DNA from: Melioribacteraceae bacterium
GTDB lineage: Bacteria > Bacteroidota > Ignavibacteria > Ignavibacteriales > Melioribacteraceae
Assembly (NCBI GenBank): GCA_027030245.1
Contig: JALVFE010000040.1
Coordinates: 62,001-126,000, forward strand
DNA length: 64,000 nt
Direction of reading: 5' to 3'
Shown here: positions 1-64,000 of the stretch, piece after piece
Layout: every line of letters begins with the position of its first letter
Position numbering within the stretch: the first letter of the stretch is position 1
Made by a program: the position numbers and the translations under genes
The notes under the pieces: model-generated
What the model saw: only the letters and a program-made list of their open reading frames with translations
Told to the model about the DNA's origin: nothing
Databases searched by the model: none

Positions 1-924
1 ATTAATTTCGCCGGCGAGTTCGATAAAACGTGTGTTCAATTCAAATTCTCGCGCTTTCCACGTTAGGTAGAACGGGTCAATCGGAATACAGTGCCCGCCC
101 AGACCCGGACCCGGATAAAACGGATTGTAACCAAAAGGCTTGGTTGAAGCAGCGCTAATTACTTCCCAAATATCAATCCCCATTTTGTCGAAAACTACTT
201 TCAATTCGTTCACCAAAGCAATATTAACCGAACGGTAAATATTTTCGACAAGCTTCGTTGCTTCGGCAACTTTAGGAGACGATACCGGTACGGTTTTAAC
301 AATTACCTGATTATATAATTCCACCGCAACTTTATTACAATTTTCCGTAACACCGCCAACTACCTTAGGAATTGTAGCGGTAGAATATTTCGGATTGTTT
401 GGGTCTTCCCTTTCCGGTGAAAAAGAAAGATAAAAATCTTCTCCAACTTTAAACTTAAAATCTCCCAAACCTTGAATTACCGGAGCGGATTCGAACAACG
501 GCAATAAAATTTCTTCCGTGGTTCCGGGATAAGTTGTCGATTCAAGTGAAACAATTTGTCCCTTCCGTAAATATTTAGCCACAGTATTTGCGGTATTTTC
601 AACGTAAGACATATCGGGTTCGCGATGCTCATTTAACGGAGTAGGAACACAAATAATAATTGCATCAACTTCTGGAAGACGGCTAAAATCGGTAGTGGCG
701 CTAAACTTTCCGCTGTCCACGGCTTTTTTAATTTTCTCTTCGCTGATATGCTTGATATAACTCTTACCTTGTTCCAGCATCGGAATTTTTTTCTCGTCAA
801 CATCAAATCCTAAAACATTAAAACCCTTTAAAGCGTATTCCAAACCTAAAGGCAACCCGACGTAACCGAGTCCGATAATTCCGATTACAGCTTCTTTGTT
901 TTTGATTTTGTCAATAAGTTCCAT
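1..924 (-). CDS. Nucleotide-sugar 6-dehydrogenase (UDP-GlcNAc/UDP-Glc dehydrogenase family), 3' end outside window
   Basis: Read from the ATG at 924-922, the frame stays open to base 1 (308 codons), so the C-terminus is cut off by the window edge. The N-terminus has a Rossmann NAD-binding motif ([13 protein letters not shown], about residues 15-27), the family stretch [11 protein letters not shown] (about 167-177), and the catalytic cysteine in [14 protein letters not shown] (Cys about 279). The family oxidises the C6 hydroxyl of a UDP-sugar to a uronate with two NAD+, feeding capsule, O-antigen or exopolysaccharide synthesis. The SPERxDP wording fits the WbpA-type UDP-N-acetylglucosamine 6-dehydrogenases better than UDP-glucose dehydrogenase, but substrate cannot be fixed from sequence alone. 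The gene lies 123 bp downstream of the glucan phosphorylase on the same strand, with no obvious terminator in the AT-rich gap. Confidence 0.9.
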
Positions 925-1047
925 AGAATATACCTATAAATTTAATTTATTAATATTTATATTTTTAATAATTTGATTTTAATTGAGTTAGCATTTTCAC
1001 AGCTTCGCTCTCTTAGTCACAACAATTTATTTTAACTGCCATCATAA

Positions 1048-3612
1048 TTAAGCCCAATGAATAACGCTTAACTCAAATTGATTAATCAACAATTCGTGTT
1101 TAGGCAAAATCCTAAAAGTAAATCCGAAATGCCCGGTGCTTTTACAAATTATTTCCCCTTCGAACCGGTAAATTTTCTTCTCTTCGTCCGATGCTACATG
1201 TTTCATAGTAATTGCTTTGTTATTAGTCGTATCGTCTTTTTTATCCACTTTTCCGTAATAAATTTGAACTTCGACATCGTTGGGGGTTAATTCTCCTAAG
1301 AATACTTCCGCGCTTAAAGCATATTTTGAATCCACTTTGATTTCGCTTTGATCTTTAAGTACTTTAGTATTAACAAATTTTATTTGATTCCAGTTTTTCA
1401 GCAACTTGGATTTCCAAGTTGTAAACTGACGGGCTTTTTCCCAATTATTTTCTTTCAGATAGTTTCTTTTTTCGTTTGATTTAAGATAGAACTTCGTAGT
1501 GTATTCTTCGACCATCCGGTTTGTATTGAATATCGGTCCCAAATCTCTCATTGATGCTTTCATCATTGCAATCCACCCGCGGGGTAATTGGTCTTCGCCC
1601 CGGTTATAAAACAATGGAATTATTTCTTTCTCGAGTGTGTCGTAAATAAGTCTTGATTCAACTTCATCTTGATAATCAGGATCGGCATATTCTTCGCCGT
1701 TTCCAATTTTCCAGCCGTATTTAGGATCGAACGCCTCATCCCACCAACCGTCTAACACGCTAAAATTCAATCCGCCGTTTGCAATCACTTTCATTCCCGA
1801 AGTTCCGCTTGCTTCCAATGGACGGCGCGGGTTATTTAACCAAACGTCGCAGCCTTCAACCATGTACCTTGCAATGTTCATGTCATAATTTTCGAGAAAC
1901 ACAACCCTTTTTCTGAACGGTTCTTCTTTGGCGTAAGCAATTATTTCCTGAATTAATTTTTTACCCGCTTCATCTTGGGGATGTGCTTTACCTGCGATAA
2001 TAATTTGTACGGGGAAATCGTTATTACCCAAAATATCGGCTAATCTTTCCAAATTTCTAAAAATCAACGTTGCCCTTTTATATGTTGCAAATCTTCTGGC
2101 AAACCCGATCGTTAAAGCTTCGGCATTTAATACTTCTTTTGCGGCTTCAATTTCGGAAAGCGAACCGCCCCGGTTAATAATTTGTTGCCGTAACCTTTTA
2201 CGTGCAAAAGATACCAACCTTTCCCTTCTCCTTTCGTGGGTACGCCACAGTTCTTCATCCGGAATATCGTCAACAGCTTGCCATGCTTCCTTATCCGAAG
2301 TATTTTGCAAAAAATTATCTCCGATGTATCTAAACAGTAATTCGTTCATTTCGTTAGATAGATGTGAGCGTGTATGAACGCCGTTCGTAATGTAATCAAT
2401 TGGTATTTCGTCGAAAGGAATATCTTTAAATCCGTCCACCCAAAGTTTCTTAGATACTTGTCCGTGTAATTTACTTACCCCGTTTACAAATCCGGCCATA
2501 TTCATTGCCAAATGTGCCATGTTAAAATTAACCGGCGGTTTATCTTTTATAATCGTTCCCAAGCGGTAAAATTCTTTATCGCTGATTTTTAATTCGTTAC
2601 GGTAATAATTTCCCAAATAGGTTTCTACCAATTCGTTATCAAAAACATCAATGCCAGCCGGAACCGGTGTATGTGTTGTAAAAACATTCGAATAAAAACC
2701 TACATTTTTAGCTTCTTCAAACGACAAACCTTCTTGAATTAACATTCTGATTCTTTCAAGCGAAAGGAATGCCGAATGCCCTTCATTCATATGGCATACA
2801 GACGGCTTAATACCCAAAGCATGTAAAGCGCGTATTCCGCCAATACCTAAAATTATTTCTTGTTGAATTCTTGTTTCTTTATTTCCGCCGTAGAGTGCAC
2901 GCGTAATTCTTTTATCTTCGTCGTTGTTTTCCGGAACATTCGTGTCCAACAAATAAAGGGGCACGCGCCCGACCTGAATTTTCCAAATTTGGAAGAACAC
3001 TTTTCTTCCAGGAAAATCGAGTGAAATTTTTAATGGTTGATTTTTGTTATCCGTAACAAGGGTCATGGGTTGATTGTGAAAATCGGTCAGTTCGTAACGT
3101 TCTTGCTGCCAGCCGTCGGAGGTTAAATATTGTTGGAAATATCCTTCTTTATAACACAAACCAACGGCAACCAAAGGGATTCCCAAATCACTTGCGGATT
3201 TAAGATGATCACCCGATAAAACACCTAAGCCGCCGGAATAAATTTGCAAGCATTCGGTTAAACCGTATTCCGCAGAAAAGTAAGCTACAAAAGGTTTATC
3301 GTCTCCTCTGTATTTTTTCTGATACCATGTTACCTCTTGCATGTAAATTGTTAACTGCAAATAAACTCTGTTCATGTGAGAGATAAACCCGTCGTCTTCC
3401 GAAGCTTCCCGCAGGATATCTTGGCTTATTTTTCCGAGCATCAGAACAGGATTATGATGGGTTTCTTCCCATAAATCTCTGTCTAATCTTCTGAAAAGTT
3501 CTTGAGCATCTTGGTTCCACGACCAGTGTAAGTTGTAGGCAATTTCTCGTAATGGTTCCAAATTTTCCGGCAGGCTAGGAACCACATTGAATTGACCGAT
3601 AAATTTTATCAT
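1048..3612 (-). CDS. glgP: Alpha-glucan (glycogen/maltodextrin) phosphorylase, GT35, short form
   Basis: An 854-residue cytoplasmic enzyme that splits alpha-1,4-glucan with phosphate to give glucose 1-phosphate. The N-terminal ~110 residues (IAYNLHWSWNQDAQELF, about 25-41) match the DUF3417 domain of the short bacterial and archaeal glucan phosphorylases. The pyridoxal-phosphate site is in EASGTSGMKVIANGG, with the Schiff-base lysine near residue 608. Glycogen-phosphorylase landmarks such as FSAEYGLTE (about 112-120), HMNEGHSAF and FARRFATYKRA are all present. Length is normal for the subfamily. The ATG at 3612 follows an AG-rich leader (GAGGACTAA). The enzyme presumably serves storage glycogen; it is not linked by operon to the beta-glucan locus further right. 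It starts divergently from plsY across a 174-bp gap. Confidence 0.95.
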   Translation of the reverse strand: MIKFIGQFNVVPSLPENLEPLREIAYNLHWSWNQDAQELFRRLDRDLWEETHHNPVLMLGKISQDILREASEDDGFISHMNRVYLQLTIYMQEVTWYQKKYRGDDKPFVAYFSAEYGLTECLQIYSGGLGVLSGDHLKSASDLGIPLVAVGLCYKEGYFQQYLTSDGWQQERYELTDFHNQPMTLVTDNKNQPLKISLDFPGRKVFFQIWKIQVGRVPLYLLDTNVPENNDEDKRITRALYGGNKETRIQQEIILGIGGIRALHALGIKPSVCHMNEGHSAFLSLERIRMLIQEGLSFEEAKNVGFYSNVFTTHTPVPAGIDVFDNELVETYLGNYYRNELKISDKEFYRLGTIIKDKPPVNFNMAHLAMNMAGFVNGVSKLHGQVSKKLWVDGFKDIPFDEIPIDYITNGVHTRSHLSNEMNELLFRYIGDNFLQNTSDKEAWQAVDDIPDEELWRTHERRRERLVSFARKRLRQQIINRGGSLSEIEAAKEVLNAEALTIGFARRFATYKRATLIFRNLERLADILGNNDFPVQIIIAGKAHPQDEAGKKLIQEIIAYAKEEPFRKRVVFLENYDMNIARYMVEGCDVWLNNPRRPLEASGTSGMKVIANGGLNFSVLDGWWDEAFDPKYGWKIGNGEEYADPDYQDEVESRLIYDTLEKEIIPLFYNRGEDQLPRGWIAMMKASMRDLGPIFNTNRMVEEYTTKFYLKSNEKRNYLKENNWEKARQFTTWKSKLLKNWNQIKFVNTKVLKDQSEIKVDSKYALSAEVFLGELTPNDVEVQIYYGKVDKKDDTTNNKAITMKHVASDEEKKIYRFEGEIICKSTGHFGFTFRILPKHELLINQFELSVIHWA

Positions 3613-3736
3613 TTAGTCCTCTTGATTAGTCTATTCCTTTTTTGGAAAATATATTAGAATATTAAACTTTGTATTTTATAGGATATTCCCGAGAAAAGCA
3701 ACATTCTTTTTTTTATTATCCATAAAGCTATAATTT

Positions 3737-3765
3737 TTTCCATACAAATTCTTATTTTGTATAAT
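3737..3765 (+). promoter_or_regulatory. Possible sigma-70 promoter for plsY-htrA-purB
   Basis: A perfect TATAAT lies at 3760-3765, 21 bp before the plsY ATG. Seventeen bases upstream is TTTCCA (3737-3742), a 4/6 match to TTGACA. It is placed sensibly in the divergent gap between glgP and plsY, but the -35 is weak and the region is AT-rich. Confidence 0.35.
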
Positions 3766-3786
3766 GTTAAAATTTTACGATAATCA

Positions 3787-4425
3787 ATGAATTATTTTTT
3801 CAGCGCAATAATCGGATACATCCTTGGGTCTTTACCTACAGCTTATATATTGCTTAAGCGTAAAGGTATTGATATTACCAAGAGCGGCTCCGGGAACGTC
3901 GGAGCATTCAATTCTCTTGAGGTAAGCAAATCGAAAGTTACGGGTCTTACCGTTTTTGCTGTGGATTTTCTTAAAGGATTTTTAAGCGTTTTTCTTGTGA
4001 AAAGTTTATACGGTAATTATTTCGAATTTCAAATAGTTGCGTTGATGTTTGCCGTAATAAGTCATTGCTATTCGCCGTGGATTAAATTTAAGGGAGGAAA
4101 AGGTTTGGCAACGGGTGCAGGCGGAACAATACTTTTAATGCCTCAAATTTTGGTTTTGTGGATAGTATTATGGATTTTCGTTTACATTTACAAAAAAGAT
4201 ATCCAAGTAGCAAACAGCGCTGCTTCCGGGTTGGTTGGTTTGCTAGCTATTTTCACATCGGATATTTTAAATAAATATTCGAACCCTCCCGCACAGAATT
4301 CCGCTTTTTTCGGTTGGATGACTCTTATTCTCTTTATTGTTATTTTAACGAAACATATTATTCCGTTAATGGAATATTTCAAAGAACAACAAAATTCGTT
4401 AAAGGATAAACATGGGCACATTTAA
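3787..4425 (+). CDS. plsY: Glycerol-3-phosphate acyltransferase PlsY
   Basis: A 212-residue integral membrane enzyme that moves an acyl group from acyl-phosphate to sn-glycerol 3-phosphate, the first step of phosphatidate synthesis. Family signatures are visible: GYILGSLPTAYIL at the N-terminus, the phosphate-binding loop GSGNVGAFNSLEV (about residues 34-46; the classic form is GSGNxGATN, here Phe replaces Thr), and KFKGGKGLATGAGG (about 100-113). Several hydrophobic helices cover the rest. The ATG at 3787 is the only good start. The 3' end overlaps htrA by 14 bp in another frame, suggesting translational coupling in a plsY-htrA-purB unit. Confidence 0.95.
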   Translation: MNYFFSAIIGYILGSLPTAYILLKRKGIDITKSGSGNVGAFNSLEVSKSKVTGLTVFAVDFLKGFLSVFLVKSLYGNYFEFQIVALMFAVISHCYSPWIKFKGGKGLATGAGGTILLMPQILVLWIVLWIFVYIYKKDIQVANSAASGLVGLLAIFTSDILNKYSNPPAQNSAFFGWMTLILFIVILTKHIIPLMEYFKEQQNSLKDKHGHI

Positions 4426-5617
4426 AACGATTTTTCTCTCGTCCGTTACAACATTATTTATTGTTTCAGCAGCTTTCGCTTATTTGTATTATACCAAAGG
4501 CGACATCTTACCTGAAAAAAACAAAGGAGTGATTACGGTTAAAAATGCTTCGAACAATGTAGTTATCAATGACAAACACGATTCGGTAACCACGAAAGAC
4601 GAAGCAAACAATAATCTTTATAACTCCCGGCACACGATCATTACAAAAACAGTGGCTAAAGTTAGTCCCGCTGTTGTCGGTATTACCGTAACCGAAATTC
4701 AAAAATACAGGGATTTTTGGAGTACCGATCCGTTTTTCCGCGAATTTTTCGGAGACAGAATATATTTGCGGGAAGTAAAAGGATTGGGATCAGGAACATT
4801 AATTTCTCCCGACGGATACATAATTACCAACGATCACGTTGCGGGAAACGCCGTTAAAATTATTGTAACGCTAACCGACGGCAGGCATTTCGATGCAAAA
4901 TTGATAGGAACCGATCCGGTTTCAGACATTTGCTTGTTAAAAATAGATTCGGAGAATCTTCCTTACCTTAAGTTCGGTGATTCGGAAGAAATTTTAATCG
5001 GCGAATGGGTAATTGCGCTTGGTAATCCATTTGGACTTTTTGAAATTAATAAAAAACCGACCGTAACCGTCGGTGTCGTCAGTTCACTTGGGATGAACCT
5101 CGGTGTTCAAAACGAAAGATATTATTATAACATGATTCAAACCGATGCGGCAATTAACAGCGGAAACAGTGGTGGACCGCTGGTTAACAGTATCGGCGAA
5201 ATTATCGGGATGAATACTTTAATTTATTCCGGAAGCGGCGGAAATATCGGAGTAGGTTTTGCCATTCCGATAAACAAAGTAAGCGAAATAATTGCTGACC
5301 TCAAACAATACGGTAAAGTTGACAGAAATTTTTGGACAGGGTTGAGCATACAAACAATTAATGAAAGCATTGCAAAGTATTTCAAACTTAAAAATGCGGA
5401 AGGAGTAATTATCACCGATGTAGCGCCGGACTCCCCGGCAGATAAAGCTGGTCTGCAAGTAGCCGATATTATTTTGGAAATGAATAAAGTTAAAATAAAC
5501 GATGATGTTACTCTCATTAATTTACTTCATACATATAAAACAAACGACGCCGTAAGTTTTAAAATTTTACGCAAAGGCAAAACTTTAACAAAAACGATGA
5601 TATTGGAGCCTAAATGA
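4412..5617 (+). CDS. HtrA/Deg-type trypsin-like serine protease with one PDZ domain
   Basis: A 401-residue envelope protease. Residues ~7-27 form an uncleaved-looking hydrophobic anchor, followed by a low-complexity linker. The trypsin fold carries the full triad: His about 142 (ITNDHV), Asp about 172 ([11 protein letters not shown]) and Ser about 253 ([12 protein letters not shown]). A single PDZ domain occupies about 315-400 ([28 protein letters not shown], seen here as two adjoining motifs). One PDZ domain and a membrane anchor make it DegS/HtrA-like rather than a two-PDZ DegP. Family members degrade or sense misfolded envelope proteins. It starts 14 bp inside plsY and its stop overlaps the purB start as ATGA (5614-5617), so the three genes are very likely cotranscribed. 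Confidence 0.93.
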
Positions 5618-6912
5618 TCGAACGCTATACGCTTCCCCAAATGGGGAAAATCTGGGAAGACGAATTCAAATTTTCAACATGGCTAAAAATTGAAATTCTT
5701 GCATGCGAAGCACGCGCCCAAATGGGTGAAATTCCTGTAGAAGATGTTGAAGAAATAAAATCAAAAGCTTCATTCGATGTTAAGCGTATTTTAGAGATTG
5801 AAGAGGAAACCAAACACGATGTAATTGCTTTTTTAACAAACGTCGCAGAATATGTTGGTCCCGCTTCCCGGCATATACATTACGGAATGACAAGCTCCGA
5901 TATTCTCGATACAACTCTCGCTTACCAAATGAAAAGCGCGGGTGAAATTTTACTTTCTGATTTAAATAAACTAAAAGAAGTTCTGAGAAGAAGAGCGCTC
6001 GAGCATAAACATACTCTTTGCGTCGGAAGGAGCCACGGAATTCATGCCGAACCTACAACATTCGGGCTGAAGTTTGCGTTATGGTACGAAGAAACAAAAA
6101 GGAATATTAAACGTTTGAAAGATGCGATTGAAAACATTAGCGTGGGACAAATCTCCGGTGCAGTCGGTACGTTCGATCATCTTTCTCCAAAGGTTGAAAA
6201 ATATGTTTGCGAGAAGATGGGATTAAAACCCGCACCCGTTTCCACACAAATAATTCAACGCGACCGCCACGCGCAATACTTGTCAACTCTTGCCGTAATC
6301 GGCGCGACGCTGGAAAAAATGGCTGTGGAAATAAGACATCTTCAACGCACTGAAGTTCTTGAAGCGGAAGAATATTTTTCAAAAGGTCAAAAAGGTTCAT
6401 CGGCAATGCCACATAAACGTAATCCGGTTATATCCGAGCGTATTTCCGGTTTGGCAAGGTTACTCAGAAGTAATGCCGTTGCATCATTGGAAAACGTGGC
6501 ACTCTGGCACGAGCGTGATATTTCGCATTCATCGGTTGAAAGAGTAATTGTTCCCGATAGTACGATTACTTTAAATTATATGCTTAATTTAGCAATTAAT
6601 TTGATTGATAATCTTATTATATATCCGGAAAATGCACTTGAAAACTTGAACAAAACTAGAGGCTTAATTTATTCGCAAAAAGTATTACTCAAATTAGTAG
6701 AAAAAGGATTGACCCGGGAAGAAGCCTATGCAATGGTTCAGGAACCGGCTATGCATGTTTGGAAAGATAAATCAACCGATTTAAAGACCGAATTGCTGAA
6801 CTCTAAGAGGGTAAGAAATTATCTTTCCGAAGAAGAGATCGAAAATATTTTTGACTCAAAAGAAATGTTAAAAAACGTAGATTATATTTTTGCAAGGTCT
6901 GTTGAAAAATAA
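5614..6912 (+). CDS. purB: Adenylosuccinate lyase
   Basis: A 432-residue cytoplasmic enzyme of purine synthesis that removes fumarate from SAICAR and from adenylosuccinate. The fumarase-superfamily signature [11 protein letters not shown] is at about 261-271 (catalytic Ser in the mobile loop) and the catalytic-His region [11 protein letters not shown] at about 138-148; [10 protein letters not shown] (about 91-100) is the first conserved block. Length is typical of the short bacterial PurB (about 430-450). The start overlaps the htrA stop by four bases. It converges on the ABC ATPase gene with only 22 bp between stops and no clear terminator hairpin there. Confidence 0.97.
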
Positions 6913-6934
6913 TTACTCTACTAATTATAGCGAT

Positions 6935-8017
6935 TTAACATATCGGTTTGTCTTTATAAAAGATATGAATTCTATCTTTCTTAAAAGAAATTTTTACTGA
7001 TTTGAACTCCGATTTTTCTATTTGTACTGTTGACTTTACAACTAATTTAACTCCATTTAAATGTAAATAATAAAGTGATTCTCCGCCCAACGGCTCTATT
7101 AACTCAATATCTGCAGAATGCGAATCACCTGCTTGATTTCCCACTAAAATATCCTCAGGTCTAATTCCTAAAGTAACAATTTGATTTTCAAGTTCTTGCA
7201 AATACTCTGTACCGCATTCACCAATATTCAACGTAAAATGTTGTGATTTAAATTTTACAATTCTTTTTTCGATGGAAATCACACCGTCAATAAAATTCAT
7301 CGGTGGATTACTAATAAATCCTGCTACAAATTTATTGGCAGGATTATTATAAATCTTTAATGGTTTATCTACTTGTTGTATTATCCCATTATTTATTACA
7401 ACAATCCTATCTCCCATTGTCATTGCTTCTGTTTGATCGTGCGTTACATACATCATTGTTGTTTTTAACTTTTGATGTAATTTAGATATTTCAGTTCGCA
7501 TTTGAACTCTTAGTTTTGCGTCCAAATTGCTTAGTGGTTCATCAAAGAGAAAAACTTTTGGTTTCCGAATAATTGCTCTTCCAAGAGCCACACGCTGTCT
7601 TTGTCCTCCCGACAGAGCTTTGGGTTTTCTACTTAATAAATCCTGTAACTCTAAAATTTCTGCAGTTTCGGTTACCCGTTTTTTTATTTCATCTTTTGGT
7701 AATTTCCTTATTGTAAGTCCAAAAGCCATATTTTCAAATACGGTCATATGCGGATAAAGGGCATAATTTTGAAAAACCATTGCAATATTACGATCTTTGG
7801 GGGGAACATGATTAACCAACTTATCATCGATATAAATTTTTCCCTCAGTTACTTGCTCTAACCCTGCAATCATTCTAAGTATTGTTGATTTTCCACAACC
7901 TGAAGGTCCAACTAAAACAATAAATTCTTTATCATTAACTTCGAGATTAATATTATTTACTGCCGTTTGGTTATTGCTATACTTTTTTGTTACATTTTGT
8001 AAAACTACTTTTGACAT
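6935..8017 (-). CDS. Carbohydrate ABC transporter ATP-binding protein, MalK/UgpC/MsmK type
   Basis: A 360-residue ATPase: Walker [10 protein letters not shown] (about residues 37-45), Q-loop [12 protein letters not shown], signature [14 protein letters not shown] (about 135-148), Walker B VFLFDEP and switch His in THDQTEAM. The C-terminal third is the OB-fold/TOBE regulatory domain of sugar importers (GIRPEDI). It energises uptake of an oligosaccharide across the inner membrane with two permeases and a solute-binding protein. It is the last gene of the long minus-strand sugar locus, 50 bp after the intact permease. This gene looks fully intact although two partners are broken. UgpC/MsmK-type ATPases can serve several importers, which may explain its preservation. 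Confidence 0.93.
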
Positions 8018-8067
8018 ATATGATCAGCGTTATTACTTAATATTATAATTTTCTCTATTTAAAGTTG

Positions 8068-8889
8068 TTACTCTTTTATACTCCCTAACATTATTCCTTC
8101 TATGTATTGTTTTTGAAGAACTAAAAAAACAATAATTATTGGTAAAATTGTAATTACCGAACCTGCCATCATCAACTCCGGTTCTTTTACATGTTCGCCA
8201 ATAAGATTTGCAAGAGCAACAGGCAAAGTATACATCGATTCATCTGTTAAAGCTATTAAAGGCCAAATAAAGTCATTCCATGTTCCCATAAACGTAAATA
8301 ATGCTAGTGTTACTAATATTGGTTTTATTACGGGTAAAAATATTTTGTAATAAATCTGAAAGTCTGAAGCACCATCTATCCTCGCAGCTTGAATTAAACT
8401 GTCGGGAACAGATTCGGCATATTGTTTAATCAAAAATATTCCGAAAATATTAGCCATACCTGGGATAATAATTGCAAAATACGTATTAATAATTCCCATT
8501 TCTTTTAACATCAGAAACAAAGGAAGCATAGTTACTTGGCTTGGAATAATCATTGAGCTTAATAAAATCTTGAAAAGTTTTTCTTTTCCTGTAAATTCAT
8601 ATTTCGCAAAAATAAAACCTGCCAGTGAATTAAAAAACAAAGAGATGAAAGTTACCCCAATTGATAAAACAAAACTATTAAATAGACTAGACCTAATATT
8701 TAATTTGGAAAACAATATTTTATATTGTATTAGTGTAAAATTATCCGGAATAAATCTTGGCGGGAAAACGGACGCATGACCATCTAACATAAAAGATGCG
8801 GAAAGCATCCAAATAAAAGGAGCCAATGTAATAATAGCTATCATTATCATTAGAAAATGTAAAAACAATCTTTTAAAAATATCATTCAT
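8068..8889 (-). CDS. Carbohydrate ABC transporter permease, MalG type
   Basis: A 273-residue inner-membrane permease with six hydrophobic segments. The EAA loop that docks on the ATPase is visible as IQAARIDGASDFQIYYKIFLPVIKP in two parts (about residues 183-207), with the conserved Gly. The N-terminus (LAPFIWMLSASF) is typical of MalG-like components of CUT1 sugar importers. Its ATG (8889) lies inside the 3' end of the upstream permease gene (8-bp overlap if that gene is read through to its original stop at 8882), as expected for a coupled malF-malG pair. No lesion is seen in this gene. Confidence 0.92.
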   Translation of the reverse strand: MNDIFKRLFLHFLMIMIAIITLAPFIWMLSASFMLDGHASVFPPRFIPDNFTLIQYKILFSKLNIRSSLFNSFVLSIGVTFISLFFNSLAGFIFAKYEFTGKEKLFKILLSSMIIPSQVTMLPLFLMLKEMGIINTYFAIIIPGMANIFGIFLIKQYAESVPDSLIQAARIDGASDFQIYYKIFLPVIKPILVTLALFTFMGTWNDFIWPLIALTDESMYTLPVALANLIGEHVKEPELMMAGSVITILPIIIVFLVLQKQYIEGIMLGSIKE

Positions 8890-9771
8890 AGTTTTTTAAT
8901 TTTAACTGAATAAATGTTCCGATAAAAATTATAATAAACAAAACAAACGCCAAAGCAGCAGAATATCCCATATTCCACTATCTAAATCCTTCTTGATACA
9001 TATACTGTACTATACTTAATGTTGAATTTAGTGGACCACCTTGAGTCATAATATATGGTTCGGCAAAGAGTTGAAAAAATCCAATTAACGTAATTATGCT
9101 AATAAATAAGGTAGTCGGAGCAAGCATCGGTAAGGTAATTCGGAAGAATTTTTGCAAAGCATTAGCTCCTTCAACTTCAGCTGCTTCGTAAAGCTGGGGT
9201 GGAATATTTTGTAAACCTGCAGTAAAAATAATCATATTATAACCGAAATTTTTCCAGACTGCCATAAGGATAATTGAAGGCATTGCCCACGATGGATCAC
9301 CAAGCCAATCAATAGGGGATATTCCGAATAAACCCAAAAAATAATTAGTACTCCAAAATGAGGGTGATATATATATCTCCATACAATAGAAACCGCGACT
9401 AGTGTTGTAACCACAGGTAAAAAGAAAGATAGCCTGAAGAATGATTTAAACTTAACAAGTTTAGAATTCAACATAATTGCTGTGATCAAAGAGACTAATA
9501 TTGATAAAGGTCCCGCAACAAAAACAAAATAGACAGTGTTTTTAAGTGCTTGCCAGAAAAGAGGGTCTTTAAAAAGGTTTATATAATTATCAACACCGAT
9601 AAATCTGGTATATTTCCAATCAGCAAGTGAATATATCCCCAAATCCGTAAAACTTAATATAAATGCCGCAATTACAGGGAGAAAAAAGAAGATAAAGATA
9701 GAGAGTAGTGCTGGTGCCAGAAATAAGAACACCGTTTTATTATAAATTTTATTTCTTGTATTAATTATCAT
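8882..9771 (-). pseudogene. Carbohydrate ABC transporter permease, MalF type, broken by a frameshift and a nonsense codon
   Basis: The 5' part (9771 to about 9345) encodes MalF-like membrane segments up to VWRYIYHPHFGVL. The expected continuation NYFLGLFGISPIDWLGDP is found in the next frame, so about one base is missing near 9342-9351. The second part carries the EAA loop (LYEAAEVEGANALQKFFRITLP) and runs to an in-frame TAG at 8978-8980. After it the same frame continues WNMGYSAALAFVLFIIIFIG and ends at TGA 8882-8884, exactly the usual C-terminus of this family; FR-stop-WN suggests TGG (Trp) changed to TAG. The restored product would be about 296 residues. Two lesions in one gene point to decay, or to local sequence error. 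The 5' end overlaps the solute-binding gene by 11 bp. Confidence 0.85.
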
Positions 9772-11026
9772 TATTTTCTAATAACCATCTTCTTTTTTCT
9801 AAAATCTTATTCACATCCTTATCCAAATATTTTAGTGCCTCAGGAACATTCATTTTTCCCCGAACTACATATTCTACATATTGCGGTAACTTAGAGAACA
9901 CGATTTGTTCCCACTCCGGAATTTTGGGGGTTGATTTAACATTCTCAAATTGTCGGAAAAATACATGCACAAACTTATCTTTATCCAAAGGTGAACTTAG
10001 CCAAGCATTTTTAACTGCTGGTAAATCATTTACTAATTCATAAAATTTTATCTGAGAATCCTTTAGAGAAAGAAATTCTATTAATCGCCATGCAGCCGAC
10101 TTATAATTTGATTTTCTGTTAATCACAAGACTTGAACCACCTGCAAGTGAAAGTCCAGGATATTTATCACCTTTTGCAGGCATAGGTGCAATACTCCAAC
10201 AATTACTTAATGAATCTACCATCCATCTTTTTATTTCTTTTATACTCCACGGACCCGAAAAAAACATAGCAATATATTCATCGTGGAATGCTTGATAAAT
10301 ATTGGTAACTTGAGATATACCAATGGGAGATAATTTTTCTCTATGATATCTTAAAAGATAATCGAAAGCTTCTTTAAATTCCGGTGAGGAAAAATTTCCG
10401 TAACAATTATTATTTTATAATATTGATGCCCTGTTTTGCATTCCAAAAATTATATATGGAGACCAATCGTTTATCGATATGTATATAGGATACTTATAAT
10501 TAGCATCTAAAACTTTTTTTACTTTTTTAGATATTGTATAAAGTTCATTCCATGTTTTTGGTGGCTCATCGAAACCAGCTTTCCGTAAAATATCAGAACG
10601 GTAAAACAACACGCGTGTATCAACATACCAAGGAATTCCATAGACAGATGAGTCAATAATATTTGTTTCCCATATTCCTCTGAAGTAATTATTTGAATTA
10701 ATCACCGAAGAACTTTTAATATAACCATCCAGATTTTCCAGAGCGAGAAGAGATTTAAATTGAGGAATCCAAGTATTCCCTAATTGGAAAATATCCGGCA
10801 ACATATTGCTAGCATAAGCTGTAATTAACTTTTCTTGAGCTGCGGTCCATGGTATTTGTTGTATAACAACTTTAATCTCAGGATTTTTTCTTTCGAATTC
10901 CTTAATAAGAATACTAACATATTCTCCTTCTACCCCCATTGCCCAGAAAACTAATGTAATATTGCTTTTTTCTTTTGAGGAACAGCCTAGAAATATCAGC
11001 AATATAAACACTATTCGTTTTGCCAT
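9761..11026 (-). pseudogene. Extracellular sugar-binding lipoprotein (family 1 solute-binding protein), interrupted by an in-frame stop
   Basis: Starts at the ATG 11026 with a lipoprotein signal (hydrophobic stretch then IFLGC; Cys about 15) and the family 1 start LVFWAMG. Reading is open to GMQNRASIL, then TAA at 10415-10417. The same frame resumes at once with NNNCYGNFSSPEFKEAFDYL and continues without further stops through FFSGPWS and WRLIEFLSL to TGA/TAA at 9761. A full-length protein of about 421 residues, normal for the family, is therefore split by a single nonsense codon. It would deliver oligosaccharide to the adjacent permeases. It lies 56 bp downstream of the large glycoamylase-fold gene. 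An internal restart at 10267 is possible but would lack the signal peptide and first lobe. Confidence 0.85.
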
Positions 11027-11082
11027 ATATTGTAAAATTTATAGTTTTGGATTCTTATTTATAACAATATTTTCTCTTTTCA

Positions 11083-14000
11083 TTATTTCAATAGCACCAT
11101 TTTTTTTGATTGCATAAAATCACCTGCAATTATTCTATAAATATAAATACCTGAAGCAAGATTTGAAGCATTAAACATAATTTTATGATAACCTGGTTTT
11201 TTAAATTCATTAATCAAAACTTTTACTTCATTGCCTAATAAATCATATATTACGACTTTTACGTTTTGTGCTTTTGGAAGTGAAAAATTAATAGTTGTAG
11301 TAGGGTTAAATGGATTTGGGTAATTTTGAGTTAGCTCATAAGTCAATGGTATTTCTGAAAAGTTCTTTTCATTTCCAAAATCTTTTGAATCATTAAAATT
11401 GATTATTGGACAATAAATATCCCAGTCACCATTTCTATCATCTTGCCAAACTATCTGATAACCTCGATTGCTGCCTAATGATATAATCACAGGATTAATC
11501 TGATTGGACTCGAGACGTTGTGAATGCACCCTTGAATTTCCACCAATTGGTGTACCACTAAATGAATACTGCTGATAATAAATATCCATAGAACCCTCTC
11601 TACTATCTTGCCAAACAATATTAAAGTTACCAACAGAATCTATGGCTACATCTGGTTTGCAAATAGCAGGACTATAACTATTAGTACTTACTGTCAGAAT
11701 TCCTTTTTGTAAAACCCCATTTTTATCATATAATGAAGCATAAATATTTCTATTTGAAGATGTAGTATCAAGCCAAGTAATTACAAAATCACCGTTTGAA
11801 TTCATATCAGCAGAAGGTTTAATAGAACATCCATATTCACCACTGATTTTAAAATTAGAACCATTCGGTATACCATCGGAAAAATATAATTGCGCAAATA
11901 TTTCACTATTATTATTTCTTGTATCTTGCCAAACAACTAAAAAAGTTCCATCATCTGCCATACATATATCCGGAGATGTCTGCTCATTATTCGAGACATC
12001 ATCATTGACTTTAATGTTACTTCCTACTATATTTCCAAGGCTATCAATTATCTGGATAAAAATATCCTTTTCATCATCGACTCCGGTCCAAGCAACAACA
12101 AAATTGTTATTTCTACCAGAAGTCAATGCACTTGTTTGTTCATTGGAATAAATTGGTAACTCATTAATTTTAAATTCTGTACCTGAAACCGTATCACCGA
12201 ACATAAATAATTTACCCAAAAGATTATTATTTTCGAACCAAGTTATTAAATACCGATTGTTTCCGTTTATCGCCACTTTAGGTTTTGCAATAACCGAATC
12301 GATTGAAGTAACTTGTCGGTTTATTCCGTCAACTCTAAATTTACCAATACCATTATCAATACTATGAAACTCTTGAACATAAATAAAATCGGTATTAGAT
12401 ACTCTTCTATCATCCCATACAGTAACATATTTTCCTATATAATTAGATGCGGTAGACGGCCAAAGCTGTGAGGCACCTGTTAAATCATCATTAACTCTAA
12501 GATCCTGCACAAATAATTCATTTAATGAGGTTGCGATATACTCATTATTTTTTAAATAATTCCAAATTAATTTTGATCTAAAATTCTCAATCATTAAAAG
12601 CATAGGTCCTTGATCTATTGCGAAAAAATTATTCTTATACATTGGGAATTTAGACCAAGCATTGCTTTTTACAACGGATGTGTCTGTATAGCTATCTCTA
12701 AAGCCAAAATTGCCTGTCCATAATTGAGTATTTAAATAATAATTTTTTAAAGCATCATAAACTAAACTGGCATCAAAACCATCGGAATAAGAAGCAAACC
12801 CAATCATACTTCCGGCACCATAAACAGGAACAGTCCCATTGTTTTCACCGTAAAATGTTCCATTAAAATTTGGATCATCATTACTTTGTTTAGTTGGTAA
12901 AGCCCCATTTTCTCCAAAATAAATAGTATCAATACCTGCAGGAATCTGTTCAGTTGCAGATAATCCCCAGCTATTCATCCCATACGTAGGTACATTTGTT
13001 CTCCCCGAGCCATCGATACCAGCAATACAATAGTCCCTATTAGCATACCCAGCTTCAATAGAATTATTAAACCAATTAATTCCTTGAGCATCTGTTTTAT
13101 CATGTAAATCTATCCAACAATGAGTGAAAAAATATTGAAATAACGAACCATTCCACGAATTAACAATTGTATGATTATTATAAGTTCCAATATCTCTACT
13201 CCAAGCATAAAAACAGTTCGAAGGAACTGGATGAGTTGGAGAACCTACAGCAAGTATATTGATCAGCATTACCTCATCGGTAAAAACATCCCAGTGACCA
13301 ACAAATCCTTTTTCAGGAGACCAACCTAAATAGAACTGATTAACAGAAGTATCATAGAACCATGTCCAATCAACTCTACGATACAATTTTTCTGCTAAAT
13401 CCACAATTGTTTGATTATCTTTAAAATATTCTCGTACTAACAAAACACCCGCCATAAGTATTCCAGTATCAACTACTGATAACTCAACCGGTTCTTTGTC
13501 CGGAGGGACTTGTTTTCTAAGACCTGAATCAGATTCAAGAAAATGGTAATAAAATCCTTTATACCCACTTGTTCCGGAAACAGAAGTATCTTGCGGAGAG
13601 CTCCATAATCCTGATAGAACTTTTATAATATAATTTTCAGCTTCCTCTGAAGATATCCAACCTCTTTCAACTGCCACAACTGTTGCACCCAAACCAAATC
13701 CCGTTCCAGCAACTGTTGCAAGATCTAAAAAGTTAGCTCTATCAAATACAAGTCCCGTGATATCATTAACACACTCATTAAAATAATTAAATGTTCTTCT
13801 TTCAACCAGATCTAAAAAATCTTCGTTAAAATCATTATTATTCCAGTAAACTTCATCTGTATCAACAAATTGTAGGTCATCAATATAAAATTTACCAAAG
13901 CTCTTACTTGCCGTACTGTTATCAAGAGAGATAACAACCTCAGTAACTTTTGTCGGATCAAAGTTCCCATAAATGACCAAACTATCAGGATCGAATGGAA

Positions 14001-15510
14001 TAATCCATTGTTTCCATTCACTGGAAATATTACTTAATACTGCAAAAGCCTTACCAGAATTATAATCGGGGTTTCCCCATCGGGCATCATGAAATTCCAC
14101 ACATATTTTATCACTAAAACCGCTTGTATCTCCTTTAATCCATAAAGAAAATTTTTCCATATTACTCATATCTCTTGGTTTTGGTGCTTCTCCGGGTCCC
14201 AGTAAATTCCAATATGAAATCCAAGAATTAATATCGTAGCCTACATCGTAAGCTATTTGCCAAGCAAATGGTTTAGTATGAGCGTGTCCATTATTCTCAA
14301 TGTTTGATAACGATACATCCAACTGGGCACTACTACTTTTAGCGGTTCCGGTGTAACCGAAATAATCATTATATCCTGCTCTTGCGACAGAATCCTTCTG
14401 GAACTGATCCGGAATTCTCCCGTCAAAATCATCTAAACTATATCTAACACCAATTGATGAAAGTTCTTTTGGTGTTGCCAATGGTACAAAACCACCAACT
14501 TGGAAATTATCTAAAAACAATTTGCCGGTAGTATAAATATCTGTATTTGGAACAACTATTTTGACTTCTTCAATATTACTTAAGTTAATATTACCACCAA
14601 GTTTAAGAGTTACAGTTGTCCATTTATCAGCCGGTACATTTACCCATTCTGTTCCAATTCCGTTGGTTCCATCCCAGATAAAAACAAATAAACTACAATC
14701 GGGAGTGGAAGAAGGTCTATAAACGTCTAGTCTGAAATAATAATATTTACTCCAGTCTTTCGGCTGATCAAAGTTTGTTTGTAGTTGTGCAACGTGGTCA
14801 TCCTGATAGATAGAATCATCCCACTGAAGTACTTGGGAAGCCGTACTTCCAAAATTCTGCGAACTATATGAATGTGTAATATCATCGGAAACAATTACTT
14901 GATTATCTTTGTTATCTGCATCCGCAGAGCCATCCCAATAATAACTAGGTTGTTCAAAACCTTCCCACTTTGTTTCTACACCATTTTTATAAAAACGAAT
15001 ATTATCTATATATACTGTAACTGTACCTTCATACCAAGCCTGAACAAGATAAAGTTTCCTTATATTATTGCCATTGACATCTATCTTCCAATTCAGATAT
15101 TCAACTCCTGCTGCCATATTTATAGCGTCAAGTAAAATTTCCTGGTTATTTGAGTTTACGATTTTTATTTCAAGCCTATGAGTATTAATCGCATAAACAT
15201 CAATTAGTATCGAATCCGGAGTTTCTATTTCCATACACCCGGTTCCGAAAATATTCCAGCCAGTGTTATTTTTTGTAGAAGTCAATTTTAATGAAAAATC
15301 CCCTTGACTACTCCAAATATTACTATACGATAAAAACCCGTTGTCACTTCCCCATTGATACCAATGCCAATTGTGAGTTTCAAAATTATCTACCATCTCA
15401 AAAGTTTGCATATAGATTTTGGAAGGCATTAACCAGAACATCAATAAAAATGCTAACATAAAATAATTGCCGTAATTGCTTTTTATTCGTTTTTTCATTG
15501 CTTTAACCAT
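11083..15510 (-). CDS. Giant secreted glycoamylase-fold (GH144-like) enzyme with N-terminal jelly-roll modules and T9SS domain
   Basis: A 1475-residue protein, probably cell-surface or secreted. A hydrophobic signal lies at about 15-36. Three jelly-roll, CBM-like modules follow (about 38-180, 185-345, 350-560), each ending in a strand such as VYIDNIRFY, LFLDNFQVG or FYIDDLQFV. The catalytic (alpha/alpha)6-type domain (about 565-1005; LVERRTFNYFNECVND, GTGFGLGATVVAVERGWI) matches the PF10091 glycoamylase fold, the fold of GH144 endo-beta-1,2-glucanases. About 1030-1380 is a run of repeats with a W-Q/L-D-x-R core (VVWQDTRN, IVWQDSREG, IVWQDDRNG), probably a beta-propeller-like surface domain. 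The last ~80 residues are a T9SS sorting domain (QNYPNPFNPTTTINFSLP). ATG 15510 or ATG 15498 could start it. Its catalytic domain is more divergent than that of the neighbour, so substrate is less certain. Confidence 0.85.
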   Translation of the reverse strand: MVKAMKKRIKSNYGNYFMLAFLLMFWLMPSKIYMQTFEMVDNFETHNWHWYQWGSDNGFLSYSNIWSSQGDFSLKLTSTKNNTGWNIFGTGCMEIETPDSILIDVYAINTHRLEIKIVNSNNQEILLDAINMAAGVEYLNWKIDVNGNNIRKLYLVQAWYEGTVTVYIDNIRFYKNGVETKWEGFEQPSYYWDGSADADNKDNQVIVSDDITHSYSSQNFGSTASQVLQWDDSIYQDDHVAQLQTNFDQPKDWSKYYYFRLDVYRPSSTPDCSLFVFIWDGTNGIGTEWVNVPADKWTTVTLKLGGNINLSNIEEVKIVVPNTDIYTTGKLFLDNFQVGGFVPLATPKELSSIGVRYSLDDFDGRIPDQFQKDSVARAGYNDYFGYTGTAKSSSAQLDVSLSNIENNGHAHTKPFAWQIAYDVGYDINSWISYWNLLGPGEAPKPRDMSNMEKFSLWIKGDTSGFSDKICVEFHDARWGNPDYNSGKAFAVLSNISSEWKQWIIPFDPDSLVIYGNFDPTKVTEVVISLDNSTASKSFGKFYIDDLQFVDTDEVYWNNNDFNEDFLDLVERRTFNYFNECVNDITGLVFDRANFLDLATVAGTGFGLGATVVAVERGWISSEEAENYIIKVLSGLWSSPQDTSVSGTSGYKGFYYHFLESDSGLRKQVPPDKEPVELSVVDTGILMAGVLLVREYFKDNQTIVDLAEKLYRRVDWTWFYDTSVNQFYLGWSPEKGFVGHWDVFTDEVMLINILAVGSPTHPVPSNCFYAWSRDIGTYNNHTIVNSWNGSLFQYFFTHCWIDLHDKTDAQGINWFNNSIEAGYANRDYCIAGIDGSGRTNVPTYGMNSWGLSATEQIPAGIDTIYFGENGALPTKQSNDDPNFNGTFYGENNGTVPVYGAGSMIGFASYSDGFDASLVYDALKNYYLNTQLWTGNFGFRDSYTDTSVVKSNAWSKFPMYKNNFFAIDQGPMLLMIENFRSKLIWNYLKNNEYIATSLNELFVQDLRVNDDLTGASQLWPSTASNYIGKYVTVWDDRRVSNTDFIYVQEFHSIDNGIGKFRVDGINRQVTSIDSVIAKPKVAINGNNRYLITWFENNNLLGKLFMFGDTVSGTEFKINELPIYSNEQTSALTSGRNNNFVVAWTGVDDEKDIFIQIIDSLGNIVGSNIKVNDDVSNNEQTSPDICMADDGTFLVVWQDTRNNNSEIFAQLYFSDGIPNGSNFKISGEYGCSIKPSADMNSNGDFVITWLDTTSSNRNIYASLYDKNGVLQKGILTVSTNSYSPAICKPDVAIDSVGNFNIVWQDSREGSMDIYYQQYSFSGTPIGGNSRVHSQRLESNQINPVIISLGSNRGYQIVWQDDRNGDWDIYCPIINFNDSKDFGNEKNFSEIPLTYELTQNYPNPFNPTTTINFSLPKAQNVKVVIYDLLGNEVKVLINEFKKPGYHKIMFNASNLASGIYIYRIIAGDFMQSKKMVLLK

Positions 15511-15565
15511 ATTTTATTTTAAATGATACTTTTGTTATCATTAATAGTAGAATAATTAATATGGA

Positions 15566-17953
15566 CTAGTGTAATAATATCATTTTAATTGTTTCAGATT
15601 TTTCACCTGCTTGCAAAACAGAAAAGTATACACCTGACGCAAGATTTTTTGCTTCCCATTTAACTTTGTGTTTACCAGGTTTTAACTTCTCTTTTACCAA
15701 CAATTCTATCTTATGTCCTAGCACATCGAAAATATTCAACTCAACATACATTTCCGTAGGCAAGGAAAATTCAATTATTGTATCGGGATTAAACGGATTT
15801 GGATAATTATTATAAAAATTCAAATTAAACTGCTCTTTGTCGTTATTAATCCCATTAACTACTTCAAATCCTATTGCATTAAGCATTGATTTAATTTCAG
15901 AATTTGACATAAACAAATTCCAAATCAAATTCGTTCTGTAATTCTCAATCATTATAATAGTGGGGGCTTGATCAATTGCAATGTAACTTCCAGCTGTCCA
16001 TCCTAAAGTAGGATTAAAAGCATCTTTAAAACCATATTTTCCCCACAAAATTTCGCCGTAGTTTGTATAAAAATTTTTAAATGCAGCCATAGATTCAACA
16101 GGAGTGAACGGGAATGAAGAAATAGCTGCGGAGGGAGTTATTGTTCCGTTATCGTTATACATCGGTGAATGGACTGCATATCCCAACAATGGATCATCGC
16201 TTGCTGTTAGTCCCCACGTATTATTATTATAACCGATGAAATCTTTGGGGTTATCGATAGAATATTGTTGATGTACCAATGCAACATTCCGTGCATATTC
16301 GAAATAGTTTACATATTTATCTCTTTTATTTCTCGGATCGAAACTTAAAAATGAATAATGTGTAAAGAAAAGCGGTCCACCATAATCAGGACCAATATCC
16401 AATTTTATTCCATAGAAACTTTTCCCGTTTAAATAATTATTTCCTACCCAACCTTTATAATAAAAATCGGGAGGTATTGGGTGAGAGGGTGATGCTATTG
16501 CAAGAAGATAGGTAATCATTGCCTCATTATATCCTTGTATCGGAAGATTTATTTGCCAATTATATTCCGGCGACCAATGCCAGTAAAGGACAGAACTATT
16601 TTCAGTTTTTCTATACCAATCCCATTCAACTTCTTCCCAAAGTTGATTAGTGAGTAACCGTATTTCGTTTTCAGTATCATTGTTTCTGTCAAAATAAGCT
16701 CTTGCAACCAATAGTCCGGCAATCAAATATGCTGTTTCGACAAGGTCACCACCATTATCAAATTGACTAAACGGAATTACTTTGCCTGTTTCTCCATTTA
16801 TCCAATGAGACCAAGCACCATTGAAACGGTCTGCATTCTTCAAAAATCTCACTATGCGTAATATCCTTTCTGCTCCTTCGGAACGTGCGATGAATTTTCT
16901 TTCAATTCCAACAATTATTGCCATTACACCCATTCCCGTACCACCAGAAGTAACTGTATTTCCTGACCCTAAACGCTCTCGTATTAAACATGAAGTCGGA
17001 TGAGCATAATCCCAAAAATATCTGAATGTACATTCTTGTAGCATAGACAACAGTTCATCATCATCCATAAACTTGGTGGATGCTGTTACAGTATTACTAA
17101 GTTCTGATTCATTCCCTGAAATATCGATTGCAGAAATTGAGTAGGTACAAGTTGAATCTATTTTCCCGATAAAATCCGCATAATACATTTCATTCTTGCC
17201 GACATAACTTATTAATTCCGGCAAACCATTTTTAATTTTATAAATGTAATATCCATGAAGATCTTCTTCCTTGTTCTTCTCCCATTTAATATCAATATGT
17301 TTATAAAAACCCTTTGCATATAATAATTTCGGTATAGCAGGTGGGATTGTATCATTTTCATTTTCATTCACAATCCTAATTTCATCAATATACAAAGTAT
17401 GTTGAACACCGTCGGCAACTTCTTGTCCGAAAAATATTGTCTTAATTTGTTTTAAATCCGCCAACCCAGGATTATCCAAAAATACATTAATTGGTATTTT
17501 GATCTTCGTCCAATTATTCGCTATAATATCGTCCGAAAAGTCCGAAATCTTTTGGCTTGTAGTTTTTACATTTGATAAATCTTCCAAATAAACCTTAGGT
17601 AGATTTATCGAAGAAATACCGGTTTCAGAATAAAGCCAGAATGTTAAAAAATCTTTAGTTGTCACATCATGACCAGGCCAACCCGGTTCTGCAACAGCAA
17701 TACCCCAATCACCATTTGTAACAGAGCGCCAACTCAATTCTAGTGAATTTATACCCATAAATTTTATTGAGTCTTCCACCGGAAATTTATCACCTATCCT
17801 TTTCAAAACACTTGGTGAGTTTACAAATCCCCAACTCGGATCGTACGAGTCAGATGTAGGACTGTCATCAAAAAAAATAAAATCTTGTGAAAAAGAGTTT
17901 ATCAATAATAATTGTGTTATTACGAAAAATAGGACAATGGATTTCATTACCAT
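15566..17953 (-). CDS. Secreted GH144-type endo-beta-1,2-glucanase (glycoamylase fold), T9SS substrate
   Basis: A 795-residue secreted enzyme. Signal peptide about 1-22 (ending SFSQ), a jelly-roll CBM-like domain (about 25-200), a fibronectin type III domain (about 205-290), then the PF10091 catalytic domain (about 295-700) with CTFRYFWDYAHPTS, TSGGTGMGVMAIIVGIERKF, FNGAWSHWINGETGK and DNGGDLVETAYLIAGLL. These blocks closely match, from memory, the Chitinophaga beta-1,2-glucanase that founded GH144. The C-terminus is a T9SS sorting domain (NNYPNPFNPDTIIEFSLP). Predicted role: endo-cleavage of beta-1,2-glucan to sophoro-oligosaccharides at the cell surface. The start overlaps the GH2 stop by 7 bp; ATG 17947 is an alternative. 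The name glucoamylase in databases would be misleading. Confidence 0.87.
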   Translation of the reverse strand: MVMKSIVLFFVITQLLLINSFSQDFIFFDDSPTSDSYDPSWGFVNSPSVLKRIGDKFPVEDSIKFMGINSLELSWRSVTNGDWGIAVAEPGWPGHDVTTKDFLTFWLYSETGISSINLPKVYLEDLSNVKTTSQKISDFSDDIIANNWTKIKIPINVFLDNPGLADLKQIKTIFFGQEVADGVQHTLYIDEIRIVNENENDTIPPAIPKLLYAKGFYKHIDIKWEKNKEEDLHGYYIYKIKNGLPELISYVGKNEMYYADFIGKIDSTCTYSISAIDISGNESELSNTVTASTKFMDDDELLSMLQECTFRYFWDYAHPTSCLIRERLGSGNTVTSGGTGMGVMAIIVGIERKFIARSEGAERILRIVRFLKNADRFNGAWSHWINGETGKVIPFSQFDNGGDLVETAYLIAGLLVARAYFDRNNDTENEIRLLTNQLWEEVEWDWYRKTENSSVLYWHWSPEYNWQINLPIQGYNEAMITYLLAIASPSHPIPPDFYYKGWVGNNYLNGKSFYGIKLDIGPDYGGPLFFTHYSFLSFDPRNKRDKYVNYFEYARNVALVHQQYSIDNPKDFIGYNNNTWGLTASDDPLLGYAVHSPMYNDNGTITPSAAISSFPFTPVESMAAFKNFYTNYGEILWGKYGFKDAFNPTLGWTAGSYIAIDQAPTIIMIENYRTNLIWNLFMSNSEIKSMLNAIGFEVVNGINNDKEQFNLNFYNNYPNPFNPDTIIEFSLPTEMYVELNIFDVLGHKIELLVKEKLKPGKHKVKWEAKNLASGVYFSVLQAGEKSETIKMILLH

Positions 17954-20013
17954 TTAATTTTAGTTTTATAAACTTTAATTTCCGCTTTATTTTTGGTAAG
18001 TACTTTTCCGGCGGAATTAACAACAATCACTTTTAATTCAGATAAATTTTTAGCATTTGGTATTTTTACTTTTGTTTCGTTGCTACTTAAGTAAAAAACG
18101 GAATCCTCTTTTATGGTTATGTTACCAATCGCTATTAACTTTTTAGAATTTAGATATATTATAATTTTACTATTTTTATATTGAACATATAAGTCATTAA
18201 TTATCCATAATTCCAAAAATAATTCTTCTCCAACTTGATACCGTTTCTTTTTCAAATTAATTGAAACATAAATCGGTCTGAATACATGCTGCAAAGCATA
18301 ATATCCCGGCTTTTTCTTTCCGAAATAATCAATAACCGACCAAGAAATTGATTCCCACCCGTCAACAAACATAAATTGGAATATGCCGGTTATACCATTC
18401 CATTTTTTTCTTCTATAGTAATCAACTGCTTTTTCAATAAGTTTCGCTTGGTACTTTTGAGATGATGTTATAAATTCATTTATATTTTTCCCAAGCCGAA
18501 TGCCCGCAACATTAAAAGTTTGCTCATATTGAAAATTGTGGTATTCCCATTTATCCCAATTTAGTTTTTTTATGTCATTTGTAGATAGTATTTTTTTCAA
18601 TGAGTTGTAATTGGGTAATGCTTGTGCCCCAAATTCAGTAACAAGCGGACCCCTTGGTGTAGATATATAGTCATCTACCTTCCCCCAATACCATCCTTCA
18701 TAAGCATGCTCTTCATAATTTGAAGCAAGTCTAACTATTCTTGTGCTATCTTCCTCAACTACTGCTTGATACAGATATTTGTCGAGTGTCTCAATTTGTT
18801 CTCCGGGTTCGTTATGGCAACACCAAAAAACAATTGAAGGATGGTTATAAAATTGATTAACCATATCCTTAATTTGCTTTATAGCATTTATTTTAAATTC
18901 ATTCGATTCTTCATAAGTCCATTGTAACGCAAAGTCTTGCCAAACTAAAATTCCCGCTTCATCAAAAGCTTCGTACAATTCATGCCTGTTAATATGGGCA
19001 TGAACGCGAACAATATTAATATTGGCTTTTTTTAATAATGTGACCAGATTATTGATTTTCGTTTGAGTAAGATTGCTTAAATATTGTTCAGGAATAATAT
19101 TGGTTCCTCGCAAAAACAATCTTTTATTGTTTATAAAAAACTCTTTTTTTTCATTAAGGTTTACTTCACGAATTCCAGATTTAATTATTACTTCGTTAAA
19201 AAGCTCCGATGAAATTCTTATAGTTGTAATAACAGGTTCGCCCAAATCATACGGGAACCAAAGCTCTGGTTTGGGAAGAGTAATTATTATAGAAGCGGTT
19301 CCGCTGTTTGGTAAATACGTTAATTTTGAAGTAAAAGTTTTTAGTTTCCTATTTTTTGATTTTACCGAAATTTTAGTTAGTGCAATTGTTTCAGAATCCA
19401 AACGCGATTTATATTTGAATGAAATTTTTAACTCGGCTTTATTACTTACTAATTTGGAAGATATTTTCGTTTCGGTAATAATTATTTTCTTCTCAAAAAT
19501 TATTTTAACATTATTCCAAATTCCTCCCGTATTTCTGTCTTGCCCGTATTTTTCATTCCATCCGCCGGGTCTACAATCGTGGTGATTAAAAATACCTTTT
19601 ATTAACTTTTTATTATGAGGCCATATTTTACCGGGAGTCTCGATCGGCGACGATACTTTAACAACTAAAATATTAGCCGTATTATATTCTATTAGTGAAT
19701 CGTCGATGACAAAATCAAAACTTTGAAAATATCCTTCATGCGAGCCCAGGTAATTCCAGTTAAACCATACTTCAGTAAAGTAATCTACGCCAGCAAACAA
19801 TAACCGTTTCCAGCTATTATTTTTTTGAATTTTAATTTTTTTTACATACCAAAGTGTCCCGGAAAAATTTGTCAATTTTCCAGAATTCCAATTTGAAGGA
19901 ACTTTGATTGAACCGGATACTTTGTTTCTTGAAATAAGATTTTTGATATAATCTATAGAGTATTCCGATTTCTTATCAAGTATATAATCCCAACTCCCTT
20001 TTAAATTGATCAT
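17947..20013 (-). CDS. Glycoside hydrolase family 2 enzyme (beta-mannosidase/beta-glucosidase-like)
   Basis: A 688-residue GH2 protein without a recognisable signal peptide, so probably cytoplasmic. Order: N-terminal sugar-binding jelly roll (about 1-175), immunoglobulin-like domain (about 180-280), TIM barrel (about 285-590), C-terminal Ig-like strand region. The acid/base glutamate is in CCHNEPGEQ (Glu about 402) and the nucleophile in VTEFGAQALPNY (Glu about 460); the latter resembles the SEFGFQS motif of beta-mannosidase-type GH2. Known GH2 activities include beta-mannosidase, beta-galactosidase and beta-glucuronidase. Beside GH144 and GH94 genes a beta-glucosidic oligosaccharide is the likely substrate, but that is inference. 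It begins 6 bp after GH94 and overlaps the next gene, so it is tightly coupled. Confidence 0.87.
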   Translation of the reverse strand: MINLKGSWDYILDKKSEYSIDYIKNLISRNKVSGSIKVPSNWNSGKLTNFSGTLWYVKKIKIQKNNSWKRLLFAGVDYFTEVWFNWNYLGSHEGYFQSFDFVIDDSLIEYNTANILVVKVSSPIETPGKIWPHNKKLIKGIFNHHDCRPGGWNEKYGQDRNTGGIWNNVKIIFEKKIIITETKISSKLVSNKAELKISFKYKSRLDSETIALTKISVKSKNRKLKTFTSKLTYLPNSGTASIIITLPKPELWFPYDLGEPVITTIRISSELFNEVIIKSGIREVNLNEKKEFFINNKRLFLRGTNIIPEQYLSNLTQTKINNLVTLLKKANINIVRVHAHINRHELYEAFDEAGILVWQDFALQWTYEESNEFKINAIKQIKDMVNQFYNHPSIVFWCCHNEPGEQIETLDKYLYQAVVEEDSTRIVRLASNYEEHAYEGWYWGKVDDYISTPRGPLVTEFGAQALPNYNSLKKILSTNDIKKLNWDKWEYHNFQYEQTFNVAGIRLGKNINEFITSSQKYQAKLIEKAVDYYRRKKWNGITGIFQFMFVDGWESISWSVIDYFGKKKPGYYALQHVFRPIYVSINLKKKRYQVGEELFLELWIINDLYVQYKNSKIIIYLNSKKLIAIGNITIKEDSVFYLSSNETKVKIPNAKNLSELKVIVVNSAGKVLTKNKAEIKVYKTKIKW

Positions 20014-20019
20014 TACAAT

Positions 20020-22398
20020 TTACTTTATAATGGCAACAACGCTAACTGTTTTCTTGTTCGATTCAACAATAATATTACCTTCTATTTTTTTTCCGTCAAT
20101 TTCCAATTCTACTTTACCCGATGTTAACTTGTGCGGGTTGTTCACTGTAATACTATATTCCGTACCACGATAAAGCCTCTTAACTGTAAAATGCTCCCAA
20201 TCTGAAGGAATATGAGGATCAATTATTAATCCCTCTTTGCTTGCACGAATTCCAAGAATCCAATCGACAATAATTTTTTGATACCACGCAGCAGAACCGG
20301 TATACCACGTCCATCCTCCCATACCATAATTCGGTGAATCCGGACCATCTACATTTCCAGCTAAGACAAAAGGCTCCGCTAAATATTCTTCAGCATTAAT
20401 ACCAGAATAAATCGGGTTCATTCTTTTACATACTTCATTCGCCATTTTATCTTCTCCAAGTTTGGCAAAAGCCCATATCGACCAAGTAGAAGCATGTGAA
20501 TAAACACCACCATTTTCTCTTCTACCAGCAGCATAACGTGTAAGATAGCCAATGAATTTATCCGGTTTAGTGTATGCCGGTTGTAACAGCAGACAACCAT
20601 TTTTACTTAACAATTCTGATACAACAGAATTCATTGCAACCTTTATTCTGTTAGAATCGGAAATTTCACTTATTACTGCCCATGTTTGTGGATTTAAATA
20701 TATTTTACCTTCACGCGATTCTTTACTTCCTATTTTTTCCCCGGAATCTTTAGTAGCCCTTAAAAACCATTCTCCATCCCAAGAATATTTATTAAATGCA
20801 GATTTCAATTCCCTCGCCTTTTTATTATAAAATGAATAACATGAATCTTCACCTATTTTAGAGCAAATATCTGCAAAGTCATTTAGAATCTTATAGAGAA
20901 ATTCGGCTAGCCAAATCGATTCCCCTTTCATTTCAAGTCCTACAGCACTCATTCCATCATTCCAATCTCCTGCACCTATTAATGGTAAACCTCTCTTACT
21001 AAACCTTTTTAATACTTTGTTAATTGCTAACCTACAATGCTCGAGTATTGAGGCTTTATTCTCTTTTTCATCATAAAATGGTTCTTCCTCGTTCAATATT
21101 TCGTAATCATTTGTTTCCATTATATATTGAATTACTACAAAAGGAAGCCATAATAAATCGTCAGTCATATTTGTAGCAAGACCGGTTTCGGTAATCGGAT
21201 GCCACCAGTGCAGAACTTCACCGTTAGAGAACTGATGACGTGCATGAAGTTTAATTTGCTTTTTTGTTAATGCCGGATCAATCGGAAGAAATACAAGACT
21301 ATCTTGTAGCTGATCGCGAAAACCAAATGCGCCACTTTGTTGATAATATGCTGTTCTTCCCCACAATCTCCCGGAGATTGCTTGATAACGTGACCAAATA
21401 TTAACTATATAATTTAATGCTTCGTCAGGTGTGTTAATTACAAGTGTGTTGAGAATAGAATTCCATTTATTTCTAACATTTCTAAAAGATCTATCGATAG
21501 CATCAAATGTATTAAATTTTTCAAGAGTTTTTATAATTTCTTTTTTTGATTTTTTCAATCCCAAAAAAAAGTTTAATCTCTCAGTCTTTTTCGGATTGAT
21601 AATTAAATCAATTTGAAGTGAAGAAATAGAATCGTTAAAGCTTCCGGTATTCTTACCCAGTTCGCCTTTTAATACGGCTTTGGGTCTTTCCAGACTTCCA
21701 TATTTACCAATAAAATTTTCTTTATCTCCTTCAAACGAAGAAATTAATTTGCTACAAGTAAAAAAACCAATGTATTCATATTCAATATTCCAATGCCCTC
21801 TTTCACCAAGTGGGATATCCCATAGCCTTTTAGTTGCTAATAAACCATTTATCTCTTTATCGTATTTTGTTTCCAGAAATTGTTTATGAAATTCCCTATG
21901 AAAATCGGAAGAAGAACCAAGTACCCACTCAAAATACGTAAATATCGATAAGTTTATAAAATCAGACCTATTATTTGTAATTTTGACATCCCAAATTTCA
22001 ATTGTTTCATTGAACGGAACGAACAAGATTAACTCAACTTTTATCCCCTTAAATTCCGTGTGAAATTTAGCGTAACCTGTTCCATATCTGCATTCATATT
22101 TATCTAGATCTACTTTAACAGGTTGCCATGTAGGACTCCATATTTCACCAGTATCGTTATCTTTTATATATATGTATTTGCCCCAATCATCCTTTATCAA
22201 ATCTTGGTGCCATCTGGTTATTCTATTAAACTCAGAGTGTTCCAACCAACTGAATCCACCACCGGTTTGGGAAACAACCATTCCGTATTGTCCATTTGAA
22301 ATAACATTAATCCATGGTTTCGGTGTTAAAGGAGTTTTAATTACAAATTCTTTTCCACCCTTTTCGAAATAACCGTATTTAGTTTCAAATTTTTTCAT
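20020..22398 (-). CDS. GH94 inverting beta-glucan oligosaccharide phosphorylase
   Basis: A 792-residue cytoplasmic enzyme (no signal peptide). N-terminal beta-sandwich (TPKPWINVISNGQYGMVVSQ, about 26-45; GGGFSW) and a helical-barrel catalytic domain with GAGDWNDGM at about 475-483; Asp 478 aligns with the general acid of cellobiose phosphorylase. FRDQLQDSL (about 360-368) and HWWHPITETGLATNMTDDLLW (written in part; about 397-417) are further family blocks. The HWW...G...T...DDLLW pattern recalls GH94 domains acting on beta-1,2-glucans more than cellobiose phosphorylase proper, but this comparison is from memory. GH94 enzymes split beta-glucosides with phosphate, yielding alpha-glucose 1-phosphate and saving ATP. 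Its place between surface GH144 enzymes and importers fits degradation of imported sophoro-oligosaccharides. Confidence 0.88.
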   Translation of the reverse strand: MKKFETKYGYFEKGGKEFVIKTPLTPKPWINVISNGQYGMVVSQTGGGFSWLEHSEFNRITRWHQDLIKDDWGKYIYIKDNDTGEIWSPTWQPVKVDLDKYECRYGTGYAKFHTEFKGIKVELILFVPFNETIEIWDVKITNNRSDFINLSIFTYFEWVLGSSSDFHREFHKQFLETKYDKEINGLLATKRLWDIPLGERGHWNIEYEYIGFFTCSKLISSFEGDKENFIGKYGSLERPKAVLKGELGKNTGSFNDSISSLQIDLIINPKKTERLNFFLGLKKSKKEIIKTLEKFNTFDAIDRSFRNVRNKWNSILNTLVINTPDEALNYIVNIWSRYQAISGRLWGRTAYYQQSGAFGFRDQLQDSLVFLPIDPALTKKQIKLHARHQFSNGEVLHWWHPITETGLATNMTDDLLWLPFVVIQYIMETNDYEILNEEEPFYDEKENKASILEHCRLAINKVLKRFSKRGLPLIGAGDWNDGMSAVGLEMKGESIWLAEFLYKILNDFADICSKIGEDSCYSFYNKKARELKSAFNKYSWDGEWFLRATKDSGEKIGSKESREGKIYLNPQTWAVISEISDSNRIKVAMNSVVSELLSKNGCLLLQPAYTKPDKFIGYLTRYAAGRRENGGVYSHASTWSIWAFAKLGEDKMANEVCKRMNPIYSGINAEEYLAEPFVLAGNVDGPDSPNYGMGGWTWYTGSAAWYQKIIVDWILGIRASKEGLIIDPHIPSDWEHFTVKRLYRGTEYSITVNNPHKLTSGKVELEIDGKKIEGNIIVESNKKTVSVVAIIK

Positions 22399-22426
22399 AA
22401 AATTAGATAATTGATAATTAAATATT

Positions 22427-23437
22427 TTAGAAACCGACTTCGATTGACATTTTATGAATTCCCTTTAATCTTCCAAAGTCGGAATATGAGTAATCAACTT
22501 TCATAGGTATGAAATCAGTGAGATAATAAAGCAAACCTACTCCCGCTGTTATTCCTTCTTCAGAATCAATCTTGAATAAAGACTTATAACCCGCCCGAAG
22601 AAAAACTGTTTTTTTAAATGAATATTCAAATCCTAAATTCACGTATTCGTTATAGTCATTCGGATGAACCGCATCACCGCTAATTATAATACTATTATAT
22701 CTATTATTTAATAACTGATAAGATAATCCTACTCTAAAAGATAGAGGTAAATCCCAACTATCCATTTTTATTTCGGAAAATATCTTATCGCTATTTCCGT
22801 GTTTACTTGGATCAAAGGAATAGTAGATAAAGTTATCGTCACCTTCATATTTAATTTCAGAACCAATGTTGGTAATTGACATACCTAGAGAAAGTCCCTT
22901 CACCGGAGTTAAGTAAAAAAGCCCTATATCTAAGGCAAAAGCAGAAGCATCCATGTGCCAAATACTTTGTAAAATATATTTAAACGTAAAACCAATACTA
23001 AATTCATTTGTTAGATTAAACGCGTAAGAAAGTCCCAATGCAATATCAGAAGCGGAAAAATATTCTCCCGTACCTTCTTGATAAAACTCGTTTGTTACTT
23101 TCATATCGTTCATCGATAATGCTGTATAGCTTAGCGCTAAGGCATGCCCACTTAAAAGTTTAATAACGATGCCGGCAAAATCATGGGATGTTTCAGCTAA
23201 CCAATACGTGTGATTAAATAAAACGGAATTATTTTCAAGTCTGGAAATTACACCGGGATTCCAATAAATAGCTGCCGGATCATCAGATATTGCAACAAAA
23301 GCATTTCCCATACCTCCTGCTCTAGCACCAACGCCAATTTTCAAAAACTGCCCGGCACTACTTCCGGCATACGTTTGAGGAAATAGATTCTCAGAAAATC
23401 CTACAATAATAAGCATTAGTACAACAGTAATTCTCAT
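22427..23437 (-). CDS. PorV/UPF0164-family outer-membrane beta-barrel protein (sugar-locus copy)
   Basis: A 336-residue outer-membrane protein with signal peptide (about 1-20) and the family N-terminus SAGQFLKIGVGARAGGMG, then NAFVAISDDPAAIYWNPG. The rest is a series of amphipathic strands, ending in a hydrophobic-alternating terminal strand (MSIEVGF). PorV in Bacteroidota is the T9SS outer-membrane component that collects secreted substrates from the translocon; the wider family also includes FadL-like barrels of unknown role. It sits 12 bp after the large Asp-repeat protein and 28 bp before GH94. A paralogue is encoded at 56886-57872 in the second surface locus, so the pairing with a TonB-dependent receptor is recurrent. 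Confidence 0.85.
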   Translation of the reverse strand: MRITVVLMLIIVGFSENLFPQTYAGSSAGQFLKIGVGARAGGMGNAFVAISDDPAAIYWNPGVISRLENNSVLFNHTYWLAETSHDFAGIVIKLLSGHALALSYTALSMNDMKVTNEFYQEGTGEYFSASDIALGLSYAFNLTNEFSIGFTFKYILQSIWHMDASAFALDIGLFYLTPVKGLSLGMSITNIGSEIKYEGDDNFIYYSFDPSKHGNSDKIFSEIKMDSWDLPLSFRVGLSYQLLNNRYNSIIISGDAVHPNDYNEYVNLGFEYSFKKTVFLRAGYKSLFKIDSEEGITAGVGLLYYLTDFIPMKVDYSYSDFGRLKGIHKMSIEVGF

Positions 23438-23449
23438 TATTATTTCCGA

Positions 23450-26400
23450 TTATTTTAAAATCGCGAACTTACCAATTTTTTCTCCGATACCTGGTGCTTC
23501 TAAGTGATAGATATAAACACCAGGAGCTACGTCTAACCCTTTTTTCGATTTTAGATCCCAATAAGTTTTCCCGTCGAGTAGGTTTGACTCGTGATATAAT
23601 GTTCTAACGTGATCACCACTCATCGTATAAATTCTTATAACAGCTTTGGCAGGTAAATGTGTAAAATATATACGCCTCTCTCCCCGACCAGAAATTGTTA
23701 AGCGTTGAGGTTCCCACCGTGCAGCGCCAACATACGGATTAGGTACTACCGTAACTTTATTTAAATCATTTTTTGCTTTTTGGTAATCCGTTTTCTGTTT
23801 ATTTGTATAAAATGAATACTTATCCAAAGAAGTGAATGGTGTTTTAATTTTCAAATATGCAATATCGCCGGCGACCGGATTAATTATATTCTCATCGGTA
23901 GGAGCAACTAAAGAAAATTTCCAAATCCTTTTCCATGAGCCTTCAATTTCTTTCCAGATTTCAAAATAATCTCCGACTGTCAATTTATGATCCATATTAT
24001 CTTGAGGTTCCCATAAATAATATTTAACTTTTTTGTTATTGTAGATATCCCATACTTGAAAATTTGTTTCATCTCTGTATCCATATAACCAAGACGAATC
24101 CGGTTGACCAACACGCACTTCATAACTTACGGGATATTCATTACTCACTTCCTGGACATCATATAACTTTTTCCCAAGAATAATTGCGTTACAATTTCCT
24201 TTAACCCAACCCGAATTACTATAATCAAATTGTATACTATCATCAATTACAAATAATCTAATCCCATCAAACAATTCATTAAAATCTTCTCCATTCGTAT
24301 AAAATGATTTATTAATTACCAGGATGGTATCATCATTTGCAATTTCGAAAACTGAGTAAGCCGTTGAATCCATTTCAGAATTATCAAACACAATTAAGTA
24401 TTCTTTATTACCCACCAAATTAGGATTAACTACTTCAGTAAATACCTTTCCGGTTGCATTGCCGGTAATATGGTAAACAGTATCAAGCCCTTGCGGAGCA
24501 ACATACCCAGCCGTAACGGTTCCCGGAGTAACTTCTACCGTATTAACATCAAGGGTAATATTACCAGCTAAATCTCTAACTATGACTTTTGTACATTCAG
24601 AAGGATATAATCCAATATTAGCATTTCCTCTATCATAAGAAACCACTGCATAATAATATGTTTGTCCGTTTATAACATTAGTATCAACCCAAGAATGTTT
24701 TAATCCTTTATTATCTCCCAAATAAAATTTAGTACCTTGATAATCCAGATTAAAGAATCCCTTAATGTCGTTAACTATATCGAATTGGGCTACCGGTTTG
24801 AAGAACGTATTATCACCATAACCATTAGTAATTGTGTATGCATCCAAAAAACCCGGATCTGTACTACGGTAAATTCTGTAACCTTCAAAATCATATTCTT
24901 TTAAAAATGAATCATATGACTGTTCCGCTTTCGAATCCCAATACAGCATAACCTTTCCATCACCAGCAACAGCATTAACTTTCGGTTTTAATGGCGGGGA
25001 GGCAAATCGATAATTATTATCATAAATTTCTTGTACAACTTTTTTATTCCGGACAATATCATTGAGATCGTTACCAAAAACCAACCCGAGCGAAAATCTT
25101 TCTGTTGCTCCTGCCGGTAGAATAAAGGGACCTGATCCAAATAGAAATGCTATATTTCCATTTTGTAAATCAGTATCGAAATGACTATATGAAATTCTTT
25201 CCCAAATCCTGTCATCTTCACGAAAAGTTACTCCGGAGCCTATAAAAAATACATCGAACGCAGTTAGTCCGATCTGATCGGATTCATTAATATCCGTTTT
25301 ATCAATTGCCGGTTCTCCAGGTTGATGAGTATCGATCAGTCCATATTTATTAATAGGACCATCCGGCATTCCCGGTACCGTTCCGGGAGGCTGCCATCCC
25401 GATGTTGGTTCCCCATCACCTTCACCAAAATCGCCAGTTCCAGCTAATCCATCTAAACCAACATCATCAATTGCAGGGTCCCAATTATTATTGTTATCAA
25501 TTCCATCAGCTCTCGATTCATCTATAAGCTCATCAATAAGTCCATCATTGTCATTATCAATTCCATCCGTATATTTCATTCCAATATTTAATAATGTTTC
25601 ATCAATAATTCCATTTCCATTATCATCAATTCCGTTGCCTGCAACTTCCCCAACAATCATATCTTCAGTAATAACCGGATTTGAATCTTCGCCATCCCCG
25701 TCATCATCAATAAAGTTATTAGGATTGCCAGGACTTTCAAGGAACGCATATCCGGCATAACCAGTAGGACTCCACCCCCCTTCACCAACTCCATCGTGAT
25801 CCCAACTATATGTAATATTATTTTCCTTTTCAAATGATGCATAGTCGTCATTCGAATCGAATTGTCCTCCCACTCCACAATCTACATACATACCAAAAAT
25901 CATCTCGTTATAATTATAAGTACCTTCGTTCGTAATCTCATAATGCCAAAAAATCAGATCTTCGGATAATACATTAGACCATTGAAATCCTCTAACAGCA
26001 ACACTAACTCCCAGACCTCTTCGCGAATGGTCAGTTGAATCAGGATAAAATTCGTGACCGTCATCGGAATTATCATCCATTACAAAATAACTTTCTTGAT
26101 CTGCGTTTGTTCTTTTACCAAAATATCCGTCCCAAAATCCATTCCATGTATCATCTTTACCCGGCCAACTTGCCGGCCAGGTAATTGGTTTATCGCTCAT
26201 TGCAATTGAAGATTGATTTGGATTAAAATATCCTGGTCTTGGTTGAAACCCTCTTTCTACACCAAGTGGAGAAATATCCATGTTTTCACGGTAACCTGCT
26301 TCAACCATTCTGATAACTTTTCCATTAATATCTTTCACTTGAGCTGCAACAATAGGGGTAATTCCATCCATATAAGAATGTTTTGAACCTTTCGGCCATA

Positions 26401-26590
26401 CTCCTGAGGGTTCACGCCCCCACCAAGCCACTTCCCCGAAATTGTAAAACAAAGTTTCAACCAAATTACCGTTATGTATCGCTTCTTTACGATATTTTCT
26501 ATCACCTCTTTTTTCTTCCGGAACATGTATTTGTGCTGTGATCTTAATTGAGATCATAATCAGCAAAAAAACAAACATCCTGTACTTCAT
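23450..26590 (-). CDS. Large secreted surface protein with Asp-rich calcium-type repeats and FlgD/T9SS-like C-terminus
   Basis: A 1046-residue protein with a signal peptide (about 1-19, ending ITAQ). The middle (about 285-390) is packed with short D/N/G-rich units (DDDGDGEDSN, GIDDNGNGIIDE, GIDNDNDGLIDE, GIDNNNN) resembling calcium-binding thrombospondin type 3 repeats. A fibronectin III-like segment (about 545-650) contains KVMLYWDSKAEQSYD and EGYRIYRSTDPGF. The end (about 950-1046) has VVPNPYVGAARWEP and an FlgD-like Ig fold (VIRIYTMSGDHVRTLYHE), closing GVYIYHL...KIGKFAILK, related to T9SS sorting domains. No enzymatic motif is recognised. It lies between receptor (9 bp) and PorV (12 bp) genes, where Bacteroidetes would have SusD; a surface glycan-binding or receptor-partner role is inferred. 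Confidence 0.75.
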   Translation of the reverse strand: MKYRMFVFLLIMISIKITAQIHVPEEKRGDRKYRKEAIHNGNLVETLFYNFGEVAWWGREPSGVWPKGSKHSYMDGITPIVAAQVKDINGKVIRMVEAGYRENMDISPLGVERGFQPRPGYFNPNQSSIAMSDKPITWPASWPGKDDTWNGFWDGYFGKRTNADQESYFVMDDNSDDGHEFYPDSTDHSRRGLGVSVAVRGFQWSNVLSEDLIFWHYEITNEGTYNYNEMIFGMYVDCGVGGQFDSNDDYASFEKENNITYSWDHDGVGEGGWSPTGYAGYAFLESPGNPNNFIDDDGDGEDSNPVITEDMIVGEVAGNGIDDNGNGIIDETLLNIGMKYTDGIDNDNDGLIDELIDESRADGIDNNNNWDPAIDDVGLDGLAGTGDFGEGDGEPTSGWQPPGTVPGMPDGPINKYGLIDTHQPGEPAIDKTDINESDQIGLTAFDVFFIGSGVTFREDDRIWERISYSHFDTDLQNGNIAFLFGSGPFILPAGATERFSLGLVFGNDLNDIVRNKKVVQEIYDNNYRFASPPLKPKVNAVAGDGKVMLYWDSKAEQSYDSFLKEYDFEGYRIYRSTDPGFLDAYTITNGYGDNTFFKPVAQFDIVNDIKGFFNLDYQGTKFYLGDNKGLKHSWVDTNVINGQTYYYAVVSYDRGNANIGLYPSECTKVIVRDLAGNITLDVNTVEVTPGTVTAGYVAPQGLDTVYHITGNATGKVFTEVVNPNLVGNKEYLIVFDNSEMDSTAYSVFEIANDDTILVINKSFYTNGEDFNELFDGIRLFVIDDSIQFDYSNSGWVKGNCNAIILGKKLYDVQEVSNEYPVSYEVRVGQPDSSWLYGYRDETNFQVWDIYNNKKVKYYLWEPQDNMDHKLTVGDYFEIWKEIEGSWKRIWKFSLVAPTDENIINPVAGDIAYLKIKTPFTSLDKYSFYTNKQKTDYQKAKNDLNKVTVVPNPYVGAARWEPQRLTISGRGERRIYFTHLPAKAVIRIYTMSGDHVRTLYHESNLLDGKTYWDLKSKKGLDVAPGVYIYHLEAPGIGEKIGKFAILK

Positions 26591-26599
26591 ACTAATACC

Positions 26600-29260
26600 T
26601 TACTTGTAATTAAGTTCTATATTCAAACCTATAATTATTCTTCTCGGTTCGGAATAAAAAGTAGGATTCGTTAAAAATTCCGTTAATGTATTGGGACCTT
26701 GCTTCTCAGGTGTATACTGGCTTATTAATGAATAACTAGCTCTTCCCGTATCATTGTAAACTTTAATTTCATTACGTGTATCAAACAAATTGTAAATTTT
26801 TATAAACAAAATTAATTTCTGATTTAGAAAGCTAAATATTTTATCAAACTGAAAATCCACATTAACTTTGCTAGGCATTCTTCCACTGTTTTCGAAACTT
26901 GATTGAATAGATTGATTTTCAGGAGTATATGGGAAACCGGATTCGTACTTTGCAATTACTCCAATGTTATAATAATTAGGTTTGGTATAGAAAAGAGCAA
27001 AATTTAATGTGTGCCTTTGATCCCAATCAACCGGCACAACTTGTATGTTCGGTTGTTTTGGGGGCTCAGATTGGGATTTGTTGAATGCATCATTTGGGTC
27101 GGAAGCATTCGATTCCGAAGACTGGTATGTATAGTCAAGCGAAACGGATAATGGTTCTTTCAAAGATGCGCGCTTAAAAACCGAAATTGTTATTCCCTTT
27201 GCTTTTCCATAATCGCGGTTCACATATTTAGCATATCTATCGCCACCAATCTTTGTATTTATTATTTCCGTGCCTAACAAATTAGAAATATCCTTGTAAA
27301 AACCGGTTGCTTCTATACCTAAAATATTAAATATCTTATAATGTATTCCTAATTCATATGAAATCGTAGATTCGGCTTTCAGATTAGCATTACCCATTAA
27401 AGTATATAACCCTCCGGGACCTACTTTAAAGTTAGGATTATAATACAAATATTTATAATCGGGTATTCTAAAGAAATGGCCGTAACTAAAATGGATTGTT
27501 CCATCAGCTGAAATAGGGAATGCCAAGCCTATTCTCGGACTTAACTGCATTTGCTTATCGGCTGGAACTTTTTCCGATTTCTCGGGATCGGCTTCATCAA
27601 CCGGCACAACACCCTTCGAATCAAAATAGTCGTATCTTAAACCTGCATTTATTATTACGCTTTTATATTCAATTTTATCCTGAATGTAAAAAGCCATACT
27701 TACAGGTTTATAATTAAACGTCCCTTCGTTTATAAATCTATTGAAACTAAATATAGGTGTTTCGTTTTTATACCTTGCGGTTTGATTTGAAATATCAATA
27801 TTTTCATTTCTATACTCAAAACCTGTTTTAAATTCGTTGTGTTTATCGATTTGTGAAAGAAAGTCGAGTTTAATGATATTGGTTAGAGTAGTTCTTTCAT
27901 CGTGCACCATATCTGTTCCGCCGGTATAAAAACTGTAGTTTGTTAATTGTCTTAATAACTCAGGATTAGCATACCTGTGATCATTAGGGTCTTCATAAAC
28001 AAATTTTTTATTGGTTGAATATGCTAACGAATATTTTAAGGTAAGTAAAGATGAAGATGAAAAAATATAAGATAATTTTAAGATGTTATTAACCGCATCT
28101 TTAAAATTACGAGGTAACCCATCCGGATTATATTTAAAAAGATGATTGTAATTTTGCCAGACTGATTTATCCCATAACATAAAGTTTGAAACCTTGATAT
28201 TATTACTCAGTGCAAAACTCAATTTTGCCTGAGCATTGTAGAATAATTGGTTATTCAAAGATACAATTTCATTATCACCTGTAGCCTGAATAAAATAATC
28301 GGAACCAATTACATACGAACTATCCGTAGTATTAAATTTTCTTTGTCCATACAGCCATCCTTCTGTTTCGTATCTTCGAAATCCTAAATTATAATTAATA
28401 TTATTACCGAAAACTTTAATAGGTCCGCTTAAATTTACTTTCACATCATTAATTGAAAGTGGTTTTACTTCTTTAATGTTCAAATAAATATTTTCATCTG
28501 AACAAACATAGTCACCAAAATATAAACCTATTTTTCCTTTAAAATTACTACTGCTTTCCTTTGTAATTACATCAATGATTCCGGACATTGCTTGACCATA
28601 TTCAGCATTAAAAACACCGCTTAATACTTTTACTTCATCCATAAATTGAACATCAACATCAGCAGCACGGGTACCCGAAAAATTATCTTTGACCGAAATC
28701 CCATCGATTAAATAACCAACCTCTGAAGAACGACTTCCTCTAATATGAATATTCCCGTATGCATCAAGAACCACACCTGCTTTTTGTTTAACAATATCAT
28801 TTAAATTTTCAATGGGAAGACTGGAAATTTCCTTTGCCGTAACAGTCAATTCACTGGAGGTTAAGTCCATTTTGATTATAGGTTCTTCGGCCGTTACAAT
28901 AACTTCTTCCTTCAATTCTTCCGAATGTGTTTCCATTTCGATATTAAGAGTAGTGGTTTTTCCGGATGACACATAAACATTTCTAAAAATTACTTTTCTG
29001 TATCCGATCATCGAGGCAACAACTTGGTAAGTTCCCGGACTCAAATTCAGAATTACAAAGTAACCTTCCTCGTCAGATGCCGCACCTATATTTTTTTCAG
29101 GTATGTAAATATTAACACCAAATAATGCTTCACCGGTGTTTTTATCTCTAACAGTGCCAGCAATTTTTCCTGTCTGTTGCGCATTCGTACTTTGTAAAAC
29201 AATAAACGCAAACAAAAAGAAGAAAACCACGGGTAAGATGTTTTTAATCTTCAAGAGCAT
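26600..29260 (-). CDS. TonB-dependent outer-membrane receptor with carboxypeptidase-regulatory-like domain (sugar locus)
   Basis: About 886 residues from the ATG at 29260. Signal peptide (ending STNAQ), then a carboxypeptidase D regulatory-like domain (GKIAGTVRDKNTGEALFGVN, DEEGYFVILNLSPGTY), the plug (GVVLDAYGNIHIRGSRS, GYLIDGISVKD, VFNAEYGQAMSGIIDVITKE) and a 22-strand-type barrel ending in an aromatic strand. It would import oligosaccharides through the outer membrane using TonB energy, as SusC does. An upstream in-frame TTG at 29290 exists but falls inside a strong hairpin, so the ATG just before MLLKIKNILPVVFFF is preferred. No SusD homologue follows; the next genes are the Asp-repeat protein and PorV-like barrel. 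Confidence 0.9.
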   Translation of the reverse strand: MLLKIKNILPVVFFFLFAFIVLQSTNAQQTGKIAGTVRDKNTGEALFGVNIYIPEKNIGAASDEEGYFVILNLSPGTYQVVASMIGYRKVIFRNVYVSSGKTTTLNIEMETHSEELKEEVIVTAEEPIIKMDLTSSELTVTAKEISSLPIENLNDIVKQKAGVVLDAYGNIHIRGSRSSEVGYLIDGISVKDNFSGTRAADVDVQFMDEVKVLSGVFNAEYGQAMSGIIDVITKESSSNFKGKIGLYFGDYVCSDENIYLNIKEVKPLSINDVKVNLSGPIKVFGNNINYNLGFRRYETEGWLYGQRKFNTTDSSYVIGSDYFIQATGDNEIVSLNNQLFYNAQAKLSFALSNNIKVSNFMLWDKSVWQNYNHLFKYNPDGLPRNFKDAVNNILKLSYIFSSSSLLTLKYSLAYSTNKKFVYEDPNDHRYANPELLRQLTNYSFYTGGTDMVHDERTTLTNIIKLDFLSQIDKHNEFKTGFEYRNENIDISNQTARYKNETPIFSFNRFINEGTFNYKPVSMAFYIQDKIEYKSVIINAGLRYDYFDSKGVVPVDEADPEKSEKVPADKQMQLSPRIGLAFPISADGTIHFSYGHFFRIPDYKYLYYNPNFKVGPGGLYTLMGNANLKAESTISYELGIHYKIFNILGIEATGFYKDISNLLGTEIINTKIGGDRYAKYVNRDYGKAKGITISVFKRASLKEPLSVSLDYTYQSSESNASDPNDAFNKSQSEPPKQPNIQVVPVDWDQRHTLNFALFYTKPNYYNIGVIAKYESGFPYTPENQSIQSSFENSGRMPSKVNVDFQFDKIFSFLNQKLILFIKIYNLFDTRNEIKVYNDTGRASYSLISQYTPEKQGPNTLTEFLTNPTFYSEPRRIIIGLNIELNYK

Positions 29261-29278
29261 ATCATCTTTTAATTTTAA

Positions 29279-29321
29279 CCGTTCCCACAATTATTTCACA
29301 ATTTCTATTTTGTGGGAACGG
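29279..29321 (-). promoter_or_regulatory. Stem-loop between the CBM9 gene and the TonB receptor gene
   Basis: A perfect 12-bp inverted repeat: CCGTTCCCACAA at 29279-29290 pairs with TTGTGGGAACGG at 29310-29321, with a 19-nt loop. It lies in the 80 bp between the CBM9-type stop (29341) and the receptor ATG (29260). On the minus strand no T-run follows, so it is not a classical terminator. It could stabilise the 3' end of the upstream message, or modulate receptor translation. Confidence 0.6.
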
Positions 29322-29340
29322 CACGTTATTTATAAGGAGC

Positions 29341-31077
29341 TTACTTAATTAATAACATCTTTTTCGTCGAAGAGAAATCTCCCGCTTCAAGTTTATAAAA
29401 ATACATTCCGGTAGTCAAATTTGAAGCATCGAATGTAACTTTATAAGAACCTGCCTTTTTTACTTCATTTATTAATTCGGCAATTTCTTGTCCTAAAACA
29501 TCAAACACTTTTAAAGTTACCAATCTTTCTTGTGGTATAGAAAAATTAATTGTTGTTGTAGGATTAAACGGGTTTGGATAATTTTGTTTTAAAATATAAT
29601 TATTTGCTATGCTATTTGTTTTCACAATATCAGTAGTATTTGCTAACAATACTTTTCTATACAAATGATATTTTTCAAAATTAGTATCAACCCATTGAGT
29701 TCCCCACCAGTTAGGAGCATAATCGGCCGTACTGTCTGTCCATACATCGGCAGAAGCATAATCCAAATCCCAAATTACAACACTTAAATTTATTTCATCA
29801 CCATCTTGATATCCGAACATATCGGTATGTACAACAACTTCTAGGGAATAACCTGCATCGGGTCCATTCGATTCGGTATGAGTTACGGTACCTTCTGGCA
29901 AATAACATGCGCCTTCTGCAGCACCGCTCGGTACATTACCATTTGTTTCAAAAACGGCTTTCGCTCCTTCAGTAGCATCGAAAAACATATTTTTAATTTC
30001 CATTCGAGAACCCGGATCGGGAATTTCTCCTTTATTTGTCATCCACAAAAATAATCCGTCTGCCTCCCAACCCGGTGCCCATTTACATACTGAAGAGTCA
30101 TTAGATTCAACACCAATATAAAGGTCGGTTCCATTATGAATAAATTTAACTGTTGCCATACTCATATCATCATAAACATTTGTTGGGTGTGTCCATTGCA
30201 TATAATATCCACCGGTTGAAGTAGAACTTCCTTTACCTACAACAATGGAGTCAGCGTATGCCCAAAAATCTTCCGTTAGTTCACCGTCTAAGGTAATTGT
30301 TTCGTCCGTTTTATATGCATTAACTAAAGTGGGATCCGCCAAACGCAATATTCTAAATTCACTTCCCCATTCACTTCCCCACCAGCTTTTAAAGTACGTA
30401 CCACCCGTTCCCCATGGGTCCATATCGTCAGTATAGCCGTCGGGGTCAAAAATATTTATTGCAACTTCAACATCGGGATGTTCATCAGTATAACCTAGCT
30501 TATCAAGATGAATAACCATTTCAGCAGTATAACCCGAATCGATTTGAGTGGTATCATTTACAACGGTACCCGGTGCCTTCCATGCTGCTCCTTCTCCCGA
30601 ACCTTCAGGTCCATTAGTTTCGAATGCAATATCCGGATCAACACCACCTTGATTGAAAAATAATTTGTATTCGTATGGAATACCACTGGCCGATTTAATT
30701 TTCATAAACAATCCGTCTCCTTCCCAACTGTTTCCGAATTTTCCAACTGACTTGTCATTCGACTGCAAAGAAATATAGAGATCCAGTCCGTCATGAATAA
30801 TTTTAACAAACGTCAATGTAGAATCCGTATTTTCTCCTTTTACATGTGCGGAATCGGTAACAGTATAAGTAACGTCTCCAGGTAATGCTTCTTTACCAAA
30901 TACTAAATAATCATATCTTTTAAGCCAATCGGTTTCGTCCAAAACACCATCGATAGTAATTGGTTTTTCAGCGCTAACAATCTGAAGATATGCCGGGTCG
31001 CTATGACTTTGCGCGTACGTAATGCTGAGCATACTTAAAAAAATTAACAATAAAATTGTTTTAAATAATTGATACAT
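29341..31077 (-). CDS. Secreted protein with two CBM9-type carbohydrate-binding domains and T9SS domain
   Basis: A 578-residue secreted protein. Signal peptide about 1-22 (ending TYAQ). Two tandem copies of a CBM9/DOMON-like jelly roll follow: about 30-240 (KPITIDGVLDETDWLKRYD ... DGLDLYISLQSNDKS) and about 255-480 (ETITLDGELTEDFWAYAD ... NGTDLYIGVESNDSS). The C-terminus (about 495-578) is a T9SS sorting domain (QNYPNPFNPTTTINFSIP). No catalytic motif is seen. CBM9-like modules bind sugars or reducing ends, so this may be the locus's surface glycan-binding protein, a possible functional stand-in for SusE/F. A strong ribosome site (GGAGG, 4-5 bases from ATG 31077) follows lacI by 14 bp, so the two are one transcript. 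Confidence 0.85.
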   Translation of the reverse strand: MYQLFKTILLLIFLSMLSITYAQSHSDPAYLQIVSAEKPITIDGVLDETDWLKRYDYLVFGKEALPGDVTYTVTDSAHVKGENTDSTLTFVKIIHDGLDLYISLQSNDKSVGKFGNSWEGDGLFMKIKSASGIPYEYKLFFNQGGVDPDIAFETNGPEGSGEGAAWKAPGTVVNDTTQIDSGYTAEMVIHLDKLGYTDEHPDVEVAINIFDPDGYTDDMDPWGTGGTYFKSWWGSEWGSEFRILRLADPTLVNAYKTDETITLDGELTEDFWAYADSIVVGKGSSTSTGGYYMQWTHPTNVYDDMSMATVKFIHNGTDLYIGVESNDSSVCKWAPGWEADGLFLWMTNKGEIPDPGSRMEIKNMFFDATEGAKAVFETNGNVPSGAAEGACYLPEGTVTHTESNGPDAGYSLEVVVHTDMFGYQDGDEINLSVVIWDLDYASADVWTDSTADYAPNWWGTQWVDTNFEKYHLYRKVLLANTTDIVKTNSIANNYILKQNYPNPFNPTTTINFSIPQERLVTLKVFDVLGQEIAELINEVKKAGSYKVTFDASNLTTGMYFYKLEAGDFSSTKKMLLIK

Positions 31078-31091
31078 CTTTCCTCCAAAAG

Positions 31092-32117
31092 TTAGTTTGT
31101 AGTTTTCTTTATCACAGAATTTCCAATAATGATTCCTGTTGATATTTTTAGATGTTTGGGAGGTCTATCTTCTTTATTTTTATTACTCAGTCTTTCTAAC
31201 AATAAATTAGTCGAAACCCGTCCGATTTCGGATACTTGTACGTGGACTGTGGTTAATTTTGGTTTAAGAAAATCACAAAAAGCAACATGATCAAATCCCA
31301 CAACTCCCAGGTCCTCGGGAATTTTATAACCGAGTAAATTGGCAGTATTATAACAACCTGCGGCCATGTTATCGTTTGCAGCAAAAATCACATCCGGCTT
31401 TTCTTTTAAACTTAGTAATCTGCTACAAGCAATTTCCCCGCCTTTAATTGTGAAGTCACTTTCAACTATCCACCTTTTTTCAATTGGCAACCCGGCATCT
31501 TTTAATGCATCGATATATCCTTTTTTCCTTTTTTGTGCATCAAAGTTTTCTTCAGGTCCACAAATAGTAGCAATTTTAGTATGTCCAAGTGTTTTAATCA
31601 GATATTCTGTGATAGAATAAGCACCTTGATAATTGTCTATGCTTACTTTATCATACTCGTCAAATCCCTCCATATCGCTTATTATTACCACCGGTATTTG
31701 ATATTTAGAAAGAATACTTTCAATTTGTTTATTCATAGAAGGGATCATTAAGACCACACCATCGACCATACTCTCTTTCATAAAGCCAAGAATAGATTCA
31801 ACAATATTTCTTCTACTATGCGAACTTGCTACCAGCAAATTATATCCACCAGAATAAGAGATTTCATCCACCCCTTTTATTATTTCAGTATAAAAATCAC
31901 CTTGAATTTCAGGCAAAACAAGTCCGATAGAGCCAGTTGTTTTTTTAGCCAGGTATTTCGCAATACTATTTGGTGAGTAATCTAATTCTTTGCATATATT
32001 ATAAATTTTCTCTCTTGTTTCCGGTTTAACTTTATCTCGATTCTCACCGAGTGCTCTTGAGACCGTGGCAATTGATACGCCTGCTTTTTTTGCAATATCA
32101 TATATAGTTGCTTTCAT
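31092..32117 (-). CDS. LacI-family transcriptional regulator of the sugar locus
   Basis: A 341-residue repressor from ATG 32117 (ribosome site AGAGG seven bases upstream). An in-frame extension to 32162 would read through the operator palindrome and is rejected. The N-terminus is the LacI helix-turn-helix (TIYDIAKKAGVSIATVSRAL, residues 3-22) with hinge helix PNSIAKYLAKKTT; the rest is a periplasmic-binding-like sensor domain (GLVLPEIQGDFYTEIIKGVD). Such regulators release DNA when bound to an imported sugar or its breakdown product. It heads the co-directional 25-kb locus, with its own operator 8 bp before the ATG, so autoregulation and control of the downstream genes are likely. Effector unknown. 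Confidence 0.95.
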   Translation of the reverse strand: MKATIYDIAKKAGVSIATVSRALGENRDKVKPETREKIYNICKELDYSPNSIAKYLAKKTTGSIGLVLPEIQGDFYTEIIKGVDEISYSGGYNLLVASSHSRRNIVESILGFMKESMVDGVVLMIPSMNKQIESILSKYQIPVVIISDMEGFDEYDKVSIDNYQGAYSITEYLIKTLGHTKIATICGPEENFDAQKRKKGYIDALKDAGLPIEKRWIVESDFTIKGGEIACSRLLSLKEKPDVIFAANDNMAAGCYNTANLLGYKIPEDLGVVGFDHVAFCDFLKPKLTTVHVQVSEIGRVSTNLLLERLSNKNKEDRPPKHLKISTGIIIGNSVIKKTTN

Positions 32118-32125
32118 ACATCCTC

Positions 32126-32149
32126 TGAAATGTAAGCGCTTACATTTCA
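32126..32149. promoter_or_regulatory. LacI-type operator, perfect 24-bp palindrome
   Basis: TGAAATGTAAGC and its exact mirror complement GCTTACATTTCA are fused without spacer. The central core TAAGCGCTTA has the CG centre typical of LacI/CcpA-type operators. It lies between the -10 element and the lacI ATG, and covers the predicted transcription start. Confidence 0.85.
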
Positions 32150-32178
32150 AATGTAATAACATTTATGTTTAATATCAA
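32150..32178 (-). promoter_or_regulatory. Predicted sigma-70 promoter of lacI and the sugar locus
   Basis: On the minus strand TTGATA (complement of 32173-32178), a 17-base spacer and TACATT (complement of 32150-32155). The -10 abuts the operator palindrome, so bound repressor would occlude the start site. No other good promoter is evident at the later gene junctions, which are mostly under 60 bp. Confidence 0.55.
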
Positions 32179-32481
32179 GCAAAAAAAATAAAATTTTTTC
32201 AGATTCTCTCTTTACTTTATGTAAATAGTCATCAGTTTTTTGTAAAATTTTACATAACATATTTATTAAAAATTTGAGAAATTTTTTAATCCTATGTAAT
32301 TCCGAGAACTCTTAAATAAATAACCGTAAGAAATACATAACAATTCGTTACGCAAACCATATCTTCAAAAGTAAATGCATTTAAAGAAACAACTAATTAA
32401 TGTTTACCATTTAAATCTTTTTGAAACATTTCTCATCATACAATAGTTAAATGTGACTGAATTACTTAAAAAATTATAATA
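32179..32481. other. AT-rich divergent spacer between lacI and groES
   Basis: About 300 bp without a credible gene. The only structure noted is a 14-bp palindrome, TGTAAAATTTTACA (32241-32254), of unknown meaning. The divergent promoters lie at its two ends. Confidence 0.6.
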
Positions 32482-32510
32482 TTGACAAAAAAACGAATGT
32501 TTGATATATT
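32482..32510 (+). promoter_or_regulatory. Sigma-70 promoter of groES-groEL
   Basis: Consensus TTGACA at 32482-32487, a 17-base spacer, and TATATT at 32505-32510. The -10 overlaps the first base pair of the CIRCE element, so HrcA binding would block initiation. Confidence 0.85.
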
Positions 32511-32535
32511 AGCACTCGTCTTTAATGAGTGCTAA
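32509..32535 (+). promoter_or_regulatory. CIRCE element (HrcA operator)
   Basis: TTAGCACTC, nine bases, GAGTGCTAA: a perfect match to the CIRCE consensus. It is placed directly on the groESL start region, 24 bp before the groES ATG. It implies an HrcA repressor elsewhere in the genome. Confidence 0.97.
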
Positions 32536-32559
32536 TACAAAACTTTAGGGGAGGTAAAA

Positions 32560-32856
32560 ATGACAGACGTAAAAATTAAACCTCTTGCCGATAGAGTTTT
32601 GATTGAACCAAAAAAAGCCGAAGAAAAGACTAAAGGCGGTATCGTATTACCCGATACAGCAAAAGAAAAACCGATTGAAGGGACCGTTGTTGCAACAGGT
32701 CCGGGAAGAATTACCGAAGACGGAAAACATATTGAAATGAACGTTAAACCCGGTGATAAAGTTTTATATGCAAAATATGCCGGAACTGAAGTAAAAATCG
32801 GTGATTCTGAATATTTGATTATGCGCGAAAGCGATATTTTGGGAATTGTAGAATAA
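32560..32856 (+). CDS. groES: Co-chaperonin GroES (Hsp10)
   Basis: A 98-residue protein of normal length that caps GroEL. The N-terminus [20 protein letters not shown] and the mobile loop [15 protein letters not shown] (about 24-38) are typical; the end ([18 protein letters not shown]) is complete. A strong ribosome site (GGGGAGG) precedes the ATG by five bases. It forms an operon with groEL 30 bp downstream, controlled by the promoter and CIRCE element upstream. Confidence 0.98.
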
Positions 32857-34524
<1,668 letters not shown>

Positions 34525-34546
34525 TATTTCGGATATATCGAAAAAG

Positions 34547-34582
34547 CAAAAGCCCGGTTATTTCAAACGCCGGGCTTTTTTA
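34547..34582. terminator. Bidirectional rho-independent terminator between groEL and ppx
   Basis: AAAGCCCGG (to 34557) pairs with CCGGGCTTT (from 34570) around a 12-nt loop. It is followed by a T-run on the plus strand, and by TTTTGCTTTTT on the minus strand. It sits between convergent genes and can stop both groESL and the ppx operon. Confidence 0.9.
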
Positions 34583-34622
34583 TTACCCAATTTTTAAGTT
34601 AAAAATTAACACGAATTTAAAA

Positions 34623-36161
34623 TTAACCAACCTCCGCCTTTTTGCCGAAGGTTTCTTCAAAAAGGGATTTCCTTCTGTTAAAACTCCACTTCTCCAAATC
34701 GATTGCTTTATTATTTTTAACAACGGGCGTGAAAATTATTTTACCGGAATTAACTGAAACTTTAACATCCGCAACTAATTGACCGTGTGTTCTATCAAAC
34801 GAATCGGCTAAACGGAGTATTGCCGCAAGCTTTCTTACTACGTTTTTGTTTTTTCTTGTTAACACGCTGAATTCTTTGTGAGTTTCTTTCGGATGACTTT
34901 TACGGTGGTAGCGCGCAACGTTTGCAATAATCCTTATTTCCGTTTCGTTGAAACCCAATAATTCACTGTGTAAGATTATATATTGACTATGACGGTGATG
35001 CTGCGAATGCGAAATGTGATAGCCGATATCATGAAGAATTGCCGCCGCTTCCAAATATTCCCTGCACTCGTTTCTTAATTTAAGTTCTTTACTCAATTGA
35101 TCGTAAATGCTTAACGCTAGCTTTGCCACATGATTGCAATGCTTTCTGTCATAGTTACAAGATTCAGATAAATGCTTCACACTGTCGAATCTGATATCGC
35201 ACAATTTCGGTTGCGCTGTTCTTCTTTTCTCTTTTTGCAAAGTATCAATTATAATTCCTTCCCTAAGCGCATAACCGGAAATTGTTATTTTTTTAATATT
35301 TAACTTTTCAAAAATGGTATCTAAAATTATAATTCCGGCGGGAATAATATCGGCGCGTTTCTCATCCAATCCTTTTATTTTCATACGCTCTTCCGGCGTT
35401 ACCGCGTTAAGAATATTTTTCTTAACTTCCAGAAATTCTTTATATGTAAAAGTGAAGTTATTTAATATTTTAGGTTGAGATGACTTTTTATTTTTCTTCG
35501 AATAAATCATTAATCCGGTCGACATAATTGTTCCCGATGAACCAACATAAAGCTCGCAACCTATTTTCTTAATTTCTTTTGTGATTTTGTACAGTTCACC
35601 TTCAACCCATTTTTTACAAGCTTTAATACGTTCTTTGTTTATTGCATAATCGGGGAAGAAGCGTTGCGTTAACCGTACCGCACCAAGCTTAATGCTCGTG
35701 GCATATTTCAGATTTCCCTCCTTCCCAATTGCAAATTCCGTGCTTCCGCCACCGATATCGATGCACAAGACTTGTTTGTCGTAAACCGGTACTGCTTTTA
35801 ACACACCCAAATAAATCAAACGGGCTTCTTCGTATCCGCTAACCACTTCTATTTCAATTCCGGTTTTTTCATAAACTTGCTTAATAAATTCGTTTTTGTT
35901 TAATGCCTCGCGTACTGCGCTTGTTGCTACCGCTCTTATTTTTGCATCGTGCGATTCGGCTATTTTCTTGAACCTGCGGAGAGCCGATATCGCCCTTTTG
36001 GCTGCATTAGGATTTATGAATTTGATATCGCCCACATTACCTTCGCCCAAGCGGATTACTTCCCTTTCCCGGTCGATTATTTCGAAATTGCCGCCGTTTT
36101 TAATTTTCACAACAATTAAGTGAAAAGAATTCGTTCCGATATCGATTGCTGCTAAATTCAT
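34623..36161 (-). CDS. Exopolyphosphatase/guanosine pentaphosphatase (Ppx/GppA) with HD domain
   Basis: A 512-residue protein. The N-terminal ~300 residues are the actin-like Ppx/GppA phosphatase: AAIDIGTNSFHLIVVKI (phosphate-binding loop 1), GYEEARLIYLGV, and DIGGGSTEFAIG (phosphate-binding loop 2, about 139-150). The C-terminal part is an HD domain (ILHDIGYHISHSQHHRHSQ, about 372-390) as in long Ppx enzymes. It releases phosphate from polyphosphate and/or turns pppGpp into ppGpp; the two activities are not separable by eye. It is the last gene of the minus-strand operon, starting 1 bp after the glycosyltransferase stop. Confidence 0.93.
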   Translation of the reverse strand: MNLAAIDIGTNSFHLIVVKIKNGGNFEIIDREREVIRLGEGNVGDIKFINPNAAKRAISALRRFKKIAESHDAKIRAVATSAVREALNKNEFIKQVYEKTGIEIEVVSGYEEARLIYLGVLKAVPVYDKQVLCIDIGGGSTEFAIGKEGNLKYATSIKLGAVRLTQRFFPDYAINKERIKACKKWVEGELYKITKEIKKIGCELYVGSSGTIMSTGLMIYSKKNKKSSQPKILNNFTFTYKEFLEVKKNILNAVTPEERMKIKGLDEKRADIIPAGIIILDTIFEKLNIKKITISGYALREGIIIDTLQKEKRRTAQPKLCDIRFDSVKHLSESCNYDRKHCNHVAKLALSIYDQLSKELKLRNECREYLEAAAILHDIGYHISHSQHHRHSQYIILHSELLGFNETEIRIIANVARYHRKSHPKETHKEFSVLTRKNKNVVRKLAAILRLADSFDRTHGQLVADVKVSVNSGKIIFTPVVKNNKAIDLEKWSFNRRKSLFEETFGKKAEVG

Positions 36162-36162
36162 T

Positions 36163-37260
36163 TTAGTCCGGTTTTTGATTTATTAATATTTTTTTACAAA
36201 TAGCATAAACATCTTCCGTTTCAACTTCATCTATCAAATCGGATTTTCTGATAAAATATTTGTTTGAACCGATAGGCGCCCAATTGAACGGGTTTGTGGG
36301 ACCGAAAATAGATACTTGCGGAGTTTTTGTAGTTCCGGCAACGTGCATAACGCCCGTATCGTTCGTTACGAACAAATCGCTTTCAGAGATAAGCGCGGCT
36401 AATTCGGGAATCGAATGATTTAAAAATACTCCGGGCTTAATTTCCGAATTATTTAGAACAAACTCGATTTCTTCTTTGTCCGCATTGCTTCCCGTTAAAT
36501 AAAACTTGGCATTAAACTCCGAATTCAATTTACTTATCAACTCTACATATTTGTAAAGGGACCAACGGTTTTTTGGCTTGCCGGCTCCAACGTGCAAACC
36601 GATTAATTTTTCTCCGTGTTTCCAACCAAGTTTTTCGATAAACTTCTTCGCCACGGCTCTGTCTTCATCCGTAAAATCGATTGAAGACGAAAAATCGTTT
36701 GTATCAATTCCGAACGGTCTTACCAAATCGAGTATGAAATCGGAAACATGTGCATCCGGCTTGGCGTTCCAATCCAAATCAACTCTTCTGTCAAAAAGAA
36801 AACTGTATTTGTTGGGTTTACCGTTCAAACTCTTAGCGCCTATTCTTACTTTCGAATTTGAAAACCTCATCAACAGTAAACTTGTGAATGAAACAGACAC
36901 GGTAGAAGGAGTAACGGCAAGATCGTATCCGCTTTTTAAAAATCCCAAAAGTTCCTTAAAATATGAAATATTTAATAACTTACTTTTGTCGAAAATAAAT
37001 AGTTTATCGATATATTGATTTTTGGTAACCGCATAATAGTTTTGCTGACTGGCAATCACGGAAAGACGGGAATCCGGAAATGTTTCTTTTAACGCTCTGA
37101 ACAAAGATACGCTGGCTAATAAATCACCGAATTGATTATGCTGGCGAACAACAAGGATATTTTTGGGTTTGCCTATCGAAGTAGCCGGATTTTCTTTTAC
37201 GCTAAAAAGTATTTTAAATAATCCGGTTACTAAAGTCGACCATAAGTCTTTTACAGACAT
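36163..37260 (-). CDS. Glycosyltransferase family 9 (heptosyltransferase-like)
   Basis: A 365-residue GT-B fold enzyme of lipopolysaccharide core synthesis. N-terminal NILVVRQHNQFGDLLASVSLFRAL (in two parts, about residues 33-56) and the C-terminal nucleotide-site pattern LFVTNDTGVMHVAGTTKTPQVSIFGPTNP (in parts, about 295-325) are characteristic of ADP-heptose:LPS heptosyltransferases. The donor could also be another sugar. The ATG overlaps the stop of the small membrane protein by one base, so the genes are translationally coupled. It implies an LPS-bearing outer membrane, in line with the TonB receptors elsewhere. Confidence 0.88.
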   Translation of the reverse strand: MSVKDLWSTLVTGLFKILFSVKENPATSIGKPKNILVVRQHNQFGDLLASVSLFRALKETFPDSRLSVIASQQNYYAVTKNQYIDKLFIFDKSKLLNISYFKELLGFLKSGYDLAVTPSTVSVSFTSLLLMRFSNSKVRIGAKSLNGKPNKYSFLFDRRVDLDWNAKPDAHVSDFILDLVRPFGIDTNDFSSSIDFTDEDRAVAKKFIEKLGWKHGEKLIGLHVGAGKPKNRWSLYKYVELISKLNSEFNAKFYLTGSNADKEEIEFVLNNSEIKPGVFLNHSIPELAALISESDLFVTNDTGVMHVAGTTKTPQVSIFGPTNPFNWAPIGSNKYFIRKSDLIDEVETEDVYAICKKILINQKPD

Positions 37261-37469
37261 TAATTTTCCCGTTTCTCCGACTGTGCGTTATCGATTTCCT
37301 CAAATTCGGCATCGATTATATCTTCTTGTTTGATTTTCTGTTTTTCTTTCTTCGTATTGCTAACCGTGCTTTGTTTTGCGTTGCTTCCTTCACCAACGAA
37401 AAGCGATATTAAATATTTCACAATCTTGAACACGAAGTAAAAAAACACCAAATAAATTATAAATCTCAT
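37260..37469 (-). CDS. Small single-span membrane protein of unknown function
   Basis: Sixty-nine residues: one N-terminal hydrophobic helix (about 3-25, rich in Phe, Tyr, Val and Ile) and a charged, probably disordered tail (KKEKQKIKQEDIIDAEFEEID). It is accepted as real because it fits exactly between two genes of the operon, overlapping the upstream kinase by four bases (37466-37469) and the downstream glycosyltransferase by one. Proteins of this size and shape (for example the DUF4834 group) occur in Bacteroidota; no function can be assigned. Confidence 0.7.
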   Translation of the reverse strand: MRFIIYLVFFYFVFKIVKYLISLFVGEGSNAKQSTVSNTKKEKQKIKQEDIIDAEFEEIDNAQSEKREN

Positions 37470-38143
37470 TTATTCTGTTCCGCCCCGATTTTAATTACCG
37501 GATTAAAATATTCGATAAATCCCCTGTCTTCTCTGAAAATTTGTTTATACAGTTCTTCGAAATCACTTTCTTTATTTACAAAATCGATTTCGGTAGAGTT
37601 TACGATTAATAAAGGAGTATTGTTATACTTGAAAAAGAAATCGTTGTAAGCCTGGCTTAATTCGGCAATATATTTTCTTGTAATGTTCCTTTCGATTTTT
37701 CTACCGCGCTTTTTAATGTTATACATTAACCGGTCGACGCTCGATTGCAAGTAAACAACCAAATCGATTTTTCTTAAATTTTTCTGCAGAAGCGGGAAGA
37801 TATTTTCATACAATCTTAGCTCTTCGCCTTCCAAATTTAGATAAGCGAATATTTTATCTTTATCAAAGAAATAGTCCGCCACAACGTAAGAAGAGAATAA
37901 ATCTTCTTGATCAAGTAATTGTTGTTGTTTGTAGCGGTTAAACAAAAAGAACATTTGCGTTTGAAAGGCGTATCTCTTTCTGTTATCGTAAAATTTTTCA
38001 AGGAAAGGATTCTTTTCGTACTCTTCCAAAATTAAATTTGCGCCTAATTTGGCAGCAAGTTTTTTAGCAAGCGAAGTTTTACCGGCGCCAATTACGCCCT
38101 CGATAGCAATATACTTTACTTCAGACAAGATTAACTCCTTCAA
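37466..38143 (-). CDS. Deoxynucleoside kinase (dNK/dGK/dAK family)
   Basis: A 225-residue kinase of the nucleotide salvage pathway. P-loop IEGVIGAGKTSLAKKL (about residues 14-29), the deoxynucleoside-binding stretch with FQTQMFFLFNRYKQ (about 59-72), the DYFFDKDKIFA segment (usual DRS/ERS-like region) and a LID-type RGRKIERNI (about 144-152). Phosphorylates deoxypurine or deoxypyrimidine nucleosides; specificity is not clear. The start overlaps the folK end by 23 bp in another frame, and the stop overlaps the small membrane protein. Confidence 0.88.
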   Translation of the reverse strand: MKELILSEVKYIAIEGVIGAGKTSLAKKLAAKLGANLILEEYEKNPFLEKFYDNRKRYAFQTQMFFLFNRYKQQQLLDQEDLFSSYVVADYFFDKDKIFAYLNLEGEELRLYENIFPLLQKNLRKIDLVVYLQSSVDRLMYNIKKRGRKIERNITRKYIAELSQAYNDFFFKYNNTPLLIVNSTEIDFVNKESDFEELYKQIFREDRGFIEYFNPVIKIGAEQNK

Positions 38144-38645
38144 GTTTTAAGCTTTCATTCCCGAATATGTTATAAACATAAGTTGTTTGAAGTTTTTCGG
38201 CTAATTCGGAAATACTTCGATTGTTAAGCGGATGAATAAAATCAGAATCAATTTCTTTCAATGGTAATAATACAAAATCTCTGTGAATTATTTCGGGATG
38301 CGGTACAATTATTTTCTCGTTTTTGTATACCAAATTCCCGTAAAACAAAATATCGATATCAATTTCGCGTGCGCCCCATCTGATTGTTTTGTTTCTGCCG
38401 ATTTCCCTTTCCATGCTTTTTACAAAATCAAACAGACCGGAAATATCGAATGCGGTTTCCATTTTAATAGCCAAATTCAAATAATCGTTTTGGTTTGCGG
38501 GTCCTAACGGTTTCGATTCATACACAGACGAAACCCGGATAACTTTACAATTTTCATTCTCCGAAATTTTTTGGACTGCGGACGATAAAAATTTTAATCT
38601 GTCGCCTATATTTGAACCCAAACCTAAAAATACGTTACCGGTCAT
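38121..38645 (-). CDS. folK: 6-hydroxymethyl-7,8-dihydropterin pyrophosphokinase
   Basis: A 174-residue HPPK that transfers pyrophosphate from ATP to the pterin in folate synthesis. VFLGLGSNIGDR at the N-terminus, VSSVYESKPLG, GRNKTIRWGAREIDIDILFYGN (in parts; about 93-114, with the metal-binding DIDIL aspartates) and VPHPEIIHRDFVLLPL are all present. It follows folB with an 11-bp overlap, so consecutive steps of the pathway are coupled. Confidence 0.96.
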   Translation of the reverse strand: MTGNVFLGLGSNIGDRLKFLSSAVQKISENENCKVIRVSSVYESKPLGPANQNDYLNLAIKMETAFDISGLFDFVKSMEREIGRNKTIRWGAREIDIDILFYGNLVYKNEKIIVPHPEIIHRDFVLLPLKEIDSDFIHPLNNRSISELAEKLQTTYVYNIFGNESLKLEGVNLV

Positions 38646-39003
38646 TTTCTTTAATCACCTCCGCTTCAACATGATCTATAAAACCGCCCACCGGAACATT
38701 GTATTTTCTTATTCTTACTATAATTTTTTTGATTTTCGGATATCTCTCAAGTAATTTATCGGCAACCACCGTAGCCAAAGTTTCTATCAAGTAATATTTC
38801 TTCTCTTGAACTATCTGCGAAATATATTTGTAAACTTCATCATAATTTATAGTTAGTTTAAGATCATCTTTTTTGGCAGCTTCACTAAAATCGGTATAAA
38901 TATCAACATCGGCTTCAAACTTTCCGCCAATGTGTTGTTCTTCTTTCATTACCCCGTGATACGCATAGAAAGTAGCATTCTTAATTCTTATTATGTTGGT
39001 CAA
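38635..39003 (-). CDS. folB: Dihydroneopterin aldolase
   Basis: A 122-residue enzyme that converts 7,8-dihydroneopterin to 6-hydroxymethyl-dihydropterin, the FolK substrate. ATFYAYHGVMKEEQHIGGKF (residues 10-29) contains the family YHGV and catalytic-site residues; LIETLATVVADKLLERYP and the end VGGFIDHVEAEV are typical. The start appears to be TTG (39003-39001), supported by GGAG nine bases upstream and by alignment to the usual FolB N-terminus; the first in-frame ATG would remove the first strand. It begins just past the DMT transporter stop at 39006. Confidence 0.92.
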   Translation of the reverse strand: MTNIIRIKNATFYAYHGVMKEEQHIGGKFEADVDIYTDFSEAAKKDDLKLTINYDEVYKYISQIVQEKKYYLIETLATVVADKLLERYPKIKKIIVRIRKYNVPVGGFIDHVEAEVIKENDR

Positions 39004-39005
39004 TG

Positions 39006-39917
39006 TTATTTTGCTCCGTTGGATTTAATAAAATTCATCAAACCTTTAAAATTAGCAAATAAAATTCCAATAAGCACCAAAGAACTGTCGGCTAAATCAA
39101 GCGCTGTAAATTTCTCGGAAGCAAACAGCCAACCGATTAGGACGGCAATAATTGGAGTAATGAAAGCAGAAAGGGAAAGAATTACAACGTTTATACGCTG
39201 CATTAACCAATAGTAAATTGTAAAAGTTACCAAAGTACCGAAAAACGCCAGATAGATTACCGACCCGACCGCCAACGCCGAATATTTAACGTTTAACGGA
39301 TTTTCAAAAACAAGAGAAGCTAAAAGTAAAAATAATCCACCGATAACAAGCGGAAGAAAATTCATGGTAAAAGGATTCAAATGTTCGCCGTATTTTTTAA
39401 TTATCACGGCAATGCCGCCTTGCATGGCAGCACTTAGAATAACGGCAAGCATTCCGATGATACTAATTTTTAAATCCAAAGAAATATCATCCGAAAAAAT
39501 TACTACAATACCAATAAATCCGAGAACAACGCCAATTACTTTCCATAAATCCACGCTTTCCCCCGGAAGTGAGAGCTTTGAAAATATGGTAACGAAAAAA
39601 GGGAACGTGGCAAACAGCACCGACGCCAATCCGGTGGGAATATATTGCTCAGCCCAATAAACCAAAGAAAAAGGAATTACGAAAGAAAAGATTCCCATTA
39701 TCCAATACAACCGCATTGAGATTTTATCTTTTTGAATTTTAAGTCCGCGCGCTTTCATAAACAAAAAGATAAAAACAGCAGCAAGTGTAAATCTTAATCC
39801 CGCGGCATACATTGGAGGAAATTCGTCCAAACCCAACTTAATCGAATACCATGTGGAACCCCAGATCAAACAGATTAATATATAACCCGAAACAATTTTA
39901 AATCTTTCGTTGAACAT
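39006..39917 (-). CDS. EamA/DMT-superfamily transporter
   Basis: About 303 residues with ten predicted membrane helices in two EamA repeats. The first repeat has ICLIWGSTWYSIKLGLDEFPP near the N-terminus and the PMYAAGLRF motif typical of drug/metabolite exporters; the second starts near residue 150 (IIGMLAVILSAAMQGG). Substrate cannot be told; relatives export amino acids, purines or other metabolites. ATG 39917 overlaps the pgeF stop as TGATG; an upstream TTG exists but is less likely. Confidence 0.87.
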   Translation of the reverse strand: MFNERFKIVSGYILICLIWGSTWYSIKLGLDEFPPMYAAGLRFTLAAVFIFLFMKARGLKIQKDKISMRLYWIMGIFSFVIPFSLVYWAEQYIPTGLASVLFATFPFFVTIFSKLSLPGESVDLWKVIGVVLGFIGIVVIFSDDISLDLKISIIGMLAVILSAAMQGGIAVIIKKYGEHLNPFTMNFLPLVIGGLFLLLASLVFENPLNVKYSALAVGSVIYLAFFGTLVTFTIYYWLMQRINVVILSLSAFITPIIAVLIGWLFASEKFTALDLADSSLVLIGILFANFKGLMNFIKSNGAK

Positions 39918-40657
39918 CAATTTTCTTTCAATGTTATTAATGCAAAAGCGCGACCCGATTTTTTCCCGTCACGACGGTAAGAGTGAAGAATATCTTTTTC
40001 ATCGTAACTGCACATTCCCGATACTTGAATTTGAGATTTGGGCACTCCGGAATCAAGCAGCATATCCAAGTTTGCTTTTTTAATATCGAGAAATAATTTA
40101 CCGTCTTTTTTCAACAAATATTTATCATCAAACATATCGAGAAATTCGTTTCCCACCTCATAATTTTTCTGGGAAATCGAAGGACCGATAAATGCCACCA
40201 AGTCTTCAGGTTTGGAATCGAACCGTTCCCGCAATGTTTCTAACGTTTTAAGTACAATTTTCTTGTATGTGCCTTGCCATCCGGAATGAACCGCGGCAAT
40301 TACTTTTTTGTTTTTATCGAAAATCATAACCGGTGCACAGTCAGCAGTGGAAATTGCAAGTCCTATACCTTTCAAGTTTGTAATTAATGCATCGCTTTCG
40401 TTTACGGTAAATTCGTAAGAATCTATGATTGTAACGATATCGGAATGAATTTGTTTTTGAATTGCCACGCGCCCGGGTTTGAGTCCGAACCTTGCAAAAA
40501 AAGCTTTTCTGTTTTCTTTTACGGTTTTCTCATCATCTCCAACACTTAAAGACATATTAAAATAATACGGCGGTTTTCTGTTCAACCCTATTTTCGTGCT
40601 CATTCCGAAATTTATTTCCGGGAAAGTATCGAGTAACGAAGAACCGATAATCAGCAT
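39917..40657 (-). CDS. pgeF: Multicopper polyphenol oxidase/purine nucleoside phosphorylase YfiH (PgeF) family
   Basis: A 246-residue laccase-domain protein. KQIHSDIV, ISTADCAPVMIFD (about residues 104-116), AAVHSGWQGTYKKIV and the final CSYDEKDILHSYRRDGKKSGR (in parts) hold the His and Cys metal ligands. The family is reported to act on purine nucleosides and, as PgeF, to edit peptidoglycan precursors; older names call it laccase. It is the first gene of the minus-strand operon running down to ppx. Upstream lies the repeat-filled gap, in which no convincing promoter is seen. Confidence 0.9.
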   Translation of the reverse strand: MLIIGSSLLDTFPEINFGMSTKIGLNRKPPYYFNMSLSVGDDEKTVKENRKAFFARFGLKPGRVAIQKQIHSDIVTIIDSYEFTVNESDALITNLKGIGLAISTADCAPVMIFDKNKKVIAAVHSGWQGTYKKIVLKTLETLRERFDSKPEDLVAFIGPSISQKNYEVGNEFLDMFDDKYLLKKDGKLFLDIKKANLDMLLDSGVPKSQIQVSGMCSYDEKDILHSYRRDGKKSGRAFALITLKEN

Positions 40658-40742
40658 TTTATCCTTAGAATGTTTTATTTGAGTCCGTAATTTAAGAAGT
40701 GAGCGGGATAATAGGAAATTAAAAGAAAGGTTAATGTTAAAA

Positions 40743-40826
40743 ACGTAAGACGTAAAACGTGAGACGTAAGACGTGAGACGTAAGACGTAAAACGTGAGAC
40801 GTAAGACGTAAAACGTGAGACGTAAA
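40743..40826. repeat. Heptanucleotide tandem repeat, 12 units
   Basis: Twelve uninterrupted 7-bp units drawn from only three variants: ACGTAAG, ACGTAAA and ACGTGAG. The order is A-B-C-A-C-A-B-C-A-B-C-B, so an A-B-C triplet (21 bp) recurs. It lies 86 bp upstream of the pgeF start, in a gene-free region. Confidence 0.97.
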
Positions 40827-40880
40827 CCTTGCGTCCTAAAAATTATTTTTCATTAGCGAATTAGCAGCAGTTTTTTTTTG

Positions 40881-41121
40881 ATTCCGAAATGAATTCGGGA
40901 TGACGTGTTCTTTACACTATTATGGAATATGTCATGCTGCCCCGAACGCTTTCGGGATCAGCATCTTATATTAACTACAGATTCTTCTTAGATCCCGAAA
41001 CAAGTTCGGGATGACAAGTTCTGTGTTATAGTATTTTTATAACGTGTCATGCTGAACTTGTTTCAGCATCTTATTATTCTTAATAGATTCCGAAACAATC
41101 CGCCGTGGCAGACGGGATGAC
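40881..41121. repeat. Palindromic repeat cluster (GTCAT...ATCT / AGAT...GATGAC units)
   Basis: Two double-hairpin blocks, 40931-41015 and 41046-41121, and a half unit at 40881-40904. Each block starts GTCATGCTG, folds on itself to CAGCATCT, and after a 13-25-nt spacer continues AGATyCCGAAAC...CGGGATGAC. The outer ends GTCAT/ATGAC and ATCT/AGAT are also complementary, so a block can form one long arm or two small hairpins. Related units occur at 53809-53906 and 54064-54099. Confidence 0.85.
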
Positions 41122-41432
41122 AAATAAAAAATTCCAAATATCAAATCCCAAATTACCAATGACCAGTATCTAATGACAAATAGCAATAGTTTATTAATCT
41201 GTGAACAATCTGTTTTTAATCTGCGGTAATCAGTAGTTCTTCTTTTTTAACCGCAAAAGACACAAAGAAAAATCGCAAAGAACACAAAGACAAGAAATTC
41301 AAACCCCAAATGATCATTGACAATTTCCTGATGACCAATGATCAGTGACCAATAACCAATGATAATTTTTTTATTCGTAATATTCGTGGCTTATTAAATT
41401 TATATACGTTTTGTGAGATTATATTATTGTTT
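41122..41432. other. Gene-free low-complexity stretch
   Basis: About 310 bp of short repeated words (CCAAATATCAAATCCCAAATT, AATGACCA, GATCAGTGACC and variants) with no ORF that has family features. The word use resembles the flanks of the four-helix-bundle gene near 58 kb. No RNA gene is recognised. Confidence 0.6.
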
Positions 41433-41807
41433 CTACCGTTGCGACTTTCCAGTCCGGGTGTGTTTTTCAAAAAAATCCGGTCGTTCCGTTTTCGATTTAA
41501 AATTCCGGTAAAACCGTGAAATATCGATTGGTAAAAGAATAACGGGATTAAAATAATCCGTATTTCTTCGGGGCTTTGCAATCAAACCAATATTCTCAAG
41601 GTATGAAGAATCTTTATACACTTTTTGAAAATACAATTTTGCTATCCGGTTTTCGGCTCCGTAATAATTTCCATCTTCCGTGAACAATACGCTTTCGTTA
41701 CCGTTCAGAATCATTCCGTAAATTTCCGGGCTGTTCTTACCGGATGGATTTTCTTGCGCATACAACATCGCAGAAGTTAAGATTATAAAAACAAGGAGTT
41801 TTTTCAT
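41433..41807 (-). CDS. Small secreted protein of unknown function
   Basis: About 124 residues from ATG 41807, which has AAGGAG-like sequence upstream and opens with a clear signal peptide (KKLLVFIILTSAMLYAQ). The frame is open further upstream, but that part overlaps fmt and has no signal-like start. The mature part contains GNESVLFTEDGNYYGAENRIAK (in part) and a basic C-terminus. No family is recognised. It lies 58 bp after fmt on the same strand and is followed by the repeat region; it could be a non-essential or degraded gene. Confidence 0.55.
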   Translation of the reverse strand: MKKLLVFIILTSAMLYAQENPSGKNSPEIYGMILNGNESVLFTEDGNYYGAENRIAKLYFQKVYKDSSYLENIGLIAKPRRNTDYFNPVILLPIDISRFYRNFKSKTERPDFFEKHTRTGKSQR

Positions 41808-41865
41808 TGTTGTATTTTTTTTTACTTTATTTTCGGAAGAGATAAAAGAATTGTTTATATCAAAT

Positions 41866-42768
41866 TCAGGTAAGTTTATATCCGCGTAAAAATTCTTCCG
41901 CTGACATTCTTTTTCTGCCTTCGGGTTGGATTTCCAAAATTCGTAGAGCGCCGTTTTGGGCTCCAATTATCAATTCATTTTTCGTCTGGTAGATTTCTCC
42001 CGGTGACAAACCGGCAATGGTTAAAATTTGAGTTTTAAATACTTTATACATCTTATTTCCATGCATGAAAAAAGCTCCGGGATACGGAGATAATCCGCGT
42101 ATTAAATTATGAATATTTTCTGCGGGTTTACTCCAATCTATTTTGCATAATTCTTTTGTGATTTTAGGAGCCGGGGTTGCAAGCGAACTATCCTGCTCGG
42201 TTAGTTTGTAATTGCCGCTCTCAATTAAATCGATTGTTTTTACTACTAAATCGCCACCGATTTCCGCCAACTTATCGTGTAACGTTCCGAAATTATCTGT
42301 CTCTTCGATTTTTACTTTTTGTTGTAAAATAATATTCCCGGTATCGACTTTTTCTTTTAAGAAAAATGTGGTAACGCCGGTTTCCGTTTCACCGTTTATT
42401 AAAGCCCATTGAATGGGCGCGGCGCCCCGGTATTTGGGTAGTAGCGAAGCATGCAAGTTGAACGAACCCTTTTCCGGTAAAAGAAAAACTTCTTTGGGTA
42501 AAATTCTAAATGCAACTACCACGAACAGATCGGCATTAATTTCTTTCAGCGAATTAATAAAATTTTCATCTTTTAATTTTACCGGTTGCAAAAGCTTAAT
42601 ATTGTTTTCAACGGCAAAATTTTTTACGGGAGTAAATTGAATTTTTCTGCCTCTTCCCCGTTCTTTATCCGGAGCTGTTACAATTGCTTCAATAGAATGT
42701 TTACTTCCGGAAATTTTTTTTAATGTGGGAATAGCAAAGTCGGGAGTGCCGAAAAATACAATTTTCAT
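41866..42768 (-). CDS. fmt: Methionyl-tRNA formyltransferase
   Basis: A 300-residue enzyme that formylates initiator Met-tRNA with 10-formyl-tetrahydrofolate. KIVFFGTPDFAIPTLK at the N-terminus, the catalytic FNLHASLLPKYRGAAPIQWA (about 104-123, with the Asn, His and later Asp) and the C-terminal OB-like domain (LSPYPGAFF) are present. It follows def by 46 bp, the usual def-fmt pairing of the N-formylmethionine cycle. Confidence 0.97.
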   Translation of the reverse strand: MKIVFFGTPDFAIPTLKKISGSKHSIEAIVTAPDKERGRGRKIQFTPVKNFAVENNIKLLQPVKLKDENFINSLKEINADLFVVVAFRILPKEVFLLPEKGSFNLHASLLPKYRGAAPIQWALINGETETGVTTFFLKEKVDTGNIILQQKVKIEETDNFGTLHDKLAEIGGDLVVKTIDLIESGNYKLTEQDSSLATPAPKITKELCKIDWSKPAENIHNLIRGLSPYPGAFFMHGNKMYKVFKTQILTIAGLSPGEIYQTKNELIIGAQNGALRILEIQPEGRKRMSAEEFLRGYKLT

Positions 42769-42814
42769 TTATCACCTATTAAACAGATTGGAAACCGGTA
42801 AAAATTATAATGAT

Positions 42815-43360
42815 TTATTTTGCAGTAATCGGGTAATCTACTTTAACTTCCCGGTTTTTAATTTGCTGCAATTCTTCTTTTAGCGCTTGTTTTATTTCTT
42901 CGTTTACGCGGTCGGGAATTAATTTGCCGATTAAATGATCGTATTCGTGTAGTATCACGCGGGCAAATAAATCGTCTGCTTCAATCTCTTGAACATTCTC
43001 GTCTGTATCGAGATACCTGACTTTTATAGATTCCGGTCTTTCTACATCGGCGCGTAAATTCGGTAAACTCAAGCATCCTTCTTCCATAATAACGGTTTCG
43101 TCCGATTGCAAAATTATTTCCGGATTAATCATTACCACCGGTTTAATTTTTTCATAACCTTCAACGGGAGAAACATCAACTATAAATATTTGTTTATCAA
43201 TATCAACTTGATTTGCGGCAAGACCAATTCCGTTTGCGTTTCTCATTGTAGCAAACATGTTTTGTATTAATCCGATAATCTCGTCGTCTATTTGCTTAAC
43301 GGGAACAGCTTTTTTCCGTAATATCGGATCGCCGTAAACCGTTATCGGTAAAATAGCCAC
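42815..43360 (-). CDS. def: Peptide deformylase
   Basis: A 181-residue metalloenzyme that removes the formyl group from nascent proteins. The three motifs are GIGLAANQ (motif 1), EGCLSLP (motif 2, metal-binding Cys) and HEYDHLIG (motif 3, HExxH with catalytic Glu). The start codon is GTG at 43360-43358, overlapping the stop of the upstream membrane protein (TAGTG), and gives the expected N-terminus AILPITVYGDPILRK. The C-terminal extension after the third motif is of usual length. Confidence 0.97.
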   Translation of the reverse strand: MAILPITVYGDPILRKKAVPVKQIDDEIIGLIQNMFATMRNANGIGLAANQVDIDKQIFIVDVSPVEGYEKIKPVVMINPEIILQSDETVIMEEGCLSLPNLRADVERPESIKVRYLDTDENVQEIEADDLFARVILHEYDHLIGKLIPDRVNEEIKQALKEELQQIKNREVKVDYPITAK

Positions 43361-44265
43361 TATACTTCAACCTCTTTTTCTTCGGGTTTAACTTTTACCA
43401 CTTGCGCGGTTAAATCTTTATATAATAAAATTTCAGTTGAATAAAACAACATTTTTATCAACAATCTAAAAATAATTAACATTTGACGAAGAACAAAAAG
43501 CAAAATTAAATAATAATACGGTTTGGAAGGAATAATAAATCCAAGTAAATTATAAACCACAACTCCCGCAGCGCCGATTAACGCAACAATAAAAAATACC
43601 GTGAAGATTTTATAAAAGTTAACGGAAGTAAACTTTAATATTTGCAACAATTCCTTGAACACTTCCGTATTATCATTAATAACCAACGAAACTTTCGTAT
43701 AATCGGAAATAATGGTTAATACGCCTATGAAAAATATAAGTAAAACGTAACGGAAAGATCTTGTTAGAAAATCGCCCAATTCGTTTTCCACGCCGGAATA
43801 ATATGCATTAATTAAATCTCCTAAATATCCGTATAACTCAAATACCAAAAAAAACATCAATAATATAATCAAAAGCACTCGCGTAAATCTAAGCCAATAT
43901 TTAACGCCGCCGTAAAAAAAATCCACCATGTGATTTTTTTGCGGATTATGAAATACGGCAAGCAATCCGCCGACCAAAAAATTTTGTACTAACAAATAAA
44001 TGCCCGTTAATCCGTATAACAAATATGGAAACTGACCGATATTTTTTTCGTAAAGAAATTTTAATTGAATCAACCAACTGAAATCGTATTCGTTTAATAA
44101 CTTTTGACCCAACATGGAATAATTAAGATTATCGGAAAGGATATAATAAATTGGAAGTGATAAGATTAACGCGCCGGCGGCGTTTATACCCCAAAACAAA
44201 ATTACAAATTTCATGTTACGGTATACATTTCTGGTTGCAAGAACAAAAATTTCTTTCACAGGCAT
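43360..44265 (-). CDS. Polytopic membrane protein of unknown function
   Basis: A 301-residue protein with about six hydrophobic segments, roughly at 18-42, 78-105, 125-152, 168-195, 215-245 and 248-275. No catalytic or transport motif is recognised. It ends in a charged tail (VKVKPEEKEVEV). It sits 1 bp after the M1 peptidase and overlaps def by one base, so it is expressed with both. A role in envelope or export cannot be argued beyond the topology. Confidence 0.75.
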   Translation of the reverse strand: MPVKEIFVLATRNVYRNMKFVILFWGINAAGALILSLPIYYILSDNLNYSMLGQKLLNEYDFSWLIQLKFLYEKNIGQFPYLLYGLTGIYLLVQNFLVGGLLAVFHNPQKNHMVDFFYGGVKYWLRFTRVLLIILLMFFLVFELYGYLGDLINAYYSGVENELGDFLTRSFRYVLLIFFIGVLTIISDYTKVSLVINDNTEVFKELLQILKFTSVNFYKIFTVFFIVALIGAAGVVVYNLLGFIIPSKPYYYLILLFVLRQMLIIFRLLIKMLFYSTEILLYKDLTAQVVKVKPEEKEVEV

Positions 44266-44266
44266 T

Positions 44267-46237
44267 TTAAATACTCCCGAAAATCATTAACGCATTTTGC
44301 AACCAGAAAAACCAATTGGCGGATAAAGCCAAAGAAGCCGAATACGACGGTTCGGTTAAAATTGAATTATCGGCAAAATTCAAATCAAATAAATTTTTTC
44401 TGAAAGGATCGAGCTCCGCGCCGGTAATTTTTTCATCCGATGTGAACCTGAAAATTTTCCATCTCGATTTTCCATCCCAGAATTTATGTAAGGTGTCGCT
44501 TTTGCTGTAAATAAAAATATCAACCGGGAAAATCCCTTCCCCTGTTCTTTCTACAAATAATTGATATTCTTTGCCTTTCAGTTTTTTCAAACTTCTTACT
44601 TTGTAATTAAACACCGACGATTTTTTATAGACGTTTTCGAAGAACCAATCCAAATTAACATCCGCATTATTTTTTATAACATTAATAAAATCGCTGCCCT
44701 GCGGATGTTTAAATTTATAAGTCGAATAATATTTTTGAAGAATGCCGAAGAATTTCTCTTCTCCCAAAATTCTTTCCAGTGTATGTAACATCAATTCCGG
44801 TTTGGAGTAAGCGTTAACCACATAAGAACGTCTGTTTGGAAGTTTATAAGAAGTATCGGCTATGCTTCCGAGCGTGAGATTTTTATAATACGATTCAAGA
44901 CTTCTGTCATATTCATGATACGGGATTTTTTCAATGGAATAAATCACGGGGATATCGTTATAAGATAAAAAATTAATTCCGTAAACCGGGAAATAGCCCG
45001 CAAGCTTAAAGTGAAGCAAACCTTTGCCATAAAATTTTTCCATTATTTTACTTGCGGTATACGATGCAAAACCTTCGTCCAACCAAGCTTCGTAAACTTC
45101 GTTGTTTGCCAAAACACCTTGAAAGTATTGATGTGAAAATTCGTGCGCAACCAATTTTTCAGGCTGATGAGTTTCAACCGGTGAAATCAACTCGGCGCTA
45201 ACCGTAAAAAGCGTGGGATATTCCATTCCCCCGCTGGCGCTTGTTTTGGGAACGTCAATCAAGCTGAGTGTTTGATACGGATAAATCCCAATATTCTTTT
45301 CGAAGAACGACAACGAATTTTCTACCGCTGAAGCATACCGTTCAAAATATTTTAACCGGTTGGGTTGAAGATAAAAATTCAGCGTAATTTTTGTTCCGTC
45401 TTTTCTTTCGTATTGTTTCTTTCTTTGCAGCAAATTATCAGACGCAACCCATGCGAAATCGTGAACACCGTTTTGAACAAATTTAAAAACATTGGCTGTA
45501 TCTGTGAAAGTAACTTTTTCAAGAATTCCGGTAGCCGCAACTTTAAAATTTTTGGGAGCGGCAATAACCGCTTCATATTTTCCGAAGTCGGCATAAAAAT
45601 TTAAATACGGATAGTACGGCTCGCAAATCCACTTGCCGTTTTCAAAAACGCCTGCTTTCGGAAACCATTGCGAAATAAAATAAAAACCGGAGCCTTTAGC
45701 TTTCCCGAATCTTTTAACACTGACCGGAACCTTTAATTCATAATTTATTTGAATTTTAACAGAATCATTTTCCATCAGTGGTTTTTCGAGTTGCAGTTTT
45801 GCAACTGTGCTGTCTTGCGGGAATTCTTTATTCTTAACTACAAATTGTAGTTCGGCGGTTTTTCCGTTAACTGTTATATTATTAATTTGCAACGCCGTCC
45901 TGTTAGCTTCGCTTAATTTGTAGTAGCGCGCAAATATTGTGTTGTTACTTTTATATGCATTTGCGTAAAGATGCAGATAAATTTCATCCGTCTGATAATT
46001 TGTTTTGTTTCTCCAAATTAAATTTTCTTTTACCTTTATTAAATTTTCCGAAGGGATAAAATCCACGAAAAAAGAATAGTCGGCAACATTATCCGCTTTT
46101 CCCATTTCCGATTTGAGAATTCCACACGAATAATTTGTATCGATATCAACGCTGTTTTCCGGTTGCGTTAAATTATAATTCAGCAAACTGATTCCGGAGT
46201 AAAGAATCATCAAAGCAATAAATGATAACAGTTTCAT
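44267..46237 (-). CDS. M1-family zinc aminopeptidase, exported
   Basis: About 656 residues from ATG 46237 with an N-terminal signal/anchor (LLSFIALMILYSGISLL). The N-terminal beta domain (about 40-240) precedes the gluzincin catalytic domain: GGMEYP (the GAMEN-type exopeptidase motif, about 336-341), HEFSH (zinc His about 365 and 369, catalytic Glu 366) and the third zinc ligand Glu in WLDEGFAS (about 388). A hydrophobic stretch at the C-terminus (SLALSANWFFWLQNALMIF) may be a membrane tail. It lacks the large helical domain of E. coli PepN. It starts the run peptidase-membrane protein-def-fmt. Confidence 0.9.
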   Translation of the reverse strand: MKLLSFIALMILYSGISLLNYNLTQPENSVDIDTNYSCGILKSEMGKADNVADYSFFVDFIPSENLIKVKENLIWRNKTNYQTDEIYLHLYANAYKSNNTIFARYYKLSEANRTALQINNITVNGKTAELQFVVKNKEFPQDSTVAKLQLEKPLMENDSVKIQINYELKVPVSVKRFGKAKGSGFYFISQWFPKAGVFENGKWICEPYYPYLNFYADFGKYEAVIAAPKNFKVAATGILEKVTFTDTANVFKFVQNGVHDFAWVASDNLLQRKKQYERKDGTKITLNFYLQPNRLKYFERYASAVENSLSFFEKNIGIYPYQTLSLIDVPKTSASGGMEYPTLFTVSAELISPVETHQPEKLVAHEFSHQYFQGVLANNEVYEAWLDEGFASYTASKIMEKFYGKGLLHFKLAGYFPVYGINFLSYNDIPVIYSIEKIPYHEYDRSLESYYKNLTLGSIADTSYKLPNRRSYVVNAYSKPELMLHTLERILGEEKFFGILQKYYSTYKFKHPQGSDFINVIKNNADVNLDWFFENVYKKSSVFNYKVRSLKKLKGKEYQLFVERTGEGIFPVDIFIYSKSDTLHKFWDGKSRWKIFRFTSDEKITGAELDPFRKNLFDLNFADNSILTEPSYSASLALSANWFFWLQNALMIFGSI

Positions 46238-46325
46238 CAATTTTTTCCGCCGGTCAATTAAAACAAAAGGTTAATAAAATTAACATCATTCGGACACAGT
46301 TCCAAATTGCATTAGCGTGGATTTT

Positions 46326-46358
46326 TAAAAATAAAAACCCCGGTCTTTCGACCGGGGC
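46326..46358 (-). terminator. Rho-independent terminator of the hsp20-dnaK-hsp20 operon
   Basis: CCCCGGTC (46338-46345) and GACCGGGG (46350-46357) form a perfect 8-bp stem. On the minus strand the loop is GAAA and it is followed by TTTTTATTTTT. It begins 32 bp after the last hsp20 stop. Confidence 0.95.
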
Positions 46359-46389
46359 ATATACAAAGGTGTAAGCCTAATGCTAAAAG

Positions 46390-46782
46390 CTATTTGATTT
46401 CGATAGTCTTGGGTTTAATTCTTTCATGTTTCGGTAATTGCACCGTCAAGATACCATCTTCGAGATGAGCTTTAATTTTGGACTCATTAATGGTATCGCT
46501 AATCTTGAATTTACGATAATAGTTACCGGTTTCGGTTTCTTTCAGGATATAATTTCTGCTGACTTCTTCATCATAATTAATTCTACCCATAATTACCAAA
46601 CTACCGTCTTCCAATTTAACTTTAACGTTTTCTTTTTTAACACCGGGCATGTAAGCCGTCAGATAGAAATCGTCGTCAGTTTCGTAAATATCTACCAAAG
46701 GTGCAACCCAAGACTCTCTTTCAAGAGCTTGTTCCCAGCTCTTTTTTTCTTCAACTTTTACCATTTCTTTATTTTCAGCCAT
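46390..46782 (-). CDS. Small heat-shock protein (Hsp20/alpha-crystallin), downstream copy
   Basis: About 130 residues from ATG 46782 (AGGAGG eight bases upstream). The alpha-crystallin domain covers about 30-125: DDFYLTAYMPGVKKENVKVKLEDGSLVIMG (in parts) and the closing AHLEDGILTVQLPKHE. It holds unfolding proteins for refolding by DnaK. It lies 22 bp after dnaK. It differs clearly from the upstream hsp20, so the two are not recent duplicates. Confidence 0.93.
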   Translation of the reverse strand: MAENKEMVKVEEKKSWEQALERESWVAPLVDIYETDDDFYLTAYMPGVKKENVKVKLEDGSLVIMGRINYDEEVSRNYILKETETGNYYRKFKISDTINESKIKAHLEDGILTVQLPKHERIKPKTIEIK

Positions 46783-46804
46783 TTTCATCACCTCCTATTT
46801 ATTT

Positions 46805-48730
46805 TTATTTTTTATCGTCGTCGTCAACAACTTCGTAGGAAGCGTCTTGAACTTCGCCGTCATCCGAACCTTTTGCCGCACCGGGTTCTGCAGTTTGTTC
46901 ACCTGCTTGAGCTCCGGCCTGCGGTCCGGCTTGTTGTTGATAAAGGTTCGGAGCAATTTCGTTCCATACCTTAGTCAAACTTTCCGTCGCTGCCTTAATA
47001 GCATCGGTATCGTTAGTTTTCAAAGCATCTTCGACTTTCTTAATTTCGGTTTCAAGTCTGTTTTTCGCATCTGCCGGAATTTTATCTTTGAGTTCTTCCA
47101 TTTGTTTTTTAGTTTGGAAGACCAGACTATCGGCTTGGTTACGGGCTTCGGCAGCTTCTCTACGTTTCTTATCCTCAGCAGCATGTTCCTTAGCTTCACG
47201 TTTCATTCTTTCTATTTCTTCTTTTGTCAAACCGCTCGAAGAAGTAATCCTAATGCTTTGCTCTTTGCCCGTAGCCTTATCTTTGGCAGATACGTGCAAA
47301 ATTCCGTTAGCATCTATATCAAAAGTAACCTCAATTTGCGGTACTCCTCTTGGTGCAGGCGGAATACCGTCCAAGTGGAATCTACCTAAAGTTCTGTTAT
47401 CCGCAGCCATTGGTCTTTCACCCTGAAGTACATGAATTTCGACCGAAGGCTGATTATCCGTCGCGGTAGAGAAAATCTCACTCTTTCTCGTCGGTATCGT
47501 AGTATTGGCTTCAATCAATTTCGTCATAACACCACCCAACGTTTCTATACCTAAGGACAACGGAGTAACATCCAACAGCAATACATCTTTTACGTCACCG
47601 GCCAATACACCGCCTTGAATAGCTGCGCCAATAGCAACAACTTCATCCGGGTTAACACCCTTATGCGGATCTTTACCGAATATTTGTTTAACCAACTCTT
47701 GAACTTTAGGAATTCTCGTAGAACCACCTACGAGTATAACCTCATCTATTTGAGATGCGGTAGCACCGGCATCTTTCAATGCGGTTTCGCATGGTCCGAC
47801 GGTTTTTTGTAATAAGTCGTCTATCAGTTGCTCGAATTTAGCCCGCGTAACAGTAATATTTAAATGTTTCGGACCATCCTGTGTTGCAGTGATAAACGGC
47901 AAATTAACATCAGTCTGCGTAGTTGTAGAAAGTTCAATCTTAGCTTTTTCAGCAGCTTCTTTCAATCGTTGCAAAGCCATCGGATCCTTACGTAAATCTA
48001 TACCTTCTTGTTTTTCGAACTCATCAGCTAAATAATCGATTAATCTTTGATCGAAATCATCGCCTCCCAAATGCGTATCGCCGTTCGTGGATTTAACTTC
48101 GAATACTCCTTCTCCAAGTTGAAGGATAGAGATATCGAACGTACCACCACCTAAATCATAAACAGCAACCAGCTCTTCTTTACCTTTTTTATCAAGACCA
48201 TAAGCAAGGGCTGCTGCCGTCGGTTCATTTATAATTCGTTTAACGGTCAATCCCGCAATCTCGCCAGCGTCTTTTGTTGCTTGTCTTTGCGAATCATTAA
48301 AATATGCAGGAACCGTAATAACCGCTTCGGTTACCTCTTGACCGAGATAATCTTCTGCGGTCTTTTTCATTTTTTGAAGAATCATAGCGCTTATTTCGGG
48401 CGGGGAATATAATCTGTCGCCCACTTTTACGCGTGCGGTTCCGTTTTCACCTTCCACAACTTCGTAAGGCACTTCTTTAATTTCGTTTAATACCTCCTTA
48501 TATCTACGACCCATAAAACGTTTGATAGAGAAAATAGTATTCTTGGGATTTGTAACCGCTTGTCTTTTTGCGGGTTGACCAACCAATCTTTCTCCATTTT
48601 TAGTAAAAGCAACAACCGAAGGCGTAGTTCTGCCACCTTCCGCATTAGGAATTACAACCGGTTCGTTACCTTCCATCACCGCAACACACGAGTTTGTAGT
48701 TCCCAAGTCAATTCCTATAATTTTTCCCAT
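46805..48730 (-). CDS. dnaK: Chaperone DnaK (Hsp70)
   Basis: About 641 residues from ATG 48730 (AGGAG eight bases upstream; ATG 48736 and a GTG are less well spaced). The N-terminus [20 protein letters not shown], the ATPase phosphate loops ([15 protein letters not shown]) and [13 protein letters not shown], and the substrate domain ([21 protein letters not shown], in part) are intact. The tail is Gln/Ala/Gly-rich and ends EVVDDDDKK. It is flanked on both sides by hsp20 genes in one operon; dnaJ and grpE are not in the window. Confidence 0.98.
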
Positions 48731-48795
48731 TTCCATCACTCCTTTTCTTTAGTTTGGTTAAGAAAAAAAGGTGGGCAGAGCCACCTCCTTTCCGG

Positions 48796-49230
48796 TTATT
48801 TAAGTTCAATTAATTTTTCTTTTGATTTTTTAGTTTCAATTTTGTTTAATTTTATATGAAGCATACCGTCTTTGAATTTAGCATCAACATGATCGGTATC
48901 TACTTCAACAGGCAAAGTGAAACTTCTTTGGAAAGTACCGTACAATCTTTCGCTTCTGAAGAAATTCTTTTCTTTCTTTTCTTCTTCTCTTTTCTTTTCA
49001 CCTTGAATGGTTAAAATGTTATCTTGTAATGTGATTTTTAAATCTTTTTTGTTAACACCAGGAATTTCAGCATCAATATAAATGTGTTTGTCATCTTCCG
49101 AAATATCGATTCGCGGTGAAAAACTGTCTACCATGTTAAATGGAAAAGTCGGTAATTCATCAAAAATTCTTTGTACTCTGTCGGTTAAAGTTTCAAATTC
49201 TTTGAAGGGTTCAAATTTTATTAGTGTCAT
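48796..49230 (-). CDS. Small heat-shock protein (Hsp20/alpha-crystallin), upstream copy
   Basis: About 144 residues from ATG 49230, chosen because AGGAGGTGAGAGAGCC immediately precedes it; the frame extends 26 codons further but without a start signal. The alpha-crystallin domain spans about 40-140 (YIDAEIPGVNKKDLKITLQDN, in part; AKFKDGMLHIKLNK). A KKREEEKKEKN basic/acidic loop is the variable region. It heads the operon hsp20-dnaK-hsp20, 66 bp before dnaK. Confidence 0.93.
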   Translation of the reverse strand: MTLIKFEPFKEFETLTDRVQRIFDELPTFPFNMVDSFSPRIDISEDDKHIYIDAEIPGVNKKDLKITLQDNILTIQGEKKREEEKKEKNFFRSERLYGTFQRSFTLPVEVDTDHVDAKFKDGMLHIKLNKIETKKSKEKLIELK

Positions 49231-49312
49231 GGCTCTCTCACCTCCTTTTTTATTTTTAGTTTGTTTTGCCCATAGTAACTCAAATCGTGTGCCAAATATC
49301 ACAAACAACCAT

Positions 49313-49412
49313 AACTTATTATATTACAATAAGTTAGCGGAATTTAACAAATTTCATGTGACTACGCCATATTTTCATACATACTTTCAATATGGCATAC
49401 TTTTGTTAAATT
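49313..49412. promoter_or_regulatory. Cluster of three inverted repeats in the hsp20/birA divergent region
   Basis: First, AACTTATT (49313-49320), 7 bases, AATAAGTT (49328-49335). Second, an outer repeat AATTTAACAAA (49341-49351) with TTTGTTAAATT (49402-49412). Third, nested inside it, GCCATATT (49366-49373) with AATATGGC (49389-49396). All lie between the divergent starts of hsp20 (49230) and birA (about 49450). They may be operators or a folded leader; no CIRCE element is present here. Confidence 0.6.
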
Positions 49413-49448
49413 TGTCATTTTTTACTATCATTTTTTCATACTTTTTTT

Positions 49449-50228
49449 ATGGAGGAAACCGTGTTTAACATCGAAGAATTCGACATTAAACTCGATACAC
49501 AAGTAATCGGAAGAAATTTTATTTACGTTGAAGAAATCGATTCTACAAACGACTTTTTAATGAAAACCGAAGAAAATTATCCAAACGGTACCGTGGTATT
49601 GGCAGAGCATCAATCGAGCGGAAAAGGAAGAAGAAACAAAGAGTGGAAAAGCGAAAAAAATAATAATCTTACTTTTTCCATTTTACTTCTCCCGAACCCG
49701 AATTTTCCCAATGTTAATTTGATAAATTTAAGCGCATCTTTGGCGATTGCACAAACGCTCGAAAATTTATATCAGTTTGATATAGAACTTAAATGGCCCA
49801 ACGATGTTTTGATTAACAAGAAAAAAATTTCCGGTGTGTTGATAGAAACAATATCAAAAAGCGATAAAATAGAAAAAATCATTGTCGGTATGGGAATAAA
49901 CGTTAATCAGCCTACTTTCGCCGGGAAATACGACATAAGACCAACATCAATAAGAATTGAATCGAAACGGGAAGTAAGCCGCGAAAAACTTTTAAGCGAA
50001 ATTCTTAATCAATTTGAAGAGAATTTGCTATTATTGGAAAAATCTTCATCAAAAATTTTGAATGCTTGGCGACTGCGTTGCAAAATGATTGGAGAAAAAG
50101 TAAAGATTATTCGCGGTAAAGAAACCAAGTTCGGAATCTTCGATGATATTGATCATAACGGATTTCTAATATTAAAAACCCGCGAGGGATACGAAAAAAT
50201 TCACGGTGGAGATATTTCATTAAGATAA
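49449..50228 (+). CDS. birA: Biotin-[acetyl-CoA-carboxylase] ligase (BirA, catalytic form)
   Basis: About 255-259 residues. It activates biotin with ATP and attaches it to the carboxylase carrier lysine. EEIDSTNDFLM and the biotin-binding loop EHQSSGKGRRNKEW (GRGRRGR-type; about 56-69), KWPNDVLINKKKISGVLIE (about 115-133) and GMGINVN are conserved. There is no N-terminal helix-turn-helix, so it is a mono-functional ligase, not a repressor. ATG 49449 has no ribosome site, whereas GTG 49461, in frame, has GGAGG five bases upstream; the GTG may be the true start. The next gene follows after 3 bp. Confidence 0.94.
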   Translation: MEETVFNIEEFDIKLDTQVIGRNFIYVEEIDSTNDFLMKTEENYPNGTVVLAEHQSSGKGRRNKEWKSEKNNNLTFSILLLPNPNFPNVNLINLSASLAIAQTLENLYQFDIELKWPNDVLINKKKISGVLIETISKSDKIEKIIVGMGINVNQPTFAGKYDIRPTSIRIESKREVSREKLLSEILNQFEENLLLLEKSSSKILNAWRLRCKMIGEKVKIIRGKETKFGIFDDIDHNGFLILKTREGYEKIHGGDISLR

Positions 50229-50231
50229 ATT

Positions 50232-51392
50232 ATGAAAAAAGTTTATTTAGATAACGCCGCTACAACACCGATTCACCCGAAAGTCCGGGAAAAAATGATT
50301 CGGTTTTTAAGCGAAGATTTCGGGAATCCTTCGTCGATTCATTCTTTCGGCAGAAAAGTCAAAGTGGCCGTGGAAGAAGCAAGGGAAATTGTAGCCGGAT
50401 TTTTAAATTGCGATCCGAGCGAAATCTATTTTACAAGCGGCGGAACGGAAGCGAACAATTTTATTCTTTCCGGAATAATGAAAACTAATTTTGAAGATTC
50501 CGGGAAAAACTTACTTGTTACTTCCCAAACCGAACATGACTCCGTAATAAAAACAGCGGAAATTCTTTCCCGCGATTTTGAAGTTAAATTGTTGGATTCC
50601 GACAAGCGCGGCAGTATTCCTTTAGAAAAATTCAAAATGAGTATCGATGCCCAAAATCTGTCTCTTGTTTCGGTGATGACAACAAATAACGAGACAGGAA
50701 TTAAAACACCGCACTTAAACGAATTGATTGAAATGACTCATTCCGCCGGAGCGTTTTTTCATTCCGATGCAGTTCAAAGTTTCGGAAAAGAAAAAATAGA
50801 TTTGCAAGAATTACAAGTCGATGCTCTTACAGCTTCGGCACATAAAATTTTCGGACCGAAAGGTACGGGGTTTGCATTCATAAGATCGGGCACTCCGGTT
50901 TCGCCGTTAATTCACGGTGGAGCTCAAGAAAGAAACAGGCGTGGCGGTACGGAAAACGTTGCCGGAATAGTAGGATTAGCCGAAGCGGTTAAAATTGCAT
51001 CTCAAGAAATGGACGATAACTTTGCGAAGGTAAACAGTCTAAGAAATTTACTGCGCGAAGGAATCCGGTCAATTGACTCTGATAACATTAAATTTAACGA
51101 AGGCGAAAAACAATCGCCTTATGTTCTGAGCGTTACACTTTCCCCCGAAAAATACCTTACGGATACCGAATCGATTTTAATGTATTTGGATATCAACGGA
51201 ATTGCGGTGTCTGCCGGTTCGGCTTGCACTTCCGGCACGGTTAAAGCATCGCATGTAATTACGGGAATGGGTTACGGCAAAGATTATGCTTCAGGAACAA
51301 TACGCTTTTCTTTCAGCCCCTTAAACACAACCGAAGAAATTGATTACACTTTGGAAATTTTTAAAAATCTTACGGAAAAGTTCTGCAAATAG
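50232..51392 (+). CDS. Cysteine desulfurase (NifS/IscS family)
   Basis: A 386-residue PLP enzyme that takes sulfur from cysteine as persulfide for Fe-S cluster and other sulfur pathways. YLDNAATTPIHPKV at the N-terminus, the PLP lysine in ALTASAHKIFGPKGTGF (Lys about 204), and the persulfide cysteine in SAGSACTSGTVKASHV (about 325-340) are present. The spacing of the catalytic loop puts it in group I (NifS/IscS) rather than SufS. No scaffold (iscU/nifU) gene is adjacent; it forms a two-gene unit with birA, ending at the bidirectional hairpin near 51520. Confidence 0.95.
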   Translation: MKKVYLDNAATTPIHPKVREKMIRFLSEDFGNPSSIHSFGRKVKVAVEEAREIVAGFLNCDPSEIYFTSGGTEANNFILSGIMKTNFEDSGKNLLVTSQTEHDSVIKTAEILSRDFEVKLLDSDKRGSIPLEKFKMSIDAQNLSLVSVMTTNNETGIKTPHLNELIEMTHSAGAFFHSDAVQSFGKEKIDLQELQVDALTASAHKIFGPKGTGFAFIRSGTPVSPLIHGGAQERNRRGGTENVAGIVGLAEAVKIASQEMDDNFAKVNSLRNLLREGIRSIDSDNIKFNEGEKQSPYVLSVTLSPEKYLTDTESILMYLDINGIAVSAGSACTSGTVKASHVITGMGYGKDYASGTIRFSFSPLNTTEEIDYTLEIFKNLTEKFCK

Positions 51393-51513
51393 ATTCGAAA
51401 CACGGGAGAAAGGTTACTTCAAATTTACTACGCAAAAAAGACTCCCCGTTATTTCTTTTAGCGTTTAGAAATAATGTTAAGTTATTTCAATAAAGTTTGA
51501 AAAGTAATTGGAA

Positions 51514-51547
51514 GAAAAAAGGTCAGCCTGTAATAGCTGACCTTTTA
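51514..51547. terminator. Bidirectional rho-independent terminator between cysteine desulfurase gene and atpC
   Basis: AAAAGGTCAGC pairs with GCTGACCTTTT (stem core 51520-51526 with 51535-51541, 8-nt loop). T-runs follow on both strands, fitting its place between convergent genes. Confidence 0.9.
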
Positions 51548-51569
51548 TAAGAAAACCCATAACGTGGTT

Positions 51570-51986
51570 TTAGTGCACCGGAACCCTTCCGGCGATTTTC
51601 AATCTGTTTATAGCTCTTTTCAATGCGGCTTCCGCACGTGCAACATCAATATTAGGATCATTTCTGTGTGCAAGTCGTTCTTTAGCCCGCTCAAGAGCTT
51701 TTTCGGCTCTTTCCACATCTATTTCGTCTGCACTCTCAAAACTTTCCACCAAAATAAGAACGTGATTATCCAAAACTTCAATCATGCCGCCGCCGGTAGC
51801 AAAAATTTTCTCGGTTTCATCTTGTTCAACAATTTTAATCTTCCCTATTTCAAGGCTGCTTAAAATTGGAGCATGATTGTAAAGAACCTGAAAATTACCT
51901 TTCGTTCCGGGTACCGTGACCGAAACCACTCCGGCGCTGTACGCGGATTTTGAGGGTGTAATAACTTCTACGTTAATTAATTTCAT
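51570..51986 (-). CDS. atpC: F1 ATP synthase epsilon subunit
   Basis: A 138-residue subunit of the central stalk. The N-terminal beta-sandwich (INVEVITPSKSAYSAGVVSV; LYNHAPILSSLEIGKI) and the C-terminal helical hairpin (ERAEKALERAKERLAHR; ARAEAALKRAINRLK) are both present, so the regulatory hairpin is retained. It begins 1 bp after atpD. The other F1Fo genes are absent here, as usual where Chlorobi/Bacteroidota keep atpDC apart. Confidence 0.96.
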   Translation of the reverse strand: MKLINVEVITPSKSAYSAGVVSVTVPGTKGNFQVLYNHAPILSSLEIGKIKIVEQDETEKIFATGGGMIEVLDNHVLILVESFESADEIDVERAEKALERAKERLAHRNDPNIDVARAEAALKRAINRLKIAGRVPVH

Positions 51987-51987
51987 T

Positions 51988-53412
<1,425 letters not shown>

Positions 53413-53512
53413 TTAAATTAAACGAATTTTCAAATTTAATTATTATCGGCTCTACAGTCAAATATTAATTTCCTAATTCAAACTTTTTTCAGAATAAATT
53501 TGCGCGAAATGA

Positions 53513-53540
53513 CTTATAAACGATGTTTGGGTTATATCAA
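53513..53540 (-). promoter_or_regulatory. Possible sigma-70 promoter of atpDC
   Basis: Minus strand TTGATA (complement of 53535-53540), 16-base spacer, TATAAG (complement of 53513-53518). It would give a leader of roughly 105 bases before the atpD ATG. Confidence 0.4.
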
Positions 53541-53808
53541 ATACTTTTTTAAAAGTAATTCATTCAGTTAATTTAGGGATTTGCTGATTTTCAGTTCATT
53601 TCCCCGACGTTTTGGATTATTTGGTAATTTAAAGGTTTATTCAAATTCAATCCAACTATGCAATTTATTTATTCTAATACCACGGGACACAAATTATCAT
53701 TGTTTTTCGAGATTTAAAATAGTCATTTGGAGAGGAATGGCAGGACTGTTTCAAGAGTGTCATACTGTAGGACGAAATGAAGAAAGGATTCTTTCTTTTT
53801 GTCATGCG

Positions 53809-54140
53809 GTCATGCTGTCCGCCGAAGGCGAATTGGTTCAGCATCTGATTCAAATCACGGGTTCTTCTTAGATTCCGAAACTATCCGCCGAGGCGGACGG
53901 GATGACATTTCCGAAGACAGAGAGAATAATAAACAAAAAATTTCGAATTCAAAATAATATAATGTGTCACTCCGCTGGAGTTTTGTTTAATATGAGAATC
54001 TTCGTTCTATAAATATGTCACGCCATACGGCGTTTGCGGGATGAAATGAATAGTTCATTTTAAATTCCGAAACTATCCGCCGAGGCGGACGGGATGACAG
54101 TTTAAAGTTAATCCGCCGGAGGCAAGCGGGATGACGATTT
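53809..54140. repeat. Second cluster of GTCAT/GATGAC palindromic repeats
   Basis: Block 53809-53906 repeats the GTCATGCTG...CAGCATCT / AGATTCCGAAAC...GGGATGAC layout seen at 41 kb. Two identical 36-bp copies of its right half lie at 53872-53907 and 54064-54099 (ATTCCGAAACTATCCGCC, then a GGCGGA-containing mirror to GATGACA). A further half unit (CCGCCGGAGG...CGGGATGAC) is near 54110-54135. No gene with family features is found in 53401-54486. Confidence 0.85.
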
Positions 54141-54223
54141 TTAAGTTTTGAGACAGCCGCTCCATACCTTGCTATTGTTTGAACATGATTAAATCTTTAA
54201 CTTTTTCTTATTGAAGATTGAAC

Positions 54224-54368
54224 CCCGCGACTTCAGTCGCGGGTTAAGGTCGAACCGCAAAAGAAAAGAACCGATTCATCGGTTTCCACGGCTAATTTAT
54301 AAAAACCGTTGAAACGGTTGCGGGTTATTTATTATGCTTATTCGCTGACCCACGGATGAATCCGTGGG
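54224..54368. repeat. Array of four short hairpins with two-base TC or GA centres
   Basis: Hairpins at 54224-54243 (CCCGCGACT-TC-AGTCGCGGG), 54269-54284 (AACCGAT-TC-ATCGGTT), 54304-54319 (AACCGTT-GA-AACGGTT) and 54349-54368 (CCCACGGAT-GA-ATCCGTGGG). Stem sequences differ, but the centre is always TC or its complement GA. The order TC, TC, GA, GA makes the array symmetric. It resembles REP-type hairpin clusters. Confidence 0.85.
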
Positions 54369-54442
54369 GTTGGCATGTGTTGAAAAACTGAATCAACTAT
54401 TTTATTTCCTATTTCCCCAGAATCATTTTCTTCGCAATAGCT

Positions 54443-54470
54443 GTAGGGACAAGGCATGCCTTGTCCCTAC
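54443..54470. repeat. Perfect 28-bp palindrome
   Basis: GTAGGGACAAGGCA followed directly by its mirror complement TGCCTTGTCCCTAC. It lies 16 bp downstream of the secreted endonuclease gene. There is no T-run on either side, so it is not a standard terminator. Its arms (GTAGGG-AC/GT-CCCTAC) match a palindrome inside the coding region at 62977-62996. Confidence 0.95.
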
Positions 54471-54486
54471 ATGCGATTATTTGATT

Positions 54487-55782
54487 CTATTTCATCAAAA
54501 TCATTTTGCGGGTTTGTACAAAACTGCCGGCGCGGAGTTGGTAAAAATATATTCCGCTCGGTAATCCGCCTGCGGTGGATTTTGCGTTGAATGTTACGGT
54601 GTAAGTTCCCGGGGATTGCTCTTCATTAACCAGTGTTTTTATTTCTCTGCCTAACACATCGTAAATTTTCAGGGTAACGAACCCCACCTCGGTCTTCCCC
54701 TTTGCCAAAGGGGAGGAAGCAGGAGGGGTTGGAATTGTATATTTTATCACGGTTGCCGGATTAAACGGATTTGGATAATTTTGGTATAAAATAAATTTCC
54801 CGGCAATTTTGTAATCATCTTTTACCGAAACCACAGGGTTCATCACAAAATCGGCGAAAACCGGTAAATGGTCGGATGCATAATAAAGCGCATTTGCCAC
54901 ATCCTGATTAACGGCGGAATTTGTTCCTTCATTAATTGATTTGTTAAAATGATTACCGTCGTTGCCAAAAACCGTATAGCTTCCGGGAACATAAAAAATT
55001 CCCGCAGAATCTTTAACTGCTTCAGAATAAAGAATCATATCGAAGCGGTCGTCCAAACCGCCGGTCGATCCGTCATCGGATAAACTTGTTGTTCTTGTAG
55101 ATTGTGTGTGAATGGCAGCAAAACCCGAATTATTATGCCAATTGCCTGCAGCTACGGGATCAAGAAAATAACCGGGCTTGGATTTATCAATTAATTTTTG
55201 ATACGCCGGTTCGGAAGATGAATAAATATTAAAATCACCCAAAACAACATAATTCGTTCCCGGCGGCAGAGCATCGGTATTTTTTCTTAAACTCTCAACT
55301 TCGTTAGCTCTTTGTTGTTCAAGAATTTTTCTTTCACTTTCATTTTTACCTTTACCAGCTTTTAGGTGAAGGGAATAGACTATCAACGTATCGTTTGTAC
55401 TTTTATAAACCAAAGTAAACTTGGAAATATCCCTCAAATCGGTATGAATTGCAACATTGGATATAAATTGAAAAAGCGAATCGCGGAAATACATTGCGTT
55501 ATCCGTATCATATCCATCAATGAATGCGGCTTTCGAGTATGTTGAATCTAAAACATTGTTATAAAATTTATTTACGTAATACGAACCGTCAACTTCTTGA
55601 ATTACCAAAATATCCGGATTTACCGAACCGATAATCTTTTTCAAGTTGGAATCCTTTGTGGGATTCGAAGTCGAATGATAATTCAGCACATTATACGTCA
55701 TTAATCTGATTGATTCCTGACCGTAAACCGAAACGGTAATGAAAAGTAAAATCAACAGTTTGTAAATTCCGGATTTTCGCAT
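54487..55782 (-). CDS. Secreted endonuclease/exonuclease/phosphatase-family protein with T9SS domain
   Basis: About 431 residues from ATG 55782 (AAGGAAA upstream). Signal peptide (YKLLILLFITVSVYGQ), then an EEP (DNase I-like) domain with RLMTYNVLNYH, the metal-binding Glu in VIQEVDG, VLGDFNIYSSSEP and the final DHLPVFADF. The family includes DNases, phosphodiesterases and phosphatases; substrate unknown. The C-terminus is a T9SS sorting domain (QNYPNPFNPATVIKYTIP). The loop after that strand is 17 residues instead of about 4, because a 51-bp palindromic repeat (54680-54730) is inserted in frame. Last gene of the second surface locus. Confidence 0.87.
   Translation of the reverse strand: MRKSGIYKLLILLFITVSVYGQESIRLMTYNVLNYHSTSNPTKDSNLKKIIGSVNPDILVIQEVDGSYYVNKFYNNVLDSTYSKAAFIDGYDTDNAMYFRDSLFQFISNVAIHTDLRDISKFTLVYKSTNDTLIVYSLHLKAGKGKNESERKILEQQRANEVESLRKNTDALPPGTNYVVLGDFNIYSSSEPAYQKLIDKSKPGYFLDPVAAGNWHNNSGFAAIHTQSTRTTSLSDDGSTGGLDDRFDMILYSEAVKDSAGIFYVPGSYTVFGNDGNHFNKSINEGTNSAVNQDVANALYYASDHLPVFADFVMNPVVSVKDDYKIAGKFILYQNYPNPFNPATVIKYTIPTPPASSPLAKGKTEVGFVTLKIYDVLGREIKTLVNEEQSPGTYTVTFNAKSTAGGLPSGIYFYQLRAGSFVQTRKMILMK
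54680..54730. repeat. In-frame palindromic repeat inside the T9SS domain of the EEP-family gene
   Basis: A 51-bp imperfect palindrome with ends AACCCC and GGGGTT and a perfect core CCCCTTTG-C-CAAAGGGG (54697-54713). It adds about 17 codons without shifting the frame, reading PTPPASSPLAKGKTEVG on the minus strand. Other sorting domains of the window have only about four residues at that loop. Confidence 0.85.
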
Positions 55783-55795
55783 TTGGTTTTCCTTA

Positions 55796-56884
55796 TTATT
55801 CAATATCAGTGGATAAAATAAATCTTAAAATTCTGTTGTTGCCCGTATCCAAAACATAAACGGTTTTATCGTGATATGCAACCGCGTGCGGCGAGTTAAA
55901 AATATCGGAGCCGCCGAAAGATTGAAGCTCATCGCCGAACGAACTGAATTTAAATACGCTGTCTTTTTCGGCGTCCGCTACGAAAATATTATTTGCTCCG
56001 TCCAAAGCAACGTCTTCGGGTTTACCGAATCTGCCTACTTGCATCAAATCGTTTGAGAACGCATCGTATTTCGGTTGGTATCCCGAAAAATCCGGCGTTT
56101 GAATATACTTTAACCATTGAACTTTAAAGCTGTTATTTCCGGTTAGCGTTAATATCACATCCAAATTTCTTTTGTTGAACGAAGTCAGCGAACTAATTCT
56201 GTTAGCCGACATCAATCCCGTTCCTTCCGGTTCCAACAGCGGCACTTTACCCAATACAAGCGAATCTTTACCGCTTGCAGATTTAATAAATTTTAAAGTT
56301 AAGATTGCATTATCGCGGTCAACCGGATTTGAGTTATTCGGTCCGGTTCTTGAAACATAAACGGAATTATCGTAGAAAACGCAAACACCGGTGTAATCAC
56401 GATCGGGTCTAGTAAATGCAAAAGGGTCGTCTTTCGGGTTTTGCGGTAAAATCCGTTCAAGTTCCGTGTTATTTATTTGGTGTCCCGCTGCAACCAAATT
56501 AATTCTGTAAACCGCACTGAACGAAGCGGGCACATTGTTGATTAATGTATCGAACCGTGCACAAACAAACAGATTCAGTTTGTAATCTTGAGCAATTGCG
56601 ACCGGGTGCGGTACCGGTTTTGTACCCAATACTTTTCCGGAAATGTCAAGCATTGCAATCCGGTCGTTATCGGTGTCGGCAACATAAATGAAAGGTTCCC
56701 TTCCTACAATCATATCCTGTGGATTGTTAAAACCGGTCCACTCCGGAGACTGTTTAATGTAAAGAGTATCGCTTATGTTTATTGGACCTTTCCCGAGTTG
56801 GTTCAATTCGGTTAAGTCCAATTTTTCTTCACAAGCAGTTGCGAGAATTAACAGCAACAACAATATTTTGTAATATCTTTTCAT
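55796..56884 (-). CDS. NHL/six-bladed beta-propeller lipoprotein
   Basis: About 362 residues from ATG 56884, beginning MKRYYKILLLLLILATAC: a lipoprotein signal with Cys about 18. The mature protein contains NHL/SMP-30-like propeller blades (EPFIYVADTDNDRIAMLDISG near the start, NNIFVADAEKDSVFKFSSFG and KTVYVLDTGNNRILRF near the end). Such propellers bind ligands or proteins; a few are lyases, but no catalytic signature is seen. It starts 1 bp after the PorV-like gene and is followed by the EEP-family gene after 13 bp, so the three are cotranscribed. Confidence 0.82.
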   Translation of the reverse strand: MKRYYKILLLLLILATACEEKLDLTELNQLGKGPINISDTLYIKQSPEWTGFNNPQDMIVGREPFIYVADTDNDRIAMLDISGKVLGTKPVPHPVAIAQDYKLNLFVCARFDTLINNVPASFSAVYRINLVAAGHQINNTELERILPQNPKDDPFAFTRPDRDYTGVCVFYDNSVYVSRTGPNNSNPVDRDNAILTLKFIKSASGKDSLVLGKVPLLEPEGTGLMSANRISSLTSFNKRNLDVILTLTGNNSFKVQWLKYIQTPDFSGYQPKYDAFSNDLMQVGRFGKPEDVALDGANNIFVADAEKDSVFKFSSFGDELQSFGGSDIFNSPHAVAYHDKTVYVLDTGNNRILRFILSTDIE

Positions 56885-56885
56885 A

Positions 56886-57872
56886 TCAATACAGCGCCAA
56901 TAAAATTGAAAATCTGTGAGCGGAGCCGAGACGTTCGAAATTTGCAAATCCGTAATCGAAAGTTACTTTAGCAATGCCGAGCGGAACTGTTAATCCGGTT
57001 CCGAAAGAAAAATTTTGTTCGTCAACGTTGAATTTATATCCGGCTCTTGCGTAAAAAATTTCTTTCCAAGAATATTCAACTCCCGCCGAAACGTTTTCGC
57101 TATTATCGTTCGGATGATTCAATTGCACCGACGTTGTAATTCTATGAGTTTCCGTTTGATACGGTTCAAATGCAAATCCCATTCTGAATAAAATAGGCGG
57201 GGAGAAAGATTGCCAATCGGATTTTTCCCTTTTTCCCCACAAGAGCACTTTACCGTCTGGAGCGAATTCATTTCCGAAATTAGTAATGGCTACAGCGAAT
57301 CTCGTTGTTCCGAGTCCCGTCCAATACAAAGTACCCAAATCGAGAACGAACCCGCGCATTTTAAGTTTATCGAGCGTTTCTTCAACATATCTGATTGTTG
57401 CACCGAAACTGAATTGTTCGGTCATCTGCCGCGAATAAGTAACACCTATGGCAAAATCGCTGAATGAAAAATATTCCCCCGTTCCGAAAGGCATAAATTC
57501 GGTAGTCACGGGCATATCGTCCATGTTAAGCGAAGTAAAAGACAAACCCACCGCATCGTTGTGTGAGAAATGATATATACCGCCTACAAATTGATGATTA
57601 ATATCCGCAACCCAACTGTTATGCGAAAAGAGTATTTCATTCCCTTCGGCTTGAACGGCACCGGCGGGATTCCAATAAAGCGATGAAGCATCGTTGGCTA
57701 TTGCTACAAAAGCATCACCGAGCGAAGTTGCCCTTCCGCCAACCCCGATTTTCAAAAATTGTACGGCAGATATTCCGGCACGCTGCCCGCCCAGAGTTGG
57801 GAAAAGTTGAGCTTTTGCTTCGGCGAAGAGTAAGAATATCCATATAAACAATAATTTTCTCATAAACAACAT
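56886..57872 (-). CDS. PorV/UPF0164-family outer-membrane beta-barrel protein (second-locus copy)
   Basis: A 328-residue outer-membrane protein: signal peptide about 1-21 (ending AEAKAQ), then SAVQFLKIGVGGRATSLGDAF (in part) and VAIANDASSLYWNPAG, followed by barrel strands. It is the paralogue of the sugar-locus copy at 22427-23437, sharing layout and motifs such as TEFMPFGTGEYFSFSDFAIG versus a similar NEF...GTGEYFSASDIALG there. The family includes the T9SS component PorV. It lies downstream of the TonB receptor gene, separated from it by the four-helix-bundle gene. Confidence 0.85.
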   Translation of the reverse strand: MLFMRKLLFIWIFLLFAEAKAQLFPTLGGQRAGISAVQFLKIGVGGRATSLGDAFVAIANDASSLYWNPAGAVQAEGNEILFSHNSWVADINHQFVGGIYHFSHNDAVGLSFTSLNMDDMPVTTEFMPFGTGEYFSFSDFAIGVTYSRQMTEQFSFGATIRYVEETLDKLKMRGFVLDLGTLYWTGLGTTRFAVAITNFGNEFAPDGKVLLWGKREKSDWQSFSPPILFRMGFAFEPYQTETHRITTSVQLNHPNDNSENVSAGVEYSWKEIFYARAGYKFNVDEQNFSFGTGLTVPLGIAKVTFDYGFANFERLGSAHRFSILLALY

Positions 57873-57897
57873 ATAACCTTTAAATTAAGGTTTATAA

Positions 57898-57960
57898 ATT
57901 CCAAATGACAAATCCCAAATAACAAGGTTAAATTCCAAAAAACAAATTCCAAATAATAAT
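57898..57960. repeat. Low-complexity repeat on the left of the four-helix-bundle gene
   Basis: Short words such as AATTCCAAATGACAAATCCC, AAATAACAA and ACAAATTCCAAATAATAAT in tandem. A stretch in the opposite orientation (58409-58439) lies on the other side of the gene. Confidence 0.75.
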
Positions 57961-58008
57961 ATTATAATTTTAATACACTTTTATTAAAGCATTTTAATGT
58001 TGACAACA

Positions 58009-58392
58009 TTAGTTGCTATTTTCATTTACTTTTCTTAAAATAGAAGAAAATATTTTTTTTAATTCTATCGATTCATGAATTAAACTTTCAATATCGTAAT
58101 CATCTTCTAAACTATTTGATTCCCTAATTAATCTTAACCAATAATTGCTTTCTTTTGCTTCTTTTCTGCTAATTTTAATTCTCATTAGAAAATCTTTTTT
58201 TCCTAAAGATTCATTGGCTTCAATATAATTTGCACCAATTGACGCAGAAGATCTTAATAATTGTTTTATGTCTTCTTTATTTGCCAGAGTATAAGGTAAC
58301 TTTTTCACAAATATTCTTACGTTTTTTGCAAATAAGAATGTTCTTTCTTCCAAATCGTATTTCGTTTCTTTGTTTACATTATCATCCATCAT
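58009..58392 (-). CDS. Four-helix-bundle protein (23S rRNA intervening-sequence / S23 type)
   Basis: A 127-residue all-helical protein. DLEERTFLFAKNVRIFVKKLP, LLRSSASIGANYIEANESLGKKDFLMRIKISRKEAKESNYWLRLI (in parts, about 47-91) match the four-helix-bundle family (TIGR02436) first seen in intervening sequences of 23S rRNA and found scattered in many genomes. Its function is unknown; it is not an enzyme. It lies 43 bp after the TonB receptor stop and 136 bp before the PorV-like start, flanked by oppositely oriented low-complexity repeats, and has no evident link to its neighbours. Confidence 0.9.
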   Translation of the reverse strand: MMDDNVNKETKYDLEERTFLFAKNVRIFVKKLPYTLANKEDIKQLLRSSASIGANYIEANESLGKKDFLMRIKISRKEAKESNYWLRLIRESNSLEDDYDIESLIHESIELKKIFSSILRKVNENSN

Positions 58393-58408
58393 TTTTTTCG
58401 TACCATTT

Positions 58409-58439
58409 TGGGATTTGGAATTTGTTATTTGTTATTTAA
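58409..58439. repeat. Low-complexity repeat on the right of the four-helix-bundle gene
   Basis: TTGGGATTTGGAATTTGTTA and TTTGTTATTTA: the inverse of the words at 57898-57960. It abuts the TonB receptor stop codon and includes its last bases. Confidence 0.7.
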
Positions 58440-61240
58440 AATTTTAAACTTACTCCAAATTTAATGTTTCTCCTTGTCAAGTATCTTGCAGGATTAAACG
58501 GATACGGTGAAATCGGTGCTTGCAAATCGGGATACAGCGGATCGTTCCACGAAGACGGCGTCGGATCACCGTATTCATAAGCCCTTCCGGTAACCGGATT
58601 AATTATATTCGAGTTTTTCGTATCCAGTAAATTGTTAATTTCCATAAAGATTGAAAACGTTAATCCGCCAAGTTCAAAATATTTTTCGATGTTCATATCA
58701 ATGTAAAACCAATTATCGCCGATTGCTCCGTAAATATTTTTTCTGTCTCTTATGTATTCCGGTCTTCCGTCCAAATCGTAATTCCCGGTAAATACATACG
58801 GCGTATACCTTTTACCCGATTGGTAAAAAGCGCGAACGTAAAAATTTATATCATCCAAAATTCCTTTACCGAAACCGAAAAGGGGTTCGCCTTTCGGGAT
58901 GTAAAAATTTGCGCTTGCCGAAATGGTCAGTGGTCTGTCCCAGGCAACGTAATCTTCTTTTACCGAAGCGTCCAAATCCCCGCGCAAAATCAAAACCCCT
59001 TCGTCGGCGGACGAAGATTTACCGGTTACTATTGCATAAGAGATTGAAGCTTTTCCGTTAAACCATTTACCGATTCGCTTTTTGTATTCCAGTTCCAAAC
59101 CGCGAGACCGCGCATAATCCAAATTTGCATAAGTAATGAACGAACGGGTGGCAAACCTTGCCGATTTAATTTTCGCGGTTCGCGTTCTTACATAATCGAA
59201 AATGTCTTTGTAGTAAGCTGTAACCGTAAGTACATCATTTTGGGTAAACTGTGTTTTCAAGCCGAGTTCATAAGCAACGGTGGTTTCGGGATTTAAGTTC
59301 GGGTTTCCGAATTTCTGAAACGAAGACTGTGCCGTTGCGGGATTCAATTTGGCATAAACAAATTGCGGCTTCGGCCATTTACTGAAATGCCCGTAAGAGA
59401 AAAATAAAATTTGGTTATCTGTTACCGGATGCGAAATTCCCAACCGGGGACTCAGCCGCGCTTTGAATCTTCTGTTGCCGAACCATTTAAATGAATCTTC
59501 TTTGTAACGTTTTCGGATTTCATCGGGGATTGTAACAACTTTAGGATTGTCAACAGCGTCGTCTACAAACTTACCCGGGAACCAATAATCGAGACGCAAC
59601 CCGAAATTTAATATCATCCCGCTGAAGTTTATATTATCTTGCGCATAGAAAGAACCGACCGCAGGATAAACTTTATAAATATCGTTGTTCAACCCCAGTT
59701 CACCAATCCAAGGTTTGTAAATATCAACTACTTGCATTTCCTGGAATCTTAAATTAAAGCCGGCTTTAAATTTATTCTTTTCGTCGAAGAAACTTGTAAT
59801 ATCGCCTTTAATCGAATATTCTTCGATGTAATGATCATGCCAGGTAAAAGGATTACCGACATCCCAGAATCCGTCGCCCGGGATAACGCCAATAGTGTCT
59901 CTATCCAAATTATAATATTCAATCGGAAAGGTTACGATGTCTTTCGGTTCTTCGTATTCGTACCAATACTTTCCGTTGGCATCGGCGCGAAGGTTTGAGA
60001 AGAATTTATTTAATTTTAATTCGTAAAATGTTTTAGAATTTAGCGTGTGCGTCCAACTTATTGTGTGATATTTGTTATTGTGCGTAAATACGTTTGCGTT
60101 ATCCAATATTTTTTGGAACCTGTATTGATAACCCGGACTAGGTTGAACGTATTCCAAATTTGTCTGAAGCGATTGGGAATTTTGATTTATGCTAACCGAT
60201 TGATTGTAAGAATAAATCAATTTCATGGTAGGATTTATAATGTAACTGACTTTCCCGAGCCAGAACCAACTGTTTTCCGCGCGCGGTGCAAACCTGGTTC
60301 CGTAAAATGTAGAAGAATAAATTTGATGTGCGGTCGGTTTATAAAATCCTTGAGTAATTCCATCGCTTATGCCCATGTAAAAACTTCCGAATAAAAATAT
60401 TTTACCTGGAATTTTAATTCCCAATGCGGGAAGGAGTTTGCTTGTTATGGGTTCGGGACCGCTGGCGTTGGCTTCTACAATATCGGTATTAAAAACATGC
60501 GGCGAATTTAAATTACCGAAGTTGTCCCTTTTGTATGATAGATAAGCCGAATATTTCGATCCGCCTTCCCGGGTTTTTACGTTAACCACTCCCGATGTTG
60601 CCTGACCGTATTCCGCGTTGAAACCGCCAGTAATAATTTCCACTTCTTCAATTGCGTTAGCGCTTAATTGCAAACCGAAACCTGTGCCGGACAAAGGGTC
60701 TTGAACCGAAACACCGTCGAGCAAAAATGCATTTTCGTAAGATCTTCCGCCGCGTATATGAATCTCGTTGTTCGATTCAACAATACCGGCTTGTTGCGTA
60801 ACAATATCTTTAATATTTTCAACTACCGCGTTTTCTATTTCTTCTTTCGAAACCGTACGTACGCTTTGAGTTTCTTCGACATCAACCAAAGGTTTATCGC
60901 CTACGATAACAACGTCTTGTTCAAGTGTAAGCACAGTCTCTTCAAGTTTAACATCTATTTGCAAGGTTTTGTTAGGCTTTACATCCAGACCTGTAAATTC
61001 CATTGTTTTATACCCGATAAGGGAAACCTGCATTGTGTAAGTGCCAGGATTTATTCCATTGATAACGTACTTTCCGTTAAAATCCGTAGCGGCACCGTAA
61101 TAAGTTCCTTTAAGCAAAATGTTAACGCCCGGAAGCGGATCGTTTGTTTTAGCATCGCGCACCGTTCCGGCAATTTTACCTTTTCCTTGCCCAAATGCGA
61201 GCATATACGGTATCAATATGAAAAGAATTATTTTTTTCAT
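58436..61240 (-). CDS. TonB-dependent outer-membrane receptor with carboxypeptidase-regulatory-like domain (second locus)
   Basis: A 934-residue receptor. Signal peptide about 1-17 (ending AFGQ), regulatory-like domain (GKIAGTVRDAKTNDPLPGVN, DFNGKYVINGINPGTY), plug (IHIRGGRSYENAFLLDGVSV, FNAEYGQATSGVVNVKTRE) and barrel ending in NIKFGVSLKF, a proper terminal strand. It resembles the sugar-locus receptor in architecture but is longer and differs in sequence. The cargo is unknown. The ATG overlaps the lipoprotein stop as ATGA (61237-61240). No SusD gene follows. Confidence 0.9.
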   Translation of the reverse strand: MKKIILFILIPYMLAFGQGKGKIAGTVRDAKTNDPLPGVNILLKGTYYGAATDFNGKYVINGINPGTYTMQVSLIGYKTMEFTGLDVKPNKTLQIDVKLEETVLTLEQDVVIVGDKPLVDVEETQSVRTVSKEEIENAVVENIKDIVTQQAGIVESNNEIHIRGGRSYENAFLLDGVSVQDPLSGTGFGLQLSANAIEEVEIITGGFNAEYGQATSGVVNVKTREGGSKYSAYLSYKRDNFGNLNSPHVFNTDIVEANASGPEPITSKLLPALGIKIPGKIFLFGSFYMGISDGITQGFYKPTAHQIYSSTFYGTRFAPRAENSWFWLGKVSYIINPTMKLIYSYNQSVSINQNSQSLQTNLEYVQPSPGYQYRFQKILDNANVFTHNNKYHTISWTHTLNSKTFYELKLNKFFSNLRADANGKYWYEYEEPKDIVTFPIEYYNLDRDTIGVIPGDGFWDVGNPFTWHDHYIEEYSIKGDITSFFDEKNKFKAGFNLRFQEMQVVDIYKPWIGELGLNNDIYKVYPAVGSFYAQDNINFSGMILNFGLRLDYWFPGKFVDDAVDNPKVVTIPDEIRKRYKEDSFKWFGNRRFKARLSPRLGISHPVTDNQILFFSYGHFSKWPKPQFVYAKLNPATAQSSFQKFGNPNLNPETTVAYELGLKTQFTQNDVLTVTAYYKDIFDYVRTRTAKIKSARFATRSFITYANLDYARSRGLELEYKKRIGKWFNGKASISYAIVTGKSSSADEGVLILRGDLDASVKEDYVAWDRPLTISASANFYIPKGEPLFGFGKGILDDINFYVRAFYQSGKRYTPYVFTGNYDLDGRPEYIRDRKNIYGAIGDNWFYIDMNIEKYFELGGLTFSIFMEINNLLDTKNSNIINPVTGRAYEYGDPTPSSWNDPLYPDLQAPISPYPFNPARYLTRRNIKFGVSLKF

Positions 61241-62793
61241 GGGCTGAAACCGAATTCACCGTAAAATATAAGTTCTAAAAATTCTCCGATGTTGCCGTTA
61301 CCGTTACACTGATTTAAAGGCAAACCAATAAAAAATAAATTTTTTGTATTTGTAATAAAACCGATATTTCCACTAAGTTGAGAGCTTTCCAAATTGTAAA
61401 CCGGTTTTGCAACCAAACCGTTTGGGAAATATGTTCTCACAAACCCGATTGTAGTTTCAACCTTCAATTCCGGAAAATTACCGGATGAAGAATCGGGAAT
61501 TACTTTTGCCCCGGGCAATAAAAACGGAAGCGATTTTTTTTGTCCCAAACTATCAACAGGTAAAAAATTCTGAAGCGTCGGTAAATCAAATTGAAAATTT
61601 GCGGAAGAATCCTGAAACGTCATCGAAAAAGCAATTTTACCGCCGTTCTGTAAATATTCTTGCGTAACGGAATTTATAACTTCCAGCGACGGGCTGGCAT
61701 CCGAATACCAAAAAATATAATCGAATAATTTCAAGGTTTCCAAAAGCGTAATGTTTTGATACGGAAGAGCGGTTTTCTCCAGATCAATTACATCAAACTT
61801 TCCGGATAATTCGGAATTATGCAAACTGCCGAACTGCGTGTTATAAAAATCTTGTATGTTTTCCGAAGCGGAATAGTCATCGACAATAAGCAATTTCCCT
61901 TTAGGCTTTTTCACAAACCAATTTGAAGATGTATCGGGTAAAGTAATTATTTCGGATTCGGCTCCGGAAATATCCTTCGCTTTCAAATATATGGTATTGT
62001 AATCATTTAGTTTTAAATTTGTTAATTTTTTATCAAGTTTTTTGTTTGGGTTTCCGTCAACATAAACGTTGAATGACGGTTGGGGGTCGTCGGGATTATC
62101 TATAATTAAACTTACCAGCCTTACATTTCCGTTTAATTCAATAAATCCGGATGTATCGTTCAACGCAAGCGAAATACTTACAATGGATTCGTCCCCGTCC
62201 AAATCGTGAGCTTTCCAACCGATTGTCATAACCGGAAACGATTCGGCGGGCAAACCGGAAAGTTCGCTCCACTCTACTACCGGCGCGGAGTTTTTAATCG
62301 GGAATTTTTGTTCGGCCGGAGTTTTATCCACGGCGCCGATATCGTAATAAGTTTCCCCCGCATCGTAAACGCCGTTTCCGTTTTTATCCACGAACGGTTC
62401 CGGACCGAAATCGACGTTGTTTCTTACAATTTTCGAATCGTATTTTCCGTTACCCGAATTATCTGCAGCAGCTACTTTAAAAGTATAGTTTGTATCCACT
62501 GTTCCTATCGGTAGTGAAAAAACGGAATCGTTCTTTGTGGTAAAGTGCCATACCGAATCGAGACCTTCCCACATGAAATAGTATCCGACTATCAATCCGT
62601 CCGGATCGTCTCCCCACCAATGAACCTGAAGCCGGCTTTTTTGTTGACTGATGGAACTATCGGGAAACAAAAACAAATGAGTTTCGGGCGGTTTATTCCC
62701 CACCGGCGTATCGGTAATGCTTTCTTTACATGCAAAAACCAATACGCCGAGTAAAATAAATACGAGAATTATATTTCGATATCTTTTAATCAT
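61237..62793 (-). CDS. Secreted lipoprotein with Ig/FN3-like domains and a Rossmann-like C-terminal domain
   Basis: A 518-residue lipoprotein (IILVFILLGVLVFACKES; Cys about 22). The N-terminal half has two or three Ig/fibronectin-like segments (LQVHWWGDDPDGLIVGYYF; YTFKVAAADNSGNG; MTIGWKAHDLDGDES) with an EF-hand-like DKNGNGVYDAGE. The C-terminal half (about 300-510; KGKLLIVDDYSASEN, LFDYIFWYSDASPSLE, YLQNGGKIAFSM) looks like a class I glutamine-amidotransferase-like/Rossmann fold used in surface proteins, but no catalytic Cys-His pair is evident. Function not assigned. It lies between a T9SS protein (3 bp) and the receptor (4-bp overlap). Confidence 0.78.
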   Translation of the reverse strand: MIKRYRNIILVFILLGVLVFACKESITDTPVGNKPPETHLFLFPDSSISQQKSRLQVHWWGDDPDGLIVGYYFMWEGLDSVWHFTTKNDSVFSLPIGTVDTNYTFKVAAADNSGNGKYDSKIVRNNVDFGPEPFVDKNGNGVYDAGETYYDIGAVDKTPAEQKFPIKNSAPVVEWSELSGLPAESFPVMTIGWKAHDLDGDESIVSISLALNDTSGFIELNGNVRLVSLIIDNPDDPQPSFNVYVDGNPNKKLDKKLTNLKLNDYNTIYLKAKDISGAESEIITLPDTSSNWFVKKPKGKLLIVDDYSASENIQDFYNTQFGSLHNSELSGKFDVIDLEKTALPYQNITLLETLKLFDYIFWYSDASPSLEVINSVTQEYLQNGGKIAFSMTFQDSSANFQFDLPTLQNFLPVDSLGQKKSLPFLLPGAKVIPDSSSGNFPELKVETTIGFVRTYFPNGLVAKPVYNLESSQLSGNIGFITNTKNLFFIGLPLNQCNGNGNIGEFLELIFYGEFGFSP

Positions 62794-62796
62794 TAA

Positions 62797-64000
62797 TTAT
62801 TTTAATAAAATCATTTTCTTAACCGATATCAAATCTCCCGCGGTTAAACGGTAGAAATAAATTCCGGACGATAAAGCACTGGCGTTAAAAACAACTTGGT
62901 AACTGCCCGGTTGTTGTTTTTTGTTTACCAGGGTAGCAACTTCCCTTCCCAGAACATCGTAAATTTTTAATTGAACGGGACGAAAATTTTCGTCCCCTAC
63001 AGCAACTGCGGGAATTGAATATTTAATTGTTGTTGTGGGATTAAACGGATTCGGGTAATTTTGGTAAAGCTCGAACTTATTTGCCAATACCGGATTTTCA
63101 TTAATGGCGGTAACGAATCCGATGAAATCATCGTTTTTTCTCGGCACCAGTTTAAAGTTTCCGAAAGAATAAAAGAGTATTCCCCTTAATTCATCGAAAT
63201 GGTTCCATGTTCTAATTCTGATGGGTTGATTTTCCAGATCGGCGCTCCAGAAATTGTGGTAATCGTGTGTTCCGTCTTGCAATTCCACGCGCATGGAAAC
63301 ACCGGAAGTATCGGCGACCAACATTTCGCCGAAATTTCTGTTCCCGCCCGTACCTTCGTCGGGACCGGGTTCACCGTTTGCATTTTCATCTACCACGGAA
63401 ATATTTTTAAGGGACAATAAAACACCTTCATAAGATTCCGCCGGAAGTTCTTCGGTACCGGATCCATTAATAACCGCAGTGGAAACTTCATACGGTTCGG
63501 GTATTTCATTTCCGCTGCTGTTTACGGTAACAGTTGCGCCGGAAGTTAAATTACCAATTCTCGTAACCCCGAAACTCTCGTTTACAATTCCGGTAACGGT
63601 TACGTTGTCTCCTCTTTTTAAAGCATGTGCATCAGTTCCGAAAACTTGAATTCCGCTCCACGGTCCGGTTCCGTTTTGAATATAGACTTGCGGACCGATT
63701 AAATTTCCGTCGCCTTCGATATCGGATGTATCTGCCGTTACAATTCCACTAACCGTAACCGTGTAATTATTATAACCGCTAAAACCGCTGCCGAACGGAG
63801 AATATTGAACATCTTGAATTGTAAGCGGGCGGTTCAACGTAAAATAGAAGTAAGGGCTTTCTTCACCGCCGATCGGATTTGTTGAGACTGCGCTGTCAGC
63901 ATCAACGGCTTCAATGTAATATGAAATCATTGTAGAATCCGGCTGTCCCGGAATTGTTGCCGACCAAGTCATTGTAAGCGAATCCGTAAGCGTCATGGGA
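62797..64000 (-). CDS. Secreted T9SS protein with OB-fold-like domains, 5' end outside window
   Basis: The frame is open through base 64000, so the N-terminus is missing; 400 codons are seen. The visible part contains an Ig-like strand set (SYYIEAVDADSAVS), an OB-fold-like segment (YTVTVSGIVTADTSDIEG; RGDNVTVTGIVNE) repeated more weakly further on (EGVLLSLKNISVVDEN), as in surface nuclease-associated proteins, and a C-terminal T9SS sorting domain (QNYPNPFNPTTTIKYSIP). The loop after that strand contains AVAVGDENFRP, coded by a palindrome at 62977-62996. It is the first visible gene of the second surface locus. Confidence 0.8.
   Translation of the reverse strand, partial: PMTLTDSLTMTWSATIPGQPDSTMISYYIEAVDADSAVSTNPIGGEESPYFYFTLNRPLTIQDVQYSPFGSGFSGYNNYTVTVSGIVTADTSDIEGDGNLIGPQVYIQNGTGPWSGIQVFGTDAHALKRGDNVTVTGIVNESFGVTRIGNLTSGATVTVNSSGNEIPEPYEVSTAVINGSGTEELPAESYEGVLLSLKNISVVDENANGEPGPDEGTGGNRNFGEMLVADTSGVSMRVELQDGTHDYHNFWSADLENQPIRIRTWNHFDELRGILFYSFGNFKLVPRKNDDFIGFVTAINENPVLANKFELYQNYPNPFNPTTTIKYSIPAVAVGDENFRPVQLKIYDVLGREVATLVNKKQQPGSYQVVFNASALSSGIYFYRLTAGDLISVKKMILLK
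62977..62996. repeat. In-frame palindrome inside a T9SS sorting domain
   Basis: GGGACGAAAATTTTCGTCCC, a perfect 20-bp palindrome, continued on one side by CCTAC. On the coding strand GTAGGGGAC...GTCCC reads VGDENFRP without breaking the frame. The arms match those of the intergenic palindrome at 54443-54470. Confidence 0.9.

Follow-up and report, generated by a model that had tools for sequence, protein, structure and literature searches.

Palindromic elements, including a REP-type 28-mer, within one turn of T9SS sorting domains in a Melioribacteraceae genome

Introduction

Two genes in a 64,000-nucleotide stretch of a Melioribacteraceae bacterium draft genome (the window, analysed at its full length) carry different palindromes, in frame, in the same loop of their T9SS sorting domains. 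Are such loops hot spots for, or tolerant of, the insertion of repeats, as a first, sequence-only reading of the window had suggested, and which process placed the palindromes there?

Palindromic DNA in frame within many unrelated proteins is known from the Rickettsia palindromic elements (RPEs), which are longer elements of Rickettsia. As regards REPs, their movement by RAYTs has been deduced and, to our knowledge, hardly ever been caught. The parts available to us of Di Nocera et al. (2013, PMC3733652) describe GTAG-tagged palindromes, a link to RAYTs and intragenic REPs, among them a pair located at nearly the same position of two recB genes. In the available parts of Quentin et al. (2018, PMC6006769), the double-foot REPs of TnpA-REP (RAYT) subclass 2.4 have 5′ GTAG and 3′ CTAC feet and a long perfect stem; they flank RAYT genes and also occur within the gene, leaving its frame unbroken.

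A palindrome within a sorting domain

The 20-mer GGGACGAAAATTTTCGTCCC was placed exactly at 62977–62996 of the window, where it had first been read, but the CCTAC extension ascribed to it needs a small correction: CTAC comes next on the plus strand and the run is CCCCTAC. The 20-mer is the core of a 28-bp palindromic element of the double-foot REP type on the coding (minus) strand, GTAGGGGACGAAAATTTTCGTCCCGTTC (62973–63000), with a degraded 3′ foot (CTAC worn to GTTC) and 26/28 identity to a copy in a RAYT gene (C21, see below). In frame, the element encodes VGDENFRPV. When the loop DNA was shuffled 1000 times, the palindrome score of the element was never reached.

The host is a partial gene (62797–63999, minus strand) that is cut by the end of the window and whose frame runs to 721 aa in the genome. 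The element lies in the β1-β2 turn of its T9SS type A sorting domain (62800–63081, minus strand), identified by profile matches (TIGR04183, 47.1 bits, cut-off 23; PF18962, 47.7 bits, cut-off 27) and a structural model. In the AlphaFold model (pLDDT 86.1, with 63 domains of the same genome as alignment input) the insert makes up the turn that joins strands 16–23 and 34–41. A Foldseek search of the PDB with this model gave CD47 as the top match and many Ig-like folds, with T9SS domains at ranks 3 (8glk_D) and 16 (8qb1); a sequence search of the PDB with the domain returned only two weak matches (E = 0.042 and 0.48). The turn AVAVGDENFRP has 11 residues against 4 in an ordinary domain, in agreement with the initial estimate of 11 versus about 4. 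In the counting used below, which includes P and Vx, these lengths are 14 and 7.

The second gene (54487–55803, minus strand) encodes an Exo_endo_phos family protein (PF03372, 54.4 bits) with a sorting domain (TIGR04183, 32.8 bits). A 51-bp imperfect palindrome of the type here called SPL, TPPASSPLAKGKTEVGF (54680–54730, minus strand; L095), was confirmed in frame in the equivalent turn. Directly past the stop codon lies an intact intergenic 28-mer, GTAGGGACAAGGCATGCCTTGTCCCTAC (54443–54470, unstranded). As already noticed in the first reading, this 28-mer shares its length and its GTAGGG...CCCTAC arms with the element at 62973–63000, while the cores differ.

Sorting-domain turns across the genome

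Across its 3.81 Mb and 40 contigs, the genome had 121 matches to TIGR04183 (all genomes used are draft assemblies, and several bear the name MAG). All but the 11 weakest were fetched (110), and 88 could be parsed; the 22 unparsed ones include a domain with a 32-residue turn (L087). The β1-β2 turn had 7–8 residues in 48 of the 88 parsed domains and 10–23 residues in the other 40. Following the check proposed with the original observation, turn lengths were combined with a palindrome test over the parsed domains. Palindromic DNA (score ≥7) was present in 30/40 long turns and 0/48 short turns, against means of 0.47 (long) and 0.28 (short) palindromic turns in shuffled DNA. The added turn length is therefore mostly palindrome, and the census supports a hot spot for, or tolerance of, insertion in this loop. 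Length variation without palindromic DNA, which would have spoken for chance, was mostly absent but did occur, in 10/40 long turns. The proposed search for GTAGGG-type arms accounted for few cases, since only 3/88 turns have them.

By type of insert, the 40 long turns comprised 22 SPL, 6 NPPF, 3 GTAG 28-mers, 5 'RET' and 4 others. SPL elements are built as CCTCCCC..GGGGAGG and NPPF elements as CCCCCC..GGGGGG; being alike in build, the two may be related. The 28-mers are those of the host domain described above (L030), of L008 and, with a different core, of L058. One of the four other long turns (L085) contains the palindrome CCCTCTCC. The number of unlike palindrome families in this turn is three to four. 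The five 'RET' turns (L029, L066, L069, L071 and L075) read PGxxKRETxxVK and lack a palindrome.

The pattern CYCCCCTTTNNNAAAGGGGRG, with up to two mismatches, was found at 40 places in the genome and its reversal at none. Sorting-domain matches enclose 27 of the 40 places, and two more (C2:47076, C26:74481) lie in domain remnants that still read SSPLAKGRTEEGFVTLKIY. Among the remaining 11, eight form four close pairs of palindromes.

The 28-mer family and RAYT genes

The pattern GTAGGG-N16-CCCTAC, with up to one mismatch, had 29 places in the genome, compared with 3 for the reversed pattern. The copy at 62973–63000, with two foot mismatches, falls outside this list. Two of the 29 places are in sorting-domain turns, six are within 100 bases after sorting-domain matches, three are in RAYT genes, two adjoin a RAYT and 16 are elsewhere.

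An intact copy of the core at 62977–62996 occurs at C21:47456, in frame within a RAYT that reads MPNHIHGIIIIDYKN-VGDENFRPLQ-HNTNLSNIIKGFK and has one in-frame TGA. The frame of the C16 RAYT is open; 28-mers lie on both sides of this gene as well as inside it, where the element differs from that of L058 at 4/28 bases, in two complementary pairs; the C30 RAYT bears a third version in frame. All three RAYTs of the genome thus hold an in-frame 28-mer in one loop. These RAYTs were missed by a search with PF01797 and were found by protein search. Among the 31 RAYT loci looked at, 20 could be parsed (the own three included), and 15 of these had a palindrome score ≥9 in that loop. One of the 11 unparsed loci, the C31 RAYT of G013, has the same 28-mer in frame inside the gene and on both flanks.

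The 28-mer family and the intact C21 copy fit the feet 5′ GT[AG]G and 3′ C[TC]AC on a long hairpin, whereas the 3′ foot of the window element is GTTC. The 28-mers also occur both beside RAYT genes and in frame within them, as is characteristic of double-foot REPs (PMC6006769, in the parts available), with which they share feet, long stem and placement. The enzymes fit the motifs of subclass 2.4 in part: the C16 RAYT has the NHIH and WQ motifs but YIIENP in place of YIxNNP, the C30 RAYT has DHVH instead of NH[IFV]H, and the profile scores were below cut-off (NF047646, 60.6 bits against 80; Y1_Tnp, 18 against 23).

Another locus (L269; C25:442, 3423 and 6681) has three 28-mers, all with an identically worn foot and spaced by about 3 kb, which suggests that they are part of a repeated unit.

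Identity of elements and flanks, and the origin of the inserts

SPL elements were 90% identical (median), in contrast to 67% for the flanking domain DNA and 49% at third positions; the element was more alike than its flank in 209/210 pairs (one of the 22 SPL domains dropped out of this comparison). NPPF elements behaved likewise, with medians of 91% for the elements (79–100%) and 68% for the flanks (61–74%) and the element higher in 15/15 pairs. L096 and L099 shared 47/47 bases between flanks of 61% identity, and the 28-mers of L008 and L030 shared 27/28 between flanks of 73%, while the core of L058 differs (50–54%). Since the elements far exceed the surrounding domain DNA in identity, these values argue for repeated insertion or element-sized copying behind the like elements.

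We consider it likely that a mobile palindrome of the double-foot REP/RAYT type came in frame into the exposed turn of the β1-β2 hairpin, and that this turn repeatedly accepts REPs and at least two other families. The 28-mers would be inserted by single-strand transposition of the RAYT type or by some related process. Most insertions into genes would be lost, whereas the hairpin turn would tolerate them without loss of the fold, so that REPs and the other palindromic families could accumulate there; short-tract conversion between domains may spread the elements further, and the tagged proteins would presumably still be exported. The same elements occur in diverged domains, orthologs carry unlike elements, and the same palindrome lies in and beside RAYT genes. 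The association with RAYTs was seen for the 28-mer only, and the SPL and NPPF elements are tied to no transposase. The turn gains a variable net length, which does not follow from one clean insertion, and the data examined contained no clean pair of near-identical genes with one turn filled and the other empty.

Much of this pattern could also arise if short-tract gene conversion or template switching copied the turn with its palindrome between domains, new insertions being rare, a process that we regard as possible though on balance unlikely as the main cause. It would account for insert types being shuffled relative to the domain tree, for identity next to the turn being raised in the first 6 bases only, and for L029, whose DNA matches that of L045 at 92% beyond the turn, whereas the turn itself is a different one and the front part is 79% identical. 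Conversion, however, explains neither the arrival of a first copy nor the presence of the same palindromes in RAYTs, and its tract would have to barely exceed the length of the element. In five turns (L030, L008, L058, L156 and L257) the palindrome stops 2 nt short of the LKIYD codons, and in seven (six turns of the MAG Tobar13.5m-G5 and L254) it stops 11 nt short of them. These two positions speak for more than one event, although deletions could also have shifted the ends.

An improbable alternative is that a few old insertions were followed by duplication of sorting domains, together with their palindromes, onto many genes, the concentration in the turn then being one of domain duplication. 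L045, L046 and L070 do share a block from the domain past the stop codon at 89–93% while their gene bodies are mutually dissimilar. The SPL label is also clustered on the domain tree (13 changes; 500 shuffles had a mean of 19.7, and none was as low), and some copies therefore spread along with the domain; this tree is based on 80 columns, and most of its forks are open. On the other hand, domains with like inserts (67% identical) were no closer than those with unlike inserts (68%), starred sister pairs in the tree are of unlike type (L095 SPL with L099 NPPF, L058 28-mer with L073 SPL), and orthologs bear unlike palindromes (see below). In the comparison of tree and flanks, domain duplication alone left the distant pairs unexplained, with the SPL copies partly clustered.

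Orthologs of the two window genes

The gene with the element at 62973–63000 was searched in 39 genomes (its own and 38 relatives), and 30 loci were read, three of them without the domain. Outside the genus, all 23 readable domains had a plain 7-aa turn. The three readable turns within the genus had 12–13 aa: two were non-palindromic, and the third (G001, L156) we read as a probable decayed copy of the 28-mer, since it matches the family at 22/28 positions and the next best site in that locus at 18. By arm score L156 is non-palindromic, as 981/1000 shuffles equalled it. For comparison, L152, L153, L251 and L255 match the family at 12–15 of 28 positions.

The second window gene had a readable domain in 15 of 19 loci, with six palindromic turns, five 7-aa turns and four long turns without a palindrome, so that here, too, length and palindrome do not always go together. 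The palindromic turns are the SPL element of the window, NPPF in G002, a worn NPPF in G001, GTAGCACAGAATACTATTCTGTGCTAC in G014, GTAGGGAACGGGCATGCCCGTTCAGTAC in G016 (the entire score comes from the inner 18 bases) and TCCCTCTCCTTACCAAGGAGAGGGA in G026. One turn of one gene thus holds five types of palindrome, or none, across orthologs.

Selection of the palindrome for its own function, as an mRNA hairpin, a terminator or an encoded peptide, would fit the six of 29 28-mers that follow sorting-domain genes within 100 bases. We find it very hard to reconcile with orthologs that show unlike palindromes and peptides, or none, and with the plain turn outside the genus. A chance palindrome in a variable loop, to which the long turns without a palindrome might point, was ruled out by the shuffles for all practical purposes and also conflicts with the recurrence of the same 28-mer core elsewhere in this and other genomes.

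Palindromes in relatives and other genomes

The exact 24-mer of the element occurred in 11 stretches of a collection of genome contigs, eight in Melioribacteraceae bacterium Tobar13.5m-G5 and one each in three other MAGs. Six of the eight Tobar13.5m-G5 copies are in sorting-domain turns, one is in a RAYT and one elsewhere. In the six turns, the elements are 96–100% identical, against 56–72% over the next 150 bases and 60–84% over the 25–75 bases before. The copy in SpSt-1166 is joined to a sorting domain missing its middle, and that in NAT134 is not in a turn. A contig of a Patescibacteria MAG, possibly misbinned, carries the exact 24-mer outside any sorting domain, within a 373-aa frame of another kind (L286).

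SPL/NPPF copies were in the turn in G001 (2/2), G002 (4/4), G031 (1/1) and G010 (8 of 12 looked at, out of 16; L242 was assigned by eye, and one copy is in a shortened domain). Four other relatives had none in the turn among 11 copies looked at (G028, 5 of 6; G017, 3; G021, 2; G023, 1), and some of these non-turn copies are in frame in other long frames. Exact 28-mers of relatives were in a sorting-domain turn in 0/34 cases examined, repeated and own copies left aside, which speaks against landing in this turn as a general rule; the exact pattern passes over copies with worn feet, such as L257 of G016. Four of the 34 lie after sorting-domain genes and two in RAYT genes. In exported-looking proteins of G013, three (L222, L234 and L238) occupy, in frame, the FEIERS-W loop of a different domain, a second turn that takes 28-mers.

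A bolder reading would make the sorting-domain turn a true landing pad, preferred by palindromes belonging to two or more unrelated mobility systems for its DNA sequence or its single-stranded or hairpin-prone state. Sorting domains would then be a safe harbour and reservoir of REPs, with the same peptide-coding palindrome traded between the loops of RAYTs and exported proteins. We hold this to be doubtful.

Relation to known systems and significance

The elements described here and RPEs are both in-frame palindromes in proteins, but the former are 28–51 bp long, prefer one turn and, for the 28-mer, have a link to RAYTs. Given the general description of RPEs as longer repeats, the size of the present elements suggests that they work like RPEs without being members of that group. 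Double-foot REPs within their own transposase gene have already been published, and the new part is the hot spot in the sorting domain. REPs in RAYT genes are reported, and insertions in unrelated genes cited, in the available parts of PMC6006769; those parts contain no recurrent landing in one turn of T9SS sorting domains. In those of PMC3733652, most intragenic REPs other than the recB pair are at differing sites, whereas here several palindrome families share one turn of one domain family. The open-licence literature on T9SS, REPs, palindromes and Ignavibacteria, as far as its text was accessible, contained no report of this sorting-domain turn.

The turn occurs about 100 times in this genome and, with and without an insert, in orthologs. 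It works as a natural trap for insertions, allowing several palindrome families to be compared with respect to target, frame, decay and turnover. Mobile DNA is here a route to new surface peptides for exported proteins. It also calls for caution, since the length of the sorting-domain turn reflects more than protein evolution.

Palindromes in the 3′ tails

Downstream of the second window gene, the 3′ tail contains further short palindromes, recognized by eye, at 54224–54243, 54269–54284, 54304–54319 and 54349–54368 (together 54224–54368, unstranded). Similar tails also follow other sorting-domain genes, and 42 tail matches were found in the genome. The palindrome at 54304–54319 is identical to a REP-like sequence of Caldithrix abyssi, AACCGTTgaAACGGTT, given in the available part of PMC5317091. 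The match with Caldithrix is to the tail rather than to the turn; in the genome studied here, the palindrome is also seen flanking two IS200-like transposase genes. The tail palindromes AACCGTTTCAACGGTT and AAACCGATGAATCGGTT flank two IS200-like Y1 transposase genes (L185, C32:105860-110533; L119, L120), so the tails could be left over from that IS200-like element.

A repeat of 600–700 bp, 89–93% identical among C14 (L032), C26 (L034) and C38 (L036), was also present in C2 (L031), and its analogue in the window lies at about 54200–54780. Beginning at the sorting domain, it passes the stop codon and takes in a 28-mer as well as other palindromes, whereas upstream of it the gene bodies have no similarity.
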